This document shows, piece after piece, positions 1-64,000 of a stretch of 64,000 bases of DNA. Both the position numbers and the translations under genes were made by a program. A model generated the notes under the pieces. That model was not told the origin of the DNA. It saw only the letters and a program-made list of their open reading frames with translations, and ran no database searches. Position 1 is the stretch's first letter. The number at the start of each line of letters is the position of its first letter. This DNA comes from Bradyrhizobium sp. CCBAU 53351 (GTDB lineage: Bacteria > Pseudomonadota > Alphaproteobacteria > Rhizobiales > Xanthobacteraceae), in contig NZ_CP030059.1 in assembly GCF_015291745.1 (NCBI RefSeq), positions 3,871,501 through 3,935,500 on the forward strand, read 5' to 3'.

Positions 1-59
1 AAAAAGAGATTCGCCGGAACCTATGAACAGCTTGCACAGCCGCGAATCAAATTGATGCC

Positions 60-821
60 TCAATTGCCGACAAAGGGCCCGAGCGTTTCGCCGATGTCGT
101 GATGGATGACGAGGTCGGCGATGTCGTCTTGCTCGGTCGGCTCGCGATTGATGATCACCAGACGTGCACCGGCGTTCTTCGCCATCATCGGAAAGCCCGC
201 CGCCGGCCACACCACGAGCGAGGAACCGATGGCGATGAAGAGGTCGCAGGCTTGCGACAGCGCGGTCGCGCGCTGCATTTCGTCATCAGGCATCATCTGG
301 CCGAAGGAGATCGTGGCGGTCTTCACCGGTTCGTCGCAGGCGGCGCAGTTGGGTGCGGCGCCCTCCTCGTCGAAACGACGCTTCACCCAGTCGAGCGGAT
401 AGGCCTGCCCGCATCCGATGCAGCGCGCATAAGTGGTATTGCCGTGAAGTTCAATCACGTGCTCGCCGGCGAAGCCGGAGGCCTGGTGCAGATTGTCGAT
501 GTTCTGGGTGATGACGGCGGGAACCTTGCCGGCGCGGTAGAGCGAAGCGAGCGCGCGATGGCCGCGGCCGGGCTTTGCCGCCGCGAACACCTCTTCCATC
601 GCAAAACGCCGGCGCCAGGATTCGTCCCGCGCCTGCCGGCTTGCGACGAACTCGCCGAACTCGATCGGACGATAGCGCGTCCAAAGTCCGCCCGGGGAGC
701 GGAAGTCCGGAATGCCGCATTCGGTCGAGATGCCGGCGCCGGTGAACGGCACGATGACTTTTGCCTCGGCGATCATGTCGCCGAGCCGTTCAACGCCGCT
801 CTGAATATCCGATGCAATCAA
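60..821 (-). CDS. NAD-dependent protein deacylase (sirtuin, CobB-like)
   Basis: Removes acyl groups from protein lysines using NAD+ in the cytoplasm. From the chosen start the sirtuin motifs are complete: GAGIS (28-32), GIPDFR (36-41), TQNIDNLH (105-112), the catalytic His in ELHG (126) and two zinc-binding pairs, C134/C137 and C159/C162. The frame opens upstream at 866, but a TTG at 821 is preceded by GGGGAGG six bases away and gives 253 residues, normal for the family, so I take that start. It is transcribed away from the small gene at 1064. Family assignment is firm; the substrate is unknown. Confidence 0.93.
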   Translation of the reverse strand: MIASDIQSGVERLGDMIAEAKVIVPFTGAGISTECGIPDFRSPGGLWTRYRPIEFGEFVASRQARDESWRRRFAMEEVFAAAKPGRGHRALASLYRAGKVPAVITQNIDNLHQASGFAGEHVIELHGNTTYARCIGCGQAYPLDWVKRRFDEEGAAPNCAACDEPVKTATISFGQMMPDDEMQRATALSQACDLFIAIGSSLVVWPAAGFPMMAKNAGARLVIINREPTEQDDIADLVIHHDIGETLGPFVGN

Positions 822-1063
822 TCGCGGCCTCCCCGATTCGTCTTGCCCTGGCAGCAACATGCGCAAGCGGCAAGATTGTTGACGCTCTTATCAAGCGCTA
901 ACGCGATGCGCTCGGCAATTTTTTCCGGCCCTCGCTTATCACAATCCTGCAATGCCTCCTCCCCATTGACGCCCCATTCAGGAGCATCAATGGATGCGTG
1001 AATGCGACTCAAGATGATGCGGCGGCGTACTTGAGTTCAGTTAGTAAACCCGAGGGGATGGCT

Positions 1064-1228
1064 ATGACCGAAGACGAACAACGCAAAGCCCGTGAGCGCG
1101 ATGAGATCGCCGCCCGTGTCGCCGCCTTCCGTGCCACGCAGGAAAAGTTCAAGCGCGAGCGCGAGGAGTATTTCGTGTCGACGCTTGAGAATGCCCGCAA
1201 GGTCGAACGGCCCTCGCTTTGGCCGTAA
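1064..1228 (+). CDS. small charged protein of unknown function
   Basis: A 54-residue, highly charged, probably helical protein beginning MTEDEQRKAR and ending in RPSLWP. An ATG six bases earlier (1058) touches the GAGGGG ribosome-binding site, while the ATG at 1064 sits six bases after it, so 1064 is the better start. The strong terminator at 1261 closes the transcript. I recognise no family; the regular heptad-like E/R spacing suggests a coiled helix. Confidence 0.65.
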   Translation: MTEDEQRKARERDEIAARVAAFRATQEKFKREREEYFVSTLENARKVERPSLWP

Positions 1229-1256
1229 GACGTATCTGATCAATATAATGCGCATG

Positions 1257-1287
1257 AAAAAAGCCCGGAGCATCGCTCCGGGCTTTT
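1257..1287. terminator. bidirectional intrinsic terminator
   Basis: Perfect 11-bp stem AAGCCCGGAGC (1261-1271) / GCTCCGGGCTT (1275-1285) with a three-base loop. It has AAAA before and TTTT after, so it works for the + gene ending at 1228 and the - gene ending at 1310. Confidence 0.9.
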
Positions 1288-1309
1288 CGCTTGTTACGCT
1301 TGTCAGTCG

Positions 1310-1600
1310 TTACCAATGGCGCCAGTGGTGATGGTGCCGGTAGTACGGTCCGCCGCCGTAATAGGCGTAGGAGCCAGGCCCGTAATAATAGTCGGGGCCG
1401 TCATAATAGCCGTAGCGAGGGCCGTAATAGCCGTACGGATGGGACGCTGCGACCGCGCCCGCGGTGATTGCGCCGGCGGCGAGGCCGAATGCGAGGCCCG
1501 GGCCGATGCCGCGCCCGCGTGCCTCGGCAGGTGCAGGGGCTGCAACCGCGGTCACGCCGACGGCTGCGACGGTGGCCAGAACTGCCAGTGTCTTCTTCAT
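1310..1600 (-). CDS. small secreted Gly/Tyr/His-rich protein
   Basis: A 96-residue protein. A clear signal peptide (MKKTLAVLATVAAVGVTAVA, Ala-rich cleavage region near 26) is followed by a small Gly/Ala hydrophobic stretch and then a low-complexity tail of YYGP/YGYYDGP repeats ending in HHHHWRHW. The start is fixed by GGAGGA four bases upstream of the ATG; the frame stays open to 1846 but that extension lacks a signal peptide. Histidine- and tyrosine-rich exported tails like this are common in rhizobial envelope proteins of unknown role, possibly metal-binding (inference). Confidence 0.85.
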   Translation of the reverse strand: MKKTLAVLATVAAVGVTAVAAPAPAEARGRGIGPGLAFGLAAGAITAGAVAASHPYGYYGPRYGYYDGPDYYYGPGSYAYYGGGPYYRHHHHWRHW

Positions 1601-1697
1601 GCTCTCCTCCTTCGCGTCTTGCCGAGATAACGACGAGCGCCTGCGATAGTTGCGCGCAGGGCGCGGAACCGGCCCTGCAAAAAAATCGGCTGCGGCC

Positions 1698-1722
1698 GGA
1701 ACGAAACCGCCGGGTCCGCGTT
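1698..1722 (+). promoter_or_regulatory. EcfG-type general stress promoter
   Basis: GGAAC (1698-1702), 16 bases, CGTT (1719-1722): an exact match to the alphaproteobacterial EcfG sigma consensus. Transcription would begin near 1730, directly in front of a terminator-closed short transcript. Confidence 0.6.
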
Positions 1723-1729
1723 GCCCTTC

Positions 1730-1812
1730 CAAGTGCGGGAGCCTCCGCCATCCGGGTTGAGGCAACAGCACGAAGACCCCGTCGGCATCTCCGCGATGCC
1801 GGCGGGGTTTTT
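1730..1812 (+). ncRNA. candidate EcfG-dependent small RNA
   Basis: An approximately 83-nt transcript is implied by the EcfG motif at 1698-1722 and the intrinsic terminator at 1777-1812. The 5' part carries GCGGGAGCCTCCGC, which can fold with GCC/CCTCC exposed, and an alternative GCCTC/GAGGC pairing (1741-1745 with 1759-1763). No convincing reading frame fits between promoter and terminator. The layout resembles stress-sigma-dependent sRNAs such as Caulobacter GsrN (established example), but homology is not claimed. Confidence 0.5.
1777..1812 (+). terminator. intrinsic terminator of the candidate sRNA
   Basis: Stem CCCCGTCGGCAT (1777-1788) / ATGCCGGCGGGG (1796-1807), 12 pairs with one G-U, a seven-base loop, then TTTTT. 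Confidence 0.75.
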
Positions 1813-1882
1813 CCGTTTCACGGGAGCAATTGGCAGCACACGACATTGGCTGCCAGCGGGGCGGACGATCGAGGAGGAAGGT

Positions 1883-2113
1883 TTGCCATTATCCGCTTTG
1901 CTGGCCCGTATCCGCAAACTGGTTCCAAGATCCGACGATCGGCATTACGACGAGATCGTCCGCAACTTCGGTGTCGGCACACTGCACCCGCCGCCGACGC
2001 CGATGAGCGACCGCGAGCTGGCGCGGGCCATCGCCGAGTTCCTGAAAGACAAGCCGTCGAGCGAATCCGTTGCGGCCCTCGGCCGCCGCCTCGACCCCTC
2101 CTCTCCGGTTTGA
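1883..2113 (+). CDS. small protein of unknown function
   Basis: A 76-residue protein with a TTG start chosen because GAGGAGG lies five bases upstream; the frame is open further back but without a ribosome-binding site and across a terminator. Visible features are a basic amphipathic start (LLARIRKLVPRSDD) and a helical C-terminal half (MSDRELARAIAEFLKDK). I do not recognise the family. It is followed closely by the small gene at 2201. Confidence 0.55.
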   Translation: MPLSALLARIRKLVPRSDDRHYDEIVRNFGVGTLHPPPTPMSDRELARAIAEFLKDKPSSESVAALGRRLDPSSPV

Positions 2114-2142
2114 GTTGCTTCGAAGTTTTTCGGCGGGAGCAT

Positions 2143-2167
2143 GGAACCAGAAATACGCGCGGACGTT
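2143..2167 (+). promoter_or_regulatory. EcfG-type promoter before small gene
   Basis: GGAAC (2143-2147), 16 bases, CGTT (2164-2167), exact consensus. It overlaps the first codons of a longer possible frame starting at 2141, which argues that the real start is the downstream ATG at 2201. Confidence 0.55.
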
Positions 2168-2200
2168 GAATCCTCTTCACGTAAAGTGGAAGTGGCCGAC

Positions 2201-2326
2201 ATGCCCGCCTGGCTCGAAGTCTTGCTCAACCTGTCCGGCTACGCCGGCTTCGTGGCGCTCGCCTCGCGCGGCACCGCGTGCCCGCGCGAGGCCGCCGACA
2301 ATCGCAGCTACAGCGACGACCGCTAA
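2201..2326 (+). CDS. 41-residue small protein, stress-promoter linked
   Basis: Begins MPAWLEVLLNLSGYAGFVAL, a short amphipathic to hydrophobic helix, followed by a polar tail with one Cys. The start at 2201 is preferred over 2141 because an EcfG-type promoter occupies 2143-2167 and GGAAG lies nine bases before the ATG. The stop codon falls in the first copy of a 17-bp repeat. Function unknown. Confidence 0.5.
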   Translation: MPAWLEVLLNLSGYAGFVALASRGTACPREAADNRSYSDDR

Positions 2327-2358
2327 TTGGCGTGCGCCGATCTAATTGGCGTGCGCCG
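2323..2358. repeat. 17-bp tandem repeat at convergent gene ends
   Basis: CTAATTGGCGTGCGCCG occurs at 2323-2339 and again at 2342-2358. The + gene stops in the first copy (TAA 2324-2326) and the - gene stops in the second (its TAG is CTA at 2342-2344). Confidence 0.9.
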
Positions 2359-2539
2359 CTTGGCCCGCCGTGCGCACCAGCCGATCGGCCTTGACCGCGA
2401 CGCGCGTGTCCTCGACCTGCGGCCGCAGTGAGAAGCTGACCACCACGAAAGCGAGACAAAACAGCGTGCCGACAATGGCGACGCGCCGGTAGGTGTGCCG
2501 GTCGCCCTGGTAAAAAGAAGGCTGTGAAAAAGGTGTCAT
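2342..2539 (-). CDS. small single-pass membrane protein
   Basis: 65 residues: a polar N-terminus (MTPFSQPSFYQGDRHTYRR), one transmembrane helix near 20-38 (VAIVGTLFCLAFVVVSFSL), and a charged C-terminal tail. Topology by the positive-inside rule would put the N-terminus in the cytoplasm. The frame continues upstream to 2590; I chose the internal ATG because it gives a compact bitopic protein, but the ribosome-binding site is weak. No family recognised. Confidence 0.6.
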   Translation of the reverse strand: MTPFSQPSFYQGDRHTYRRVAIVGTLFCLAFVVVSFSLRPQVEDTRVAVKADRLVRTAGQAAHAN

Positions 2540-2869
2540 GACAAAATTGCTTCTTGGCAAAGTCGTTTCTTGCTTGTCCTTGCCAGACACCTACCCCAAG
2601 CAGCGCCAAGCGCAACGCGATTGGGCTTTTAACCTAACCGAATAGGGTTATCGGCTTCCGCGCAAATGATCGTTAGGATTTGCGCGAAAGCGCCGCTCGC
2701 GGCGAGCCGCTTTCGATATAGCGAAGCCGAGGTTGCGCCAGCGCGACTTGCCGACCGGCTTTGTTCCAGCTTCGACACTCTTTCGTTCTCGAAGAACGAA
2801 TCGGAATCGAAGAAACCGGCGCGGAGCAGGTCTTAATAAAACTTACCAGCGGCGCGCGGCACGACGCGA
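2540..2869. other. intergenic stretch with stacked hairpins
   Basis: No convincing gene. It holds GCGCAAAT (2660-2667) / ATTTGCGC (2678-2685), then CGAAAGCG (2685-2692) / CGCTTTCG (2708-2715) with an inner GCTCGC/GCGAGC pairing, then the palindrome at 2782-2800. This much secondary structure suggests repeat remnants or an untranslated RNA region. Confidence 0.6.
2775..2808. repeat. palindromic intergenic element, copy 1
   Basis: Core TTCGTTCTCGAAGAACGAA (2782-2800), perfect 8-bp arms around CGA, with outer CTTCGA/TCGAAG pairing. On the - strand it lies about 70 bases after the stop of the gene ending at 2870. Homologous to the element at 3175-3213. Confidence 0.8.
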
Positions 2870-3052
2870 TCACGGCGTATCGGGCGATGTCGTATCGGGA
2901 GATATCGTCTCAGGAAATGTCGCATCGGAAGACGCCGCATCAGCAGACGTCGGTGGCACCTGCGGCACCGACGGCCTGGCTTTGCGCGTGCGCGGGTGCC
3001 GATCATACCAGAACACTTTTGCGATCTCGGCGAGAAACCAGCACTCATCCAT
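2870..3052 (-). CDS. small protein with pentapeptide-repeat tail
   Basis: 60 residues beginning MDECWFLAEIAKVFWYDRHP. An aromatic-rich helical head is followed by a basic linker and a tail built of about five degenerate five-residue units (SSDAT, FPETI, SPDTT, SPDTP), encoded by 15-bp tandem repeats. GGAGAG four bases upstream of the ATG at 3052 supports this start over the longer frame. No family recognised; tail length could vary between strains by repeat slippage (inference). Confidence 0.55.
   Translation of the reverse strand: MDECWFLAEIAKVFWYDRHPRTRKARPSVPQVPPTSADAASSDATFPETISPDTTSPDTP
2886..2945. repeat. 15-bp degenerate tandem repeat
   Basis: Four contiguous units (2886, 2901, 2916, 2931) of the form GATGTCGTATCGGGA with two to five differences each, plus partial units on both sides. 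They lie inside the small - strand gene and keep its frame. Confidence 0.75.
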
Positions 3053-3174
3053 CTCGCTCTCCCTCGCCTCACCCCTTACGGAGTAGACGCCGAGAGAACT
3101 GTGCGAGACCTCACGCTGTCCTGTTCTGAGACGCGCGGCCGCATCGCTGCCAACAGGCGCAGCTTGTTCTGCAT

Positions 3175-3213
3175 CCGACTCCATTTCGTTCTCGAAGAAC
3201 GAATCGGAGTCGG
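3175..3213. repeat. palindromic intergenic element, copy 2
   Basis: The same 19-bp core as copy 1 (3185-3203), here extended by CCGACTCC/GGAGTCGG outer arms. Positioned about 25 bases after the stop of the - strand zinc-ribbon gene, as copy 1 follows its own gene. Confidence 0.85.
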
Positions 3214-3235
3214 AAAAATCAGCGCGAAGCGATTC

Positions 3236-3418
3236 CTAACGATCGATGAAAGCGCGCGACGCCACGTCTTCGGCGGCAGGACTCGTCGCCAACACAATCT
3301 TCGGCGACAAGAATTTCGAGGCGACCGCAAACACGATGACGATCTCGCGGCACGGCTCGCATCGAAAGCTGTTGGCGGAAACCGCCGTCATCGGCTTGGC
3401 GCATCGCGGGCATGTCAT
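3236..3418 (-). CDS. small zinc-ribbon protein
   Basis: 60 residues with two CxxC pairs at the N-terminus (MTCPRCAKPM and FRCEPCRE), the signature of a zinc ribbon, followed by a hydrophobic segment and a short tail. There is no ribosome-binding site before the ATG; instead an EcfG-type -10 element ends nine bases upstream, so the message may be leaderless. It could also be read through from the LexA-linked gene at 3633. Function unknown; small zinc ribbons often bind nucleic acid or protein partners. Confidence 0.6.
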   Translation of the reverse strand: MTCPRCAKPMTAVSANSFRCEPCREIVIVFAVASKFLSPKIVLATSPAAEDVASRAFIDR

Positions 3419-3426
3419 ACGGGCCG

Positions 3427-3451
3427 AACGCTGACGGCACAGGTTCGTTCC
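3427..3451 (-). promoter_or_regulatory. EcfG-type promoter of the zinc-ribbon gene
   Basis: On the - strand GGAAC (3451-3447), 16 bases, CGTT (3430-3427), exact consensus. The spacing puts the transcript start at or within a few bases of the ATG at 3418. Confidence 0.55.
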
Positions 3452-3495
3452 TGCGCCTCCATTCCCGCATGTGCGACGGTGTCCATCGGCGCAGA

Positions 3496-3633
3496 TCAAG
3501 CCGCCCGCTTCGCTTTGCCCTTCTCCGAGAAGCATTCCAGGATCTGAATGCGGAGCTCTTCGGCCGCCGGACCTTCGAGCCTCCTGAGTTCGTTCCAGAG
3601 CCTGATCACTTCGCGCTGCTTTTCGACGGTCAT
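3496..3633 (-). CDS. 45-residue helical protein, LexA-box linked
   Basis: Begins MTVEKQREVIRLWNELRRLE and ends in a basic KGKAKRAA tail. It is predicted all-helical with an acidic/basic amphipathic pattern and one Cys. GGGAGG lies six bases upstream of the ATG. A perfect GAAC-N7-GAAC LexA box sits 39 bases upstream, making it a candidate SOS-induced protein. The size suggests a regulator or inhibitor peptide, but no family is recognised. Confidence 0.65.
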   Translation of the reverse strand: MTVEKQREVIRLWNELRRLEGPAAEELRIQILECFSEKGKAKRAA

Positions 3634-3671
3634 GAGTCGCCTCCCATCTGTCTACCTAAGATGGCTCACTA

Positions 3672-3686
3672 GAACAAAATGAGAAC
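3672..3686 (-). promoter_or_regulatory. LexA (SOS) box
   Basis: GAAC (3672-3675), seven bases, GAAC (3683-3686); on the - strand GTTC-TCATTTT-GTTC, which is the established alphaproteobacterial LexA operator. It lies just upstream of the 45-residue gene at 3633. Confidence 0.7.
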
Positions 3687-3710
3687 AAAAAGTCCAGTCC
3701 CTCGCGCGAT

Positions 3711-3741
3711 GTCCCCTGGCATGCGCGGTCCCCTGGCATGC
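3711..3741. repeat. 14-bp direct repeat
   Basis: GTCCCCTGGCATGC at 3711-3724 and 3728-3741, a 17-bp period. Confidence 0.8.
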
Positions 3742-3783
3742 CGCGTTGAACCTATTCGGTGCAGCGCGGACCCATGGGAGCCG

Positions 3784-3912
3784 GGGATTTCAGCGCCCAG
3801 TCATATGGCAGCGCCGCCGTGGACGAACATATGCCGTCACCGCGGCGCCGTTGCTTTTTGGATTTTCAATTTTAAGTTAGAGCTACGGCTGGCGGCCAGG
3901 CGCTGAAATCCC
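3784..3912. repeat. 129-bp segment bounded by 14-bp inverted repeats
   Basis: GGGATTTCAGCGCC (3784-3797) and GGCGCTGAAATCCC (3899-3912) are perfectly complementary. The interior holds CATATG twice and a GC-rich hairpin, then an AT-rich stretch. It could be a miniature inverted-repeat element or an alternative pairing partner for the RNA that follows. Confidence 0.6.
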
Positions 3913-3961
3913 AACGCCGTCAGCCAAAAGAGCCCCGCGCGAAAGCGCGGGGTTTTCTTTT
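3882..3961 (+). ncRNA. candidate small RNA
   Basis: Downstream of an AT-rich possible promoter (TTGCTT at 3851, TAAGTT near 3873) comes a 10-bp stem GGCTGGCGGC (3887-3896) / GCCGTCAGCC (3916-3925) and then a strong terminator. The loop carries GGCGCTGAAATCCC, complementary to 3784-3797. No reading frame is present. The promoter is the weak point. Confidence 0.4.
3933..3961 (+). terminator. intrinsic terminator
   Basis: CCCCGCGC (3933-3940), GAAA tetraloop, GCGCGGGG (3945-3952), then TTTTCTTTT. Confidence 0.9.
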
Positions 3962-4030
3962 GACCGGGGTTGTCTTTTGACCAGGGCCTTCTTCAGACGA
4001 TGTGGCCGACGGCCGCCCACTGCAGCAACG

Positions 4031-4056
4031 GGAACGAATTTTCCGTCTTTCGCATT
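4031..4056 (+). promoter_or_regulatory. possible ECF-sigma promoter
   Basis: GGAAC (4031-4035), 15 bases, CGCATT (4051-4056). The same arrangement precedes the - strand gene at 28798. It can be read as an EcfG motif with a CATT instead of CGTT -10 element. Confidence 0.25.
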
Positions 4057-4144
4057 GACGGCCGAACCAAGCGGCGCTGCCCGTCGCGCGAGACAGCGCA
4101 GCTGCGAAAGACCCCGCACCGCGCCCGTCACTCTCGAGGCGCCG

Positions 4145-4321
4145 ATGATCTGCGAGTTCTGCGAGGCCGAGATCCCGATCGGGCTTTCAGTCTGCCCGGC
4201 TTGCGGGACACCGCAGAGCGCACCCGGACAGGCCGACCGGCGCGCGCTGTGGTTTGTCCTGATCGTCGTGGTGATGTTCGGCATCGCCGTCGCCGAGCAC
4301 CATTTGTTCGTCGGCAATTGA
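4145..4321 (+). CDS. zinc-ribbon membrane protein
   Basis: 58 residues. An N-terminal zinc ribbon (MICEFCEAEIP and VCPACGTP, four cysteines) is joined by a short linker to one C-terminal transmembrane helix (LWFVLIVVVMFGIAVA), so it is a tail-anchored cytoplasmic zinc ribbon. GAGGCG lies just upstream of the ATG. Rhizobial genomes often carry such short zinc-ribbon anchors; the role is unknown. Confidence 0.75.
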   Translation: MICEFCEAEIPIGLSVCPACGTPQSAPGQADRRALWFVLIVVVMFGIAVAEHHLFVGN

Positions 4322-4371
4322 TCGCTACGCCGTCTCGCAGACGAGCCGGCGGCAGCGACCTCGCCGGCGCC

Positions 4372-4668
4372 TCAGACGGCGTCCTTGGCGACCTTCAGCG
4401 GCGAGGCCTTGACCGACTTGCTCGCGGGCTTGGCCGCAAACTGCATCGGCTCCTTGGTGAAGGGATTGACGCCCATGCGGGCTTCGGTTGCCGGCTTGTT
4501 CACCACCGACATCTTCACGAAGCCGGGAATGACGAACTCACCGGACTCGTTGAGCTCCTTGTATCCGACCGTCGCCATGTATTCGATCACCGACTTCACG
4601 TCGTTCTTCGAAAGCTGCGTGCCCTCGGCAATTGCATCAATCAATTGGGTCTTCGTCATCTTCGCCAT
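4372..4668 (-). CDS. HU-family DNA-binding protein
   Basis: A 98-residue histone-like protein of the HU/IHF family. It shows the dimerisation helices (TKTQLIDAIAEGTQLSKNDVKSVIEYMATVGYKEL), the beta-arm region with VNPFTKEPM in place of the usual RNPQTGE, and a Lys/Ala-rich C-terminus. It binds and bends DNA as a dimer. The sequence is divergent from the main HU, so it is probably a secondary paralogue. Confidence 0.9.
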   Translation of the reverse strand: MAKMTKTQLIDAIAEGTQLSKNDVKSVIEYMATVGYKELNESGEFVIPGFVKMSVVNKPATEARMGVNPFTKEPMQFAAKPASKSVKASPLKVAKDAV

Positions 4669-5025
4669 GTCTGAATTCCTTTTGTGCGCGCGAGCAACTT
4701 TCGCTGTGGACGCGGCCTGAAGCGCGGGGGGCGCGCTGCTGATTTCATGCCAGAGGTCATGAAGTGACGGGGCTTAGAACCCATCGAGGCCGAAAACGCA
4801 AGCAGGGGTTCTGCGGGGTTCCCGACTTCCTGTGCAAGATGTCGCAGGACCCGCCGCTTTCCTTTTTGAACCATTTTGCGGCTGGCGCGTCATATCATTG
4901 AAGTCCCTAAGCTTCACCCCACCAGAGAGCCCCGCTTCCCCCAGGCGGGGTTTTCGTTTTTTTGGGGGGCATGGCAGATCGCCCCGGCTGCTATAAGAGC
5001 CTTGGGGGTTTCTCGTGGGGTGCTC
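4669..5025. other. intergenic region with terminator
   Basis: No gene found. It holds AGAACCC (4778-4784) paired with a later GGGTTCT, a TTGAAC/TCATAT promoter-like pair near 4866-4895, and the terminator at 4930-4957. A short transcript between the last two is possible but unsupported. Confidence 0.5.
4930..4957 (+). terminator. intrinsic terminator
   Basis: CCCCGC (4930-4935) / GCGGGG (4945-4950) followed by TTTTCGTTTTTTT. Confidence 0.75.
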
Positions 5026-5517
5026 GTGAAGGTCGCTATCGTCATCGCAGGCTTGATCGTCGTTGCTGTCGCGGCTCTCGTCGCGATCCAGCCGAGCTTC
5101 CTGAAGCCCGCGTCCCTTGCCCTCGTGAAGAAGTCCGACATCTTCGGCTTCTCGCCCGGGATGGCGTTCGAGGAGACCAGCAAGCTCGTCAATCAACGCC
5201 ACTATCTCTGCCGCCCGGGCCGCAACGCCTCCACCCTCGAATGCGACATCAACGGCGCCAAGGTCACGGTTGAAAGCGACGAGGCGGACGCCAGGCGCCC
5301 GATCTGGCGCGTCAATGCGACGTTGAACAATCCGGGGGAGCAGGACGCCGCGGTCAAATCGATCTCCGACCAGTTCAACGCGCAGGCCATCAAGGACCGG
5401 GAGGGATGGACATGGATCGTCGGCCGCGGGCTCAAGCTGAGCTATGACGGCCTCGCCTTGAACCTCGTCGACGAGGCCGCGGAGGCCCGGCTCCGCAAGG
5501 CGGAAGCAAAGCGCTAG
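5026..5517 (+). CDS. signal-anchored protein of unknown function
   Basis: 163 residues from a GTG start. An N-terminal hydrophobic segment (VAIVIAGLIVVAVAALVAI) acts as anchor or signal, followed by a soluble domain with a C...C pair (LCRPGRNASTLEC) and a helical C-terminus. GTGGGG five bases upstream favours GTG 5026 over GTG 5020. The frame is open to 4876 but that part crosses the terminator at 4930. No family recognised. Confidence 0.75.
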   Translation: MKVAIVIAGLIVVAVAALVAIQPSFLKPASLALVKKSDIFGFSPGMAFEETSKLVNQRHYLCRPGRNASTLECDINGAKVTVESDEADARRPIWRVNATLNNPGEQDAAVKSISDQFNAQAIKDREGWTWIVGRGLKLSYDGLALNLVDEAAEARLRKAEAKR

Positions 5518-5629
5518 GGCGTGACGTCACCTCGTCGTGAAACTTGTGGCCCGGCTCGCCTTGTTGACACTTCAGTAACCCAACGCCGCCAAGCTCCATT
5601 CAGTCTCGTTGCGTTGGAGTATCCTCACA

Positions 5630-5932
5630 GTGCTGGATTTTGAAGAGCTGCGTGAACTCGCAGCCGATGTTCGTGTTTTTGTCGAGCTCGCCGAGGACAA
5701 GGCCGAAGCGCTCAAAGCGGTCATCGCGGCCTATGACGTGGTCCTGGCGATCTTCCCCACCCACGAGGGCATGGGCCTCCATGTCATCAAGGGCAGCGAG
5801 ATCCTAGACAGGATTGCAAAATCAGGCAGCCATGCGATCTACAGCCACACGGCGGTCGCGGTCCCCGACCTGCAACATGCGCAAGCGCTCAAGCTGCTGA
5901 CGGCTCCGGTCGAACAACGGATCGCAGCCTAA
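5630..5932 (+). CDS. small soluble protein of unknown function
   Basis: 100 residues from GTG 5630 (GGAG ten bases upstream); a TTG at 5609 would add seven residues. It begins MLDFEELRELAADVRVFVEL, then has a hydrophobic strand-like core (VVLAIFPTHEGMGLHVI) and a C-terminal helix. No motif recognised. Confidence 0.7.
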   Translation: MLDFEELRELAADVRVFVELAEDKAEALKAVIAAYDVVLAIFPTHEGMGLHVIKGSEILDRIAKSGSHAIYSHTAVAVPDLQHAQALKLLTAPVEQRIAA

Positions 5933-5958
5933 GCATCATCCCGACCCGGAGGCCCCGT

Positions 5959-6034
5959 TAACGCAAAGCGCGAAGCGGTTTTCCGGGAAGTTCATCCGCA
6001 AACAACAACCCAAGGCGCGATGATCTCATCGCGC
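5959..6034. repeat. dispersed intergenic repeat with palindrome
   Basis: Carries the AACGCAAAGCGCGAAGCGG / TTTTCCGGG signature seen widely in this genus, ending in the palindrome GCGCGATGA-TC-TCATCGCGC (6015-6034). A related short piece is at about 31938-31970. Confidence 0.5.
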
Positions 6035-6087
6035 TTTGGTTGCCGGCAGCCGGCCCGGCTGCCGTCGCCGGAGCTGCCGAGGTCCCG

Positions 6088-6465
6088 TCAGCGCAGCCGG
6101 TTCAAGACCTGGAGCGGGATCCATGATCCCAGCACCATGATGATCGCAATGGCCGCGACGACGACATATTTCAGCGGATTCTGCGACGAGGCGAGCGAAC
6201 CTTCGAGGTGGAGGTAGGGGAGCACGAGGTCCATCGCCATTCCGACGAGGGCTATCGCAACCAGGGCGCCAAAAGCGCAGACAAGGACGTTGACGATCCA
6301 TCCGATCGCCCCGCGCCCGTTCGACCACGCCTCGTAAATCGCGACCGCCAGCATCACCACAACAAAGACCAGCATGAAGCTCATCGAGCCGCCGACGCTC
6401 GACGTCGGGCCGAAGACCTCCAGCAGCAGCATGGCCACCACGGCAAGCAATGTGATCGTCTTCAC
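6088..6465 (-). CDS. multi-pass membrane protein of unknown function
   Basis: 125 residues from GTG 6465 (GAGGGGAGC upstream) with about four transmembrane helices: 2-18, 25-43, 55-77 and 95-112. The upstream extension to 6558 is Cys/Arg-rich and overlaps the small gene at 6476, so I reject it. Only 10 bases separate its start from the stop of that gene, indicating an operon. No family recognised. Confidence 0.7.
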   Translation of the reverse strand: MKTITLLAVVAMLLLEVFGPTSSVGGSMSFMLVFVVVMLAVAIYEAWSNGRGAIGWIVNVLVCAFGALVAIALVGMAMDLVLPYLHLEGSLASSQNPLKYVVVAAIAIIMVLGSWIPLQVLNRLR

Positions 6466-6475
6466 CGCGCTCCCC

Positions 6476-6649
6476 TCATCCGTGCTCCAGCAGCAACACC
6501 GCGGAGCCGACCACGATACAACCAAGGCCGAAGATCGCCGTCGCGATTTCGACAGCATTTTCCAGGCCGAAGAACCTGACGGCGGCGCTCCATGCGGCCG
6601 ACAGGAAAATATCCACGATCGCGCTGAGCAAGGCTTGAAGCATAGCCAT
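6476..6649 (-). CDS. 57-residue membrane protein
   Basis: Begins MAMLQALLSAIVDIFLSAAW and ends in VVGSAVLLLEHG: two hydrophobic helices around an amphipathic middle (RFFGLENAVEIATAIFGLG). It could start at 6649 or two codons later at 6643. It lies directly upstream of the membrane gene at 6465 and was probably missed by length cut-offs. Function unknown. Confidence 0.6.
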   Translation of the reverse strand: MAMLQALLSAIVDIFLSAAWSAAVRFFGLENAVEIATAIFGLGCIVVGSAVLLLEHG

Positions 6650-6784
6650 TGGTCGCGCCGGCGGCGCTGGGGTTCGGCGACGACGGTGGATTAAGTTTCG
6701 TCACAGCCGCCTCCCGTTAGACCAGGGCGATCGCACTTGAACATTCAGCAGAGGTCGTGAGCAGCGCCTCTCCCACACCGCCAA

Positions 6785-6910
6785 TCAGCTTGGCGGCACC
6801 ACGGGCACGCTCGGCCGCCCGGCGATGGCAGGCTTTCTCGTGAGGCTCCGCCTGATCCAGAAAAACAGCTCGACCGCGATATCGAAGATGGCAGTGGCAT
6901 AGAAATCCAT
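6785..6910 (-). CDS. 41-residue small protein
   Basis: Begins MDFYATAIFDIAVELFFWIR: one hydrophobic/aromatic helix, then a basic stretch (RSLTRKP) and a Pro/Val tail. Its ATG overlaps the stop of the upstream gene as TGATG, the usual sign of translational coupling. No family recognised. Confidence 0.6.
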   Translation of the reverse strand: MDFYATAIFDIAVELFFWIRRSLTRKPAIAGRPSVPVVPPS

Positions 6911-7044
6911 CACGACCTCTTCAGCGCGATCGCGCCGGCGCAGCCGCCGACCGCCAGGAGAACGAAGAGCGGTGCGCTGAGATACCCGCCGCGCACAGCC
7001 TGCAGGCTGGCGAGAACAAGCAAGGCGATGATGGCGTATCGCAT
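6910..7044 (-). CDS. 44-residue two-helix membrane protein
   Basis: Begins MRYAIIALLVLASLQAVRGG and continues YLSAPLFVLLAVGGCAGAIA before a KRS end: two membrane helices joined by a Gly-rich turn. AAAGGAG lies six bases upstream of the ATG, an excellent ribosome-binding site. An 18-bp palindrome sits about 46 bases upstream. Coupled to the gene at 6910. Confidence 0.65.
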   Translation of the reverse strand: MRYAIIALLVLASLQAVRGGYLSAPLFVLLAVGGCAGAIALKRS

Positions 7045-7089
7045 GACACACTCCTTTCGTCGGAGCGTGCCGATATCGGCGCGCCTGCG

Positions 7090-7107
7090 CCGTGATGGGC
7101 ATCACGG
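7090..7107. promoter_or_regulatory. operator-like palindrome
   Basis: CCGTGATG-GG-CATCACGG, perfect 8-bp arms, lying between the divergent ends of the small operon (start 7044) and the gene ending at 7155. Confidence 0.5.
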
Positions 7108-7154
7108 TTGTCCGAGCAACGCGTTGAAGTCCGCAACCTTCGAAGTCACAGCCC

Positions 7155-7379
7155 CTACGGAATGTCGCCGGTCTTCCGGCTGCTCCCAATCGAGACCGGC
7201 TTGTTCAGGAAATACTCGCGGTTGCCGGTCGCGGCTTCCGCATATTGGTCGATCGCCACGATGATCGCCTGGACGTGAGCATAGCACCACCCTTCCCGCG
7301 TCGCCCTGCGGCGCACGTCCTCGAGCGCGATCAGGAACGGCGACAGCTCTCTCTCGTCGTCGAACCATCGTCTGCTCAC
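7155..7379 (-). CDS. small protein of unknown function
   Basis: 74 residues from a GTG start with GGGAGG five bases upstream. The start overlaps the stop of the preceding gene (GTGA), so the two are translationally coupled. The sequence is a mixed helical domain (FDDERELSPFLIALEDVRRRATREGWCYAHVQAIIVAIDQYAEAATG split by one Cys) ending in a Ser/Lys tail. I recognise no family. Confidence 0.75.
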   Translation of the reverse strand: MSRRWFDDERELSPFLIALEDVRRRATREGWCYAHVQAIIVAIDQYAEAATGNREYFLNKPVSIGSSRKTGDIP

Positions 7380-7609
7380 CACGTCCTCCCGCCGAGCACC
7401 CTGCCCTTGGCCGAGCGCGGCTCTGCCGCCTTCAGCGCGTCGCGCTCGGCGCAAAGAGTCTCGACCTTCGCCTCCATTCGCGACAGCAGCGCTTCAGCCG
7501 AGGCCGTGCCGATGCCGGCTCGCTGAAGCTGAAGGATCTCCTTCCTCTGCCTGCCCAGCTGGATACGCATCCGTTCGATCTCCCGCCTGAGATAGTCCAG
7601 GTCCGGCAT
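7376..7609 (-). CDS. small coiled-coil protein
   Basis: 77 residues, almost wholly coiled coil (LDYLRREIERMRIQLGRQRKEIL through MEAKVETLCAERDALKAA) with a break at GIGTASAEA. It is the first gene of a two-gene unit with 7155-7379 and is divergent from the DUF3072 gene at 7707. The LexA box at 7645 lies 36 bases from its start. Function unknown. Confidence 0.75.
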   Translation of the reverse strand: MPDLDYLRREIERMRIQLGRQRKEILQLQRAGIGTASAEALLSRMEAKVETLCAERDALKAAEPRSAKGRVLGGRTW

Positions 7610-7644
7610 TGTTCCGCCTCGCGAATTTTGACTTTGGCTGATGA

Positions 7645-7659
7645 GAACAAAAACGGAAC
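7645..7659. promoter_or_regulatory. LexA (SOS) box in divergent promoter region
   Basis: GAAC (7645-7648), seven bases, GAAC (7656-7659). Its second half-site is also the GGAAC -35 element of the EcfG-type promoter at 7655-7679. It could affect both the gene starting at 7609 (-) and that at 7707 (+). Confidence 0.5.
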
Positions 7660-7679
7660 GAGAAGTCGAGTCCGACGTT
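7655..7679 (+). promoter_or_regulatory. EcfG-type promoter of the DUF3072 gene
   Basis: GGAAC (7655-7659), 16 bases, CGTT (7676-7679), exact consensus. The transcript start would be near 7687, leaving a 20-base leader with AAAAGGAG before the ATG at 7707. Confidence 0.65.
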
Positions 7680-7706
7680 GTACGGAGACGGAAAAGGAGA
7701 CGAGCA

Positions 7707-7898
7707 ATGGCCGAAAATACCCAGAAGGACCCGAAGGACTGGGTTTCCGGGGATGATCCGATGACCGGCGCCCAGGAATCCTACCTAAAGACCCTCGCCG
7801 AGCAGGCGCACGAGAGCCCGCCCAAGGACGAGCTGACCAAGGCCGAGGCCTCGGAGCTGATCGACGAGATGCGGCAAAAGGCCGGGCTCGACGAGTGA
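7707..7898 (+). CDS. DUF3072 domain-containing protein
   Basis: 63 residues with the DUF3072 pattern: MTGAQESYLKTLAEQA, then DELTKAEASELIDEMRQK. It is soluble, acidic and of unknown biochemical role. The ATG at 7707 has GGAG eight bases upstream; the longer frame from 7641 runs through the promoter and is rejected. Motif layout places it in the general stress regulon, possibly with LexA input. Confidence 0.8.
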   Translation: MAENTQKDPKDWVSGDDPMTGAQESYLKTLAEQAHESPPKDELTKAEASELIDEMRQKAGLDE

Positions 7899-7956
7899 CG
7901 CCTCCAATTGCGGAAGCCGGGCCTCGTGTGTATGCAAACGAAATTGGGAATCGAAA

Positions 7957-8109
7957 ATGCCTTATTTCGTTTGCGCCCGCGACGGAGCGGGCCAGATCAT
8001 TTTGAAGAGAGACACCAGGGAAGCGGCCGAGAAGAAGGCCGCCGAGCTCCGCGACATGGGCTATTTCGAAGTTGAGATCATTGCCAAGGGTGTCGAGAAG
8101 GCGGCCTGA
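7957..8109 (+). CDS. 50-residue protein of unknown function
   Basis: Begins MPYFVCARDGAGQIILKRDT and ends EIIAKGVEKAA. A beta-hairpin-like start is followed by a helix (REAAEKKAAELRDMGY) and a final strand, a compact alpha/beta miniprotein. GGGAA upstream is a modest ribosome-binding site. It is 58 bases after the DUF3072 gene and may be co-transcribed. Confidence 0.65.
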   Translation: MPYFVCARDGAGQIILKRDTREAAEKKAAELRDMGYFEVEIIAKGVEKAA

Positions 8110-8144
8110 AGGAACCGGCGCGCCGGCGGCCGAGTTGGTCGGGC

Positions 8145-8297
8145 ATGACCAAGGAATCACTCCAGCATCAAGCCGATCGCGCCGAAGCTCTCGCCGCGCA
8201 AACTGCGGATGGCGAAATCAGGGAAGCACTGTTGAAGGCTGCGGCGGAATACCGGGCGCAGCTTGAGAACGGTGACGGCGAAGCCGAGTCGAAGTGA
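8145..8297 (+). CDS. 50-residue helical protein
   Basis: Begins MTKESLQHQADRAEALAAQT, continues as one or two amphipathic helices, and ends in an acidic tail (ENGDGEAESK). The pattern of paired Ala/Arg helices is typical of very small rhizobial cytoplasmic proteins of unknown function. No clear ribosome-binding site. Confidence 0.6.
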   Translation: MTKESLQHQADRAEALAAQTADGEIREALLKAAAEYRAQLENGDGEAESK

Positions 8298-8358
8298 TGC
8301 GTTCGGGTCTCGGCACCGCGCCCCTTTAGGAACAACTCCGACAAACCGGAATTCATTC

Positions 8359-8436
8359 AACAACCGGTGCCGGCATTCTCCCCCTGCATGCCGACACCGA
8401 CAGCCCCGTGGCGCCGCCGCCGCGGGGCCTTCCTTT
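8359..8436 (+). ncRNA. candidate small RNA with C-rich loop
   Basis: A hairpin of 11 pairs with one mismatch (8365-8376 / 8388-8399) exposes TCTCCCCCTGC in its loop, followed by an 11-pair terminator GCCCCGTGGCG (8403-8413) / CGCCGCGGGGC (8418-8428) and CTTCCTTT. GGAAC at 8329-8333 could be a -35 element, but the expected -10 reads AATT. C-rich-loop sRNAs that pair with ribosome-binding sites are known in Rhizobiales; membership is inference. Confidence 0.45.
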
Positions 8437-8447
8437 AGCAGGTCATC

Positions 8448-8543
8448 ATGAGCGACCGCACAGGCAACGAACCTGCACCCCTGGTGCTCTTCGGCATCGC
8501 CATTCTCCCGATCATCGCGGTGCTGGCGTGGTTCGCGTTCTGA
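8448..8543 (+). CDS. 31-residue membrane peptide
   Basis: Begins MSDRTGNEPAPLVLFGIAIL and ends AVLAWFAF: a polar N-terminus and a single membrane helix reaching the C-terminus. AGCAGG lies four bases before the ATG. Its position straight after the candidate sRNA and its size resemble other tiny membrane stress peptides, but no family is assigned. Confidence 0.5.
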   Translation: MSDRTGNEPAPLVLFGIAILPIIAVLAWFAF

Positions 8544-8587
8544 TTATCATCGGCGATGTTTTGAAGCGCAGGGCGCGCATGGCTCTA

Positions 8588-8663
8588 AGCTCGTAGGATG
8601 AGAAGCCCTGTTGCGGGACCAAACATGATGGGTTTCACAAGTGCTCTCCCCATTCTACGAGCT
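8588..8663. repeat. palindromic repeat, copy A
   Basis: AGCTCGTAG (8588-8596) and CTACGAGCT (8655-8663) bound a 76-bp element containing GATGGGTTTC and GTGCTCTCCCCAT. It is a diverged copy of the element at 10487-10580, same orientation, and lies upstream of the tannase-family gene. Confidence 0.75.
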
Positions 8664-8868
8664 GGAAAAATTGCAGCGTCCTTCTGGAACAACGTCTGCA
8701 AGCGGCGTAGTGATCGACTTCATCGGCGAGAGCGAGAGCGATCGAAGGCCTGCGCCGCTGGACTGCACCGCCCGAATGACCCAAGATAGTTTTGGTGTCA
8801 GTGCAGCAGATCGGCCGGCGCGAGTTACGTGCGCCGCAATAAAATTCAGAAAGCGGCAGGGAGCAACG

Positions 8869-10488
8869 ATGCAGCGAAAAAGAAACGTGGCGCTTGATGG
8901 TGCGATGGCTGGCCTGGGTCTGGTGGCGGCCATCATGGTCATTGCGATCTCGCCTGCATGCGCCGACGATTCCGCCAACATACCGCCCGCGCTCAAATGC
9001 GCTGAACTGACCGGCTGGAAGATGCCGGGATCAACGGCAACAGTCACGAAGGCCGAGCTGGTGCCGGAGGCGCCGCCGGGGACGGTGCAGCCGTCGCCGC
9101 CGGCGCCGGCCACCGTATCGGTGGCGCTGCCGCCGAACTGCCGCGCGGATGGCGTGATCGATCAGCGCGTCGGCGTCGAGGGCAAGTCCTACGCGATCGG
9201 CTTTGCCGTTGCCCTGCCCGATCGCTGGAATGGACGGTTTTTGTTTCAGGGCGGCGGCGGTTTGAACGGCTCGATCCGGCCGCCGCTGGGTTACCAGGCG
9301 GCCGGCGAGGTGCCGGCGTTGGCGCGCGGCTTTGCCGTGGTCTCGACCGATAGCGGTCATCAAGGCGCGGTGTTCGATGCCTCGTTCCTGAAGGACCAGG
9401 AAGCCGCGCTCAACTTCGCCAATGCATCCGTCGGCAAGGTGACGATGGCCGCCAAGGCAATCGTCGCGCATTACTATGGCCAGCCCGCAAAACGGTCCTA
9501 TTTCACGGGGTGCTCGACCGGGGGCCGTGAAGGCATGCTGGCGTCGGCGCGCTATCCCGAACAATTCGACGGCATCGTCGCCGGCGCGCCTGCGATGCGC
9601 ACCGGCAACTCGAACATCGGTCTCGCCTGGGCCAACGCTGCCTTCAGCCAGATCGCGCCGAAAGATCCGTCCGGCAAGCCGGAGCCCGCCAAGACGTTTT
9701 CCGCGGCCGAGCGCAAGCTGATCACGAACGCGATTCTCGATGCCTGCGACGCCGAGGACGGCGTCAAGGATGGACTGATCTTCGACGGCAAGGCCTGTCA
9801 ATTCGATCCCGCGGTCCTCACCTGCAACGGCGACAAGACGGATTTCTGCCTAGCGCCGCCGCAGGTCGATGCCTTGAAGAAAGCTTTTGCCGGACCGAAG
9901 AATTCACGAGGCGCGCAGGTCTACCCGCCCTTCCCGTGGGACAGCGGCGTGGCCGCCGAAGGCGTTGCCATTCCCGGCATCCTGACAACAGGCGCGCGCA
10001 GCCCGGTCGGACCGCCGGTTTGGGACAGCATCGACGTCGATCAACTCGAAGACCGGGTCAACGCGAGCGGGTTGGATCGCCTCACCAACACCGCCTACTG
10101 GACCAACCTTTCGAGCTACTTCGGCCATGGCGGCAAGCTGCTGTTTTACCACGGCGTGAGCGATCCCTGGTTCTCGGCGCTCGACACCGTGAATTACTAC
10201 GAGCGCATGGCGGCGGATTCCGGCGGCATGGAATTGGTGCGGGAGAAATCGAGCCGGACCTTCCTGGTGCCCGGCATGGGTCACTGCTCGAGCGGCGCAG
10301 CGCTCGAGCGTTTCGATCTCCTCAGCGCCGTCGTGAACTGGGTGGAAGACGGCAAGGCGCCCGATGCGGTGATCGCGGCGGGACCAGCCTTTCCCGGCCG
10401 CAGCCGGCCGCTTTGCGCCTATCCGCAACATGCGCAATACAAGGGGCAAGGCGATCCGGACAGCGCAGTGAGTTTTGAGTGCAAGTAG
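8869..10488 (+). CDS. tannase/feruloyl esterase family hydrolase
   Basis: 539 residues. A signal peptide (residues 1-32, ending ACADD) exports it; the mature domain is a tannase-fold serine esterase. The family hallmark is intact: Cys215-Ser216 in GCSTGG, Asp432 in GVSDPWF and His472-Cys473 in GMGHC, in which the two cysteines bridge nucleophile and histidine. It would hydrolyse esters of plant phenolic acids or related aromatic esters in the periplasm or outside. The ATG at 8869 has CAGGGAG upstream; the frame is open to 8641 through the repeat and is rejected there. Its TAG overlaps repeat copy B. Confidence 0.9.
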   Translation: MQRKRNVALDGAMAGLGLVAAIMVIAISPACADDSANIPPALKCAELTGWKMPGSTATVTKAELVPEAPPGTVQPSPPAPATVSVALPPNCRADGVIDQRVGVEGKSYAIGFAVALPDRWNGRFLFQGGGGLNGSIRPPLGYQAAGEVPALARGFAVVSTDSGHQGAVFDASFLKDQEAALNFANASVGKVTMAAKAIVAHYYGQPAKRSYFTGCSTGGREGMLASARYPEQFDGIVAGAPAMRTGNSNIGLAWANAAFSQIAPKDPSGKPEPAKTFSAAERKLITNAILDACDAEDGVKDGLIFDGKACQFDPAVLTCNGDKTDFCLAPPQVDALKKAFAGPKNSRGAQVYPPFPWDSGVAAEGVAIPGILTTGARSPVGPPVWDSIDVDQLEDRVNASGLDRLTNTAYWTNLSSYFGHGGKLLFYHGVSDPWFSALDTVNYYERMAADSGGMELVREKSSRTFLVPGMGHCSSGAALERFDLLSAVVNWVEDGKAPDAVIAAGPAFPGRSRPLCAYPQHAQYKGQGDPDSAVSFECK

Positions 10489-10580
10489 CTCGTAGGATGG
10501 GTAGAGCGAAGCGAAACCCATCGAGAGCCTTGTCGCGTGACGAAACAGGATGGGCTTCGCAAGTGCTCTACCCATCCTAG
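10487..10580. repeat. palindromic repeat, copy B
   Basis: Arms TAGGATGGGTAGAGC (10494-10508) / GCTCTACCCATCCTA (10565-10579), with an inner GCGAA-CCCATC / GATGGG-TTCGC pair, giving a cruciform. It overlaps the stop codon of the esterase gene and ends 15 bases before the next gene. Confidence 0.85.
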
Positions 10581-10594
10581 GCAAGGTAGCTCGA

Positions 10595-11254
10595 ATGAAA
10601 TCCGCACTTGTCTTCGGCGCGACCGGCTTCATCGGCTCCCATTTGCTGCGCGACCTGTTGGACAGTCCCGACTATTCGCTAGTTGTCGCGGTGGCCCGCA
10701 AGCCGCTGGCGGTGACCCATCCAAAGCTCACGGTGCTGATGGGCGATCTCGCCTCCCTGCCCGCACTCAAGCCGCAATTGGTTTCGGACGAGATCTTCAT
10801 CGCGCTTGGGACGACGCGCAAGCACACCCCTGACGAGGCCGAGTACTACAAGATCGATCATGATTATCCTTTATTGGCGGCCGAGATCGCCAAGGCGAAC
10901 GGCGCGCGGTCGGTGTTTCTGGTCACGGCCGTCGGCGCCAACGCCGGCTCCGGCGTCTTCTATCTCAGGACTAAGGGCGAGGTGGAGCGGGACATTCTCT
11001 CGCTCGATTTCGAGCACACGCATATTTTCCGCCCGTCGATGATCCTCGGCGCGCACGACGAGGACCGCCCGCGTGAACGCCTCCTCATCGCGATATGGGG
11101 CGCGCTCAATCCGCTGCTCGTTGGCCCGGCCGACTGCTATCGCGGGCTCACCGGAAACGACATCGCGCACGCCATCGCCAAAGCCGCGCGGCATCAAACC
11201 GATAAGGTGCGAATCTATCATTGGAAGGAGATGGCGGCACTGCTTCGAACGTGA
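10595..11254 (+). CDS. NAD(P)-binding atypical SDR (TIP30/HTATIP2-like)
   Basis: 219 residues with an N-terminal dinucleotide-binding motif (FGATGFIGSHLLRDLL, residues 6-21), the conserved TAVGAN strand in place of the SDR serine, and YLRTKGEVE carrying the Tyr-x3-Lys pair. This pattern matches TIP30-like NAD-dependent epimerase-fold proteins whose bacterial substrates are unknown. Start at ATG 10595, just after the repeat. Cytoplasmic. Confidence 0.85.
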   Translation: MKSALVFGATGFIGSHLLRDLLDSPDYSLVVAVARKPLAVTHPKLTVLMGDLASLPALKPQLVSDEIFIALGTTRKHTPDEAEYYKIDHDYPLLAAEIAKANGARSVFLVTAVGANAGSGVFYLRTKGEVERDILSLDFEHTHIFRPSMILGAHDEDRPRERLLIAIWGALNPLLVGPADCYRGLTGNDIAHAIAKAARHQTDKVRIYHWKEMAALLRT

Positions 11255-11388
11255 TGCAGTCCGAACCGCACCGGCACCGCTCACGCACATTTGCCCCCGC
11301 CCCCTGCCCCTCCTCTCCTTTTCCTGCTATTTCCTACACCGCCGTCCGGGCCCAAGACAAAACCCTCCACCCCCAGGGAGCAACAACC

Positions 11389-11841
11389 ATGCGATACCTC
11401 CACACCATGCTGCGCGTGCGCAATCTCGATGTCGCGCTGAAGTTCTATGTCGATGCTTTCGGGCTGAAGGAGGTGCGGCGGATCGAGAACGACAAGGGGC
11501 GGTTCACGCTCGTCTTCCTGTGCTCGTCCGATGATCTCGAGGCGCTGAAGAAGCAGCCGCAGACGCGCGGCGCGCCGCTGGTCGAGCTGACCTGGAATTG
11601 GGACGAAGAGAAGTACGGCGAGGACCGCTTCTTCGGCCATCTCGCCTATGAGGTCGACGACATCTACGCCACGTGCGAGAAGCTGCAGAAGGCCGGCGTC
11701 ACCATCAACCGGCCCCCGCGCGACGGCAACATGGCCTTCGTCCGCTCGCCGGACCTGCACTCGATCGAGCTGTTGCAGAAGGGCGAGCCGAAGCCGCCGC
11801 AGGAGCCGTGGGTCTCGATGCCCAACACCGGCCATTGGTAG
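11389..11841 (+). CDS. VOC-family glyoxalase (lactoylglutathione lyase-like)
   Basis: 150 residues with two vicinal-oxygen-chelate repeats. Metal ligands expected for glyoxalase I are visible: His in YLHTMLRV, Glu in LVELTWNW, His in FFGHLAYEV, Glu in HSIELLQ. It converts the methylglyoxal-glutathione hemithioacetal to lactoylglutathione. A CAGGGAG site nine bases upstream supports ATG 11389. The long linker after the second repeat (KGEPKPPQEP) is common in proteobacterial GloA. Confidence 0.88.
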   Translation: MRYLHTMLRVRNLDVALKFYVDAFGLKEVRRIENDKGRFTLVFLCSSDDLEALKKQPQTRGAPLVELTWNWDEEKYGEDRFFGHLAYEVDDIYATCEKLQKAGVTINRPPRDGNMAFVRSPDLHSIELLQKGEPKPPQEPWVSMPNTGHW

Positions 11842-11852
11842 GCTCGCGGGAA

Positions 11853-11877
11853 GGAACAAGCGCTTAGCCCCGGCGTT
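11853..11877 (+). promoter_or_regulatory. EcfG-type promoter of a 26-residue peptide gene
   Basis: GGAAC (11853-11857), 16 bases, CGTT (11874-11877), exact consensus. A start near 11885 leaves a short leader with GGAGGAGG before the ATG at 11911. Confidence 0.7.
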
Positions 11878-11910
11878 CACTCTCCGACAATGCGATTGGA
11901 GGAGGAATCC

Positions 11911-11991
11911 ATGGGACGCGGAATTCTGCTGTGGCTGCTGGGCGTGCCGATCCCGGTGATCATTCTGTTGTGGCTGTTCTTCGGCCGCTGA
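11911..11991 (+). CDS. 26-residue membrane peptide
   Basis: Begins MGRGILLWLLGVPIPVIILL and ends WLFFGR: a single hydrophobic helix with a Pro kink and positively charged ends. A strong GGAGGAGG site sits five bases upstream, an exact EcfG-type promoter precedes it and a terminator follows, so the whole transcription unit is defined by sequence. Peptides of this kind recur in Rhizobiales; the function is unknown, perhaps membrane stress adaptation. Confidence 0.75.
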   Translation: MGRGILLWLLGVPIPVIILLWLFFGR

Positions 11992-12014
11992 GCCACCGGT
12001 TCGACTTTGCAATG

Positions 12015-12041
12015 AAAGCTCCGCCGCGTGCGGAGCTTTTT
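12015..12041 (+). terminator. intrinsic terminator
   Basis: AAAGCTCCGC (12015-12024) / GCGGAGCTTT (12030-12039), loop CGCGT, then T residues. Closes the peptide gene unit. Confidence 0.88.
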
Positions 12042-12129
12042 GCATGAGAGGCGCGCGGCAATCGCGCGTCGCGCGCTTCAGGAAATTCCGCTATCACCCG
12101 CAAGCGAGAACGCCGCGGGAGACGCTTTC

Positions 12130-12768
12130 ATGCCTGACACCAAGCTGACAATCTGGGGCCGCGCCAATTCGGTCAACGTGCAGAAAGTGCTGTGGTGCCT
12201 CACCGAACTCGGCCGCGCTTACGAGCGCATCGACGCCGGCATGAGTTATGGCAGGACGCGCGAGGCCGAGTATCTCGCCATGAACCCCAATGCGCGGATC
12301 CCGACGCTGGTCGAGGGCGACTTCGTGCTGTGGGAGTCCAATTCGATCATGCGCTATCTCTGCCTCGCGCATGGAGGCGGCACGCCGCTCTATCCCGAAG
12401 CGCCGAAGCAGCGCGCCTCGGTCGACCGCTGGCTCGACTGGACGCTGTCGACCGTGCAGCCGGTCGACCGCCCGGTGTTCTGGGGCATCGTGCGCACGGC
12501 GCCCGCCGAGCGCGACATGATCCAGGTGCAGCGCGATGCCGATGCCGCCGCCGAGGTCTGGGCGATCGCCGACCGCCTGCTCTCCTCGCGCCGGTTCATG
12601 GAAGGCGAGGCGTTCACGCTGGCCGACATCGCACTCGGCTCCTATGCGCGGCGCTGGCTCGGCGTCGAGGGCATCTCCCGGCCGGCGCAGCCGCACCTGA
12701 CGCGCTGGCTCGCCGAGCTCGGCAAACGGCCCGGATTTGCACAACATGTCGCACCGCCGATGTCGTGA
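12130..12768 (+). CDS. glutathione S-transferase family protein
   Basis: 212 residues: an N-terminal thioredoxin-like domain (TIWGRANSVNVQKVLWCLTEL, with the Ser/Asn active region near 10-14, and the cis-Pro motif ARIPTL near 58 followed by ESNSIMRYL) and an all-helical C-terminal domain. It binds glutathione and probably conjugates or reduces electrophiles. ATG 12130 (MPDTKLTIW) is chosen over the longer frame. The substrate cannot be told from sequence. Confidence 0.92.
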   Translation: MPDTKLTIWGRANSVNVQKVLWCLTELGRAYERIDAGMSYGRTREAEYLAMNPNARIPTLVEGDFVLWESNSIMRYLCLAHGGGTPLYPEAPKQRASVDRWLDWTLSTVQPVDRPVFWGIVRTAPAERDMIQVQRDADAAAEVWAIADRLLSSRRFMEGEAFTLADIALGSYARRWLGVEGISRPAQPHLTRWLAELGKRPGFAQHVAPPMS

Positions 12769-12854
12769 GCCGGCGGCGCGGCGTAAGCCGCTGTGACAAT
12801 GCGATGAATCCGCATTTCGACGCGAGCGAGGAGCGTCAACCCGGCACTTGACGG

Positions 12855-12884
12855 CTACTGTGCATGGGGTTGTTTTCGCGTTTT
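12855..12884 (-). repeat. 30-bp dispersed repeat, copy 1
   Basis: Reverse complement of 35184-35213, identical over 30 bases (AAAACGCGAAAACAACCCCA and the ten bases after it). Confidence 0.9.
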
Positions 12885-12894
12885 CGTTTTTGGC

Positions 12895-13062
12895 CTAGCG
12901 CCAGCCGCGCTCGACCAGCAGTACGCAGGCGATCAGCACCAAGGTTACTGCCGCGATGGCCAGCCGCGCGGTCCAGCTGAAGCCGCGGCCGATCCACCAC
13001 AGCAGCGCGCAATACATCAGGACAGGAACGAGGATGTCGAGGCGCAGCAGATCCGCCGGCAT
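12895..13062 (-). CDS. 55-residue two-helix membrane protein
   Basis: Begins MPADLLRLDILVPVLMYCAL, continues LWWIGRGFSW and a second helix LAIAAVTLVLIACVLLV before ERGWR. It starts four bases after the stop of the gene at 13067, so the two form an operon. No family recognised. Confidence 0.65.
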   Translation of the reverse strand: MPADLLRLDILVPVLMYCALLWWIGRGFSWTARLAIAAVTLVLIACVLLVERGWR

Positions 13063-13066
13063 GGCC

Positions 13067-13318
13067 TCAGCGCCTGACGGTGGTGTCGATGCTGATCGAG
13101 CCGCCGATCTTCACGCAGGTGCCGGTGCCCTCGACCATGACGAAGCGCGGGCCATAGGAGGCGCAGGAGCCCGCCCTTGCCTTGCCGGCCGCGCCCTTCA
13201 GCGGTGCGGTGGTCGTGCCCGCCTGGGGCCGCTCGGCAGGGGGCAGACGCAGGGCCTCCGCGGCCACGGCGGCGGACGTGACGAGCAGCGAGATCAGGGT
13301 GAGGAGCGGCGTGCGCAT
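13067..13318 (-). CDS. small exported protein with porin-like C-terminus
   Basis: 83 residues. A signal peptide (MRTPLLTLISLLVTSAAVAA, cleavage near 20) is followed by a Pro/Ala-rich linker and CASYGPRFVMVEGTGTCVKIGGSI. That last part resembles the extreme N-terminus of rhizobial Porin_2 proteins (CxxYGxGFxYIPGTDTCLKIGG, from memory), including both cysteines, but the barrel is absent. It may be a remnant or a domain used alone. Co-directional with 12895-13062. Confidence 0.75.
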   Translation of the reverse strand: MRTPLLTLISLLVTSAAVAAEALRLPPAERPQAGTTTAPLKGAAGKARAGSCASYGPRFVMVEGTGTCVKIGGSISIDTTVRR

Positions 13319-13374
13319 GGCGGCGTTCTAACCCGACGAGGCGTGGCGCGCCATCGGGGCGGCGATGCCGGCGA

Positions 13375-13629
13375 TCAGATGAACTTGATGCCGGCCGATT
13401 TGCCGCGGCGCCAGACCACCTGGCAGCTCCGCCCGGTGCGCGCATCGCGTGCGAAGGCGAGCCGGATCACGCCCGGGAGCTGGCTCGCATCGTCGTCGAG
13501 CGTGATCTTGGCGCCCGAATCGGAGATGTCCTGGACCAGGCAATGCCGCGCGGCGAAGCCGCCGTCGAGCGTGATCCAGGCGTGCTGCGACAGCAGCTTG
13601 CGGGCTGCGCGCTTTTTCGGCGGTGGCAT
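13375..13629 (-). CDS. PilZ domain protein
   Basis: 84 residues spanning a single PilZ-like domain: KKRAARKLLSQHAWITLDGG, then LVQDISDSGAKITLDD and VWRRGKSAGIKFI. In canonical PilZ domains RxxxR and DxSxxG bind cyclic di-GMP; DISDSG is present and the N-terminal Arg pair is approximate. ATG 13629 with GGGGAGAT upstream is preferred. A likely second-messenger effector with an unknown partner. Confidence 0.8.
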   Translation of the reverse strand: MPPPKKRAARKLLSQHAWITLDGGFAARHCLVQDISDSGAKITLDDDASQLPGVIRLAFARDARTGRSCQVVWRRGKSAGIKFI

Positions 13630-13748
13630 TGGCGAGAGATCTCCCCTTCCAGCGCTACTCACGGAACCCTAAGAAACCGTTGAAATCGCCTCCTGATCAT
13701 CCCTCGGCCGAGGCTATCCACCGGAGCCAAAAGAGCGGCCCGAACGGC

Positions 13749-13777
13749 TTGCCCGGAGGCAGAAAGGCCACTATACG
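13749..13777 (+). promoter_or_regulatory. sigma-70-like promoter before tRNA-Glu
   Basis: TTGCCC (13749-13754), 17 bases, TATACG (13772-13777). The start would be about 70 bases before the mature tRNA. Confidence 0.4.
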
Positions 13778-13854
13778 TTCGCCCGCTGCAAGCCGCCGGG
13801 CCCTGTTCGGCCGGCCAGCGGCCCTGCCGGGAACAACGGCAAGGCCCTGAGTTT

Positions 13855-13929
13855 GCTCCCTTCGTCTATCGGTTAGGACGCCACCCTTTCACGGTGGAGA
13901 GAGCGGTTCGATTCCGCTAGGGAGCGCCA
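13855..13929 (+). tRNA. tRNA-Glu (anticodon TTC)
   Basis: Acceptor stem GCTCCCT (13855-13861) / AGGGAGC (13919-13925), discriminator G, encoded CCA (13927-13929). Anticodon stem CCACC/GGTGG surrounds the loop CTTTCAC, giving anticodon TTC; the T-arm contains GGTTCGATTCC. All arms fold. I looked for an integrase or a repeated 3' end indicating an inserted island and found neither. Confidence 0.95.
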
Positions 13930-14204
13930 GCGCGCAAGGCGGCGGCCATTAGCCGTCGGCATTTCACCGCTCCCCATGAACCTGTCCGCCGCTCGCCAGC
14001 GACCAATGTCCGTTGGAACCGGTCTGGCCCATGGCACAACGCTACCCCGAGATTGAAGCTTCGTCCGGCGCGTCCGCAATGACGCCGGGCCTTCCGCCGT
14101 GGCTGAGCCATCCCCGCCCGCACCCATCGGACCGCCGCGCCAAGATGCTGGAGCACATGGCGCGCGCCAGATCGCTTCCTCAGCGCCAAGCCGGAGTCGC
14201 ATCA

Positions 14205-14702
14205 GTGCCCCTGCCATCTGGCGATGGCATTGCGAACGTTTTCGGCGATGTCCTCGGCCATGCGATCCTGTTCGGCGTCATCGCTCTGCTCGTCCAGTCG
14301 CGCATTCCTCTTTATCTCGGGGCGTTCATCTTCCTGAACGACGATGGGCGCATCGAGCGCACGCTGGCAGCGCTCGGTATCCGGCTCGAGCCCGAAACGA
14401 TCGGCGCAGACATCGTCAAGCGCTTCCCATTCTGGTTCGGGTTTTTTGCGTTGCTCGGCGTTTTGAAAGGCGCCGGCCCCGCCTGGCTCGCGCCATGGAT
14501 GCCTCCAGCGGAGCCGTGGTCTTCCCTCGCAGCGATTGGTCTGCTGCTTGCGCTCGTCGAAGCATCTTCGGCGCTCGCGATGCGGCGGGCTTTGCCGCTT
14601 GTGGGATTGGAGATCAGCCCGAGCGGCTTGACCTGGGCGACGATTCAGTTCGCCCTCGCAGTCGTCGCGCTTGCCTTGCTGGTGCAGTCCGGATTTCTGT
14701 AG
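14205..14702 (+). CDS. membrane protein of unknown function
   Basis: 166 residues from GTG 14205 (GGAG eight bases upstream) with about four membrane segments: near 15-34, 78-95, 105-124 and 142-164. A soluble stretch between the first two includes FLNDDGRIERTLAALGIRLEP. The frame is open back to 14013, and ATGs at 14031 and 14145 remain possible starts. I recognise no family. Confidence 0.65.
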   Translation: MPLPSGDGIANVFGDVLGHAILFGVIALLVQSRIPLYLGAFIFLNDDGRIERTLAALGIRLEPETIGADIVKRFPFWFGFFALLGVLKGAGPAWLAPWMPPAEPWSSLAAIGLLLALVEASSALAMRRALPLVGLEISPSGLTWATIQFALAVVALALLVQSGFL

Positions 14703-14913
14703 TCGCCGCGCTGCGCGGTAACAACGTACTCAATGACGACGTTGTGAGCGGAGCTTGCGGCAAAACGGGTCGTTATGCCGCGCTTTCCGCTGCATGGAGC
14801 CGGCGCGCGTTAACCGGAAATTTACCCCCGCTTTTGAGCGCCGGTATCATTTGCTTAGAATTTGATCGCTACCGTGGAATTACGGAATCGATCCCGAACA
14901 TCATTGGTCCCCC

Positions 14914-15540
14914 ATGTCCGTCGCAGAGTTCCTCAGGCAGCGTGCAGTGGACGTCACCGTGAACGGCAGCTACTCGCTGCCGCGCTGGTATGATTGCGAG
15001 GGCAAGCTGCGCAGCTTCGCCTGCCGCACCAAGCGCGTCTCGCCCTTCCGCATGATCGTGGACGTGCCTGTTGTCGGCAAGGTCGGCGAGCGCCTGACCT
15101 CCTACTTCCAGGATTTCGGCGAATTCCAGTGCACGATCAGCGCGACGCTGAAATCAGGCTTCCTGATGGAGCTCGACATGACGCGGGCGCGGCGCGCCTG
15201 GATGTCGGAAAAGCTCACCTGGCTCGAGAAAAAGCAGAAGGACGAGAGCGTCCAGGAGTTGCGGCGCGACGCCCGCTTCGTCCCCCAGGTCTCCCACACC
15301 TTCCTGACGCTCGCCGACGGCAGCACCCATCCGTGCTTCATCATCGACGTCTCGACGGCGGGGGTCGCGATCTCATGCGAGTACGACCCACCGGTCGGAA
15401 CCCCGCTTGCCGTCGGCGCCTGCGTGGGCCGGGTCATCCGCAAATTCGACCACGGCTTCGCGGTCAAATTCGCCGAGAAACAGCCGCGGGAGGACCTGGT
15501 CCGCCTCGTCGTGCGCTCGCCGCTGAAGCAATCGGCCTGA
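14914..15540 (+). CDS. PilZ domain protein
   Basis: 208 residues. The C-terminal half is a PilZ domain with RRDARF (the RxxxR type motif, near residue 117) and DVSTAGVAI (DxSxxG, near 144), both needed for cyclic di-GMP binding. The N-terminal half (residues 10-90) looks like a second, degenerate PilZ-type barrel. Such proteins transmit cyclic di-GMP to motility or polysaccharide targets. It begins 14 bases after TTGGTCCCC with no obvious ribosome-binding site. Confidence 0.88.
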   Translation: MSVAEFLRQRAVDVTVNGSYSLPRWYDCEGKLRSFACRTKRVSPFRMIVDVPVVGKVGERLTSYFQDFGEFQCTISATLKSGFLMELDMTRARRAWMSEKLTWLEKKQKDESVQELRRDARFVPQVSHTFLTLADGSTHPCFIIDVSTAGVAISCEYDPPVGTPLAVGACVGRVIRKFDHGFAVKFAEKQPREDLVRLVVRSPLKQSA

Positions 15541-15663
15541 ACCGGACCGGCCAATCTTAACTCTTTCTTAACTAAACACTGGAGGCGGCGCCCCTCGCAC
15601 GATAGGGTGTGCCCCAGTACGTCCGCAATCACTGCGGGCCCTCGAGTTACCGGAAGTCCTGGA

Positions 15664-16671
15664 ATGTCCATCGCTGATGCCGAGTTCGTCCCGGCAGAGA
15701 CCACGCACAAGGCGCCCACCGCGGCCAAGCCGCAGCTTCCACCGGGCGTCGTCACTGAGGGACCGCTCGTGCAAGCCAAGCTGCGCGAGAGCTATCTCCT
15801 CCTCGGCATCCTCTATGTCGGCGCCGTCGCCGGCATCGTCTGGGCCATCACGCAAGGCATCGGCAAGGTCGAGCTCTTTACGTTCGGCTGGATGTTCGCG
15901 CTGACGACGTTCGGCATCGGCGCCGGCATGCATCGCCTGTTCGTCCATCGCAGCTTCCGCACCGGCCCGATCATGCGCGTGTTCTTCTGCGCCATCGCCC
16001 AGATGGCGGTGCAGGGCTCGATCGCCAAATGGGTCGCCAACCACCGCCGCCATCATCTCTATGCCGACGATGTCGGCGATCCCCACAGCCCGCAATTCGA
16101 CGGCTTCGGCAATCGCTATGTCAGCGCGCTCAAAGGCTTCCTGCACGCCCAGGGCAGCTGGGTGTTCGACCAGGCAACCACCGACAACGAATATTATGCC
16201 AAGGACATCCTCGCCGACCCGATCGCGATGTTCTTCGTGCGCACGCGCTGGGTCTGGTACGGGATGTCGGCGGTCTTCATCCCCGGCGTGATCGGCTACA
16301 CCTTCGGCGGCGTGCACACCATGATCGGCTGCGTGCTGTTCTCCGGCCTGCTCCGCGCTTATCTGCTGATCCTCACCAGCCAGCTCACCGGCTCGGTCTG
16401 CCACGCCTATGGCTATCGCCGCTTCGAAGTCGACGATGCCTCGACCAACGAGTTCGTCACCACGATCCTCACCTTCGGCGAAGGCCTGCACAACAACCAT
16501 CACCGCTTCCCGCGGGACGCCTACATCTCGCACGCCTGGTGGGAGATCGATCTCAACGGCCTGATCATCCTGGGCCTGGAAAAGATCGGCCTCGTCCACG
16601 ACGTCTTCCACGCCTCGCACCGTCAACTGGAGCGGGCGGCGGAAGCAGAGGCGGCCTCGACGGCGCGCTGA
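15664..16671 (+). CDS. acyl-CoA/acyl-lipid delta-9 type desaturase
   Basis: 335 residues. The three histidine boxes of membrane di-iron desaturases are intact: HRLFVH (90-95), HRRHH (127-131) and HNNHH (276-280), with hydrophobic segments between. It inserts a cis double bond in membrane fatty acids at the inner membrane. ATG 15664 (MSIADAE) is preferred over the ATG 57 bases upstream because GGAA sits just before it. It stands alone between a PilZ gene and a small gene, with no electron-donor gene nearby. Confidence 0.9.
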   Translation: MSIADAEFVPAETTHKAPTAAKPQLPPGVVTEGPLVQAKLRESYLLLGILYVGAVAGIVWAITQGIGKVELFTFGWMFALTTFGIGAGMHRLFVHRSFRTGPIMRVFFCAIAQMAVQGSIAKWVANHRRHHLYADDVGDPHSPQFDGFGNRYVSALKGFLHAQGSWVFDQATTDNEYYAKDILADPIAMFFVRTRWVWYGMSAVFIPGVIGYTFGGVHTMIGCVLFSGLLRAYLLILTSQLTGSVCHAYGYRRFEVDDASTNEFVTTILTFGEGLHNNHHRFPRDAYISHAWWEIDLNGLIILGLEKIGLVHDVFHASHRQLERAAEAEAASTAR

Positions 16672-16808
16672 ACCGGCAGGCGGCCGGCCATCCTCTGGCC
16701 GTCCCGCCTCCGCATCGCTGCCCTATCGCGGCCCCATTGCGGGATCAGCTTTTGACGGTCCGCGCCACGTGCCGGACGTCATGTGCGGACTTGCGATCGG
16801 GGGACCGG

Positions 16809-17096
16809 ATGGCAGTCGACAAGATCACCGTTGATAAGACCACGGTCGATAAGATCACGGTTGATAAGATCACCTGGGACAGGGTCGGCCGGGTCACCGA
16901 GCCCGGACGCTACATGTACACCTTCGGCTGGCTCACCATCACCGCCGGCGATCTGGAGATCTGGAAGCTCTACCCCCAGGCCGCGTTCACGCTTCTGGCG
17001 CAACCGGGAGGCCCGGACGCAACCCTGGGCGAGGAATTCCATCTCGGCGCCTTCGACGTCGCCCCCGGCGCGCCGCCGCCGTTCACCACCCACTGA
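16809..17096 (+). CDS. small protein with N-terminal VDKIT repeats
   Basis: 95 residues. Residues 3-22 are four copies of the pentapeptide VDKIT/VDKTT, encoded by near-identical 15-bp units; the rest (WDRVGRVTEPGRYMYTFGWL onward) reads as a compact mostly-beta domain with a Pro-rich tail. GGGGGA four bases upstream sets the ATG. The core could begin at a later Met in relatives without repeats. Function unknown; the repeat number is likely to vary. Confidence 0.7.
   Translation: MAVDKITVDKTTVDKITVDKITWDRVGRVTEPGRYMYTFGWLTITAGDLEIWKLYPQAAFTLLAQPGGPDATLGEEFHLGAFDVAPGAPPPFTTH
16815..16874 (+). repeat. 15-bp coding tandem repeat
   Basis: Four units of the type GTCGATAAGATCACG at 16815, 16830, 16845 and 16860, differing at one to three bases, in frame inside the small gene. 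Confidence 0.92.
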
Positions 17097-17155
17097 CGAC
17101 GAAAAGCACCGCTCGTTGCGGGAACGCAGGGCGTGGCCGTTGCTTTATCATCGCG

Positions 17156-17308
17156 ATGATACACATCCCCGCCGTCGATCAGGCCTTCCTGCTGTTGCTC
17201 ATCGTGCTCTGCCTCGGCACGTGCCTCGTGCGCGTCTTCTGGGAGCTGGAACAGGCGCGGACGCGCCGGATCGCCTCGCCGCCCCGCGGGGACTCACGAC
17301 GCCACTAG
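17156..17308 (+). CDS. 50-residue single-pass membrane protein
   Basis: Begins MIHIPAVDQAFLLLLIVLCL: one N-terminal membrane helix (about 10-27), then an Arg-rich cytoplasmic tail. No good ribosome-binding site, so support is the coherent bitopic pattern only. Confidence 0.4.
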   Translation: MIHIPAVDQAFLLLLIVLCLGTCLVRVFWELEQARTRRIASPPRGDSRRH

Positions 17309-17641
17309 CCGACCTGCCCGGCCATGCCCACCTGATGACCTCTCCCGCCGGGCGCTCCACCAGGAGTGGCGGAGACAGCTGCGCAGTGAATCAAAGAAAT
17401 CTGCGCATATCATTGATCTGACTTATCAATCACGCTCCATCCCGGTCGGCGAGGCCGTTGCCATGGCTGACGAACTCCTTCTGTGATGCAATTGATTACG
17501 CTTGTATTCTACAGCCCGGCGGGTGACGGCAGATGAACGGAAGCTGTCGCGCGCGTTAAGTGAGCCGACAGCGAGCGCATGACACATGGTCGCATCGGTG
17601 AATGTAGATAAGCGGACCAAGGGAACCTATTTTCGGCGCCG
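17309..17641. other. intergenic region, no gene seen
   Basis: Holds TTGAT (17413-17417) / ATCAA (17425-17429), an inverted repeat with a seven-base spacer, and an AT-rich stretch near 17480-17510. I see no RNA gene or terminator. Confidence 0.5.
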
Positions 17642-18682
17642 ATGTACCTGATTGAAGCATTGCCCACCGTCATCGGAACTGCTGCCATCGCCCCGGCGCT
17701 GCTGATGCTGTGGCTTGTCATCGCCGCTGAAGAGCGCCCCGGCCCGCCCGCTCAGGTCTGGACCGCATTCCTGTTGGGTGCGGCCAGCATCTCGCTGCTG
17801 GGCCTCGCCCGCGCCCCCTTCGCCAAGATGGTCGCGGCGCCCGACGACCCCTGGGCGGCGCTCGCCATGCATTCGATCTTCGGCGTCGCGCTCCCCGAGG
17901 AAGCCGTCAAGGTGATCGCCATCGTGGTGATCTCCTCGACCAAGCGGCGGACCTTTGCCAACCCGATGGACACCGTGGTCTATGGCGCCGCGGTCGGCCT
18001 CGGCTTCGCGGCTTACGAGAACCTGGCCTATCTGGTCCAGCACGCCGAGATGTGGCGCTCGCTGGCCGCCTTGCGCAGCGTGCTGACCGTGCCGTTCCAC
18101 GGCGCGCTCGGCATCATCGCCGGCGCCTACCTGACGATCGCGCGCGCCGGCACGGCGCTGGGCGCGAACCGCCATCATCGTGACTGGGCTCGCCTCTCCA
18201 GCCGCCTTCTGATGCTCGCCGGCCCGCTCGCGCTGCATTCGGCCTTCGACTTTCCGCTGCTGACCTTGCAACGAATGCCCGACCTCGATCCGACGCTGCG
18301 GATGTGGCTGGGCGCCGCGAGCCTGCTGATCGGCTTCAGCTCGATCGCCTTCGCGATCCGCCTGGTCCGGCGCGTCGCCCGCCACCATGCACCTCGGACC
18401 GACATAGCGCGGGAGCGGCTCAGCCAGCTCCGCCGGATGTGGGCGCTGCTGCTGGCCGGCGGCGGCGTCGGGTTCCTCGGGCTCGCCTTCGTGCTGACCT
18501 CGATCCACCACTGGCTGATCAACCCCGAACGCAACCTGACGCTGGCCCTGATCCCGATCGGCTTCGTCTCAATCCTGCTCGGCCTCGCGCTTCTGGTTGT
18601 CACAAGCGCGATCTACATTCTCGGCCGCAACCGCATCCGCACCAGCGCGGAAGGCTTTTCGTCGGCGCCCGGGGGCGGTTGA
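17642..18682 (+). CDS. PrsW-type intramembrane protease
   Basis: 346 residues with eight or nine membrane helices. The PrsW/CPBP-like metal-site motifs are present: PEEAVKV (Glu86-Glu87), YENLAYL (about 122), PFHGALG (about 157) and LHSAFDF (about 199). PrsW proteases cut membrane anti-sigma factors in other bacteria (established for Bacillus); the target here is unknown. The start ATG follows GGCGCCG. No anti-sigma gene is adjacent. Confidence 0.88.
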   Translation: MYLIEALPTVIGTAAIAPALLMLWLVIAAEERPGPPAQVWTAFLLGAASISLLGLARAPFAKMVAAPDDPWAALAMHSIFGVALPEEAVKVIAIVVISSTKRRTFANPMDTVVYGAAVGLGFAAYENLAYLVQHAEMWRSLAALRSVLTVPFHGALGIIAGAYLTIARAGTALGANRHHRDWARLSSRLLMLAGPLALHSAFDFPLLTLQRMPDLDPTLRMWLGAASLLIGFSSIAFAIRLVRRVARHHAPRTDIARERLSQLRRMWALLLAGGGVGFLGLAFVLTSIHHWLINPERNLTLALIPIGFVSILLGLALLVVTSAIYILGRNRIRTSAEGFSSAPGGG

Positions 18683-18751
18683 TCCAACGCATGGCGAGCG
18701 CGCCGCGCGCGTAATAGATTGAGCACAGCCCATACGATCTGGAGCCTGCCG

Positions 18752-19330
18752 ATGACATCGCCCGAGGATTTTTCACGGCTGCAATCCGCCATGAACCAGA
18801 CGGTCAAGGCGCATTGGAAGGCCTTCCTGTTCGAAGGCATCCTGCTCGCCGTTCTCGGCGTCGCGGCACTGATCCTGCCGCCGCTCGCCAGCCTTGCGAT
18901 CGCGATCTTCCTGGGCTGGATGTTCCTGATCAGCGGCATCGGCGGGCTGATCGTGACCTATTGGGCACGCAGCACGCCGGGCTTCTGGTGGTCGCTGATC
19001 TCCGCTGCGCTCGCCGTGCTCGCCGGCCTGCTGCTGCTGGCCCGGCCGATGCAGGCCGTGCTGACGCTCACCATCGTGGTTGGCGCCTATTTCCTCGCCG
19101 AGGGCGTCGCCACCATCATGTACGCGCTGGAGCACCGCCGCGAGCCGGGCAGCCGCTGGTCGTGGCTGCTGATCTCGGGCCTCATCGACATCGCGATCTC
19201 GTTCATGGTGATCACAGGGCTGCCGAGCTCCGCGGAATGGGCCATCGGCATCCTCGTCGGTATCAATTTGCTGTTCGGCGGCGCCAGCCTGATCGGCATG
19301 GCGATGGCGGCACGCAATAGCAACACCTGA
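18752..19330 (+). CDS. HdeD family membrane protein (DUF308)
   Basis: 192 residues with six membrane helices in three pairs, the DUF308 repeat, typified by FEGILLAVLGVAALILPPLASLA and LGWMFLISGIGGLI. HdeD of enteric bacteria is linked to acid resistance; the rhizobial role is unproven. ATG 18752 (MTSPEDFSRL) is chosen; an upstream start at 18719 lacks a ribosome-binding site. Confidence 0.88.
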   Translation: MTSPEDFSRLQSAMNQTVKAHWKAFLFEGILLAVLGVAALILPPLASLAIAIFLGWMFLISGIGGLIVTYWARSTPGFWWSLISAALAVLAGLLLLARPMQAVLTLTIVVGAYFLAEGVATIMYALEHRREPGSRWSWLLISGLIDIAISFMVITGLPSSAEWAIGILVGINLLFGGASLIGMAMAARNSNT

Positions 19331-19362
19331 GGCGCCTGGTCGCTTGCTGCTCCGATTGGGGG

Positions 19363-19391
19363 GTGACAACGTGGCAATGGCGCGCTATATG
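19363..19391 (+). promoter_or_regulatory. promoter of the aroG leader
   Basis: GTGACA (19363-19368, five of six to TTGACA), 17 bases, TATATG (19386-19391). The predicted start falls at 19397-19399, that is on the A of the leader-peptide ATG, so the message would be leaderless. Confidence 0.6.
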
Positions 19392-19398
19392 GCCCGGC

Positions 19399-19479
19399 AT
19401 GATCACCGTCGCCACCAGCTATTTTTGGTACTTTAGCTACGACAGCTCGCTGGCGGCAGGAGGATCGCGCTCAATCTGA
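19399..19479 (+). CDS. aromatic leader peptide of aroG attenuator
   Basis: 26 residues, MITVATSYFWYFSYDSSLAA then GGSRSI. Seven of residues 8-14 are aromatic or Ser: Tyr-Phe-Trp-Tyr-Phe-Ser-Tyr, an extreme density for all three aromatic amino acids that regulate the pathway. There is no ribosome-binding site, consistent with a leaderless start as is established for TrpL of Sinorhizobium. Its codons overlap the antiterminator arm at 19450-19457, so ribosome position decides the downstream fold. Confidence 0.85.
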   Translation: MITVATSYFWYFSYDSSLAAGGSRSI

Positions 19480-19528
19480 AATATTGCAGCAAACGTCCGA
19501 ACAAGCCGCCAGACCTGGCGGCTTTTTT
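19450..19528 (+). promoter_or_regulatory. transcription attenuator of aroG
   Basis: Terminator stem AAGCCGCCA (19503-19511) / TGGCGGCTT (19516-19524), then TTTT. The left arm GCCGCCAG (19505-19512) can instead pair with CTGGCGGC (19450-19457) inside the leader peptide. A ribosome stalled on the aromatic codons at 19420-19440 leaves 19450-19457 free and prevents termination; one that reaches the stop at 19477 covers it and lets the terminator form. Confidence 0.85.
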
Positions 19529-19564
19529 ATTGGCCGGCAGGTTCGAAACAAACAGGAGCCCGCC

Positions 19565-20650
19565 GTGCTGAGCACGACCGACGATCTTCGCATCCGCGAA
19601 CTGAAAGAACTGAGCACCCCGGACGAGGTGATGCGGGAGGTCCCGCGCACGCTCACCGCCACCCGTGTGGTGATGGCCGCGCGCAACGCCATCCACGCCA
19701 TCCTGAGCAACCAGGACGACCGCCTTCTGGTCGTCGTCGGCCCCTGCTCGGTGCATGATCCCAGGGCCGCGCTCGATTACGCCGAGCGCCTCGCAAAGCT
19801 GCGCGAGGATCTCGCCGATCAGCTCGAGATCGTGATGCGGGTCTATTTCGAGAAGCCGCGCACCACGGTCGGCTGGAAGGGCCTGATCAACGATCCCGAT
19901 CTCGACGGCAGCTTCGACATCAACAAGGGCCTGCGGCTGGCGCGCAACGTGCTGTCGGCGGTGAACAATCTCGGCCTGCCCGCCGGCGCAGAGTTTCTGG
20001 ACATGACGACGCCGCAATACATCGCCGACCTCGTGTCCTGGGCCGCAATCGGTGCACGTACGACCGAGAGCCAGATTCATCGCGAGCTGGCTTCCGGCCT
20101 GTCGTGCCCGGTCGGCTTCAAGAACGGCACCGACGGCAATGTACGGATCGCAGCGGACGCGGTGAAGTCGGCCTCGCATCCGCATCATTTCATGGCCGTG
20201 ACAAAACTCGGCCGCTCGGCGATCGCCTCGACCGCGGGCAACGAGGATTGCCACATCATCCTGCGCGGCGGCAGCAAGCCGAACTACGACGCGGCAAGCG
20301 TCGCAGCGGCCTGCAACGAGCTGGCGAAATCGGGCGTCGCACCGCTGGTGATGGTGGATGCGAGCCACGCCAATTCGAGCAAGAAGCCGGAGAACCAGCC
20401 GTTGGTCATGGCCGACATTGCCGGCCAGATCGCCGGCGGTGAGAACCGCATCATGGGCGTGATGATCGAGAGCAATCTCGTTGCCGGCCGCCAGGACGTC
20501 GTGCCGGGCAAGCCGCTCGTCTACGGCCAGAGCATCACCGACGGCTGCATCGACTGGCCGACCACGGCGACTGTCCTCGAGCAACTCGCCGACGCGGTCG
20601 AGGTCCGCCGCAACACCCGCCGCGCCGGATTGCACGAGCGGTCGGCGTAA
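19565..20650 (+). CDS. aroG: 3-deoxy-7-phosphoheptulonate synthase (DAHP synthase, type I)
   Basis: 361 residues from GTG 19565 (CAGGAG six bases upstream). It condenses phosphoenolpyruvate and erythrose 4-phosphate, the first step to Phe, Tyr and Trp. Type I motifs are visible: VVGPCSVHD (near 59), the metal-binding VDASHANSSKKPENQ, and GVMIESNL near the C-terminus, at the length usual for enterobacterial AroF/G/H-type enzymes. Regulation by the upstream attenuator fits a pathway entry enzyme. The frame opens at TTG 19484 but that extension lies within the attenuator. Confidence 0.96.
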   Translation: MLSTTDDLRIRELKELSTPDEVMREVPRTLTATRVVMAARNAIHAILSNQDDRLLVVVGPCSVHDPRAALDYAERLAKLREDLADQLEIVMRVYFEKPRTTVGWKGLINDPDLDGSFDINKGLRLARNVLSAVNNLGLPAGAEFLDMTTPQYIADLVSWAAIGARTTESQIHRELASGLSCPVGFKNGTDGNVRIAADAVKSASHPHHFMAVTKLGRSAIASTAGNEDCHIILRGGSKPNYDAASVAAACNELAKSGVAPLVMVDASHANSSKKPENQPLVMADIAGQIAGGENRIMGVMIESNLVAGRQDVVPGKPLVYGQSITDGCIDWPTTATVLEQLADAVEVRRNTRRAGLHERSA

Positions 20651-20707
20651 GGTTCGCGCAAATGCGGGCGGGGCGAGTCGTGGCGCCCTGCCCGCAAATA
20701 TTATGGA

Positions 20708-20959
20708 TCAGCAGCCGCGGCAGATGCTTTTGATCTTCTTGTCGAGCGCCTGGTTTTCCTTGCTGAGCGGATCGTTCGGATCGGTCACATTCTTCTCGCT
20801 CGGCACGTCCGAGACGCGCGGCTGGCGATGGCCCACGGGAGCCTGCGGCAGAGATCCGGAGCTCGCACCGCTTGACGTCGATCCCTTGGTGCCGGTCTGC
20901 GCAACCGCTGCGCCGCCGACCAAGACCACGAGCGATGCTGCCAGCATGATCTTCTTCAT
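20708..20959 (-). CDS. small secreted protein
   Basis: 83 residues. A signal peptide (MKKIMLAASLVVLVGGAAVA, cleavage after AQT) is followed by a Ser/Gly/Thr-rich linker and a charged region with SEKNVTDPNDPLSKENQALD and a C-terminal CRGC pair. GGAGG upstream of the ATG at 20959 fixes the start. Its stop is 58 bases from the convergent end of aroG. No family recognised. Confidence 0.82.
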   Translation of the reverse strand: MKKIMLAASLVVLVGGAAVAQTGTKGSTSSGASSGSLPQAPVGHRQPRVSDVPSEKNVTDPNDPLSKENQALDKKIKSICRGC

Positions 20960-20991
20960 GTCCGATCCTCCATTTCTCAAGCCGGCGCTTC

Positions 20992-22086
20992 TCACCGCTC
21001 AGGCGGATAGAGATGAACGTCGCCGCAATAGTCCACGATACGATAGCGCTTTTCGGCTCCCGCTTCACCCGCGCCGGGTGCGGTATTTTGTGCCGCCGAT
21101 ATGTAGCTCGGCCCTACCGGCGATTTGCCGGCGCCGCCGGGAATGTCGATGACATAGTCCGGCTGACACAGTCCTGACACCCGCCCGCGCAACTGCCGCA
21201 TCAAATCCTGTCCCGCCGCCAGCGTCGTGCGCAGATGCGCGGTGCCCGGCGCGAGATCGCCGTGATGCAGATAATAGGGCTTGATCCGGCACTCGACGAA
21301 AGCGCGCATCAAATCCGACAGGGCGGCGATGTCGTCATTGACCCCGCGCAACAGCACGGACTGGCTCACCAGCGGAATTCCGGCATCGACGAGCCGCGCG
21401 CAGGCGGCACGCGCCGGCCCCGCCAGTTCGCGCGCGTGATTGGCATGCACGGCCAGCCAAGTGGTCGCGCCGTCGACCTTGAGCGCCGCAACCAGCTCGT
21501 CGCTGATGCGGGCGGGATCGGCCACGGGCACGCGGGTGTGAAGGCGGATGACCTTGACGTGATCGATGGCCGCGAGGTCGGCCATGATCTCGCCCATCCG
21601 GCGCGGCGACAGCATCAGGGGATCGCCGCCGGTCAGGATCACTTCCCAGATCTCGCCATGAGACCGGATGAATTCGATCGCCGCGCGATAGGCGTCATCC
21701 GAGAGCGCGCTTTCCTTGCCGGGCCCCACCATCTCGCGGCGGAAGCAGAAGCGGCAATAGACCGCGCAGACGTGAACGAGCTTGAACAACACGCGATCGG
21801 GATAGCGATGCACGATGCCGGGAACCGGCGAGTGCGGATGATCGCCGATCGGATCGGCGTTTTCGCCCGGCTGCATCTCGAGTTCGGCAGCGGTCGGCAC
21901 GAACTGGCGGGCGATGGGGTCGTCCGGATCGGATGTGTCGATCAGTTCGACCAGCGCCGGCGTGATCGCGACCGCATAGCGCGCGGCCACGCGCTCGAGC
22001 GCGGGCAGCTCTGCGGCCGGAGCAAGATGCTCGGCCACGAGTTCGGCCGGCTCACGCAGGGTTCGGGCAAGATTGCTGTTCGTCAT
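20992..22086 (-). CDS. epmB: EF-P beta-lysylation aminomutase (EpmB, lysine 2,3-aminomutase-like)
   Basis: 364 residues. A radical SAM enzyme with the cluster motif CAVYCRFC (C-x3-C-x2-C, near residue 110), followed by the KamA-like segments EVILTGGDPLMLS and LHTRVPVADP. It converts L-alpha-lysine to (R)-beta-lysine for transfer to elongation factor P. It lacks the extended C-terminus of true KamA, and its place beside EpmA and efp supports EpmB. Only 15 bases separate it from the epmA stop, so the two are co-transcribed. Confidence 0.9.
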   Translation of the reverse strand: MTNSNLARTLREPAELVAEHLAPAAELPALERVAARYAVAITPALVELIDTSDPDDPIARQFVPTAAELEMQPGENADPIGDHPHSPVPGIVHRYPDRVLFKLVHVCAVYCRFCFRREMVGPGKESALSDDAYRAAIEFIRSHGEIWEVILTGGDPLMLSPRRMGEIMADLAAIDHVKVIRLHTRVPVADPARISDELVAALKVDGATTWLAVHANHARELAGPARAACARLVDAGIPLVSQSVLLRGVNDDIAALSDLMRAFVECRIKPYYLHHGDLAPGTAHLRTTLAAGQDLMRQLRGRVSGLCQPDYVIDIPGGAGKSPVGPSYISAAQNTAPGAGEAGAEKRYRIVDYCGDVHLYPPER

Positions 22087-22101
22087 CTCTCGCCTGACGT
22101 T

Positions 22102-23148
22102 TCATTTGCAGGCGGCGTCCCAAACCACCTGATCAATTCGCGATGCGCCGCTCGCCAGCATCACCAGCCGGTCGAAGCCGAGCGCAACACCGCTCGCCTC
22201 CGGCATGGCCGCAAGCGCGGCCAGAAAGTCCTCATCCAGCGGATAGGCTTCGCCGTAGCGGCGCTGCTTCTCAATCATCGACTCCGTGAAGCGTTTGCGC
22301 TGCTCCTCGGCATCGGTCAGTTCCCCAAAGCCGTTGGCGAGCTCGACACCGCACGCATAGACCTCGAAGCGCTCGGCAACCCTGGGATCCCCAGCCTTCA
22401 CCCGCGCCAGAGCCGCCTCTGGAGATGGGTATTCGAACAGGATGGTCAAACGGCCCTGCCCCAGCTGCGGCTCGACATGCTCGACCAGAACCTTGCTGAA
22501 GATGTCGGACCAGGTGTCGTCCCCGACGATTCGGACCTTCCCGGCGGCCGCCCCGGCGAGCGCGGCACGGTTACCCTCGCTGCCCGAAATTGTCGACAGC
22601 AGATCGATGCCGGCGAAACGCTCGAAGGCCCCTGCAACCGTCAGAAGCTCCGGCTCGGCGAAGGGATCGGCGGTCCGGCCCCGGAACGCGAAAGTCCCGA
22701 TCCCGGTTGCCTGCGCGGCGCGGGCGATGACCACCACGGTGTCGGCCATGATGGCGTCATAGGGAGCGCCTGCCCGATACCATTCCAGCATGGTGAATTC
22801 GGGCAGATGCAGATCGCCGCGCTCGCGGTCCCGGAACACCCGGGCGAGCTCGAAGATCCGACTCTCGCCCGCCGCCAGCAGCTTCTTGCAGGCGAATTCG
22901 GGTGAGGTCCGCAGGTAACGGGTGGCGCGGCCGCCATCCGGCCGGATCAGCTCGGTTCGGGGGGCGTGCAGATGGGTCTCATTGCCCGGAGAGACCTGGA
23001 GAACCGAGGTTTCGACCTCGACGAAGCCCTGCGCGGCGAAAAAGTCCCGTATTGCGCCGGTAATGGCCCCCCTTGCCCTCAGGAAGGGCCGCCGGTCGAG
23101 GTGACGGTCGGGCGACCAGAACGGTGAGATGGGCTTGTCCCCAGCCAT
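22102..23148 (-). CDS. epmA: EF-P--(R)-beta-lysine ligase (EpmA/GenX/PoxA)
   Basis: 348 residues. A stand-alone class II lysyl-tRNA-synthetase-like catalytic core lacking the tRNA-binding domain. The sequence shows FVEVETSVLQVSPGNETHLHAP (motif 1/2 region), the RVFRDRERGDLHLPEFTMLEWY motif 2 and GVALGFDRLVML motif 3. It activates beta-lysine with ATP and attaches it to the EF-P lysine. The length matches EpmA (about 325-350). Divergent from efp with a 162-bp spacer. Confidence 0.93.
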   Translation of the reverse strand: MAGDKPISPFWSPDRHLDRRPFLRARGAITGAIRDFFAAQGFVEVETSVLQVSPGNETHLHAPRTELIRPDGGRATRYLRTSPEFACKKLLAAGESRIFELARVFRDRERGDLHLPEFTMLEWYRAGAPYDAIMADTVVVIARAAQATGIGTFAFRGRTADPFAEPELLTVAGAFERFAGIDLLSTISGSEGNRAALAGAAAGKVRIVGDDTWSDIFSKVLVEHVEPQLGQGRLTILFEYPSPEAALARVKAGDPRVAERFEVYACGVELANGFGELTDAEEQRKRFTESMIEKQRRYGEAYPLDEDFLAALAAMPEASGVALGFDRLVMLASGASRIDQVVWDAACK

Positions 23149-23310
23149 TAACCGACCACCCCGCGCGCGAGCAAAACGCTAGCATCTAACGGCAAAATCA
23201 GTATGTTGCGGCCCGAAACGGGCGCCGAGGTCCGATTTGAGGCCCCAAGTCCCCCATCGATTTGACCATGTCCTGGCCGGTGCCGGGCCAAGCAAGCAGG
23301 AAATATAGCT

Positions 23311-23877
23311 TTGAGAGTCATCGCCAGTTCTATTCGCAAAGGCAACGTGATCGAGCAAGACGGCAAGCTCTATGTCGTCGTGAGCGCCGAGAACATCCAC
23401 CCCGGCAAGGGCACCCCGGTCAGCCAGATCGAAATGCGCCGAATCTCGGACGGGGTAAAGATCTCCGAGCGCTACAAGACCACCGACCAGGTCGAAAAGG
23501 CCACCATCGAAGAGCGCAACTACACGTTCCTGTATGAAGATGGCGACGGCTACCACTTCATGAACCCCGAAACCTACGACCAGGTCCAGGTCTCCAAGGA
23601 CGTCGTCGGCGACGCGGCCGCGTATCTTCAACCGGACATGACCGTCAAGCTGTCGACCCACGACGTCAACGTGGTCTCGCTCGCGCTGCCGCAGCGCGTG
23701 ACGCTGGAAGTGGTCGAGACCGAGCCGGTGACCAAGGGCCAGACCGCCTCCTCTTCCTACAAGCCCGCGGTGCTCTCCAACGGCATCCGCACCGCGGTGC
23801 CGCCGCACATCTCGGTCGGCACCCGCATCGTGGTGATGACCGAAGACGGCTCCTATTCCGAGCGCGCCAAAGACTGA
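23311..23877 (+). CDS. efp: elongation factor P
   Basis: 188 residues with KOW-like, OB and C-terminal OB domains. The modification loop reads HPGKGTP, with Lys at residue 34 as the target of EpmA/EpmB. It binds the ribosome between P and E sites and relieves stalling at polyproline. The start is TTG 23311 with AGGA ten bases upstream; no ATG fits the conserved N-terminus ([10 protein letters not shown]). Divergent from epmAB, so modification enzymes and substrate share an intergenic region. Confidence 0.96.
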
Positions 23878-23901
23878 CGGGGAACAGAAGGGTCGCAACA
23901 G

Positions 23902-25524
23902 GTGGCGCCGGGGGGCGAGACAGTGGTTGGGAAGGGTTTCCGCTTCGTCTCGCACCTTCTGGCGTCGCTTTCGCTCCTCATGGCCTCTCCACTCGCTGCG
24001 GATGAATTCCGCAGCCCCTCGCTCACGGCTCTGCGCGTCGACTGGCGCGCAGCGCTCGACCAGCTCCGCACCGAGATCAACAGCCGCCCACGGGTTGCGG
24101 ACGACTTCATCTTCGCGCCTCGCCGTTCGGTACCGCGCTACGATCCGCGCGCGACGCCTGCATTGGTGCAGCTCAACGCGGTCTCCTCGCGGTTCTTCAC
24201 CGGCATCACCCGCAGTCCCGTGCCCGTGCTGCTGCCGTTCGACGCCGCCACCTACCTCGAGGCGCAGCGCAGCGGCGCGCCGGCGATGCTCGCGCTCTCG
24301 CGCTACCAGGCGGACTTCAATCCCGTCGACATGTTCGATGCAGGCCCCGCCGGCTATAGCGCGACCTTCTCGCTGGAGCCCGGCGCCGGTGACGGCATGC
24401 CGGCACGCGTGTTCGCACGGCCCGTCGAAGTGCAGATCACGGGCTCGGCGCTGGTCTACGACATAGCCGATCCCTCGGGCGGCAAAGGCGAGCCGGTCAA
24501 ACCGCTCGCGACGCTCTACCCGGACCTGCGCAGGTTCATCCGGGAGGGCTATGTGCGCTACGCCTTCACCCGTTTCGGCGTCGCCTATGTCGTGTCGATC
24601 CAGTGTCTCGACAGCGTGGCCAAGCCGCGGCGGCTCGCCTGCAAGGAGGCCTATCCCGTTGCCGAACGATTCCTGAAGGCCCTGCGTGTCGCCGGCGGCC
24701 AGCGGATGCGGCCATTGACGGATATTGCCTCCAACATCCTCGATCGTCCGGCGGAGCGTTCACCGGACTTCAGCTACCGGCCGAGCGGCGACATCATCCC
24801 GAACACCGGTTATCGCAAGCAGGGCGGCCACCCAGACGCGATGGCCTATGCCCAGATCCGCTTTCCCCTCGAAAAGGCGCCCGCCTTCGTGCGCTCGCAA
24901 TCCTACGGCAAGCGCGACAAGAGCGATGGCCCGACCGCCTATCCCTGGCGCGACAATTTCTGCGAGTCACGCAGTTTCGAGGTGTGGCAATGTGGCGGAG
25001 GCTACGGCCATCAGGGCGAGGACATCCGCGCCGCGGACTGCCCGCCCCCCGGCGACGGCCGAGAACCCTGCGATCCCAAGCAGCGCGGCGTCGTCGCCGT
25101 GCGCGACGCCATCGTGATCCGCGCAGCCAAGGACCAGGCCGCGACGCTTCAAGTCAACAGCCGCACCGAGCACATCCGCTTCCGCTACATGCACATGAAC
25201 CCGCACGCGATGAACGCCGACGGCGTGCTCAACGGCCGCATCGTCACCGAAGGCGAGAAGATCGGCGTGATCTCCAACTATCTCGACCATCCCGCCGGAA
25301 CGTCGATGCACCTGCATTTCGACGTGCAGGTGTTCACACGCGACGGCTGGATCTGGGTCAGCCCCTACGTCACACTGGTCTCCGCCTATGAACGCCTGAT
25401 CCACGCCCGCGGCCGCGAGGTTGGACCGGAGATCGCGGTCACGTCACAGCCGGTCGCCCATGCGCTGCCCGAGGATGTGCTCAAGCCGGACCTGCGCGAG
25501 GGATCGAGCGGCGAGGAGAACTGA
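23902..25524 (+). CDS. secreted M23-family peptidase-like protein
   Basis: 540 residues. A signal peptide (hydrophobic 15-30, cleavage near AAD) is followed by a long N-terminal domain of unknown type and a LytM/M23-like C-terminal domain. Metal-ligand patterns GYGHQGEDIR (HxxxD), YMHMNP and MHLHFDVQ (HxH) are all present, so activity against peptidoglycan crosslinks is plausible. There is an unusual insert with CESRSFEVWQCGGG and DCPPPGDGREPC, four cysteines that may form disulfides. The GTG start at 23902 is one option; GTG 23923 is another. Confidence 0.82.
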   Translation: MAPGGETVVGKGFRFVSHLLASLSLLMASPLAADEFRSPSLTALRVDWRAALDQLRTEINSRPRVADDFIFAPRRSVPRYDPRATPALVQLNAVSSRFFTGITRSPVPVLLPFDAATYLEAQRSGAPAMLALSRYQADFNPVDMFDAGPAGYSATFSLEPGAGDGMPARVFARPVEVQITGSALVYDIADPSGGKGEPVKPLATLYPDLRRFIREGYVRYAFTRFGVAYVVSIQCLDSVAKPRRLACKEAYPVAERFLKALRVAGGQRMRPLTDIASNILDRPAERSPDFSYRPSGDIIPNTGYRKQGGHPDAMAYAQIRFPLEKAPAFVRSQSYGKRDKSDGPTAYPWRDNFCESRSFEVWQCGGGYGHQGEDIRAADCPPPGDGREPCDPKQRGVVAVRDAIVIRAAKDQAATLQVNSRTEHIRFRYMHMNPHAMNADGVLNGRIVTEGEKIGVISNYLDHPAGTSMHLHFDVQVFTRDGWIWVSPYVTLVSAYERLIHARGREVGPEIAVTSQPVAHALPEDVLKPDLREGSSGEEN

Positions 25525-25604
25525 CGGCGTGCTCGTTCGTTGCCGGAGCGTGCAAGAGCATCTTGTCGCGCGCTCCGCCCGCTCGAACGAAGAAGGACAG
25601 GTTG

Positions 25605-26585
25605 ATGAGTGTCGGACTGATCGGTCTTCTCGACGATATCGTAGCGATTGCAAAGGTTGCAGCAGCTTCGCTCGACGATGTGGCGAGCCAGGCTGCCAAG
25701 GCAGGCACCAAGGCGGCCGGCGTGGTGATCGACGACACGGCCGTCACGCCGAACTACGTGATCGGTTTCGCCTCGAAACGCGAATTGCCGATCGTCGGCA
25801 AGATCGCGGCCGGATCGCTGCGCAACAAGCTGCTGATCCTGCTCCCCATCGCCCTGTTGCTCGGCTGTTTCCTTCCCGCCGCGGTCACGCCGCTGCTCAT
25901 GCTCGGCGGAGCCTTTCTCTGCTACGAGGGCGCCGAAAAGGTGCTCGAAGCCGTGATGCCGCATCATGCGCACGACCACGAAGCCCAGCTCCAGCCGATC
26001 GCGCTCGACGCCCGGTCGGTCGAGGATGAGAAGGTCGCGAGCGCCATCAAGACCGACTTCATCCTGTCGGCGGAGATCATGGCGATCACGCTGGCGGCCC
26101 TTCCGGCGGGCAACATCTGGACGCAGGCGCTGGTCCTGGCGCTGGTCGGCTTCGCGATCACCGTCGGGGTCTACGGCGTGGTGGCCCTGATCGTGAAGGC
26201 CGACGATGCCGGCCTGGCTCTTGCGCGCTATGAGGGCGCCTCAGTGCCTGGCGGCGCGATCCGCTTGCTTGGACGCGCGCTCGTTCGCGGCATGCCCACC
26301 TTCCTGGCGGTACTGAGCACCATCGGCACCGCCGCGATGATCTGGGTCGGCGGCGGCATCATCCTGCACGGCATCGAAAAATACGGCCCGCCCGCGGTCG
26401 GCCGCATGGTCCATGCCGCAACCGAGACTGCCGCGCATACTCTTCCATCGATCGCCGGCATCGTCGAATGGTCGGTCGAAGCCGCCATTTCAGGCGTGCT
26501 CGGACTGCTTGTGGGCGCACTTGCGATTCCGGCAGTCCAATACGGTCTCTCACCTGCCTGGAAGCGGTTGAGGCGGCCGGCCTGA
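25605..26585 (+). CDS. DUF808 family membrane protein (YedI-like)
   Basis: 326 residues with about seven membrane helices. It shows the DUF808 signature near the start (GLIGLLDDIVAIAKVAAASLDDVA) and LMLGGAFLCYEGAEKVLEAVMPHHAHDH, a His-rich loop. ATG 25605 is chosen; AAGGACAG upstream is a weak ribosome-binding site. Function unknown in all members. Confidence 0.9.
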   Translation: MSVGLIGLLDDIVAIAKVAAASLDDVASQAAKAGTKAAGVVIDDTAVTPNYVIGFASKRELPIVGKIAAGSLRNKLLILLPIALLLGCFLPAAVTPLLMLGGAFLCYEGAEKVLEAVMPHHAHDHEAQLQPIALDARSVEDEKVASAIKTDFILSAEIMAITLAALPAGNIWTQALVLALVGFAITVGVYGVVALIVKADDAGLALARYEGASVPGGAIRLLGRALVRGMPTFLAVLSTIGTAAMIWVGGGIILHGIEKYGPPAVGRMVHAATETAAHTLPSIAGIVEWSVEAAISGVLGLLVGALAIPAVQYGLSPAWKRLRRPA

Positions 26586-26589
26586 CTAG

Positions 26590-27093
26590 TCATTCCAAGA
26601 ACGTCGTGAGCTGCGCACCCTCATCCGCGACGAACACCGCGATCAATTCCGCCGGCTCGGTCAAGCTGGCATTAGCGGAGACCAGGTGCGTCGCGCCCGG
26701 CGGCTCGAAGAAGGACTGGCCGACGCCGAAGGTCTCGACCGGGCCGCCGCCGAGCTGGGAGCGGATCTCGCCCTTGGTGATGTAAGCCGTCACCGAGCCT
26801 GCGTGGCGGTGCGGCCGCGAAAACCCGCCGGGCCCGTAGGAGACGCGCACGATGGTGACGCGCTTGCCCGGAACGTTAGGCAGCGCGTATGAGCCGATCG
26901 GCTCGACCTTGTCGAGCGGCGAGCCCTCCGCGGCGCTGGCGCAGAGTGGGGCCAATGCGCCCGAGACCGCATCCATCGTCACCGGAAGCGCTTTGCCGAT
27001 CGCCAGCGCGCAGGCGAGCCCCGCGACGACGGCGAACACTGTTGAGCGTGACGGCGCCGGGCGTTGCACGGCAGAGAAATTCAGGGCTGTCAT
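26590..27093 (-). CDS. membrane-anchored cupin
   Basis: 167 residues. One N-terminal signal or anchor helix (STVFAVVAGLACALAIG) precedes a single cupin barrel with RPHRHAGS (motif 1, two His) and PPGATHLVSANAS (motif 2, one His) plus Glu in KGEIRS, the usual metal triad. Probably periplasmic. The next gene (27115) reads in the same direction 21 bases upstream, so they share an operon. Confidence 0.88.
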   Translation of the reverse strand: MTALNFSAVQRPAPSRSTVFAVVAGLACALAIGKALPVTMDAVSGALAPLCASAAEGSPLDKVEPIGSYALPNVPGKRVTIVRVSYGPGGFSRPHRHAGSVTAYITKGEIRSQLGGGPVETFGVGQSFFEPPGATHLVSANASLTEPAELIAVFVADEGAQLTTFLE

Positions 27094-27114
27094 CGTGACC
27101 TCCTCGCGTGCTGT

Positions 27115-27594
27115 TCAGGATGCCGCAGCATTCGCGGCCACCGGCCGCGACGCCGGCGTCCAACGGAATGCGGCACCAAAACGGTTCCAGACGTTGATCG
27201 AGGCGACTGCCGAGGTCAGGTACATCAGCTCGGTCTGTGAGAACTCACGGGTAGCATCCGTGTAGACCTCCTCGCTGACGCCCTCGGGCAGCAAGGTCAA
27301 CGCCTCCGCCCAGGCCAGCGCTGCACGCTCGCGCGCGGAGAAGATCGGCGCCTCGCGCCAGACCGCGACCAGATGAAGCTTGTCGACGGGAACGCCAATC
27401 CGCTCCGACAGCAGGACGTGGTGCTGCACGCAGAAGGCGCAGCCGTTGATCTGAGAGGCGCGCAGCTTGACGAGTTCGACGAGCTGCTTGTCCAGGCCGG
27501 CCTTGGTTGCGAGTTGACCGAGCGCGAGCACCACATCGTAGACGTCTGGCGCGATCTTCTTGAAATCCTCGTATTCGCTGCGGGCATGCGACAT
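27115..27594 (-). CDS. carboxymuconolactone decarboxylase/AhpD-like protein
   Basis: 159 residues of all-alpha CMD/AhpD fold. The active-site motif is GCAFCVQHH (Cys-x2-Cys-x3-His), the alkylhydroperoxidase core, preceded by LVELVKLRASQIN. It likely reduces organic peroxides through the dithiol or acts as a disulfide reductase. Divergent from the MarR regulator at 27649 with a palindromic operator between, so it is the expected target of that regulator. Confidence 0.92.
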   Translation of the reverse strand: MSHARSEYEDFKKIAPDVYDVVLALGQLATKAGLDKQLVELVKLRASQINGCAFCVQHHVLLSERIGVPVDKLHLVAVWREAPIFSARERAALAWAEALTLLPEGVSEEVYTDATREFSQTELMYLTSAVASINVWNRFGAAFRWTPASRPVAANAAAS

Positions 27595-27624
27595 TGCGGT
27601 TCACCTCGTCTTATTGTAAGTGTC

Positions 27625-27639
27625 CTTATATCTTATAAG
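27625..27639. promoter_or_regulatory. MarR-type operator
   Basis: CTTATA-TCT-TATAAG, perfect 6-bp arms, in the 54-base gap between the divergent ahpD-like and marR genes. Position and symmetry fit autoregulation by the MarR protein. Confidence 0.65.
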
Positions 27640-27648
27640 AGCTCTGAT

Positions 27649-28179
27649 ATGTCGCGCAAGACTGCCGCCGCCACAAGATCGAAAATTGCCCGCAAGCTGC
27701 CCGGGCCCGCCGACGACGGCACGATACGTGTCCCCGCGCCCGGCGAAGGCAAGCGCGGCGAGGAAGGCTATCTCGGCTATCTCTTGCGCCAGGCCCACGC
27801 CGCGGTTCGGCTGACGATGGAACGGACGCTCGCCGATCTCGGCGTGACCTCGCCGCAATTCGCGGTGCTGACGATGTTGAACGCTTATCCTGGGCTGTCA
27901 GGCGCCGACGTCGCGCGCCTCACCTTCCAGACGCCGCAGACCGTCGGCGTCATCATCCGCAATCTCGAACGTGACGGCGCGATCGTGATGACGCCGCATC
28001 CCGTTCATGGCCGCATCCAGCAATGGACGCCGACGCCGCGCGGTGCGACGCTTTTGAAGGCGTGCCGGGAGCGTGTGATCGAATTGGAGAAGCGCCTTGC
28101 TCGGGGCCTGGATATGAAGACGGAGACTGCAATCCGGCGCTGGCTCACCGGCATCGCGACCGAGCTGCAAGGGGATTAG
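27649..28179 (+). CDS. MarR-family transcriptional regulator
   Basis: 176 residues with a winged-helix domain: LGVTSPQFAVLTMLNAYPGLSG, recognition region ADVARLTFQTPQTVGVIIRNLERDG, wing TPHPVHGRIQQWTPTPRG, and dimerisation helices at both ends. A basic N-terminal extension of about 25 residues (AAATRSKIARKLPG) is unusual. It probably represses the divergent AhpD/cupin unit in response to an oxidant or phenolic. Start ATG 27649, ten bases after the operator. Confidence 0.9.
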   Translation: MSRKTAAATRSKIARKLPGPADDGTIRVPAPGEGKRGEEGYLGYLLRQAHAAVRLTMERTLADLGVTSPQFAVLTMLNAYPGLSGADVARLTFQTPQTVGVIIRNLERDGAIVMTPHPVHGRIQQWTPTPRGATLLKACRERVIELEKRLARGLDMKTETAIRRWLTGIATELQGD

Positions 28180-28214
28180 GCGCCCTGAATCCCGCCGCTT
28201 GCGACCGCATGACT

Positions 28215-28466
28215 CTACCCGCCTTTCAGCACATCCTTTACCTCGCCGTCGGGCCAGGCTTCGCCTGCGGCGATCACCCGAACGCGGGTGCTATCGGCAG
28301 CGCTGACCAGCACATGCGAACTCACCCGGTCGCCGGTCGGCTCCAGGTGCAGCTCCGTTTCGGGCTTCCAGCTCAGCGTCGTCGCGAGATCGCCGGGAAA
28401 GATCTGCCATTGCGATCCGTCGTCGAGCTCGACGACGTGGCATTCCGCATGGGCGCGTATCTTCAT
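28215..28466 (-). CDS. small protein of unknown function
   Basis: 83 residues from ATG 28466 (GGGG four bases upstream; an ATG six codons earlier is the alternative). Predicted beta-rich (AECHVVELDDGSQWQIFPGD, then ELHLEPTGDRVSSHVLV). No motif recognised. Confidence 0.65.
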   Translation of the reverse strand: MKIRAHAECHVVELDDGSQWQIFPGDLATTLSWKPETELHLEPTGDRVSSHVLVSAADSTRVRVIAAGEAWPDGEVKDVLKGG

Positions 28467-28537
28467 TCCACCCCGAATTGCCATTGAGCGGCTAGCGTGC
28501 GGAAGGCGGGCCCCGGACCTACCGGGGCCCTGCTCCG

Positions 28538-28798
28538 TCAGTCGTTGTCGTGATGGATCACGGTCTTGCTGCGATTGCCGAATTCATCCTGCTTCTTGAT
28601 CACCGTGGTGCGTTCAGAGGGCTCGCGCTCCCTGATGACGGTGGTGCGGTCGCGATCACGGTCTCGCTCGCGGTACTCATGGGACTGACCAACCGTCACC
28701 CCCGCGCCGACCGGGCCGACATGAACGCCGACTTCATCCGCGAACACGGGCGTCGCAACGGCGGTGACCAGGGCGGCGGCAAACAGATATTTCCTCAT
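28538..28798 (-). CDS. small secreted Arg/Asp-rich protein
   Basis: 86 residues: a signal peptide (MRKYLFAAALVTAVATPVFA), a Gly/Val segment (GVHVGPVGAGVTVG), then an RDRDRDRTTVIREREP repeat-like region and a second TTVIKKQD unit. GGAGGAG four bases upstream sets the start. The duplicated TTVI(R/K) unit and charge pattern match a group of small rhizobial envelope proteins of unknown role. Confidence 0.82.
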   Translation of the reverse strand: MRKYLFAAALVTAVATPVFADEVGVHVGPVGAGVTVGQSHEYRERDRDRDRTTVIREREPSERTTVIKKQDEFGNRSKTVIHHDND

Positions 28799-28825
28799 AT
28801 TCTCCTCCTCATCTCGTGCGGAAGG

Positions 28826-28851
28826 AATGCGGGACTGCGACAGTTTGTTCC
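28826..28851 (-). promoter_or_regulatory. possible ECF-sigma promoter
   Basis: On the - strand GGAAC (28851-28847), 15 bases, CGCATT (28831-28826), the same arrangement as at 4031-4056. It is spaced well for the gene starting at 28798. Confidence 0.3.
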
Positions 28852-28898
28852 GACGGAACGAGCAATCGAGGCGACACCGAATCGTGCACGCTGTTCCA

Positions 28899-28923
28899 GG
28901 AACCGACTCACACGGGCCGTGTT
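28899..28923 (+). promoter_or_regulatory. near-match EcfG promoter
   Basis: GGAAC (28899-28903), 16 bases, TGTT (28920-28923), one mismatch to consensus, 19 bases before the transglycosylase ATG. Confidence 0.35.
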
Positions 28924-28941
28924 TCCGGCTAGAATGTGCCA

Positions 28942-30171
28942 ATGAAACACGCTGATTCCTCGCCCCGTCAAACGCGCCGCGCGCTTCTGAAATCCACGCT
29001 GGGCGCGACCGCCCTGCTCGCATTCCCCACGAGCGTTTGCGCTGCGCCTCCGGGATTCGAGGAATGGCGCGAGAGCTTTCGCGCACGCGCCATGGCGAAG
29101 GGCATTTCCGCCGCGACCTGGCAGCGCGCGATGGGGCGTGTCGAGCCCGACATGAGCGTGTTCAAGCAGATGCGCAACCAGCCCGAATTCCACGAGCAGG
29201 TCTGGCAATACATCAATCGCCGCGTCTCCGATTGGCGCATCATCAACGGCAAGATTGCGCTGAAGAACAACGAGGCGCTGCTCGCGCGCGTCGAGCGCGA
29301 TTTCGGCGTCGAGCGTGGCACGTTGCTGGCACTGTGGGGCGTCGAGTCCGCCTATGGCGATCCTCTGGTGCAGCAGAACCACATGACGCCGGTCTTTCCC
29401 TCGCTCGCCGCGCTCGCCTGGAACGAGCCGCGCCGCAAAGCCTATTGGGAGACCGAGCTGATCAACGCGCTGCGCATCGTCGAGAAGGGCTGGAGCACGC
29501 CCGAGGAGATGAAGGGTTCCTGGGCCGGCGCGATGGGGCATTCGCAATGGATGCCGGAGGTCTGGCTCAATGTCGGCATCGACTATGACGGCGATGGCAA
29601 GGTGTCGCCCTTCGGCAAGCCCGACGACGCGCTGGGCTCCACCGCAAAATATCTCGTCAATCGCGGCAAGTGGCATCGCGGCGAACATTGGGGCTATGAG
29701 GTGCGCGCGGCCGGTAATATGAGTGGCAGCCGAACCTATGCGGCTTGGCAGGCAGCCGGCGTCACCCGTGCCGACGGCCAGCCTTTCCCGCAGCCGAACG
29801 CATCCGCGCAGATGTGGACGCCCGTTGCGGGCGGGCCGACGTTTCTGCTTGGACCGAATTTCTACTCGGTGAAGAGCTACAACCCTTCCATGAACTATGC
29901 GCTCGCGATCTGCCATCTCGGCGACCGCTGCCTCGGCGCGCCGCCCTTCATCCAACCCTTCCCCGGCTCCGAGCGCGCACTGACGCTTGCCGAGGTGCAG
30001 GAGATGCAGACGCGCCTGACCAAAGCCGGCTTCGACACCGGCGGCACCGACGGCCGCGTCGGCAACGACACCATGAAGGCGATCAAGGATTTCCAGCAGC
30101 GCGCGGGGATCACGCCGGCGGATGGCTATGGCGGACTGAAGGTGCTCGCGAAGCTGCGGCAGGGGTCGTAG
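28942..30171 (+). CDS. lytic murein transglycosylase (MltB-like, SLT_2)
   Basis: 409 residues. A twin-arginine-like signal (RQTRRALLKSTLGATALLAF) directs export. The catalytic SLT_2 domain shows ALWGVESAYG (catalytic Glu near 134) and SWAGAMGHSQWMPEVW; the C-terminal 60 residues are a peptidoglycan-binding domain (EVQEMQTRLTKAGFDTGGTDG, FQQRAGI). It cleaves glycan strands to 1,6-anhydromuropeptides in the periplasm. ATG 28942 is preferred to GTG 28936. Confidence 0.93.
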   Translation: MKHADSSPRQTRRALLKSTLGATALLAFPTSVCAAPPGFEEWRESFRARAMAKGISAATWQRAMGRVEPDMSVFKQMRNQPEFHEQVWQYINRRVSDWRIINGKIALKNNEALLARVERDFGVERGTLLALWGVESAYGDPLVQQNHMTPVFPSLAALAWNEPRRKAYWETELINALRIVEKGWSTPEEMKGSWAGAMGHSQWMPEVWLNVGIDYDGDGKVSPFGKPDDALGSTAKYLVNRGKWHRGEHWGYEVRAAGNMSGSRTYAAWQAAGVTRADGQPFPQPNASAQMWTPVAGGPTFLLGPNFYSVKSYNPSMNYALAICHLGDRCLGAPPFIQPFPGSERALTLAEVQEMQTRLTKAGFDTGGTDGRVGNDTMKAIKDFQQRAGITPADGYGGLKVLAKLRQGS

Positions 30172-30184
30172 GCCGACGCTTCGC

Positions 30185-30199
30185 GCGCCCCGGAATGAC
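30185..30199. repeat. solo end of the 46.7-kb type repeat
   Basis: GCGCCCCGGAATGAC differs by one base from the right arm of the cruciform at 46720-46839 (TCGCCCCGGAATGAC); no matching left arm is nearby. Confidence 0.6.
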
Positions 30200-30207
30200 A
30201 GCTTGCC

Positions 30208-30999
30208 TCAATGCCGGTACTGCGGCTCCTCGGCATCCAGCTGCCGGCGGATCGCAGCGAGATGCAGCCGCGCGGATTCGCTGTCGCCCTCGCGCATCTG
30301 CCTGTAGGTTTCCGCCGCGATCGCCGGGTCCACCGGCAGCACTTTCCGTCCCGTCGACATTGCCAGCACCTGCACTTCGGCGGCGCGTTCGAGGTAGTAG
30401 AGATCGTCCCAGGCTTCCGCGATGGTCGGGGCCAGCACCATCACGCCGTGATGCTTCATGAAGACGATGTCGGCGTCACCCACGGCCGAGGCGATCCGCG
30501 CGCCTTCGCGGTTGTCGAGTGCGAGGCCGTTATAGTCGCGGTCCACGGCCGTCCGGCCATAGAATTTCAGCGCGGTCTGGCCGGCCCAGATCAACGGGTC
30601 GCCCTCGGTCATCGACAGCGCCGTGGCGTAGGGCATGTGAGTGTGGAACGCGACTTTCGCGCGCGGCAGCAATCTGTGCATCTCGGCATGGATGAAGAAC
30701 GCGGTCGCCTCGGGCACACCCTCGCCGTCGAGCACGTTGCCGTGAAAGTCGCAGATCAGGAGCTTCGACGCGGTCAGCTCGCGAAAGGCGTAGCCATGGG
30801 GGTTGACGAGGAACAGATCGTCATGACCGGGCACCACGGCCGAGAAGTGGTTGCAGATGCCCTCCTCAAAACCGTTGCGCGCCGCCATGCGGAAGCAGGC
30901 AGCCAGATCCTCGCGCGCGGTGCGGATCGCATCGGTGGCGAGGTCCGGCCGGTTGGAGGGGAATGGCGCGGGTGAGGACGCGTGAAGGCTATGCGCCAT
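30208..30999 (-). CDS. class II aldolase/adducin family protein
   Basis: 263 residues. Zinc-binding and fold motifs of the AraD/FucA type are present: GICNHFSAVVPG, VAFHTHMPYATALS (His-x-His) and FMKHHGVMVLAP (His). The domain acts on phosphorylated or free sugar aldols or serves as a decarboxylase; the substrate is not clear. ATG 30999 has GAGGTG upstream; a longer frame to 31080 is rejected. It is 96 bases downstream of the SDR gene on the same strand, possibly one operon. Confidence 0.88.
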   Translation of the reverse strand: MAHSLHASSPAPFPSNRPDLATDAIRTAREDLAACFRMAARNGFEEGICNHFSAVVPGHDDLFLVNPHGYAFRELTASKLLICDFHGNVLDGEGVPEATAFFIHAEMHRLLPRAKVAFHTHMPYATALSMTEGDPLIWAGQTALKFYGRTAVDRDYNGLALDNREGARIASAVGDADIVFMKHHGVMVLAPTIAEAWDDLYYLERAAEVQVLAMSTGRKVLPVDPAIAAETYRQMREGDSESARLHLAAIRRQLDAEEPQYRH

Positions 31000-31095
31000 G
31001 GCGAAGGACACCTCTGTCGGACGGGAGCTATCCGCGTTGTACAGCGGCCGCGCCGGCGCGTCAGCCCCTGCGCGTGCCACCCTGCCCTGCGCGGC

Positions 31096-31905
31096 TCAGG
31101 CCCGCCGCGGCACGCCTCCGGCGTTCATGCCGCCGTCGATCACGAGCTCGCTGCCGGTGACGTAGCGCGAGGCATCGGAGGCCAGATACAGCACGCCGGA
31201 GGCGATCTCCGCGGCCTGCCCGGCGCGGCCGAGCGGCGTTGCGACCTTGGCCCGCTCGTCAGGATCGATCGGCGCGTTCTGCCCGGCCCCGGTCGCCCCC
31301 GTCGGGATCTTGCCCCAGATCGGGGTGTCGATGATCCCTGGATGAACCGAGTTGACGCGGATGCCGTCGCCCGCCGCCGCGCATTCCATCGCGATCGACT
31401 TGGCGAACAGCCGCACGCCACCCTTGGTCGCCGAATAGGCCGACAAGCCGGGCGCGCCGCGCAGGCCCGCCAGCGAAGACATCATGACGATCGAGCCGCC
31501 GCCATGCTTGCGCATCAGGGGCAAGCAGTGCTTCACCGAGAGAAAGACACCGTCGAGATTGATCGCGTTCTGCTTGCGCCAGTCGGCGAGCGTCATGTCG
31601 ACGATCGAGGGCACGGCAATGCCGATGCCGGCATTGGAGACCATGATATCGAGCCGGCCGTAGCGCTTGGCGACCTCGTTGACGATTTCGATCCAGCGCT
31701 CCTCGCTGGTGACGTCCTGCTCGAGGAAGATCGCCTTGCCGCCGGCTTTCGTCACGCGCTTGGCGAGTTCCGGCCCGCGCAGCTCGTCGATGTCGGTGAT
31801 GACGACGGTGGCGCCCTCGCGCGCGAACAGCTCGACGATGGCTTCACCGATGCCCGAGGCGCCGCCCGTCACCAGCGCGACCTTGCCCTCAACCTGCCCT
31901 GCCAT
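31096..31905 (-). CDS. short-chain dehydrogenase/reductase
   Basis: 269 residues. Classical SDR with TGGASGIG (cofactor loop, near 14-21), NAG (SNAGIGIA), the catalytic Ser in MMSSLAG and YSATKGG (Tyr-x3-Lys), and PGIIDTPIW. The Asp after strand 2 (VITDID) predicts NAD preference. GGGGAG five bases upstream selects ATG 31905 over GTG 31911. It probably works with the neighbouring aldolase on a hydroxy-acid or sugar-derived substrate (inference). Confidence 0.92.
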   Translation of the reverse strand: MAGQVEGKVALVTGGASGIGEAIVELFAREGATVVITDIDELRGPELAKRVTKAGGKAIFLEQDVTSEERWIEIVNEVAKRYGRLDIMVSNAGIGIAVPSIVDMTLADWRKQNAINLDGVFLSVKHCLPLMRKHGGGSIVMMSSLAGLRGAPGLSAYSATKGGVRLFAKSIAMECAAAGDGIRVNSVHPGIIDTPIWGKIPTGATGAGQNAPIDPDERAKVATPLGRAGQAAEIASGVLYLASDASRYVTGSELVIDGGMNAGGVPRRA

Positions 31906-31969
31906 GTTCACTCCCCTTTTTGTTGTTTGAGCGATTTGGTTTTAGCGCATGATCTCGTCGGATCTTGCG

Positions 31970-33811
31970 TCATCTGATTACGGATGGCCCCTGGTCCGGT
32001 AGCGCGACGTCGACGACGCGGAATTGCACCCGCTCGGCACCCTGGTAGCGATCGACCGAGAGCGAGCCCGCGACATGCAATTGCTGGCCGCGATTGGCGA
32101 GCAGCGCGTTGCCGAGCTTCTGGCCGATCGAACGGAACGCGATGCCGTTGACGATGGCGCCGTCGCCCGACTTGAAGCGCAGCCGCAGATGCGCCTGGCC
32201 GACCTCGTCGGCAAAGACGAGCTGATGTGCCGGCAGCGCCAGCACCGGCTCCGGATTGCCGCTGCCGAAGGGACCGGCGCGGTTCAGCGTCGCCGCAAGC
32301 TCGGTCGTCACGGCGCGCGCGGAGACGGCACCGTCGATATAGAGCTCGTTGACGTGGCGCGCCTCGGCGACGTCCTGCGCCAGCGCGTTCTCGAGATAGG
32401 CGCGAAATTCGGCGAGCTTCTCCTTCCGCAGCGTCACGCCCGCAGCCATCGCGTGGCCGCCGCCCTTGAGCAGGATGCCGTCGGCCACCGCCTGCCTTAC
32501 CGCCTTGCCGAGATCGACCCCGGCGATCGAGCGGCCCGAGCCGGTGCCGATGCCACCGGGCTCGAGGGCAATGGCGAAGGCCGGCCGCGCAAACTTCTCC
32601 TTCAGGCGGGAGGCGACGAGGCCGACGACGCCGGGGTGCCAGCCTTCGGAGGCCGTGACGATCACGCCGAGCTTGTCCTCCAGCCCGATCGAGGCCAGTG
32701 CCTCGGCTTCGGCCTGCGCTTCCGCGGCCTGCTCGATGACGCGGCGCTCGCTGTTGAGGCGGTCGAGCTCGGCGGCGATCCGCGCGGCCTCGACGCTGTC
32801 GCCTTCGAGCAGCAGCCGCACGCCGAGATCGGCGCGGCCGATCCGGCCGCCCGCGTTGACGCGCGGCCCCAGCATGAAGCCGAGATGCCAGGCCTCCGGC
32901 GGCCCGTTCAGCCGCGCCACGTCCATCAGCGCGGTATGGCCGACATGATCGCGGCGCCGCATCGCGATCAGGCCCTTGGCGACGAAGGCGCGGTTGAGGC
33001 CGATCAGCGGCGCCACATCCGCAACCGTGCCGAGCGCGACGTGATGCAGCATGCCGAGCAGATCGGGCTCGGGCATCTCCGCGCTCCAGAAACCGCGCTG
33101 GCGCAGCTCGCGATTGACCGCGACCAGCGTCACCAGCACGAGGCCGACGGCGGCCAGATGGCCGAGCCCTGAGAGATCGTCGAGCCGGTTCGGGTTGACC
33201 AGCGCGTCGACCTCCGGCAGCTCCGTGCCGGCCTGGTGATGGTCGATCACGACCACGGACATGCCGAGGCGCTTGGCTTCAGCGAGCGGCTCGATGCTGG
33301 TGGTGCCGCAATCGACGGTCACGAGCAGCGTGGCGCCTTTCGCCGCCAGCCCGCGCACGGCCTCGACGTTGGGGCCATAGCCCTCGAAGATGCGATCGGG
33401 AATGTGGATCAGCGGATCGAGGCCGCAATGGCGCAGATGCCAGGCGAGCAGCGCCGCAGAGGTCGCGCCGTCGACATCGTAATCGCCGAAGATCGCGACC
33501 GTTTCGCCCTTCGCTGCGGCATCCGCGATCCGCTTGGCGGCTGCCTCCATCTCCGTCACCGTGAACGGGTCCGGCATGAGCTTGCGGATGGTCGGATCGA
33601 GGAAGTCGGCGACGGCATCGATATCGACTCCGCGGCCCGCCAGCACCCGGGCCAGCAGCTCCGGCAATTGATGCTGCTGCACGATGGCGAGGGCCTTGGC
33701 CGCTCCGCGCGCATCCAGCCGGTCGCGCCAGAGCTTGTCGGTGAGCGAGCGCGCCACGCCCAGGAACGCCTGCGGCGCTTCGACGGGTAAGGCAGTGGCA
33801 GGCGGCGTCAT
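31970..33811 (-). CDS. recJ: single-stranded-DNA-specific exonuclease RecJ
   Basis: 613 residues. A DHH-superfamily 5'-3' exonuclease acting in RecF-type recombination and repair. DYDVDGATS (motif with metal-binding Asp), VIDHHQAG (DHH) and GGHAMAAGVTL (DHHA1) are all intact, followed by the OB-fold domain with SVDRYQG. ATG 33811 is selected for its typical length; the frame is open to 33919. A RecA-independent gene, it carries no visible LexA box upstream. Confidence 0.95.
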   Translation of the reverse strand: MTPPATALPVEAPQAFLGVARSLTDKLWRDRLDARGAAKALAIVQQHQLPELLARVLAGRGVDIDAVADFLDPTIRKLMPDPFTVTEMEAAAKRIADAAAKGETVAIFGDYDVDGATSAALLAWHLRHCGLDPLIHIPDRIFEGYGPNVEAVRGLAAKGATLLVTVDCGTTSIEPLAEAKRLGMSVVVIDHHQAGTELPEVDALVNPNRLDDLSGLGHLAAVGLVLVTLVAVNRELRQRGFWSAEMPEPDLLGMLHHVALGTVADVAPLIGLNRAFVAKGLIAMRRRDHVGHTALMDVARLNGPPEAWHLGFMLGPRVNAGGRIGRADLGVRLLLEGDSVEAARIAAELDRLNSERRVIEQAAEAQAEAEALASIGLEDKLGVIVTASEGWHPGVVGLVASRLKEKFARPAFAIALEPGGIGTGSGRSIAGVDLGKAVRQAVADGILLKGGGHAMAAGVTLRKEKLAEFRAYLENALAQDVAEARHVNELYIDGAVSARAVTTELAATLNRAGPFGSGNPEPVLALPAHQLVFADEVGQAHLRLRFKSGDGAIVNGIAFRSIGQKLGNALLANRGQQLHVAGSLSVDRYQGAERVQFRVVDVALPDQGPSVIR

Positions 33812-34090
33812 GAGTCGCAGTCGGTTTGAGGAACCTGCGGCCGACGATGTCGCGTCGGTCCGGCTAGCAGGACGATTGACCCGGAATCCCCAGGGATTTG
33901 CAATCTCCGCGGCGCACAAAGCGGTGGATTGCCGATTTGCTGCGCTGACTGACTATCATTTGAGCAGTCCGCAAAACAGCAAATTAAGCAGGCGTTAGGC
34001 GGAATCTTCGAAAAAGACTTGTATTCGATCTGTAATTTCTAGTTCCGGGTTCATTGCAGATCAGACCTCATTGCCAAGGGAAATCCCCCG

Positions 34091-35167
34091 ATGTCTGCTG
34101 CGCTGGGTCTGAAAGCCAAGCCGCTCGCCACCGAACCCGCTGACGACGATTCCGACATCTCCGCGCTGATCAACCGCCTCACCGCGGAGGTCAACCAGAT
34201 CGCGGTCGACAAGACCAAATCGATCCAGCAGATCACCAACCAGATGAAGATGCTGGCGCTGAACGCGCTGATCGAGAGCTCGCGCGCCGGCGCGCAAGGC
34301 GCGGGCTTTGCCGTGGTGGCGCAGGAGGTGCGCGGCGTCGGCCAGCAGGTCGAGACCATCGCACGCGAGCTCGAGACACAGCTAACGAAACGGACGGGCG
34401 ACCTCGTCTCCTCGATCGAGCAGATGAGCCAGCGATCGCGCGGCGAGCGCATGATGGATCTGTCGCTGAACGCCATCGAGCTGATCGACCGCAACCTCTA
34501 TGAACGCACCTGCGACGTGCGCTGGTGGGCGACCGATTCCGCCGTGGTCGATTGCGCGGCCTCCCCCGGCGCTGCAGCCGTCTCGCATACCTCGCAGCGC
34601 CTCGGCGTGATCCTCGGGGCCTACACGGTTTATCTCGACCTCTGGCTCTGCGACCTCGACGGCAACGTCATCGCCAACGGCCGGGCCGACCGCTTCCGCG
34701 TCGTCGGCCAGAACGTCGCCCACACCAAATGGTTTCGCGAGGCGCGAACCTTGCGCTCCGGTGACGACTACGTTGCCGGCGACGTCGAGAACCAGCCGCT
34801 GCTCGGCAACGCGCAGGTCGCGACCTATTGCGCCAGCGTCCGCGCCGGCGGCCAGGCCAATGGCGCCCCGATCGGCGTGCTCGCCATCCATTTCGACTGG
34901 GAGCCGCAGGCCCGCGCCATCGTCCAGGGCGTCCGCGTCGGCGACAGCGACAAGGCCCGCGTGCTGCTGGTCGATTCGAATCTGCGCGTCATCGCGGCGT
35001 CCGACGGACAGGGCATCCTCAGCGAGCGCATCTCGATCTCCCTGAACGGTCAGCGCTCCGGCGTCTATCACGACCGCGGCGGCTCGCTGGTCGCCTTCCA
35101 TGCGACGCCGGGCTACGAGACCTATCGGGGGCTCGGCTGGTACGGCGTGATCATCTGCGGGGCCTGA
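34091..35167 (+). CDS. soluble chemoreceptor-like protein, signalling domain first
   Basis: 358 residues, no membrane helices. Residues 25-120 carry the MCP signalling hairpin tip (MLALNALIESSRAGAQGAGFAVVAQEVR) in which the conserved E/R/G positions are kept; residues 135-358 read as a Cache-type sensor (YLDLWLCDLDGNVIANGRADRF, LAIHFDW). The usual order is sensor then signalling, so this is reversed and cytoplasmic. A QxTxA tail for adaptation enzymes is absent. It would feed a Che array or a chemosensory-like pathway. Confidence 0.85.
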   Translation: MSAALGLKAKPLATEPADDDSDISALINRLTAEVNQIAVDKTKSIQQITNQMKMLALNALIESSRAGAQGAGFAVVAQEVRGVGQQVETIARELETQLTKRTGDLVSSIEQMSQRSRGERMMDLSLNAIELIDRNLYERTCDVRWWATDSAVVDCAASPGAAAVSHTSQRLGVILGAYTVYLDLWLCDLDGNVIANGRADRFRVVGQNVAHTKWFREARTLRSGDDYVAGDVENQPLLGNAQVATYCASVRAGGQANGAPIGVLAIHFDWEPQARAIVQGVRVGDSDKARVLLVDSNLRVIAASDGQGILSERISISLNGQRSGVYHDRGGSLVAFHATPGYETYRGLGWYGVIICGA

Positions 35168-35183
35168 GGCGCCGCTCGATTCA

Positions 35184-35228
35184 AAAACGCGAAAACAACC
35201 CCATGCACAGTAGGCTGGGGTTGTTTTC
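35184..35228 (+). repeat. 30-bp dispersed repeat, copy 2, within a hairpin
   Basis: Positions 35184-35213 are the reverse complement of 12855-12884. The copy is part of a perfect 12-bp hairpin GAAAACAACCCC (35191-35202) / GGGGTTGTTTTC (35217-35228), which may act as a terminator for the chemoreceptor gene. Confidence 0.85.
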
Positions 35229-35465
35229 ATTGACGTTTTCCGCTGGCCAAAATACCTCACAAGAACGCTTTGACGCGTCGGGCAAGACGGCGGCGTCAAA
35301 ACAGCGGCGTTTATGGCATCGGGCATGACCATTCCCGCAACGCCATCGCGAGGCAGGCCGCTCCCAGGCAAAAGCTCGCCTTATTGCTCGGATAGGCTGT
35401 GCGCAGCATCACGCTGATCGACGGACCGTGAGTGCTCACGTCGTCCTATGCCCTGGAGATCTTTC

Positions 35466-36209
35466 ATGAAGATTGTCGTGATCGGGGGAACCGGATTGAT
35501 CGGATCCAAGCTCGTGGCGCGGCTCAAGCAGCAAGGCCACGAGGCTGTGGCAGCCTCACCGAAATCAGGCGTGAATGCCGTGACCGGCGAAGGCCTCGCT
35601 GCGGCATTGGCGGGCGCGGATGTCGTCGTCGACGTCGCCAACGCGCCGTCCTGGGAGCCCGCCGCCGTGCTCGAATTCTTCGAGCGTTCGAGCAAGAACC
35701 TCGTCGCGACGGAGGCTGCCGCGGCCGTGAAGCACCACGTGGCCCTGTCGATCGTCGGGACGGAGCGGTCGCCCGACAACGCCTATTTCCGGGCCAAGCT
35801 CGCCCAGGAGACGATCATCAAGTCGGCCCGGGTCCCCTACTCGATCGTGCGCGCCACCCAGTTCTTCGAATTCCTCGGCGCCATTGCCGAAATAGGTGCG
35901 ATTGACGGCAAGATCGTCGTTCCCTCGGCATTGTTTCAACCGATCGCCGCGGACGACGTCGCAGCTCGCCTCGCGGAGGTCGCAACGGACAAGCCGCTCA
36001 ACGGCACGATCGACATCGCAGGGCCCGAGAAGGCCCCTTTCAATGAATTCATCGCGCGCCGCCTGAAGGCGTCCGGCGACCCCCGGACAGTGATCGGAGA
36101 CCCGAAGGCGCCCTATTACGGCGGCCCTATCGACGATACATCGCTGAACCCGCTCGGCGAGGCGCGGCTGGGGAAGACGCCGCTGGCGGCGTGGCTTGCG
36201 AGCCTCTGA
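35466..36209 (+). CDS. NmrA-like atypical SDR
   Basis: 247 residues with GGTGLIGSKLVARL at the N-terminus (NAD(P) loop) and the NmrA/SDR_a5 pattern: SIVGTERSPDNAYFRAKLAQE replaces the YxxxK site, and VRATQFFEF follows. Such proteins bind NADP to sense redox state or reduce quinone-type substrates. GGAG seven bases upstream supports ATG 35466. Stands alone, convergent with the pdxA-like gene (16-base gap). Confidence 0.9.
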   Translation: MKIVVIGGTGLIGSKLVARLKQQGHEAVAASPKSGVNAVTGEGLAAALAGADVVVDVANAPSWEPAAVLEFFERSSKNLVATEAAAAVKHHVALSIVGTERSPDNAYFRAKLAQETIIKSARVPYSIVRATQFFEFLGAIAEIGAIDGKIVVPSALFQPIAADDVAARLAEVATDKPLNGTIDIAGPEKAPFNEFIARRLKASGDPRTVIGDPKAPYYGGPIDDTSLNPLGEARLGKTPLAAWLASL

Positions 36210-36224
36210 CAGCCCTGCTGTCGT

Positions 36225-37235
36225 TCAACCCCGGCGCTTTCCAGCCGTTGCCATCTCAGCCGCGAGCAGCACCGCGGCACGGCTGGCGCCGATCGAAGCA
36301 ATGCCCTGCCCGGCGATGTCGTAGGCGGTGCCGTGCGCGGGCGTGCAGATCGGGAATGGAAAGCCGCCGAGCATGGTCACACCGCGATCGAAACCCATCA
36401 GCTTCATCGCGATCTGGCCCTGGTCGTGATACATCGTCAGCACCGCATCGAAGGCGCCGCTCTTGGCGCGCAGAAACACCGTGTCGGCGGGGAACGGTCC
36501 CTCCGCGGCAATGCCCTCGGCCTGCCCGGCTGCGACGACGGGCGCGATGACGTCGATCTCCTCGCGGCCGAAATTGCCGCCGTCGCCGGCGTGCGGATTG
36601 AGGCCGGCGACCGCGATGCGCGGCCGCGCGAAGCCGGCGTTGCGCATGCAGGCATCGGTTAGCTTGAGCGCACGATGAATGCGCTCGCTCGACAGCTTGG
36701 CTGCGACGTCCCTCAGCGGGATATGGGAGGTGACCCGCGCGTTCCAGAGACGATCGAGCACATTGAATTCGCTGGCGGGAGTCTCGAGACCGACCACCTC
36801 CGCGGAGAAAGCGATCTCGTCGTCGTAGTCGGCGCGCGCCAGCCGCATCGCCTGCTTGTTGAAGGGGGTGAAGCAGGCCGCGTCGACGCGGCCGTCCCGG
36901 CCGAGCTCGAGCGCGTGCTTGTAATTGGTCAGTGCGAATTTGCCGCCGGCAAGAGTGGCAGTCTTCGGCTCGACCTCGCGGGGAGCGAGATGGCCGAGAT
37001 CGACGAACAGCGCTTCGCCCTCTGCCGCGTGAAGATCGGCGTCCGGCTCCACCGTCGACAGAGCCGGCTTGACGCCGGCAACGCGCGCGCCCTCGTCGAA
37101 GATGCGGCGGTCGCCGATGACGACGAGCCGGCTTTGGGCGCGGATGTCGTCCTGCGCCACCAGCCTGGCCGTCAGCTCGGGGCTGATGCCGGCGGGATCT
37201 CCCATGGCCAGCGCAATCAGCGGCTTTGCGGTCAT
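36225..37235 (-). CDS. PdxA-family dehydrogenase (PdxA2-type)
   Basis: 336 residues. Metal-dependent NAD-linked oxidative decarboxylase of the PdxA family: ALAMGDPAGISPEL at the start, metal-binding His in VTSHIPL, LNPHAGDGGNFG and MYHDQGQIAMK. Classic PdxA acts on 4-phosphohydroxythreonine, but this copy overlaps tctA by four bases (ATGA) in a transport operon, so a role on a cyclic diol or hydroxy-acid substrate is more likely (PdxA2 or phthalate-type relatives). No other vitamin B6 gene is near. Confidence 0.85.
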   Translation of the reverse strand: MTAKPLIALAMGDPAGISPELTARLVAQDDIRAQSRLVVIGDRRIFDEGARVAGVKPALSTVEPDADLHAAEGEALFVDLGHLAPREVEPKTATLAGGKFALTNYKHALELGRDGRVDAACFTPFNKQAMRLARADYDDEIAFSAEVVGLETPASEFNVLDRLWNARVTSHIPLRDVAAKLSSERIHRALKLTDACMRNAGFARPRIAVAGLNPHAGDGGNFGREEIDVIAPVVAAGQAEGIAAEGPFPADTVFLRAKSGAFDAVLTMYHDQGQIAMKLMGFDRGVTMLGGFPFPICTPAHGTAYDIAGQGIASIGASRAAVLLAAEMATAGKRRG

Positions 37236-38770
37236 ATGATCACTTTCTCCTGGCTCGTCGCCTCAGTGGCGGGGGATGCGGGTTTGCGCCAAAGGCGCGC
37301 CAGCTGCAGCACGAGCGGCAGCAGCAGAAGCGCGATGCCGGCCACGATCAGGCATGTCACCAGCTTGTTGGCAAAGAAGATGCCGAGGGATCCCTTGGAC
37401 ATCAGCATCGACTGCCGGAACGCGTCCTCGGCCTTGTCGCCGATGACGATGGCGAGCACGAGCGGTGCCAGCGGATAGAACAGCTTCTTGAAGAGATAGC
37501 CGACGATCCCGAAGCCCAGCATCATCACGACGTCGAGATAGGAGTTCGACACCGAATAGGCGCCGACGACGCAGATGATCACGATCAGCGGTGCGATCAC
37601 CACGAAGGGAATCCGCATCAAGGCGGCGAACACCGGAACGGTGAGCAGCACCAGCGCGACGGCGACGATGTTGCCGACATACATCGAGGCGATCAGGCCC
37701 CAGACGAAATCCTTCTGGTCGACGAACAGCATCGGCCCGGGATTGAGGCCCCAGATCATCAGGCCGCCCATCATGACCGCCGCGGTCGCCGAGCCTGGAA
37801 TGCCGAGCGAGAGCATCGGCAGCAGCGCGCTGGTGCCGGCGGCATGATCGGCAGTCTCCGGCGAGATGATGCCTTCAACCTCCCCTGTGCCGAAATACCG
37901 GCCGCGACGCGAGAAGCGGCGGGCAATGCCGTAGCTCATGAACGATGCCGCGGTCGGGCCGCCCGGCGTGATCCCCATCCAGCAGCCGATCGCAGCGCTG
38001 CGCAACAGCGCTACGCTGTGGCGCGGCAGCCGGCCGACCGCACGGAACACTTCACGCCAATCGATCTTCGAGGACACGGCGCGGGCATGAAACTCTTCCT
38101 CGACCGCGACCAGGAGCTCGCCGATGCCGAACAGGCCCATCACCGCGACGACGAAGCTGACGCCCTTGACAAGTTCGTCGACGCCCATGGTGAGACGCAC
38201 GCTGCCGGACACCGTGTCGATGCCGATCGCGGCGATGGCAAAGCCGATCGCGAGCGCCACGACCGTCTTGACCGGCGCCGCGCCGCCCATGCCGACGAAG
38301 CTGGCAAAGGCCAGGAAATAGACCGCGAAATATTCGGCCGGGCCGAAGGCGAGCGCGACCTGCGCCACCCAGGACGCGAGGAAGGTGATCAGGACAACGC
38401 CGATCAGGGCGCCGAATGCGGCCGAGCCGAAGGCGGTCGCGAGCGCCGTGGTTGGCCTTCCGTCCCGCGCCATCGGATAGCCGTCGAAGGTGGTCGCGAC
38501 CGACGACGGCTCCCCCGGAATGTTGAACAGGATCGAGGTCACGGAGCCGCCGAACAGCGCGCCCCAATACATGCTGGAGAGCAGGATGATCGCCGACACC
38601 GGCTGCATGCCGAAGGTCAGCGGCAACAGCAGCGATACGCCGTTCGGTGCACCCAGTCCCGGCAGCACGCCGACGAGAATGCCGAGCAGCACGCCGACGA
38701 CCATCAGCACCAGATGCGGCACGGTGACCGCGATGCTGAAGCCGTGCAGGAGCTCCGCGAGATTATCCAT
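37232..38770 (-). CDS. tctA: tripartite tricarboxylate transporter, TctA large permease
   Basis: 512 residues with about 12 membrane helices. It carries the TctA signature repeat PGLGAPNGVSLLLPLTFGM near 34 and the second GITPGGPTAASFMSYG near 258, which form the substrate path. It works with TctB and the periplasmic TctC to import a carboxylate by proton or sodium gradient. Its stop overlaps the pdxA-like start. Confidence 0.95.
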   Translation of the reverse strand: MDNLAELLHGFSIAVTVPHLVLMVVGVLLGILVGVLPGLGAPNGVSLLLPLTFGMQPVSAIILLSSMYWGALFGGSVTSILFNIPGEPSSVATTFDGYPMARDGRPTTALATAFGSAAFGALIGVVLITFLASWVAQVALAFGPAEYFAVYFLAFASFVGMGGAAPVKTVVALAIGFAIAAIGIDTVSGSVRLTMGVDELVKGVSFVVAVMGLFGIGELLVAVEEEFHARAVSSKIDWREVFRAVGRLPRHSVALLRSAAIGCWMGITPGGPTAASFMSYGIARRFSRRGRYFGTGEVEGIISPETADHAAGTSALLPMLSLGIPGSATAAVMMGGLMIWGLNPGPMLFVDQKDFVWGLIASMYVGNIVAVALVLLTVPVFAALMRIPFVVIAPLIVIICVVGAYSVSNSYLDVVMMLGFGIVGYLFKKLFYPLAPLVLAIVIGDKAEDAFRQSMLMSKGSLGIFFANKLVTCLIVAGIALLLLPLVLQLARLWRKPASPATEATSQEKVII

Positions 38771-38781
38771 CGACTTCTCCG

Positions 38782-39264
38782 TCAGAGCCCGAACATGGCG
38801 GCGAGCGCGCCGTGCGGGAGGCTGACCTGGAACATGCGCTCGAACACGACATAGAGCGCGAGCGCCGTTGCCCCCGCCATCGCCAGCGCACGCGGCACGG
38901 ATTGGTGGCGCGGGATGGCCAGCACCGTGAAGACGTAGAGCGCGGAGGCGACGTACATCCCGGCGAGCGGAATCGCGGCGACGAAGATCGCGGCCGGCAC
39001 GAACAGGCCGGCAAGCCGGCGCAACTCCACCGGCGTGATGGCGATCGGAACATTGGCCAGGGATGCCACCGGCAGCACGCCCCGTGCCAGATTGTAGAGG
39101 CTGCCGAGCACGATGATGATGCCCGTCAGGAACGGGAATGTCCCGGCATCGACGCCCGCGCTCGACCAGCCGATGCCGTTGTCGAGGCTTTGGATCACGA
39201 CAGCGACACCAAAGCCGCCGGTGAGGACGGCAGTCGCAAGTTCAAGCGCGCGGCGGGAGATCAT
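38782..39264 (-). CDS. tctB: tripartite tricarboxylate transporter, TctB small permease
   Basis: 160 residues with four membrane helices (about 8-28, 40-59, 80-112 and 128-146), as in TctB. Hydrophobic but poorly conserved in sequence, identified by position directly before tctA (11-base gap) and topology. ATG 39264 has GGAG upstream. A 151-bp repeat element separates it from tctC. Confidence 0.9.
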   Translation of the reverse strand: MISRRALELATAVLTGGFGVAVVIQSLDNGIGWSSAGVDAGTFPFLTGIIIVLGSLYNLARGVLPVASLANVPIAITPVELRRLAGLFVPAAIFVAAIPLAGMYVASALYVFTVLAIPRHQSVPRALAMAGATALALYVVFERMFQVSLPHGALAAMFGL

Positions 39265-39329
39265 GGAGGACTCCGCTTCGGCGGCGTATTGTGGCCGAGT
39301 CTGACCCAAGCAGTTTCCCAGCGCTCGGT

Positions 39330-39480
39330 GTCGTCCCTGCGGACGCAGGGACCCATAACCCCGGGAGCAGATTGACGAAGATACGAAGCCAAGTCGGTAT
39401 GACGATCAATGCACATCGAGAGATCACGCGGTATGGGTCCCTGCGCCTCCGTGCGCAATTGCGCACTAGGCAGGGACGAC
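39330..39480. repeat. 151-bp cruciform repeat within the tct operon
   Basis: Outer arms GTCGTCCCTGC (39330-39340) / GCAGGGACGAC (39470-39480); inner arms CAGGGACCCATA (39346-39357) / TATGGGTCCCTG (39432-39443). It has no coding content. It interrupts the unit between tctB and tctC and could form a strong mRNA fold that lowers downstream expression. Confidence 0.88.
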
Positions 39481-39529
39481 AGCGGAGGTGTTGGGCAAGC
39501 CCGGCGCATATCCAAGCTGGCGCCCCGTC

Positions 39530-40522
39530 TCACTTCACCAGCCAGCCCTGCTCGCCCGCGACCTGCTTGACGTGTTCGAGGTCCTCCTTGATGAACTTGT
39601 CGAATTCGGCGCCGGTCAGGAAGGTGTCGACCTGGGAGGTCTTCTCGATGTAATCCTTCCACTCCGGCGTCGCCTGCACCTTCTTCATGAGGTCGACATA
39701 GAACGCGGCCTGGTCCGGCGTGACCTTGCCGGGCAGCCACACGGTGCGCGGCTGCTCATATTGCTTGATGTCGAGGCCCTGCTCGACGCAGGTGGGAACG
39801 TCGCCCCAGCCTTCGGTCGCCGTGATCTTGGCGCCCTGCGGCAGCCGCTTCGGGCTGAACACACAGAGCGGGCGCTGCGTGCCGCCGCGCCATTGCCCGA
39901 GGCTCTCGCTGGGATTGTTGACGTGGGAGTCGAGATGTCCGCCGGCGAGCTGCACGGCGGTCTCGGCGCCGCTCTTGAAGGGGATGTAGGTCAGCTTGAC
40001 CTTGCCGGCTTTCTCGATCATGCGCGTCAAGACCTCGTCGGTGTCCTTGGACTGTGCGCCGCCCATCTTGAATTCGCCGGATGCGGCGGCCTTCAGGTAA
40101 TCGCCCGCATTCTTGTATGGCGCGTCCTGCTTGACCCAGAGCAAAAACTCGTCCTGCGCCATCGCCGCGATCGGGGTGAGATCGGTGTAATTGAAGGCGA
40201 CCTTGGAGACGAGCGGCTGCTGCCAGGCATTGGAGGTGCCGAAGATCACCTTGTAGGGATCGCCGGCCGACGCCTTGCCGTAGACATAGCCTTCGGCACC
40301 GCTACCGCCGCCCTTGTTGACGACGACGATCGGCTGCTCCGTCAGCTTGTGCTTGGTGATGATGTTCTGCACTGCGCGGGCGAGATTGTCGGTGCCGCCG
40401 CCGGGGCCGGCGGTGGCCACGAACTCGATCGGCTTTTGCGGTTGCCAGGCACTGAGCGCGGGCATGGTACCGGCGAGCACGGTTAAGGCTGCGGAGAGCA
40501 GAAATATTGACGTCCGACCCAT
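39530..40522 (-). CDS. tctC: tripartite tricarboxylate transporter, TctC binding protein
   Basis: 330 residues. A signal peptide (SIFLLSAALTVLAGTMPALSA) directs a type 2 periplasmic binding protein of the Bug/TctC family, seen in PIEFVATAGPGGGTDNLAR (P-loop-like binding turn) and VVNKGGGSGAEGYVYGK. It binds a carboxylate substrate; which one cannot be told. It leads the transporter unit and lies 66 bases downstream of the CoA-transferase. Confidence 0.93.
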   Translation of the reverse strand: MGRTSIFLLSAALTVLAGTMPALSAWQPQKPIEFVATAGPGGGTDNLARAVQNIITKHKLTEQPIVVVNKGGGSGAEGYVYGKASAGDPYKVIFGTSNAWQQPLVSKVAFNYTDLTPIAAMAQDEFLLWVKQDAPYKNAGDYLKAAASGEFKMGGAQSKDTDEVLTRMIEKAGKVKLTYIPFKSGAETAVQLAGGHLDSHVNNPSESLGQWRGGTQRPLCVFSPKRLPQGAKITATEGWGDVPTCVEQGLDIKQYEQPRTVWLPGKVTPDQAAFYVDLMKKVQATPEWKDYIEKTSQVDTFLTGAEFDKFIKEDLEHVKQVAGEQGWLVK

Positions 40523-40588
40523 GATTTCCTCCAGCTGATTTTTGTCTTTTCTAATTTTTGTCTTTGGCCTTGTCGTATTCACGTCCGA

Positions 40589-41842
40589 TCAGGCGACGCG
40601 TTCCGCCTGTCTTCCCGAGGCCAGGACGATTGCGCCTTCTTTTGCGAGCGCTTCGATCTGCTTGTGGTCGAACCCGTGCTCGGCCAGCACGTCTCTCGTG
40701 TGCTCACCATAGACCGGTGCGCCTGACAGCACTTTGCCTGGGGTCTCCGAAAACTTCACGGGCAGCCCGATCGTCTTCACGGGACCGAGCGTGGAATGCT
40801 CGACCTCGACCACCATCTCGCGCGCCAGCGTCTGGGGATCACTGAGCGCCTCCAGCATGTCGTGCACGGGGCCGCACGGCACGCCCTTCTCGTCCAGCGC
40901 GGCAAGCCAGTGCGCCCGAGTTCGGGTGCGGAAGCGCTCGCTGAGGACCGCCTCGAGCTCCTTGAGATTGGCCATGCGGTCGGCGCCGTTGACGAAGCGC
41001 GGATCGGCGGCGAGCTCGCTCGCACCGAGCGCTTCCAGCATCAATAGCCAGTGCTTCTTGTTGGCGCCGCCGACCACGAGCCAGCCGTCCGAGGCCTCGA
41101 ACGCCTGATACGGCGCGTTGAGCGGATGCGCCGAGCCCATCGCGCGCGGCGCGGTGCCTGCGGCGAGCGCGATAGTGGACTGCCAATAGGTCTGCACCAG
41201 CGCGGCCTCGTAGAGCGAGGTCTCGACCCACTGCCCCTCCCCGGTCTTGAGGCGGTGCGTGTAGGCCGCCAGAATGCCCATGCTCGCGAGCAGGCCGGCG
41301 GTGATGTCGGACAGCGGCGGGCCGCATTTCACGGGCGGACCGTCGGGGCGTTCGCCCGTAAAGCTCATGATGCCGCTCATGGCCTGCGCGACGAGATCGA
41401 AGCCGCGGCGGTGCTTGTAGGGACCGGTGCGGCCGAAGCCCGACAGCGAGCAATAGATCAGCGATGGATATTGCTTGTGAAGCTCTTCGTAACCGAAGCC
41501 GAGGCGCTCCATGGCGCCGGGCGCGAAATTCTCGACCAGCACGTCGGCATTCGCGATCAGCCGGCGCAGTACCTGTTTGCCGCCCTCGGTCTTGAGGTCC
41601 AGCACGATGCCGCGCTTGTTGCGGTTCATCATTAGGAACGAGGCCGCCTCATCGCCGATCTTCGGCGGTACGGAGTGGCGGGTATCATCGCCGTTCGGCG
41701 ATTTCTCGATCTTGATGACGTCGGCGCCCATGTCGGCGAGCATCAGGGTGCAGGTCGGGCCGGCCATGACATGGGTGAGATCGACGACCTTGAGCCCGGC
41801 AAGCGGTCCTGAACGGCGGGAGGTAGATTGCGAACCTGGCAT
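40589..41842 (-). CDS. CaiB/BaiF family CoA-transferase
   Basis: 417 residues of class III CoA-transferase. Conserved features include LKVVDLTHVMAGPTCT at the start, NKRGIVLDLKT, NADVLVENFAPG (catalytic Asp in that segment) and YCSLSGFGRTGPYKH. It moves CoA between a donor and a carboxylic acid substrate, activating what the adjacent transporter imports (inference). The ten-base gap to the hydratase start and same strand indicate an operon. Confidence 0.92.
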   Translation of the reverse strand: MPGSQSTSRRSGPLAGLKVVDLTHVMAGPTCTLMLADMGADVIKIEKSPNGDDTRHSVPPKIGDEAASFLMMNRNKRGIVLDLKTEGGKQVLRRLIANADVLVENFAPGAMERLGFGYEELHKQYPSLIYCSLSGFGRTGPYKHRRGFDLVAQAMSGIMSFTGERPDGPPVKCGPPLSDITAGLLASMGILAAYTHRLKTGEGQWVETSLYEAALVQTYWQSTIALAAGTAPRAMGSAHPLNAPYQAFEASDGWLVVGGANKKHWLLMLEALGASELAADPRFVNGADRMANLKELEAVLSERFRTRTRAHWLAALDEKGVPCGPVHDMLEALSDPQTLAREMVVEVEHSTLGPVKTIGLPVKFSETPGKVLSGAPVYGEHTRDVLAEHGFDHKQIEALAKEGAIVLASGRQAERVA

Positions 41843-41851
41843 CGGGGCGTC

Positions 41852-42646
41852 CTATTGGCCGCGCCATTGCGGCGCGCGCTTGTTGAGGAAAGCATCGAGC
41901 CCTTCGCGAAAATCCTGGCTCGTGTAGCACATCAGGATGAGGTCTTCGCCCTCGTCCCGGGTCAGCCGCCTCTGCAGGCGGGCGACCGCCTGCTTGGTCG
42001 CATTGAGCGTCAGCGGCGCATGACCGGCGACCAGCCGCGCGACCTCATCGGCCCGCTTGTCCAGCGCGGCAAGATCCGCGACGACCTCGCCGAGCAGCCC
42101 GACGGTTGCGGCTTTCGCGGCATCGACCAGGCGCGCGGTGAAGATCAGGTCCTTGACGCGCGCAGCGCCAATCAGCGCGGTGAGACGGCTGACATTGGAC
42201 ATCGACAGGCAATTGCCGAGCGTCCGGGCGATCGGAAATCCGATCTTCGCGCTTGCCGTGCCGATGCGCAGGTCGCAGGCCGCGGCAATGCCCGCACCAC
42301 CGCCCGTGCAGAAGCCGTTGATCGCCGCGATGGTCGGCACGCGGCACGCTTCCAGCGTGGTCAGCACCCGATCGATGCGGTTCTCGTAGTCGATCGCGTC
42401 CTGCGGCGTCTTGAACCCGCGGAACTGGTTGATGTCGGTGCCCGAGGCAAACGCCTTGTCGCCGGCCCCGCGCAGCACCAGCACCTTGATCGAGGGGTCG
42501 CCGTTCGCCTGCTCGCAGATCGCGGCGAGCCGTTCATACATGGCGAAGGTGAAGGCGTTACGGGCCTGCGGGCGGTTGAAGGTGATCCGCCCGATGCCGT
42601 CATTGCATTCAAAAACGAGGTCGTCCGCCTCCGCAGCTAGGTCCAT
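41852..42646 (-). CDS. enoyl-CoA hydratase/isomerase family protein
   Basis: 264 residues with the crotonase fold: GIGRITFNRPQARNAF, the oxyanion-hole segment GAGDKAFASGTDINQF and AINGFCTGGGAGIAAACDLRIG. Catalytic Glu positions vary, so hydration or isomerisation cannot be decided. First gene of the operon read leftward; its promoter region contains the GntR operators at 42673 and 42735. Confidence 0.92.
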   Translation of the reverse strand: MDLAAEADDLVFECNDGIGRITFNRPQARNAFTFAMYERLAAICEQANGDPSIKVLVLRGAGDKAFASGTDINQFRGFKTPQDAIDYENRIDRVLTTLEACRVPTIAAINGFCTGGGAGIAAACDLRIGTASAKIGFPIARTLGNCLSMSNVSRLTALIGAARVKDLIFTARLVDAAKAATVGLLGEVVADLAALDKRADEVARLVAGHAPLTLNATKQAVARLQRRLTRDEGEDLILMCYTSQDFREGLDAFLNKRAPQWRGQ

Positions 42647-42672
42647 TTCCTCATGTCCTCTTGTTTTTTACA

Positions 42673-42687
42673 TTTTTGAATGCAAAA
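42673..42687. promoter_or_regulatory. GntR operator 1
   Basis: TTTTTGAATGCAAAA, imperfect palindrome between the divergent hydratase operon and gntR gene. A partial third copy, GCATTCAAAAA (42605-42615), lies inside the start of the hydratase gene. Confidence 0.6.
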
Positions 42688-42734
42688 TCTGCGATAAGCA
42701 AGCTGGAACTTGCAGATTTCGACAGATTCCCGCA

Positions 42735-42750
42735 TTTTTGAATTCAAAGG
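42735..42750. promoter_or_regulatory. GntR operator 2
   Basis: Core TTTGAATTCAAA (42737-42748), a perfect 12-bp palindrome, just before the ribosome-binding site of gntR. It shares TTTTTGAAT with operator 1. Confidence 0.65.
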
Positions 42751-42763
42751 GAGCGCTGGTGCC

Positions 42764-43429
42764 ATGCTTCATGAAGACGTCGTCGGACGCATCCGCGCCA
42801 TTCTGCTCGACGGCGAAATCCCGCCGGGCGCCCGGATTCCCGAGCGCGAGCTGTGTGAGCGGCTCGGGATCTCGCGCACACCGCTGCGCGAGGCGCTCAA
42901 GGTGCTCGCCGCCGAAGGCCTCGTGCAGCTCTTGCCGCATCGCGGCTCGCGCGCGGCAAAGCTGACCGACAAGGACATGCGCGACCTGTTCGAGGTCTGC
43001 CAGGGCCTCGAGGCCCTCGCCGGCGAGCTCGCCTGCGAGCGCATCACGGATGCCGAGATCGACGCGATCGCCGCAGCGCACGCACAGATGGTGCAGCATT
43101 ATCGCGACGGCGATCTGATCCAGTACTACCGCGGCAACCGCGCCATTCACGAAGCCATCGTCAGCGCAGCCGGAAACCCCGTGCTGGCGGGGCTTTACAC
43201 ATCCGTGACTGCGCGCATCCGCCGCGCGCGTTATGTCACGCCGATGACGCCGCAGCGCTGGGCCCTCGCCGTGAAGGAGCACGAGGCCATCCTGAATGCG
43301 CTGCAGAGGCGCGACGGCGCCGGCCTCTCCCATATCCTGCGTGCGCATCTGCGCCACAAGCGCGAAGAGGTGCTGCAGGCGGGCTTTGCCGAGACGGAAG
43401 CAAGCGAACTCGCGCTGAGAATTGCGTAA
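42764..43429 (+). CDS. GntR-family regulator, FCD (FadR-like) subfamily
   Basis: 221 residues: an N-terminal winged helix (LHEDVVGRIRAILLDGEIPPG, then ELCERLGISRTPLREALKVLAAEGLV) and an all-helical FCD ligand domain (LFEVCQGLEALAGELA, metal-type His in RGNRAIHEAI and HEAILNAL). It probably senses a carboxylate or acyl-CoA of the adjacent pathway. The start at ATG 42764 (GGGAG ten bases upstream) is preferred over TTG 42710, which would place operator 2 inside the gene. Confidence 0.93.
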   Translation: MLHEDVVGRIRAILLDGEIPPGARIPERELCERLGISRTPLREALKVLAAEGLVQLLPHRGSRAAKLTDKDMRDLFEVCQGLEALAGELACERITDAEIDAIAAAHAQMVQHYRDGDLIQYYRGNRAIHEAIVSAAGNPVLAGLYTSVTARIRRARYVTPMTPQRWALAVKEHEAILNALQRRDGAGLSHILRAHLRHKREEVLQAGFAETEASELALRIA

Positions 43430-43654
43430 GGCGCAATTCACGATGCGTTGGATCGCACACAGCGCGTCCACACGCGACCTTCCCGCTCGGCCGCCCCTTC
43501 CCGCTCCGCGCGAATTGGCGCACTAATTCCACTTGCTAGCTTGTCGCCCCCGGCGCAGCATACTTTTCTGCCGGCCCGCGGCCACGTCGCCGCTCAGGCC
43601 GGCCCCAACGCGCGAACAATCGCGCAAGACAAAAGACAAAAGCGGAGGAAACGC

Positions 43655-44626
43655 ATGACAATCGATGTCTCACGTCGATCCCTACTTGCCCTTGGAGCCG
43701 GCCTTGGTGCCAGCGCGATGCTCGGCAGCAGCGCGTTGGCGAAGGCTCCCAAGCTCGGCACCCAGACGCCGTACTGGCACCGCTTCGTTCTCGGCGATGC
43801 CGAAGTGACCGTCGTGTCCGACGGACCGCTGCCGCTCGGCGACCCCTCCGGGACCTTCACCGGCGTTCCCAAGGAAGAGGTCAAGAAGATGCTGGCGGAC
43901 AATTTCCTGTCGCCGGACAACGTCGTGCTCGAACAGAACTCGCCGATCGTAAATACCGGCGACAAGCTCATCCTGTTCGACACCGGCATGGGCTCGTCGA
44001 AGATGTTTGGCGCCAGCACCGGGCGGCAGCAGAAGAGCATGATGGAGGCCGGCATCAAGCCGGAGGACATCGATGCCGTGGTGTGCTCACACGCCCATAT
44101 CGACCACATCGGCGGCATCGTCGATGCCAACGACAAGCCGCTGTTCCCGAACGCGCAGATCTACATCTCCCAGACCGATTTCGACTTCTGGACCGACGAG
44201 GGCAAGCTCGGCAGCCCGGCCAAGGACTTCGTCGTTCACGCCCGCAAGAACCTGCTGCCGGTTCGCGACCGGATCAAATTCTTCAAGGACGGCGAGGAAT
44301 TCCTGCCCGGCGTGCAGGCGATCTCGGCGCCCGGCCACACCGTCGGCCACACCATCTTCATGGTGTCGTCGGCCGGCAAGTCGTTCGCTTTCCTCGGCGA
44401 TCTCTCGCACCATTCCGTGCTGCTGCTCGAACGGCCGCGGATGGAGTTCTCGTACGACACCGATCCGAAGCAGGCGGCGGAGTCGCGCGTCAAACTGCTG
44501 ACGATGCTGGCGGCCAACAAGACGCCGGTGATGTCCTATCACTTCGCCTGGCCGGGCTACGGCCATGTCGCCAAGGCCGGTGAAGGCTTCCACTACTATC
44601 CCGAACCGATGAAGATGGCGTTGTAG
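43655..44626 (+). CDS. secreted metallo-beta-lactamase-fold hydrolase
   Basis: 323 residues. A twin-arginine signal (SRRSLLALGAGLGASAMLG) suggests folded export. The MBL site is intact: HAHIDHIGG (HxHxDH, near 149), GHTVGHT (His) and LGDLSHHS (Asp), ending in MSYHFAWPGYGH. The class resembles broad quorum-lactonase or other periplasmic hydrolases; the substrate is not determined. AGCGGAGG sets ATG 43655. It stands downstream of gntR and may be regulated with it. Confidence 0.9.
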   Translation: MTIDVSRRSLLALGAGLGASAMLGSSALAKAPKLGTQTPYWHRFVLGDAEVTVVSDGPLPLGDPSGTFTGVPKEEVKKMLADNFLSPDNVVLEQNSPIVNTGDKLILFDTGMGSSKMFGASTGRQQKSMMEAGIKPEDIDAVVCSHAHIDHIGGIVDANDKPLFPNAQIYISQTDFDFWTDEGKLGSPAKDFVVHARKNLLPVRDRIKFFKDGEEFLPGVQAISAPGHTVGHTIFMVSSAGKSFAFLGDLSHHSVLLLERPRMEFSYDTDPKQAAESRVKLLTMLAANKTPVMSYHFAWPGYGHVAKAGEGFHYYPEPMKMAL

Positions 44627-44842
44627 CTCGTCACACCAGGTCCGGGCGGCGCATGCGCTGCCCGGACCCGTCTGATCAAGTCGCGCCGCAATTTCCGCTT
44701 TTCGTAATATCTATAAATCCGATTGTAACCGTCCATATTATTCGTTTGTCAAAACCATTCTCCTGCGTAGCGTAAGCCGCGTGGCATCGCCGGCCGGCCG
44801 CAACGGCCGCGTCGGCAGACGCCTCACGCACCAGGAGCGACC

Positions 44843-45001
44843 ATGACCACGACGTCACAGAGCGAAACGTCATTCTCCCAACTGCTGCTCCGTTGGATCG
44901 CCCATCGGCTGTCACTGACGATGGCGGCGATCAGGCCGGTTTATCGCGCCGGCGACATCGCCGCCGCCGCCGCCGCGAGCAACAGTCCCTCCGGCGCGTA
45001 A
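44843..45001 (+). CDS. 52-residue protein of unknown function
   Basis: Begins MTTTSQSETSFSQLLLRWIA, a helix with RWIAHRLSLTMAAIRPVYR, then an Ala run and a polar end. CAGGAG lies five bases upstream of the ATG. The stop is nine bases from the convergent LysR gene. Function unknown. Confidence 0.55.
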   Translation: MTTTSQSETSFSQLLLRWIAHRLSLTMAAIRPVYRAGDIAAAAAASNSPSGA

Positions 45002-45010
45002 AGCCGATCC

Positions 45011-45904
45011 TCAGCGTCGCTTGCGCCCGCGGTTCAGCGGAGTTTCCGTTGCGCGACGGGCCTGCTCGGCCGCGAGGTCACGCATGGTCGCGATCGCGCT
45101 CGAGACGTGTGCGTCCGGCTGGTCGACCGAGTAGACGACATAGGCCGGCATCGAAAATTTCGGCGCGCCGCCAACGAGGTGCAGCCGCCGCGCCCTCAGC
45201 AGCGGCTCGACGATCCGCTGCGCGAAGTAGCCCGAACCGCCGTTGGCCAGGACATGCCGCAGCCCGAGCCAACCGATATTCGCCGTCAGCGCGGGGCCTG
45301 CGAAATTCGGGAAGACGGCGCTGTGGCGGGCGTAGAACTCCGGGCCCCAATCGACGCAGACGTAGCCGTTCTCCGGCTCCGGCCCGCTCCTCGGGTTGGT
45401 CGAGACGAGCACGAGCTGCTCCTCGAACAGCAGTTCGACCTTGAGGCCGGGGCGACTTTGCGGCGTGTACATGACGCCGATGTCGATGCGTCCTTCGACC
45501 AGCCCTTGCATCAGCTCCGGCTCGAGCGCGCTTTCGGCGCGGATAGAGATCTGCGGATTGGCCTCCTGCATGCGCGGCACCCAGAGCAGCAGGAATTCCT
45601 CCCACAGGCCGATGCGCCCGCCGACCACGAGCGCGCCGCTAAAACCTTTGGGGATTCCGACGTCGTGCCGGGCCTGTTCGACAGTGCGCACCAGCGTGGA
45701 GGCGTGCCGCTGAAACTGGCGGCCCGCCGCCGTCAACGCCGCACCGGCCTTGTTGCGAACGAACAGCGTGCAGCCGAGCAGCTCTTCGAGGGAATGGATG
45801 CGCGTGCTGACGGTGGACTGGCTGACGTGAAGCCGCTCGGCGGCCGTGATGAAATTGCCGGTCGCAACCACGGTCAGGAATGTCCGCGCCAGCTCGGTAT
45901 CCAC
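45011..45904 (-). CDS. LysR-family transcriptional regulator
   Basis: 297 residues. An N-terminal winged helix (LARTFLTVVATGNFITAAERLHVSQSTVSTRIHSLEE) and a PBP-like effector domain (FSGALVVGGRIGLWEEFLLLW onward). Seventy-two bases after the haloacid dehalogenase start, same strand, so it may be read with it. The tail is Arg-rich (NRGRKRR). Effector unknown. Confidence 0.93.
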   Translation of the reverse strand: MDTELARTFLTVVATGNFITAAERLHVSQSTVSTRIHSLEELLGCTLFVRNKAGAALTAAGRQFQRHASTLVRTVEQARHDVGIPKGFSGALVVGGRIGLWEEFLLLWVPRMQEANPQISIRAESALEPELMQGLVEGRIDIGVMYTPQSRPGLKVELLFEEQLVLVSTNPRSGPEPENGYVCVDWGPEFYARHSAVFPNFAGPALTANIGWLGLRHVLANGGSGYFAQRIVEPLLRARRLHLVGGAPKFSMPAYVVYSVDQPDAHVSSAIATMRDLAAEQARRATETPLNRGRKRR

Positions 45905-45976
45905 GACCCCCTCACATCGATCTTTTCGATATGAAAGGCGCTCTCTTCAGCAATGTCAAACGGACGGCCCTGAAAC

Positions 45977-46696
45977 CTAACAACCGAGCTTGTCGGCGAT
46001 CCCGCCAAAATCCTTGGCAACGATGTCCCATTTGCCGGTCGCTTCGAAATCGACCTTCTGAAGCGGACCATACTCCGTCGGACGTGCCACGAACGCGGTC
46101 TTCAGCCCGTTCTTCTGCGCGGCCGCGAGATCGCCGTTGTGGGCGGCGACCATCATCACCTCGCCCGGATCGAGGCAAAGCAGACGCGCGGCACCGAGAT
46201 AGGTCTCGGGATCCGGCTTGTAATGCTCGAACAGCTCGGCCGACATGATGAGGTCCCACGGCAGGCCAGCGAACTTCGCCATGTTGGTGAGCAGCGCAAC
46301 GTTGCCGTTCGAGAGCGGCGAGATCACGAATTTCGACTTCAGCCGCGTCAGGCCGGCGACGCTGTCCGGCCAGGGATTGAGGCGGTGCCAGCCCTTGGTG
46401 AGATAGTCGAGATCGGCTTCGGTGAGGCCCTTGATCGCGAACTGCGCGACCAGCTTCTCCAGCGAGCGGCGGTGCAGATCATCGAGCATGACATAGCCGC
46501 GCTCGGGATGTTGGCGCACGTCGTCCATCGAGGCCATGTACATGCCGCGCCAGCCGTCGACCAAGGCGGTCCAGTCGGCGCTGATGCCGCGCTGCTTGCT
46601 CCACCACATGAAGTCGGTGATCAGGCTGGTGCGCCAGTCCACGACCGTACCGAACACATCGAAGACCAGGGCTTTGACGGCGGAGAGATCGGACAT
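45977..46696 (-). CDS. haloacid dehalogenase type II
   Basis: 239 residues of HAD superfamily: FDVFGTVVDWRTSL (nucleophile Asp in the first DVFGT), SPLSNGN (Ser/Asn motif 2), KPDPETYLGAARLL (Lys, motif 3) and MMVAAHNGDLAAA (motif 4). The cap domain and motif spacing match L-2-haloacid dehalogenases, which replace halogen by hydroxyl. It sits with a LysR gene that may control it. Confidence 0.9.
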   Translation of the reverse strand: MSDLSAVKALVFDVFGTVVDWRTSLITDFMWWSKQRGISADWTALVDGWRGMYMASMDDVRQHPERGYVMLDDLHRRSLEKLVAQFAIKGLTEADLDYLTKGWHRLNPWPDSVAGLTRLKSKFVISPLSNGNVALLTNMAKFAGLPWDLIMSAELFEHYKPDPETYLGAARLLCLDPGEVMMVAAHNGDLAAAQKNGLKTAFVARPTEYGPLQKVDFEATGKWDIVAKDFGGIADKLGC

Positions 46697-46719
46697 GGCG
46701 CTTCCTGATTGTTCTTTTT

Positions 46720-46839
46720 GTCATTCCGGGGCGATGCGCTGCATCGAACCCGGAATCCATTGAGCGTCAGAGTCTGCCGCCCGATGGATTCCGGGCTCTC
46801 CGGGCCGCGCCTGGCGCGGTCCCGTCGCCCCGGAATGAC
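46720..46839. repeat. 120-bp cruciform repeat
   Basis: Outer arms GTCATTCCGGGGCGA (46720-46734) / TCGCCCCGGAATGAC (46825-46839); inner arms CCCGGAATCCAT (46749-46760) / ATGGATTCCGGG (46784-46795). Between the dehalogenase and glpX, no coding content. A solo arm lies at 30185. Confidence 0.9.
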
Positions 46840-46859
46840 GGCAGCTGTTATTGCCTGGC

Positions 46860-47861
46860 TTAGTCCAGATGGAACTTCGCCAGCTCGCGATGCTCGGCCT
46901 TGATGTAGCGCACGGTGCCGGTGACGGAGCGCATCACGACGGTCTCGGTCTCGATCACGCCGTCCTTGCGGAATTTGACGCCGGACAACAGCGACCCCGT
47001 GGTGACACCGGTGGCGGCGAACAGGCAGTCGCCGCGCGCCATGTCCTCGATGCCGTAGATCATCTTGGGATCGTTGACGCCCATCTTGCCTGCACGCTCG
47101 ATTTTCTCGGCGGAATCGAGGATCAGGCGGCACTGCATCTGGCCGCCGATGCAACGCAGGGCCACGGCGGCGAGCACGCCTTCCGGCGCGCCGCCCGTGC
47201 CGAGATACATGTCGACGCCGGTATTGTCAGGGTCGGCGCAATGGATCACGCCGGCGACGTCGCCATCCGTGATCAGGCGCACGGCGGCGCCGGTCGAGCG
47301 CACGCTCGTGATGATGTCGGCATGGCGCGGACGGTCGAGCACGAGAACGGTGATGCCCTCCGGCTTGACGCCCTTGGCCTTGGCGAGGCGGCGGACGTTG
47401 TCGGCCGGGCTCGCATCGAGATCGACGACGCCCTTGTCGTAGCCGGGGCCGATCGCGAGCTTCTGCATGTAGACGTCGGGCGCGTGCAGCAGCGTGCCGC
47501 CGTCGGCCATCGCCATGGTGGCGATCGAGCCCGGCATGTTCTTGGCGCACAGCGTGGTGCCTTCGAGGGGATCGACCGCGATGTCAACTTCGGGACCCGC
47601 CTTGAGGCCGACCTGCTCGCCGATGTACAGCATCGGCGCCTCGTCGCGCTCGCCCTCGCCGATCACGATGGTGCCCTGGATCGGCAGCTTGTTGAGCTCG
47701 CGCCGCATCGCATCGACGGCGGCCTGGTCGGCCGCCTTCTCGTTGCCGTGCCCGCGCAGCCGCGCCGACGACACCGCCGCCCGCTCTGTCACCCGCACGA
47801 TCTCCAGCGTCAGGATGCGCTCGAGCAATGCCTGCGGCGGGACTGAAATATGGGTCGACAT
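46860..47861 (-). CDS. glpX: class II fructose-1,6-bisphosphatase (GlpX)
   Basis: 333 residues with the GlpX fold: VIGEGERDEAPMLYIGE, DIAVDPLEGTTLCA (metal-binding Asp/Glu) and MYLGTGGAPEGVLAAVAL. It makes fructose 6-phosphate in gluconeogenesis and, in autotrophic relatives, in the Calvin cycle. Its ATG 47861 has GGAG upstream and lies 85 bases downstream of hom on the same strand, an arrangement typical of this genus. Confidence 0.95.
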   Translation of the reverse strand: MSTHISVPPQALLERILTLEIVRVTERAAVSSARLRGHGNEKAADQAAVDAMRRELNKLPIQGTIVIGEGERDEAPMLYIGEQVGLKAGPEVDIAVDPLEGTTLCAKNMPGSIATMAMADGGTLLHAPDVYMQKLAIGPGYDKGVVDLDASPADNVRRLAKAKGVKPEGITVLVLDRPRHADIITSVRSTGAAVRLITDGDVAGVIHCADPDNTGVDMYLGTGGAPEGVLAAVALRCIGGQMQCRLILDSAEKIERAGKMGVNDPKMIYGIEDMARGDCLFAATGVTTGSLLSGVKFRKDGVIETETVVMRSVTGTVRYIKAEHRELAKFHLD

Positions 47862-47946
47862 CGGCTAACTCCTTCAAACGGTTCTGGGCAGACTCTCTCT
47901 GCCCACATCAATTCGCAACGCCCACGATTCGTTCGAACGAACCGCC

Positions 47947-49263
47947 TCAGTTCTTCTCGATCCGGATCACCTGCGGCCGTCCGCTGATCACCTTGTCCTT
48001 CTGCACGGCGGCGAGCGCACGGCGCACGGCGTCCTCATGCGTCGCGTAGGTGATCAGGATGACGGGCACGGGGACGGCCTTGCCGTTCTCGGGCGCAACG
48101 CCGCCATTGGGATGACGCTGCACGATCGACTCGATCGAAATCTTCTGCTCCGCAAGCCGCGTCGCGATCGCGGCCGCGGTGCCGGGGAAATCGCGCGCCA
48201 GCAGGCGGATGTAATAGCCGCCCTCGTGGCGCTCCATCGGCGCCTTCTTGGTGTCGCGCAATTGGGCAATGGGCCGGCCGAACGGATTGGCGCGGATGCC
48301 GCGCGCGACGTCGGCGATGTCGGCGACGACGGCGGATGCGGTGGCCGCGCCGCCGGCGCCAGGGCCGACCAGCGTGATCGGCGGAATGCCCTCGCCGTCG
48401 ATCGTGACCGCATTGGTGACACCCATCACCTGCGCGATCGAGGAGGATTTTGGAACCATGGTCGGATGCACGCGCTGCTCGATGCCCTTGGCGGTGCGCA
48501 CCGCAACGCCGAGCAGCTTGACGCGATAGCCGAGATCGGACGCCGCGCGCAGATCTTCCGGCGCAATGGATGAGATGCCTTCGACATACACCGCGCTTTG
48601 AGCAACTTTCGTGCCGAAGGCGAGGCTGGCGAGGATCGCGAGCTTTTGCGCGGTGTCGTGACCATCGACGTCGAACGACGGGTTGGCCTCGGCATAGCCG
48701 AGCCGCTGCGCGTCCTTGAGGCATTCCGCGAAGGACAGGCCCTCCTGCTCCATCCGGGTCAGGATGTAATTGCAGGTGCCGTTGAGGATGCCGTAGACGC
48801 GGTTGATGCCGGTGCCGGCAAGCCCCTCGCGCAAGGTCTTGATGACGGGGATCGCGGCGCCGACGGCTGCCTCGAAATTCAGCGCACCGCCGTGCTTTTC
48901 GGCCGCCTTGGCGAGCTTGAGGCCGTGCTTGGCCAGCAGCGCCTTGTTGGCGGTGACGACCGACTTGCCGGCGTTGAGGGCAGCCTCCACCGCAGACAGC
49001 GCGGGATCGCCGGCGCCGCCCATCAGCTCGACGAAGCAGTCGATGCCGGGATGCATGGCCAGCGCCAAGGGATCCCGGACCCATTCGACGCCGCGCAGAT
49101 CGACGCCGCGCTTCTTCGCCTTCGAGCGCGCGGTGACGGCGACGACGCGGATGCCGCGGCCGCTGCGGCCCGCGAGCACACGGGCCTGCGTTTCGATCAA
49201 ACGGACCACTTCGGCGCCCACGGTGCCGAGCCCCGCTATGCCCACTTTCAGGGGTGCAACCAT
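47947..49263 (-). CDS. hom: homoserine dehydrogenase
   Basis: 438 residues: an NAD(P)-binding domain with GIAGLGTVGAEVVRL (near 8-22), the catalytic region with KSVVTANKALLAKHG and NGTCNYILTRM, and a C-terminal ACT domain (YYIRLLARDFPGTAAAIATRL) that binds a feedback inhibitor, normally threonine. It reduces aspartate semialdehyde to homoserine for Thr, Met and Ile. Followed by glpX; preceded by the aminotransferase on the same strand with a 29-base gap. Confidence 0.97.
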   Translation of the reverse strand: MVAPLKVGIAGLGTVGAEVVRLIETQARVLAGRSGRGIRVVAVTARSKAKKRGVDLRGVEWVRDPLALAMHPGIDCFVELMGGAGDPALSAVEAALNAGKSVVTANKALLAKHGLKLAKAAEKHGGALNFEAAVGAAIPVIKTLREGLAGTGINRVYGILNGTCNYILTRMEQEGLSFAECLKDAQRLGYAEANPSFDVDGHDTAQKLAILASLAFGTKVAQSAVYVEGISSIAPEDLRAASDLGYRVKLLGVAVRTAKGIEQRVHPTMVPKSSSIAQVMGVTNAVTIDGEGIPPITLVGPGAGGAATASAVVADIADVARGIRANPFGRPIAQLRDTKKAPMERHEGGYYIRLLARDFPGTAAAIATRLAEQKISIESIVQRHPNGGVAPENGKAVPVPVILITYATHEDAVRRALAAVQKDKVISGRPQVIRIEKN

Positions 49264-49292
49264 GATGACTTAGAAAACCTGCCGAAGAGAAC

Positions 49293-50513
49293 TCAACGCC
49301 GATTGGCGAGCGGAACGACGTTGTGCAACGTTTCGATGCCGCTTTCAAGGAAGCGTCGCACGCCGCGCGCGGCCTGCCTGATCCGTTGCTCGTTTTCCAC
49401 CATGGCGATGCGGACATATCCTTCACCATGCTCGCCGAAGCCGACGCCGGGCGAGACCGCGACGCCGGATTTCTCCACCATCAGGGTGGCGAACTGCATG
49501 CTGCCGACGCTGCGGAAGGCCTCCGGCAGCGGTACCCAGGCGAACATCGAGGCCTCCGGCGGCGGGATCTCCCAGCCGGCGCGGCCGAACGATTCCACCA
49601 GCGCATCGCGGCGCTTGCGATAGGTGTCGCGCATCTCCTTGATGCAATCGTCCGGGCCGTTCAGCGCCGCGGTCGCGGCGACCTGCACCGGTGTGAACGC
49701 ACCGTAGTCCAGATAGGATTTGACGCGGGCGAGCGCGGCGATGACGCGCTCATTGCCGACCGCAAAGCCCATGCGCCAGCCGGCCATCGAATAGGTCTTC
49801 GACATCGAGGTGAACTCGACGGCGACGTCCATCGCGCCCGGCACCTGCAGCACCGAGGGCGGCGGATTGTTCTCGTCGAAATAGACCTCGGCATAGGCCA
49901 GATCCGACAGGATCAGGATCTCGTGCTTCTTCGCGAACGCGACGAGGTCCTTGTAGAAGTCGAGGCTCGCGACATAGGCCGTCGGGTTCGACGGATAGCA
50001 GACGACGAGCGCGAGCGGCTTCGGGATCGAATGCACGATCGCCCGCTCCACCGCCTCGAAGAACTGCGGCGTCGGCTCGGAGGGCACCGAGCGGATCACG
50101 CCGCCCGCCATCAAAAAGCCGAAGGCGTGAATCGGGTAGCTCGGGTTCGGACACAGGATGACGTCGCCGGGCGCCGTGATCGCCTGCGCCACGTTGGCAA
50201 AGCCTTCCTTCGAGCCGAGCGTCGCCACGATCTGGGTGTCGGGGTTGAGCTTCACGCCGAAGCGGCGGGCGTAGTAGCCGGCCTGGGCGCGGCGCAGGCC
50301 GGGGATGCCGCGGGAGGCCGAGTAGCGGTCGGTGCGCGGCTTGCCCAGCGTCTCCTTCAGCTTCTCCAGCACATGCGCCGGGGCCGGCAGATCCGGGTTG
50401 CCCATGCCGAGGTCGATGATGTCGGCGCCGGCATTCCGCGCGGCCGCCTTGGCCCGGTTGACCTGCTCGAATACGTAGGGCGGAAGGCGGCGGATGCGGT
50501 AAAATTCTTCCAT
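49293..50513 (-). CDS. aspartate/alanine-type aminotransferase (AlaC-like or LL-DAP aminotransferase-like)
   Basis: 406 residues of fold-type I PLP aminotransferase. Substrate and PLP elements are visible: LGMGNPDLPAP, SLEFY-type LSDLAYAEVYF, FTSMSKTYSMAGWRMGFAVGN with Lys in SMSKTY, and Arg near the C-terminus. Substrate is alanine or LL-diaminopimelate by context beside hom; undecided. ATG 50513 is chosen because the upstream ATG at 50534 has no better site and the seven added residues look unstructured. Confidence 0.9.
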   Translation of the reverse strand: MEEFYRIRRLPPYVFEQVNRAKAAARNAGADIIDLGMGNPDLPAPAHVLEKLKETLGKPRTDRYSASRGIPGLRRAQAGYYARRFGVKLNPDTQIVATLGSKEGFANVAQAITAPGDVILCPNPSYPIHAFGFLMAGGVIRSVPSEPTPQFFEAVERAIVHSIPKPLALVVCYPSNPTAYVASLDFYKDLVAFAKKHEILILSDLAYAEVYFDENNPPPSVLQVPGAMDVAVEFTSMSKTYSMAGWRMGFAVGNERVIAALARVKSYLDYGAFTPVQVAATAALNGPDDCIKEMRDTYRKRRDALVESFGRAGWEIPPPEASMFAWVPLPEAFRSVGSMQFATLMVEKSGVAVSPGVGFGEHGEGYVRIAMVENEQRIRQAARGVRRFLESGIETLHNVVPLANRR

Positions 50514-50728
50514 GGCTCTCTGGGCTCCGGGCAACCGGTCAGGACAGAATCGACGGAACAGGACGGCGACTCGAAAAGGGGTTCCGTCTCCTCGCGAAAA
50601 TTACTCAAAATCAGATACTTAGAGCAATCATCGACAACGCGGACTGAAGTCGTTCGCCCTGACTGTCGGCTGAACCGGGGTCTTTTAGCACGGCAAGGCG
50701 GGGGCGCCAGCGATTACCTTGCAGCGCT

Positions 50729-51004
50729 TCACTTGGCATCCTTGCTGGCGGCGGCCTGGCGATCGCGCGCAGCGGCGAGCTCGGCCTCGATCTTGGCGCG
50801 CTGCTCTGGCGGAATGACCGCTTGATTGCGATCCGGCGGCAGGTCGTGCACCGGCAGATAGGTCCCGGGCTCCTTGGGATGCGCCTGCGCGTCCGCGGGC
50901 GTCATATCCGCGAATTGACTCGAACAACCGCCCAACACAAATGCCACGCTCAGAAGCGCGCCACCGATCAGCAGCGACCTTTGCAGGACCCTCAACGCCA
51001 ACAC
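50729..51004 (-). CDS. small lipoprotein
   Basis: 91 residues with a lipobox (FVLGGCSS) after a hydrophobic signal (SLLIGGALLSVAFVLGG), so an acylated Cys at about 27, exported and probably sorted to the outer membrane. The mature part is Pro/Asp-rich (VHDLPPDRNQAVIPP) with a C-terminal helix (RAKIEAELAAARDRQAAASK). The GTG start at 51004 is uncertain; a TTG at 50995 is an alternative. No further family recognised. Confidence 0.8.
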   Translation of the reverse strand: MLALRVLQRSLLIGGALLSVAFVLGGCSSQFADMTPADAQAHPKEPGTYLPVHDLPPDRNQAVIPPEQRAKIEAELAAARDRQAAASKDAK

Positions 51005-51257
51005 TTGGGAAATCCCCTACTCGTCCCAATGCAAGCTGCCGCACACTAACCCGACAACCTGCCCAAGCTCAAACCATTGCTGCCCACAAATGGTACGAGC
51101 GAGAAAAACATCAAAGGCCCACGACGGGAGGGTTGCACCGCGATTGTGACAAAACCAAGAAAATTTGTCGCAGTGCAGCACATCTTGGAGCGTGTTTAAC
51201 GTCAAACATGCGAGCTTCGCGGTGACGAATACGGAATGACTCGTTACTGTTCTGCTC

Positions 51258-53066
51258 ATGAGTATGGCCACGACCGATACGCCCAAACCCGAGACGAAGT
51301 TCGATGCGGAAGCCTTCGCGATGAATGTCGCGCGGGCGATGGAGAGCGGCGGCAAGGCGCTCGCGGCCTATCTCAAGCCGCGCGAGAGCGGCGAGGTGCA
51401 GGATCGCCCGCCGGCCGAGCTGGCCGAAGTCGTCAGGACCTTCACATCGGTTGCCGAATACTGGTTGTCGGACACGTCCCGCTCGTCCGATCTGCAGACC
51501 AAGCTGGCCAAGGATTACCTCGACCTCTGGGGCTCGGCGGTGCGCCGCATGGCCGGCCAGGACGTTCCGCCCGCGATCGCGCCCTCGCCGCGCGACAAGC
51601 GTTTTGCCGATCCGGAATGGAAGTCGAACCAGTTCTTCGAATTCGTCATGCAGCTCTATCTGCTCACGACCAAATGGGCGCAGGAGCTGGTGCGCGATGC
51701 CGAAGGGCTCGATCCGCAGACCCGTCGTAAGGCGGAGTTCTACGTCCAGCAGGTCACCAACGCGCTGTCGCCGTCCAACTTCGTGCTGACCAATCCGGAG
51801 GTGCTGCGCGAGACCGTGGCGAGCAGCGGCGAGAACCTCGCGCGTGGCCTGAAGATGCTGGCGGAGGACATCGCGGCCGGCAAGGGCATGCTGAAGATCC
51901 GCCAGTCCAACCCGGACAACCTCGTCGTCGGCGTCAACATGGCGACGACGCCGGGCAAGGTGATCTATCAGAACGAGATGATGCAGCTGATCCAGTATTC
52001 GCCGACCACGGAGACGGTGCTGCGCACCCCGCTCCTGATCGTGCCGCCCTGGATCAACAAGTTCTACATCCTCGATCTCAAGCCGGAGAAGTCCTACATC
52101 AAGTGGTGCGTCGACCAGGGCATCACTGTGTTCGTGATCTCATGGGTCAATCCCGACAAGCGGCTCGGCAACAAGAGCTGGGAAGACTACATGAAGGAAG
52201 GCCCGCTCACGGCGATGGACGTGATCGAGAAGGTCACCGGCGAGATGAAGGTGCACACCGCCGGCTATTGCGTCGGCGGCACCATGCTCGCGACCACGCT
52301 GGCCTGGCTGGCCGAGAAGCGCCGCCAGCGCGTCTCGTCGGCGACGTTCTTCGCAGCGCAGGTCGACTTCACCCATGCCGGCGACCTCCTGGTGTTCGTC
52401 GACGAGGACCAGATCGCGGCGCTCGAGCAGGACATGAAGGCGGCGGGCGTGCTCGAAGGCTCGAAGATGGCGATGGCCTTCAACATGCTGCGCTCCAACG
52501 ACCTGATCTGGTCCTACGTCGTCAGCAACTACCTGAAGGGCCAGCAGCCCAGCGCGTTCGACCTACTGCACTGGAATTCCGACGCAACCCGCATGACCGC
52601 GTCGAACCATTCCTATTATTTGCGCAACTGCTATCTGGAGAACCGGCTCTCCACCGGCACGATGGTGCTCGACAACACGCTGCTCGATCTCTCCAAGGTC
52701 AAGGTGCCCGTCTACAACCTCGCCACCCGCGAGGATCACATCGCGCCGGCGGAATCGGTGCTGTACGGCTCGCAGTTCTTCGGCGGCCCCGTGAAATATG
52801 TGCTGTCGGGCTCGGGCCATATCGCGGGCGTCGTCAACCCGCCGGCCTCGAACAAGTATCAGTACTGGACCAACGACAACATCAAGGACGCCAACGTCGC
52901 GCAATGGATGAAGGGCGCCGTCGAGCACAAGGGTTCGTGGTGGCCGGACTGGCGGCAATGGCTCGGCGAGCTCGATCCGGAGCAGGTTCCCGCGCGCGTG
53001 CCGGGAAGCGAAGCATTCCCGGCGATCGAGGACGCGCCCGGCAGCTATGTCAGGGTCCGCGCATAG
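51258..53066 (+). CDS. phaC: class I poly(3-hydroxyalkanoate) synthase
   Basis: 602 residues. Polymerises 3-hydroxybutyryl-CoA to PHB on granules. The catalytic triad is present: Cys338 in AGYCVGG (lipase-box-like), Asp in REDHIAP and His in GSGHIAG. The length and the N-terminal helical region match class I. phaA, phaB and phaE are not nearby, so this is a lone synthase gene. Start at ATG 51258 lacks a clear ribosome-binding site. Confidence 0.97.
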   Translation: MSMATTDTPKPETKFDAEAFAMNVARAMESGGKALAAYLKPRESGEVQDRPPAELAEVVRTFTSVAEYWLSDTSRSSDLQTKLAKDYLDLWGSAVRRMAGQDVPPAIAPSPRDKRFADPEWKSNQFFEFVMQLYLLTTKWAQELVRDAEGLDPQTRRKAEFYVQQVTNALSPSNFVLTNPEVLRETVASSGENLARGLKMLAEDIAAGKGMLKIRQSNPDNLVVGVNMATTPGKVIYQNEMMQLIQYSPTTETVLRTPLLIVPPWINKFYILDLKPEKSYIKWCVDQGITVFVISWVNPDKRLGNKSWEDYMKEGPLTAMDVIEKVTGEMKVHTAGYCVGGTMLATTLAWLAEKRRQRVSSATFFAAQVDFTHAGDLLVFVDEDQIAALEQDMKAAGVLEGSKMAMAFNMLRSNDLIWSYVVSNYLKGQQPSAFDLLHWNSDATRMTASNHSYYLRNCYLENRLSTGTMVLDNTLLDLSKVKVPVYNLATREDHIAPAESVLYGSQFFGGPVKYVLSGSGHIAGVVNPPASNKYQYWTNDNIKDANVAQWMKGAVEHKGSWWPDWRQWLGELDPEQVPARVPGSEAFPAIEDAPGSYVRVRA

Positions 53067-53133
53067 CGGAATCTTCCGCGCTTTTGTATAGACTCACTCT
53101 CAACACAGCTGCGACGACAGAGGGGATCGAACC

Positions 53134-53532
53134 ATGACGCGCGAATTGTTCTGGCTGACACTGACGGTGATCCTGACCGGGATCCTCTGGATTCCCTACA
53201 CCATCAACCGGTGTCAGGTCCGCGGTCTCAGTGGCGCGATGGCCAACCCCTCGCGCGGCGACAAGCCGCAATCGGAATGGGCCAACCGGTTGATGTTCGC
53301 GCATGACAACGCGGTCGAGAACCTCGTGCTCTTTGCGCCGCTGGTGCTGATCCTCAACGCGATCGACTATTCCACCAAATGGACCGTGCTGGCCTGCGCC
53401 GTCTATTTCTGGTCCCGCGTCGCGCATCTGATCGTCTACGCACTCGGGATCCCGGTATTCCGCACCCTCGCCTTCACCGTCGGCTTCCTCGCCCAGGCCG
53501 TGCTGGCGCTGGCGATCTTCAAGGTGCTGTGA
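53134..53532 (+). CDS. MAPEG family membrane protein
   Basis: 132 residues with four membrane helices (about 5-22, 53-75, 80-101 and 107-130) and the MAPEG motif N-ENLVLFAPLVLI (HDNAVENLVLFAPL). MAPEG enzymes use glutathione on lipid or xenobiotic electrophiles; bacterial members are mostly uncharacterised. GAGGGG upstream of the ATG. Located 67 bases downstream of phaC on the same strand. Confidence 0.9.
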   Translation: MTRELFWLTLTVILTGILWIPYTINRCQVRGLSGAMANPSRGDKPQSEWANRLMFAHDNAVENLVLFAPLVLILNAIDYSTKWTVLACAVYFWSRVAHLIVYALGIPVFRTLAFTVGFLAQAVLALAIFKVL

Positions 53533-53551
53533 ACGCGAGCCGCGCCTCACG

Positions 53552-54598
53552 TCAGGGGAACAGCGCGATCTGCTCCAGCCCGGCCGTCTCGGGCAACCCG
53601 AACATCAGGTTCATGTTCTGGATCGCCTGGCCGGCCGAGCCCTTCACCAGATTGTCGAGCGTGGAGATGACGATTGCCCGGTTCTTGATGCGGTCGGCGA
53701 CGACACCGATCTGCGCATAGTTGGAACCGCGTACATTCTGCGTCTGCGGCAGCACGCCCTTTTTCGCGACATGCACGAAGGGCTCGTTGACATAGGCCTG
53801 CTCGAGTGCGGCCCGCAAATCGTCGGGCGTCGCGCCATTGAGTTTTACATAGGACGTGCACAGTTCGCCGCGCGCCATCGGGATCAGATGCGGCGTAAAG
53901 TTCACCGTCACCGTCGAGCCGGCGGCAAGGCCGATCTCCTGCTCGATCTCCGGCGCGTGCCGGTGGGTACCGACCGAATAGGGCGAAAGCCCCTCGCCCG
54001 CCTCGCTGAACAGCGTGTTCTGTTTCAGCCCGCGTCCGGCACCGGTAACGCCCGATTTCGCGTCGATGACGATGTCGTCGACGTCAATCAGTTTGGCCTT
54101 CGCAAGCGGTACCAGCGCGAGCAGCGCCGCCGTCGGATAGCAGCCAGGACAGGCAACCAGCCGCGCCGACGCGATTTTCTCGCGATAGAATTCGGTAAGA
54201 CCGTAGACCGCCTCGCCCTGCAGTTCGAGCGCTCGGTGCTCATGGCCGTACCATTGCGCATAGGTGTTCTTGTCCCGCAGCCTGAAATCGGCGGACATGT
54301 CGAGGACCTTGATCCCGGGATTCGCCTCGAGGACCGCGGCGATGATTTCCTGCGTGGTCCCATGGGGCAGTCCGCAGAACACCGCATCGAGCTTGCTCCA
54401 ATCGACCTTTTCCCATTCCACAAGCCTGGGCAGGTCCAGCATGAAAAAATGCGGAAACACCTCGCTCATGGTTTTGCCGGCATGGGTATTGGCAGTGAGT
54501 GCGGTGATCTCGGCATTCGGATGTCGCGCCAACAGGCGCACCGCGTCGGCGCCGGTGTAGCCGGAGGCGCCGAGAATGCCGATCTTCTTCGTGCTCAT
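53552..54598 (-). CDS. argC: N-acetyl-gamma-glutamyl-phosphate reductase, type 1
   Basis: 348 residues. NADP-dependent arginine-pathway enzyme: GILGASGYTGADAVRLLARHP, VFCGLPHGTTQE, ACPGCYPTAALLAL (catalytic Cys) and the catalytic His in NFTPHLIPM. It reduces N-acetylglutamyl phosphate to the semialdehyde. GGAGGAG six bases upstream fixes ATG 54598. It is adjacent (25-base gap) to a second, shorter ArgC on the same strand. Confidence 0.93.
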   Translation of the reverse strand: MSTKKIGILGASGYTGADAVRLLARHPNAEITALTANTHAGKTMSEVFPHFFMLDLPRLVEWEKVDWSKLDAVFCGLPHGTTQEIIAAVLEANPGIKVLDMSADFRLRDKNTYAQWYGHEHRALELQGEAVYGLTEFYREKIASARLVACPGCYPTAALLALVPLAKAKLIDVDDIVIDAKSGVTGAGRGLKQNTLFSEAGEGLSPYSVGTHRHAPEIEQEIGLAAGSTVTVNFTPHLIPMARGELCTSYVKLNGATPDDLRAALEQAYVNEPFVHVAKKGVLPQTQNVRGSNYAQIGVVADRIKNRAIVISTLDNLVKGSAGQAIQNMNLMFGLPETAGLEQIALFP

Positions 54599-54623
54599 CA
54601 CACGCTCCTCCGACATGGATCGG

Positions 54624-55607
54624 TTACGCCTCTGGCAGGCCCAGCATCAGCCGCATGTTCTGCACGGCCGCGCCGGAAGCCCCCTTGCCGAGATTGTCGA
54701 GCCGGGCGACCAGCACCGCCTGGTGATATTTGTCGCTGGCGAAGACGTAGAGCTCGAGCTGATTGGTCTCGTTCAGCGCTTCCGGCTCGAGCCGGCCGCC
54801 CTTTGACGCTTCGTTCTGCAGCGGCATCACCGAAACGTATTTCGAACCGGCATAGCGCTTGGCGAGCGCGGCCTGCAGGTCGGCACCGCCAGGCTTGCCG
54901 GGCAGCGTGTCGAGCTGCAGCGGCATCGAGACCAGCATGCCCTGGCGATAGTTGCCGACCGAGGGAATGAAGATCGGCCGCCGCGTCAGGTTCGAATAGA
55001 GCTGCATCTCGGGCAGATGCTTGTGCTCGAAGCCGAGGCCGTAGAGCTCGAAGGACGGCGCGCTGCCGTCCTCGAAGCTCGCGATCATCGACTTGCCGCC
55101 GCCGGAATAGCCGCTCACCGCGTTGACGGTGACGGGATAATCGCCCGGCAGCAGGCCGGCATCGACGATCGGCCGCAAGAGCGCGATCGCGCCGGTCGGA
55201 TAGCAGCCGGGATTGGAGACCTTCTTGGCGGCCTTGATCTTGCCGGCCTGGTCAGCCGTCAGCTCGGGAAAACCATAGGCCCAGTCCGGCGCGACCCGGT
55301 AGGCGGTCGAGGCGTCCAGCACCTTCGGCCCCGAGGCGCCCATGCTGTCGATGAGAGCCACCGTCTCCCTGGCGGCATCGTCGGGCAGGCAGAGAATGAC
55401 GAGGTCCACCTCCGCCATCAGCGCCTTCTTGGCCGCGGGGTCCTTGCGCTTGTCGTCGGCAATGGTCTTCACGACGACGTCGTTCTGGAGCTTCAGCCGC
55501 TCGTTGATGCCGAGCCCGGTGGTGCCGGAGCCACCGTCGACGAAAACGGTGGCCGGCTTCTTGGCCGCGCTGGTGGTCGAGGCTTTGGTGGTGTCAGCGA
55601 GGCTCAT
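54624..55607 (-). CDS. N-acetyl-gamma-glutamyl-phosphate reductase, type 2 (short ArgC)
   Basis: 327 residues. A distinct ArgC subfamily: [17 protein letters not shown] replaces the GASGYTG motif, the catalytic Cys is in [14 protein letters not shown] and [14 protein letters not shown] is typical of the short form. It begins with a Ser/Thr/Ala/Lys-rich extension ([15 protein letters not shown]) and overlaps the PaiB-like gene stop (ATGA). Two ArgC types in tandem are unusual; one may act on another carbamoyl or amino-adipate branch. Confidence 0.9.
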
Positions 55608-56269
55608 GATACGCTTCCTTCGAGCATGTTCGTGTCATCAGCGAAAACCTGCGGCCTTGCCTGCCGCATCAATTGTGAGATCTGCTTCGCGTCGGCATCG
55701 CCGGCGCCGAGCGCATTGGCGATCGCCGCATAGTCGGCGTCGGATTTGTGCTGGTTGAGCTTGAAGCTGCCTTCGACCTCTTCAACATTCATGACCAGAC
55801 CCACGATCGCCTTCTTCATCGCCTCGAGCCGGCCCGCCGTCATCTTGCCCGATGTCCACGGCTTCTTCGGCAGCAGCCAGGTCTCGAACTTCTCGCTGAG
55901 CGTGTCGATCTGCACCGACAGCTCGTCATCCGTCAGGAGGCGCACGGGCCCGCTCAGATGCACCGACTGGTAGAGCCAAGTCGGCACCTGGTCCGGCGAG
56001 ACGTACCAGTCGGGCGATACATAGGCATCGGGACCATTGACCGCGAGCAGCCAGGACGCATCGCCGCCCGCAAGCTTTAGCAGCGGATTGTGACGGGCGA
56101 CATGAAACGCGGCCTGCGGCGTGCCGTCGGCGGCGTAGGTCAGATAGAACGGCAACGGCGAGGCGATCGGCCTCTTGCCGTCAAAGGCGCACATGGTGCC
56201 GAAGCCGCGCTCTTCGGCGAATTTCAGGCTCGCAGCGCGGTCCTGCTTGAAAAAGGGTGGCGTGTACAT
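55604..56269 (-). CDS. PaiB-like FMN-binding protein
   Basis: 221 residues of the PaiB/FMN-binding split-barrel family. [11 protein letters not shown] at the start, [27 protein letters not shown] and DAYVSPDWY follow the family order, with [15 protein letters not shown] near the C-terminus. In Bacillus it represses sporulation genes; in proteobacteria it is uncharacterised. It overlaps the short argC start by four bases, hence the same transcript. Confidence 0.9.
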
Positions 56270-56493
56270 CGTGGTCTCCTGCTGGGCCTTCTTGGGGGCC
56301 GCCGGATCAGATCGCGCTGACAGGAGAGAGAATGCCGCGGATCGGATCCAGCGGCAAAGACGATGATCTCAAACGCGATCGACCGCCCAAACCGCAAGAC
56401 TGCGGCGGCGGCGACGGGCGAACAGAATGGTCGCGGCGTTGATCATGGCGCGCGGCTATAGAGCGAGATCCGGTTCCCGTCAAGGTTCGGGCG

Positions 56494-57024
56494 TCAGATC
56501 ACCCGCCAGATCCATTCCATGATCTTGGCGAGCACGTCGCCGAACAGCAGGAGCACGGCGGACCACACCAGTGCCGAGACGAAATTGGCGGCCTGGAAGC
56601 TCCAATAGGGCATCTCGAAGATGCCGGCCGCGAGCGGCACCGAGGCGCGCAAGGGGCCGAAGAACCGGCCGATGAAGATGCTGGGGATGCCCCAGCTGCG
56701 CACGAAAGCCTCGCCCCGGGGCAGCAGTCCCGGATAGCGCGAGAGCGGCCACATCTCGGCGACCTTCTCCTTATAGCGATAGCCGAACCAGTAAGAGACC
56801 CAGTCCCCCAGCGCCGCCCCGAGGCCGCCGGCAATCCAGACCGGATAGAAGCTGATGCCGCTCGCCCCGATCAGCGCCCCGATTGCGACCAGCGCGCCCC
56901 AGGCCGGGATCAAGAGCGAGATGAAGGCGAGCGACTCTCCGAAGGCGAGCAGAAACACGATCGGAGCTGCCCAAGCCTGATGAACGCGCACGAAATCGGC
57001 CAGGGCGTGCGCATATTGCTCCAT
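56494..57024 (-). CDS. DedA family membrane protein
   Basis: 176 residues with about five membrane segments. Conserved DedA features: FLLAFGESLAFISLLIPAWGAL (motif GES-IP), GGLGAALGDWVSYWFGYRY and GRFFGPLRASVPLAAGIFEMP. These proteins move lipids or drive membrane homeostasis. ATG 57024 (MEQY) is chosen; the TTG one codon earlier is the alternative. It is divergent from parE across a 273-bp gap containing a palindrome. Confidence 0.92.
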   Translation of the reverse strand: MEQYAHALADFVRVHQAWAAPIVFLLAFGESLAFISLLIPAWGALVAIGALIGASGISFYPVWIAGGLGAALGDWVSYWFGYRYKEKVAEMWPLSRYPGLLPRGEAFVRSWGIPSIFIGRFFGPLRASVPLAAGIFEMPYWSFQAANFVSALVWSAVLLLFGDVLAKIMEWIWRVI

Positions 57025-57092
57025 CAAAAATAGCCTTCCCGCCCCGTCTCAAGGTGCTGCTCGATGAAAAAGACTGGTAAGCCAAGCACTTG

Positions 57093-57109
57093 TGTGACAT
57101 CAAGTCACA
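57093..57109. promoter_or_regulatory. operator-like palindrome between dedA and parE
   Basis: TGTGAC-ATCAA-GTCACA, perfect 6-bp arms, about 70 bases upstream of dedA and 190 upstream of parE. It resembles a CRP half-site pair but with the wrong central spacing. Confidence 0.4.
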
Positions 57110-57297
57110 AACCTCAGCTCGCCGTAGACCGACGGGTCAAATTGCCGGGAATTGGAGCACCTGCGGCGTAAAATCGCCGGTATTGGTCCGCAACCACACC
57201 GCCCGGCCCACCCTGCGATAACCTTTCCCAGACAGAAGTGGCATAGTCCGCCTAATCGATTCGCCGCTCATGCGGCCCTCAAAGCGCATCAAGATAT

Positions 57298-59337
<2,040 letters not shown>

Positions 59338-59362
59338 GCCTCGGCGGCGTCGTAATTAGCTC

Positions 59363-59393
59363 AAGAGCCCCGGCAAAGCCGGGGCTCTTTTGT
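59363..59393 (+). terminator. intrinsic terminator of parE
   Basis: AAGAGCCCCGGC (59363-59374) / GCCGGGGCTCTT (59378-59389), three-base loop, then TTTTGTTTT. Confidence 0.92.
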
Positions 59394-59784
59394 TTTGCGG
59401 GGGAAGCCACCCTTTGCCGGGATAGTGGCTGCCTGCAGTCCGCCTCCCACCAGGCGATTCCCGGCACCGTTGCCGCGACTCGGCCAACGACTCACGGCGC
59501 TCGGGGCGAGGCTGGACTGCCTCCATTTCGGAGACGGCCGAATTTCCTAACGAAATCCTACCAAAAATCGAGTCGGCGAAATTCTTGCAAGCTATTGAAA
59601 TTGTACGCGCATTCCTGATTTTGGCGCTGCAGCCCCAAATGCGCGCGCCCCGGCGTTTTCCGGCAACTGTGCCTGCCCGGCAACAGCATTTCGGCGCGAA
59701 ACGTCTATAGTCCGGGACATCAGATGACACGAACTCCAGTGCGCTCGCGCCTGCTACGACAGACCAAGGTTGGGGATTTTGACA
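59394..59784. other. intergenic region upstream of the first omp gene
   Basis: About 390 bases with no convincing gene; AT-rich patches near 59545-59620 may hold the promoter. I see no clear -10/-35 pair or RNA element. Confidence 0.5.
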
Positions 59785-60561
59785 ATGAAGAAGGTTTTGC
59801 TCGCTCTGACCGCGGTTGCCGCGATGACCGCTTCGGCCTCCGCGGCCGACCTCGGCGCCCGCCCCTACGTGAAGGCTCCGATGCCGGCGCCCGTCGCTAA
59901 CTGGACCGGCTTCTACATCTTCGGTGGCGCCGGCGGCGGCATCTGGGATGCGGACTCCCACACCAACTTCGTTGGCGTTCCCGTGACGATCGATCAGCGC
60001 GTCGGCGGCGACGGCTGGTTCGGAACGGTCGGCGCCGGTTACGACTGGCAGTTCAGCGGGACCTGGGTTGCTGGCGTGTTCGCGGATGGCCAGTTCGGCA
60101 GCCTGCGCGGCAGCCTGAACGACGAGTTCGCCGCCCTGACCGGCCGCATCAAGATGGAAAGCGCTTGGGCCGCGGGTGTTCGTCTCGGCTATCTGGTTGC
60201 TCCGAACGTTCTCTCCTACGTCAATGCCGGTTACACCGGATCGCATTGGTCGGGCACCGGCCTGACCAATCTCGCCGGCACCCCTTCGGGCTTCCACACC
60301 GACTCGTTCAACCGCAACGGCTGGTTCGTCGGCGGTGGCGTCGAGAACAACCTGAACATCTTCGGCATCTCGGCGCCGGGCTGGTTCATGAAGACCGAAT
60401 ACCGCGCTGCCTACTACGATCGCAAGGACATCGCCGTCCGCACCGACGTCGGCAACCTCGTGACCACCGACTCGATCAGCTTCAAGCCCTGGGTCCAGAC
60501 CATCAGCACCTCGCTGGTCTACCGCTTCAACTGGACCGGTCCGGTCGTCGCCAAGTACTGA
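59785..60561 (+). CDS. outer-membrane beta-barrel protein (Omp25/31-like)
   Basis: 258 residues: a signal peptide (MKKVLLALTAVAAMTASASA) and an eight-stranded Omp25/Omp31-type barrel with NWTGFYIFGGAGGG at the start and VVAKY at the end, the aromatic C-terminus needed for insertion. Located 12 bases after TTGGGG with ATG 59785. It is the first of three paralogues here; a terminator follows at 60584. Confidence 0.88.
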   Translation: MKKVLLALTAVAAMTASASAADLGARPYVKAPMPAPVANWTGFYIFGGAGGGIWDADSHTNFVGVPVTIDQRVGGDGWFGTVGAGYDWQFSGTWVAGVFADGQFGSLRGSLNDEFAALTGRIKMESAWAAGVRLGYLVAPNVLSYVNAGYTGSHWSGTGLTNLAGTPSGFHTDSFNRNGWFVGGGVENNLNIFGISAPGWFMKTEYRAAYYDRKDIAVRTDVGNLVTTDSISFKPWVQTISTSLVYRFNWTGPVVAKY

Positions 60562-60583
60562 TCCGATCTCACGATCGAACGTC

Positions 60584-60611
60584 AAAGCCCCGGCATCGCC
60601 CGGGGCTTTTT
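60584..60611 (+). terminator. intrinsic terminator of omp1
   Basis: AAAGCCCCGG (60584-60593) / CCGGGGCTTT (60600-60609), loop CATCGC, then TT. Confidence 0.9.
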
Positions 60612-60867
60612 CGTTGCGCGGTACTTGTCCGCAGCCCAGTGCTCGCTCTTCGAAGCACGCAGCGGGCAACTGAGCTGCGATCAGCCACACGCTATCGCTT
60701 GATCGCCCCACCCCACGCGTCGCGCCGCTTTATTCGCCGCGACGGCATCTGCCGGCGCTGCCATTGTATCCCACCCAAACCTACGGGTACTGTGGGCCCA
60801 AGCTTTCGCGGCTGTGCATGGTTTATGCCCTACACCGCGACAGCAGCGGACCGATGGGAGGACATGC

Positions 60868-61053
60868 ATGCGCAGATTTCTGCTGGTCGCAGGCCTGTTT
60901 GCGACTGCCGTCGGGCTGCTCTGGATCGGACAGGGCACCGGCACGGTCCCCTGGCCGCGATCGAGCTTCATGGTCAACCAGCTGCAATGGGCCGGCTATG
61001 GCGCCGCCATGGCCGGCTTCGGGCTGGTGCTGATCTGGCAGAGCAACCAATAG
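60868..61053 (+). CDS. 61-residue two-helix membrane protein
   Basis: Begins MRRFLLVAGLFATAVGLLWI and ends QWAGYGAAMAGFGLVLIWQS: two membrane helices around GTGTVPWPRSS. GGGAGG six bases upstream of the ATG. It precedes the SDR gene by 21 bases, probably in the same operon. A widespread short rhizobial protein of unknown role. Confidence 0.8.
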   Translation: MRRFLLVAGLFATAVGLLWIGQGTGTVPWPRSSFMVNQLQWAGYGAAMAGFGLVLIWQSNQ

Positions 61054-61074
61054 AAGAAACCAGGGAATACAAGC

Positions 61075-61845
61075 ATGACATCCAGCCGGTTCGATCTCCG
61101 CGGCAAGGTCGCGATCGTCACAGGAGGCAATGGCGGCATCGGCCTCGGCATGGCGCGCGGACTTGCCGACGCAGGCGCCGACATCGCCGTGGTCGGACGC
61201 AACGAGGCGAAGTCCAAGGCCGCCGTCGAAGACCTCAGACAGCGCGGCGTCAAGGCGATCGCAATTGCCACCGACGTCACCGACAGGGGCGCGATCGAAG
61301 CCATGGTCGCCCGCGTCGCGAAGGATCTCGGCCGCATCGATATCCTGATCAACAATGCCGGCATGAGCATCCGCAAGCCGCCGCACGAGCTCGAGCTCGA
61401 CGAGTGGAACAAGGTGATCGACACCAACCTCACCAGCGCCTTCCTGTGCTCGAAGCTCGCTTATCCGCACCTGAAGGCCTCCGGCAACGGCAAGGTGATC
61501 AACATCGGCTCGATGATGTCGATCTTCGGTGCGAGCTTCGCCACCGCCTATGCGGCGAGCAAGGGCGGCATCGTGCAGTACACGCGCGCCTGCGCCAATG
61601 CCTGGGCGCCCGACAACATCCAGGTCAACGCCATCCTGCCGGGCTGGATCGATACCGACCTCACCCGCGGCGCGCGGCAGCAGGTGTCCGGATTGCACGA
61701 GCGGGTGCTGGCGCGCACGCCAGCCGGACGCTGGGGCGACATCGACGACTTCGCGGGCATTGCCGTGTTCCTGGCATCGCCCGCGTCGAACTTCGTCACA
61801 GGCACCGCGATCCCCGTCGACGGCGGCTTCTCGGTGATGGCTTAA
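61075..61845 (+). CDS. short-chain dehydrogenase/reductase
   Basis: 256 residues, classical SDR: VTGGNGGIGLGMARGLA (cofactor loop), NNAGMSI, GSMMSIFGASFATAYAASKGG (catalytic Ser, Tyr, Lys) and PGWIDTDL. An Arg after strand 2 (VVGRN) suggests NADP. Similar in pattern to gluconate 5-dehydrogenase/KduD types; the substrate is not fixed. Follows the small membrane protein gene. Confidence 0.92.
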   Translation: MTSSRFDLRGKVAIVTGGNGGIGLGMARGLADAGADIAVVGRNEAKSKAAVEDLRQRGVKAIAIATDVTDRGAIEAMVARVAKDLGRIDILINNAGMSIRKPPHELELDEWNKVIDTNLTSAFLCSKLAYPHLKASGNGKVINIGSMMSIFGASFATAYAASKGGIVQYTRACANAWAPDNIQVNAILPGWIDTDLTRGARQQVSGLHERVLARTPAGRWGDIDDFAGIAVFLASPASNFVTGTAIPVDGGFSVMA

Positions 61846-61854
61846 GGCGCCGCA

Positions 61855-61886
61855 CGAAAAAAGCCCCGGCATCCCTGCCGGGGCTT
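61855..61886 (-). terminator. intrinsic terminator of omp2 (- strand)
   Basis: AAGCCCCGGC (61861-61870) / GCCGGGGCTT (61877-61886); read on the - strand it ends in TTTTTT. It is placed so that it could stop both the convergent SDR and omp2 transcripts. Confidence 0.85.
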
Positions 61887-61925
61887 CTGGGTCCAAGGGG
61901 CCTAGGTCCAAAGGGCCTGGCGCGA

Positions 61926-62645
61926 TCAGTACTTCGCCATCACGGGACCGCCGAACTTGTAGCTGATGCCGACCGTGACGGTCTGGTACTGGCTGGCGAC
62001 GCTGTAGGGAATATTGCCGTTGGGCGTGACCAGCGGCGCGCCGCCGCGGCGGTAGCGCTCGAAATCGTAATAGCGATACTCGACCTTGCCGAGCCAGTTC
62101 GGAGCGAACGCGTATTCCACACCCGCACCCGCCGTCCAGCCGCTGGTGTTCGAGGAGAAGGCGTCGACGCCGACCCCGAGATTCGTGTTCACGTGGCGCT
62201 GCTCGCCATAGGCCCAGCCGCCCGTTGCAAAGAGCAGCCATTTGTCGAACGCAATACCGGCACGGCCGCGAATGGTGCCGACCCAGCGCAGCGTCGTCTC
62301 GTCCCGGGTGCCGCCCACGAAATTGTCGTCACCCTTGATGTCGGCCCAGGCCAGATCGCCTTCGACGCCGAGCACGAAATTCCTGATCTGCCAATTGTAT
62401 CCGGCGAGGCCGCCGGCGATGGCGCCGCTCGAGCTGTAGCTGTTCGCAAAACCGGTGTCATTGAGCCGATCGTGATCGCCCCAACCATATCCGCCGAAGC
62501 CGCCGATGTAGAAGCCGGTCCAGTTGTAGACCGCCACCGGCGGCGCGATCGGCGCGGCCTTGACTGCCATGTCGGCTGCCGTCGCAATGCCCGGCGCGCC
62601 GACGAGAAGAGACATCATTCCTGCGAAAGCCAAAGCCTTTTTCAT
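61926..62645 (-). CDS. outer-membrane beta-barrel protein (Omp25/31-like)
   Basis: 239 residues: signal peptide (MKKALAFAGMMSLLVGAPGIATA) and barrel with YNWTGFYIGGFGGYGWGD, alternating strands (SGWTAGAGVEYAFAPNWLGKVEYRY) and the C-terminal GPVMAKY. ATG 62645; the longer frame to 62825 has no signal peptide at its start. Paralogue of 59785 and 62904. Confidence 0.9.
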   Translation of the reverse strand: MKKALAFAGMMSLLVGAPGIATAADMAVKAAPIAPPVAVYNWTGFYIGGFGGYGWGDHDRLNDTGFANSYSSSGAIAGGLAGYNWQIRNFVLGVEGDLAWADIKGDDNFVGGTRDETTLRWVGTIRGRAGIAFDKWLLFATGGWAYGEQRHVNTNLGVGVDAFSSNTSGWTAGAGVEYAFAPNWLGKVEYRYYDFERYRRGGAPLVTPNGNIPYSVASQYQTVTVGISYKFGGPVMAKY

Positions 62646-62823
62646 CGGTATTGCTCCAGAAAAAGTTGCAACAAATCGAAATAGTCTATTGCCGAATTTA
62701 TACGTCGCGTCGGTCGCGCCGCGAGGCTGAATTGGCCTCGCCCGTCGCTTCCCGTGCGCTATTCGGGAAAAAGTGACATTTGGACCACGCAAGGGTCTGC
62801 GATGCTGACGTTTCTCGCCACAC

Positions 62824-62854
62824 AAAAAAGAGCCCCGGACGAAGCCGGGGCTCT
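62824..62854 (-). terminator. intrinsic terminator of omp3 (- strand)
   Basis: AGAGCCCCGG (62829-62838) / CCGGGGCTCT (62845-62854), loop ACGAAG; on the - strand it is followed by TTTTTT. Confidence 0.9.
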
Positions 62855-62903
62855 CAGAGTTGGCAGTGCTTTTTTGATCGTTGGTCGCGTTGCGTCGACG
62901 TGC

Positions 62904-63677
62904 TCAGTAACGGGCGATGGTCGGGGCGTCGAACTTGTAGCTCGCACGCACCACGGCCCATTGGATGTCGCGCGGCTTGGTGTCGAAGGTGTAGTTACCC
63001 GAGGTGCCGCCGAGCTGATAGGTCTGGCTGCCGAAGGCAGCGTAGTTGTATTCGAGGCCCACGATCCAGTTGCGGGTGATGCCATATTCCCAGCCGGCGC
63101 CGACGGTCCAGCCGTTGTGCCAATGGGTCTGGCCGCCCGAGCCCGTGGACGGGTTCGCAACGTTGTCGACCACCGAGAGACGGTTGTTCACGCCGGCATA
63201 GCCGCCCTTGATGTAGAACAGGTTGTTCTGCACAGCGAAGCCCGCACGGCCGACGATCGTCGCGAGCACGTTGGCGCGCCAGCTGAACTGGTCGTCGAGG
63301 CCTGCGCCGAACACGGTGTTCGTGAACGAGCCCTTGTTGTCGAGGCCGGAGATCGTGCCTTCCATGCCGAACACGTAGTTGTTGGCCTGCCAGTTGTAGC
63401 CGATCTGGGCGCCGCCCATGATGCCCGATTTGCGTTGGCGGAAGCCATCGCCTACCGAAAGATCGCCGAACGGCGCGCCGGTCCCGTTGTTGATGAATTG
63501 CTCGTTGGTCCATGCGCCGCCAATGTGGCCGCCGACATAGAAGCCGGTCCAGTTGAACAGCGGCTCGGCGTAAGCGGGCGCCTTGGTGTAGCGCGCGCCG
63601 AGATCGGCGGCGGAGGCCGCGCCCGTCGAAACCAGAGCGGTCGTGCAGGCGAAGGCGGCAATCAATTTGTTACGCAT
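62904..63677 (-). CDS. outer-membrane beta-barrel protein (Omp25/31-like)
   Basis: 257 residues: signal peptide (MRNKLIAAFACTTALVSTGAASA) and a barrel starting FNWTGFYVGGHIGGAW and ending DAPTIARY. Strong hydrophobic/polar alternation (NWIVGLEYNYAAFGSQTYQL). ATG 63677 is chosen; an earlier ATG at 63713 adds residues that break the signal peptide. Third member of the omp cluster; its promoter region runs to the next gene at 63857. Confidence 0.9.
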   Translation of the reverse strand: MRNKLIAAFACTTALVSTGAASAADLGARYTKAPAYAEPLFNWTGFYVGGHIGGAWTNEQFINNGTGAPFGDLSVGDGFRQRKSGIMGGAQIGYNWQANNYVFGMEGTISGLDNKGSFTNTVFGAGLDDQFSWRANVLATIVGRAGFAVQNNLFYIKGGYAGVNNRLSVVDNVANPSTGSGGQTHWHNGWTVGAGWEYGITRNWIVGLEYNYAAFGSQTYQLGGTSGNYTFDTKPRDIQWAVVRASYKFDAPTIARY

Positions 63678-63856
63678 GGTACACCCCGTGTCCTTTGATG
63701 GGTGCACGGTCACAGACGGGTGTTACTAAAATTGGAATTAACAGAGTTAACGCGCCGCGTGGGCACGCGCGGCTCCACAAATCCGCTTGCGCTGTTGCAC
63801 ACCCGCAACGCTCTACGCGCGATTTAACGCGACATTATCCCTACCGATGTCCTGCG

Positions 63857-64000
63857 CTACGATGCCGGCGCGGCCTTCGAGTGCACGTGCTCGGGCCGCA
63901 CGCCGAGCGCAATCAGGCGCGCCGGAATGCCTTGGAGCCAGGGCAGCGCGGTGACGAGGCGCACGATCAGCGGCACCTTCAGCGGGCGGTCGCCGCCCTG
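63857..64000 (-). CDS. C-terminal part of a flavoprotein monooxygenase-like gene (runs off the window)
   Basis: Only the last 47 residues lie in the window, ending RLVTALPWLQGIPARLIALG and RPEHVHSKAAPAS. The IPARLIxLGxRPEHV ending resembles the C-terminus of FAD-dependent monooxygenases of the UbiH/hydroxybenzoate-hydroxylase type in this group, but too little is visible to be firm. The start is beyond base 64000. Confidence 0.5.
   Translation of the reverse strand, partial: QGGDRPLKVPLIVRLVTALPWLQGIPARLIALGVRPEHVHSKAAPAS

Follow-up and report, generated by a model that had tools for sequence, protein, structure and literature searches.

The aroG gene in the 64-kb stretch of DNA analysed here (the window) is most probably controlled by a classical ribosome-mediated transcription attenuator, a reading to which we assign a probability of about 0.88. 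A short leader open reading frame (ORF) rich in aromatic codons lies between the promoter and the gene, together with RNA strands that can pair in two mutually exclusive ways and an intrinsic terminator. A preliminary description of this DNA had proposed such a device, and the leader, strands, terminator, T-run and promoter were all found where it had placed them. Judging by the relatives, the attenuator is conserved and very probably functional. The product of aroG, DAHP synthase, sets the carbon flow into all aromatic amino acids.

Organisation of the aroG locus

Along the + strand, the window contains in this order a DUF308 gene (ending at 19330), the promoter, a 26-codon ORF, the intrinsic terminator and aroG. 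The individual features are the following:

19363-19391, + strand: promoter, with -35 box GTGACA (19363-19368), 17-nt spacer and -10 box TATATG (19386-19391); from sequence and relatives
19399-19479, + strand: leader peptide ORF, 26 codons, MITVATSYFWYFSYDSSLAAGGSRSI, stop TGA at 19477-19479; kept by relatives
19408-19419, + strand: strand 1, probable protector of ambiguous register; from fold and duplex search, less well supported than the other strands
19420-19434, + strand: control codons UAU UUU UGG UAC UUU (Tyr8-Phe9-Trp10-Tyr11-Phe12); from sequence, relatives and codon analysis
19450-19457, + strand: strand 2, CTGGCGGC, left arm of the antiterminator, within leader codons 18-20; from pairing, folds and relatives
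19460-19502, + strand: inner stems of the long antiterminator hairpin, as predicted by folding
19505-19512, + strand: strand 3, GCCGCCAG, common to antiterminator and terminator; from pairing and relatives
19503-19528, + strand: intrinsic terminator, 9-bp stem (19503-19524) and T-run (19523-19528); from folds and terminator search
19516-19524, + strand: strand 4, TGGCGGCTT, right arm of the terminator stem; from folds and terminator search
19554-19558, + strand: Shine-Dalgarno sequence AGGAG of aroG; from sequence
19565-20650, + strand: aroG, type I DAHP synthase, GTG start; PF00793, TIGR00034 (aroFGH)

The aroG product matches PF00793 with an E-value of 2.6e-91 and also TIGR00034. By its sequence, the 8.34-Mb host genome groups with Bradyrhizobium, and its aroG is 96% identical to those of B. 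forestalis, B. iriomotense and B. betae. The same genome encodes a type II DAHP synthase (PF01474; L140, G000:C1:2891907-2893220) and the attenuated enzyme is therefore one of at least two isozymes. No aromatic short ORF was found on the strand of the type II gene in the 4.3 kb scanned around it. In a scan of the host genome with the covariance model R1 described below, the aroG leader was the sole strong match (E 3e-40, the next match being at 3e-4).

Two longer frames were considered and rejected. An in-frame extension of aroG from TTG 19484 would run through the terminator; it was discarded because the frame is open in the window but of variable length in relatives. A longer leader starting in the same frame at GTG 19363 was discarded because this GTG sits on the -35 box.

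The aromatic residues of the leader are Tyr8 to Phe12 and, further on, Tyr14. The preliminary description had all three aromatic amino acids within seven residues, which is correct for Tyr8 to Tyr14, while the motif it quoted (SYFWYFSY) comprises eight. Short ORFs (10-44 aa) with at least five F/Y/W per eight residues occur once on each strand of the 64-kb window, and of the two only the ORF at 19399 is followed by a terminator at a distance of no more than 90 nt. When the window was block-shuffled ten times, each shuffle yielded between 0 and 2 aromatic short ORFs, none of them with a terminator. The combination of leader and terminator is beyond chance.

Mutually exclusive RNA structures

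Strand 2 (CTGGCGGC) and the downstream TGGCGGCT both pair with strand 3 (GCCGCCAG), so that antiterminator and terminator exclude each other. This agrees with the earlier proposal that 19505-19512 pairs either within the leader or just downstream, and the alternative is supported across the relatives. The leader up to the T-run is predicted to fold as protector and terminator, and the segment from the end of the control codons to strand 3 is predicted to fold as antiterminator. The corresponding fold z-scores are -3.3 and -2.3, with -3.1 for the terminator segment, -1.5 for the leader ORF alone and -0.9 for strand 2 to the T-run. Strand 1 can be drawn in two registers: in register A, that of the minimum-energy fold, GUCGCCA (19408-19414) pairs with UGGCGGC (19451-19457), and in register B GCCACCAGC (19411-19419) pairs with GCTGGCGGC (19449-19457) with one mismatch.

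The predicted inner stems of the antiterminator include GGA 19462-19464 with TCC 19496-19498 as well as GCTCAAT 19469-19475 with ATTG and AGC at 19483-19490. A sequence resembling a Shine-Dalgarno motif, GGAGGA, lies inside the leader at 19459-19464; it consists of two GGA glycine codons after strand 2, kept in 34 and in all 35 of the distinct leaders, respectively. This motif may be due in part to the inner antiterminator stem.

When the RNA is considered up to strand 3 and without a ribosome, the antiterminator is favoured at equilibrium (P 0.98), and the protector (1:2) hairpin is not favoured at equilibrium until strand 4 has been made. Default termination would therefore have to rest on kinetics, with strand 1 pairing first. 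The leader stop codon lies about 20 nt beyond strand 2, and a ribosome waiting there would thus leave strand 2 uncovered. This is unlike the trp attenuator of E. coli, in which the ribosome resting at the leader stop masks strand 2.

Conservation of the leader before aroG

A total of 139 aroG upstream regions was compared, made up of 80 named loci (the best 80 of 591 relatives) and two further sets of 30 and 29, with the locus of the window itself among the 30. Leaders were flagged by at least four aromatics in eight residues and a start more than 120 nt upstream. This flagged 123 of the 139 regions; a terminator followed in 122 of the 123, and one spurious case (L062) was dropped. Leader and terminator are thus found together in 121 of 139 upstream regions (109 of the 121 distinct), which correspond to 62 of the 80 named loci and all 59 others. 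Regions in which no leader was flagged include records of Pantoea, Erwinia, Enterovibrio, Photobacterium, Methylotenera, Thauera and Azoarcus. For enterobacteria and Vibrionales, passages of PMC5343134 describe TyrR and TrpR as known or predicted regulators of DAHP synthase genes.

The covariance search in other Rhizobiales that had been suggested gave a second measure of conservation. Model R1, built from 26 alphaproteobacterial sequences, was used to scan 397 genomes of the order; AroG itself was looked for in a set of 397 genomes chosen by the same procedure. A match lay 28-60 nt upstream, on the same strand, of 59 of 59 aroG genes found, at least four of these loci (G000, G064, G074, G082) having been in the training set. 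Six of the 65 best matches (E down to 2.7e-8) lie elsewhere than at an intact aroG: one is a changed Bradyrhizobium copy, four weaker ones belong to family f41 and one has no evident meaning. Many weak matches in the order cover just the terminator end of the model.

The changed copy is a second leader with terminator (MITVATRRFWHFTHRNSLAAGGSC) in the Bradyrhizobium genome G410 (L180:305-830), followed by an apparent remnant of an aroG start that runs into a short unrelated ORF; the intact aroG of this genome, with its own leader, is on a different contig. In the three matches of family f41 that were read, a Tyr/Phe leader (MIKTAATFVYFYYVTSIPAAA and similar) and a GCCGCC terminator stand directly before tyrS, at L182:232-401, on the minus strand of L181 at about 1842-1673 and at L183:226-394; the fourth match of the family is L184. 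The gene was identified by TIGR00234 for L182 and by the likeness of the first codons for L181 and L183. Going by its sequence, this leader is likely to be an attenuator of tyrosyl-tRNA synthetase.

The pairings recur together with the leader. In 88 of 121 loci, the complementarity of strand 2 within the leader to strand 3 reaches p<=0.05 against mononucleotide shuffles; the match of strand 1 to strand 2 exceeds shuffles in 73 of 121, and the GGCGG/CCGCC/GGCGG cores are found in 118 of 121. Beside the core, strands 2/3/4 read T/A/T in 81 of the 106 distinct loci and change in step to C/G/C (3 loci) or A/T/A (2 loci), and the strand 2-3 pair is broken at this place in 15 of 106; because best pairing was the criterion for choosing the strand-2 core, these counts are biased towards pairing. 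Over the 26 alphaproteobacterial sequences, the antiterminator cells are paired in 86.5% (at most 56.8% with slid partners), and those of terminator and protector in 81.7% (at most 59.4% slid), which splits into 96.6% for the terminator and 66.8% for the protector when only register B of strand 1 is counted. Covariation measures for these 26 sequences were not above shuffles, as the GGCGG/CCGCC/GGCGG cores hardly vary. RNAalifold shows the terminator alone in the same set, as is expected of a terminator and an antiterminator that exclude each other. All 39 distinct segments from Bradyrhizobium and Mesorhizobium were predicted, by folding without a shuffled control, to form a long antiterminator hairpin with at least 6 inner pairs.

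These observations bear on an alternative explanation, in which a plain intergenic terminator stands beside a chance ORF and nothing is regulated. The position downstream of the DUF308 gene would suit such a terminator, but we give this explanation next to no credence in view of the recurrence of leader, terminator and pairings before aroG in alphaproteobacteria, betaproteobacteria and Xanthomonadales, the constant promoter spacing in the alphaproteobacteria and the absence of the combination from the ten shuffles.

Promoter geometry and probable leaderless transcription

The -10 box carries a GC extension (GCTATA, 19384-19389) and is separated by 7 nt from the A of the leader ATG. A generic sigma-70 scan did not score the promoter in the window; the same promoter is kept in the relatives. 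The gap between the best promoter pair and the leader start codon is 6-8 nt in 61 of 61 Bradyrhizobium loci and in 16 of 17 other alphaproteobacteria, the remaining locus having 10 nt. Among the Xanthomonadales, 6 of 8 have a gap of 7-8 nt; among the beta/other loci, only 5 of 35 have one of 5-9 nt, a range into which shuffled sequence falls in 11-13% (the scoring weights were chosen with the sequences already in view). This geometry strongly suggests that transcription of the aroG leader starts at the A of its ATG or directly beside it and yields a leaderless mRNA, which lends support to the start site of the preliminary description. According to passages of PMC4842269, 320 start sites in B. 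japonicum lie 0-10 nt upstream of start codons, and mutation of one B. japonicum promoter with a GCTATA-type -10 box showed that the GC extension matters. Most Burkholderia and Massilia-type leaders have the promoter 20-40 nt upstream instead (e.g. L034, L018), implying that leadered and leaderless forms of one attenuator coexist.

Control codons and the amino acids likely to be sensed

All three aromatic amino acids are present in the leaders of 61 of 61 Bradyrhizobium loci, 16 of 17 other alphaproteobacteria, 8 of 8 Xanthomonadales and 19 of 36 beta/other loci. The W-Y-F core is fixed in all 61 Bradyrhizobium loci. This constancy would also fit a nascent peptide that, like TnaC, arrests the ribosome in place of slow decoding. 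We regard such a trigger as very improbable: outside the alphaproteobacteria, the number and order of the aromatics vary freely (FYFYFYGF in L015, FFTGYFYF in L018, FYFWYYGF in L032), which fits codons and not an arrest peptide.

The place of the codons fits control by slow decoding. With the ribosome edge placed 13 nt beyond the A site, a stall calculation for the window leader gives the antiterminator a P of 1.00 at codons 8-13, a marginal 0.75 at Tyr14 and 0.37 at Asp15, and later stalls abolish it; as codons 2-7 also give P 1.00, the calculation sets a downstream limit only. Stalls with an antiterminator P of at least 0.5 comprise 283 of 283 aromatic codons in Bradyrhizobium, where the corresponding figure for other codons is 344 of 943, and 72 of 92 aromatic codons in other alphaproteobacteria, 51 of 54 in Xanthomonadales and 208 of 244 in beta/other leaders.

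Codon choice in the 35 distinct Bradyrhizobium leaders is unusual for phenylalanine. UUU makes up 64 of 74 leader Phe codons, compared with 1 of 76 in 15 Bradyrhizobium aroG genes (UUC 75 of 76). UAU encodes Tyr in 40 of 86 cases in these leaders and in 25 of 74 in the aroG genes. Seven genes of the window use UUU for 9 of 95 Phe and UAU for 39 of 70 Tyr; since UAU is common there, the Phe bias is the only one that departs from the genome. Leaders of the other groups also use UUU often (23/31, 16/18 and 113/154). Within the 35 leaders, U is the third base of 88 of 89 F/Y codons at positions 8, 9 and 12 and of 0 of 36 at positions 4 and 14; position 11 is divided between UAC (19/35) and UAU (16/35), and the GC3 of the remaining codons is 82%. 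Because of the common ancestry of the leaders, these codon counts do not represent independent cases, and some control-codon bases could also be favoured by RNA structure. UUU and UUC are read by one and the same tRNA. Passages of PMC1183508 present theory and earlier experiments on other attenuators in which synonymous control-codon choice sets sensitivity; the theory there concerns isoacceptors.

It is possible, if rather doubtful, that the attenuator senses mainly phenylalanine and that the Tyr and Trp codons add little. Such a bias is known from the nearest case, aroR of Corynebacterium glutamicum with its Phe-Tyr-Phe run, where, according to passages of PMC11802643, limitation of Phe is effective and that of Tyr is without effect. 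The Bradyrhizobium codon bias, strong for Phe and weak for Tyr, and the 17 of 36 beta/other leaders that lack Trp point the same way. Against this, Trp10 and Tyr11 are invariant in the 35 distinct Bradyrhizobium leaders, and all three aromatics occur in 85 of 86 alphaproteobacterial and Xanthomonadales leaders. A pan-aromatic response to Phe, Tyr and Trp is likely on the basis of these sequences. The earlier proposal that the three are sensed together is supported insofar as the leader contains all three, and the aroR precedent speaks against it.

Codons 13-26 of the leader vary little in Bradyrhizobium. This could be taken for a sign that the terminated leader RNA or the leader peptide also acts in trans like rnTrpL and peTrpL of Sinorhizobium, with which the locus shares the layout of a leaderless small ORF and a terminator (passages of PMC7298713). 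Strand 2 and the predicted antiterminator hairpin nevertheless account for much of these codons, and variable sites are spread as 9, 11 and 10 over codon positions 1, 2 and 3 in the 35 distinct leaders; positions 1 and 2 being as variable as 3, there is no sign of selection for the leader peptide beyond the control codons. A role in trans is thus unlikely.

A model for attenuation of aroG

The sequence layout, its conservation and the mutual exclusivity of the pairings are established; the start, the stalling, the termination and the amino acids sensed in the following model are what we infer for the attenuator of aroG. RNA polymerase would start at the leader ATG, and a ribosome would begin on the 5' end of the leaderless mRNA. 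When charged tRNA for Tyr, Phe or Trp is short, the ribosome would stall at codons 8-12, covering strand 1 at least partly and leaving strand 2 free. Free strand 2 could then pair with strand 3, once this is made, to form the long antiterminator hairpin, and aroG would be transcribed. When the control codons are read fast, strand 2 would be under the ribosome or paired with strand 1; strands 3 and 4 would then pair, and transcription would stop in the T-run with an RNA of about 130 nt. As the three aromatics share one stall window, any single shortage should open aroG, which amounts to OR logic.

If this is true, one leader RNA reads all three end products without a protein sensor. In E. coli, the DAHP synthase isozyme genes are controlled largely by the TyrR and TrpR proteins (in part from passages of PMC11802643 and PMC5343134). 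The device ranges over Bradyrhizobium, Mesorhizobium and Devosia, with variant forms in Xanthomonas and Burkholderia-type bacteria. A wider proposal can be made, to which we give even odds when all its parts are taken jointly: one attenuator family may control entry into the shikimate pathway across alphaproteobacteria, betaproteobacteria and Xanthomonadales; in the sampled alphaproteobacteria and 6 of 8 Xanthomonadales it would be a leaderless OR gate with three inputs, Phe, Tyr and Trp; in Bradyrhizobium, codons ending in U inside the stall window (8, 9, 12) and in C outside it (4, 14) would tune slow decoding codon by codon; and a Tyr/Phe relative would govern tyrS in another family of the order. 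Multi-input attenuation on a leaderless mRNA could easily be tested with the aroG leader, whose position-dependent codon choice makes the effect of synonymous codons on attenuator sensitivity directly testable.

Comparison with known attenuators

The trp and pheA attenuators of E. coli share the four-strand logic and the spacing from control codons to strand 2 with the aroG leader, but differ from it in having a leadered mRNA and one amino acid each. The ilvGMEDA leader likewise combines codons for several end products, in this case of the branched-chain pathway. At gathering score, Rfam contains no leader family that matches in the window (only a tRNA was found), and for 20 of the 139 loci it returned only a glycine riboswitch on the opposite strand of L061. 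No leader-peptide attenuator of this aroG was found in the papers examined, and PMC4833913 and PMC2965389 contain no passage on aroG.

The closest alphaproteobacterial system is trpL/trpE(G) of Sinorhizobium meliloti (rnTrpL, peTrpL), in which the mRNA also starts at the leader ATG and a terminator alternates with an antiterminator; it differs in having Trp codons only and in controlling trpE(G) (passages of PMC10117765 and PMC7298713). The Bradyrhizobium counterpart of trpL, MSTAVAPARLWWRTS, has no aromatic mix, unlike the aroG leader (same sources). On a DAHP synthase gene, a leader-peptide attenuator is described for aroR-aroF of C. glutamicum, which belongs to another phylum and whose Phe-Tyr-Phe run, as quoted in passages of PMC11802643 and PMC4046766, is without Trp. 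Attenuation of DAHP synthase is therefore not new as such. Within the Pseudomonadata, Table 7 of PMC1173090 (from the Merino database) lists putative attenuators in front of a DAHP synthase operon in Vibrio parahaemolyticus and V. vulnificus, which differs from the aroG locus in including tyrA. A predicted uORF attenuator, uORFC-13-1, lies upstream of aroF, a DAHP synthase gene, in Acholeplasma, again in another phylum, and has at least one Phe codon and a ribosome binding site (passages of PMC8632094). Precedents thus exist both for leaderless attenuation, in S. meliloti trpL, and for attenuation of DAHP synthase, in C. glutamicum and in the predictions for Acholeplasma and Vibrio.
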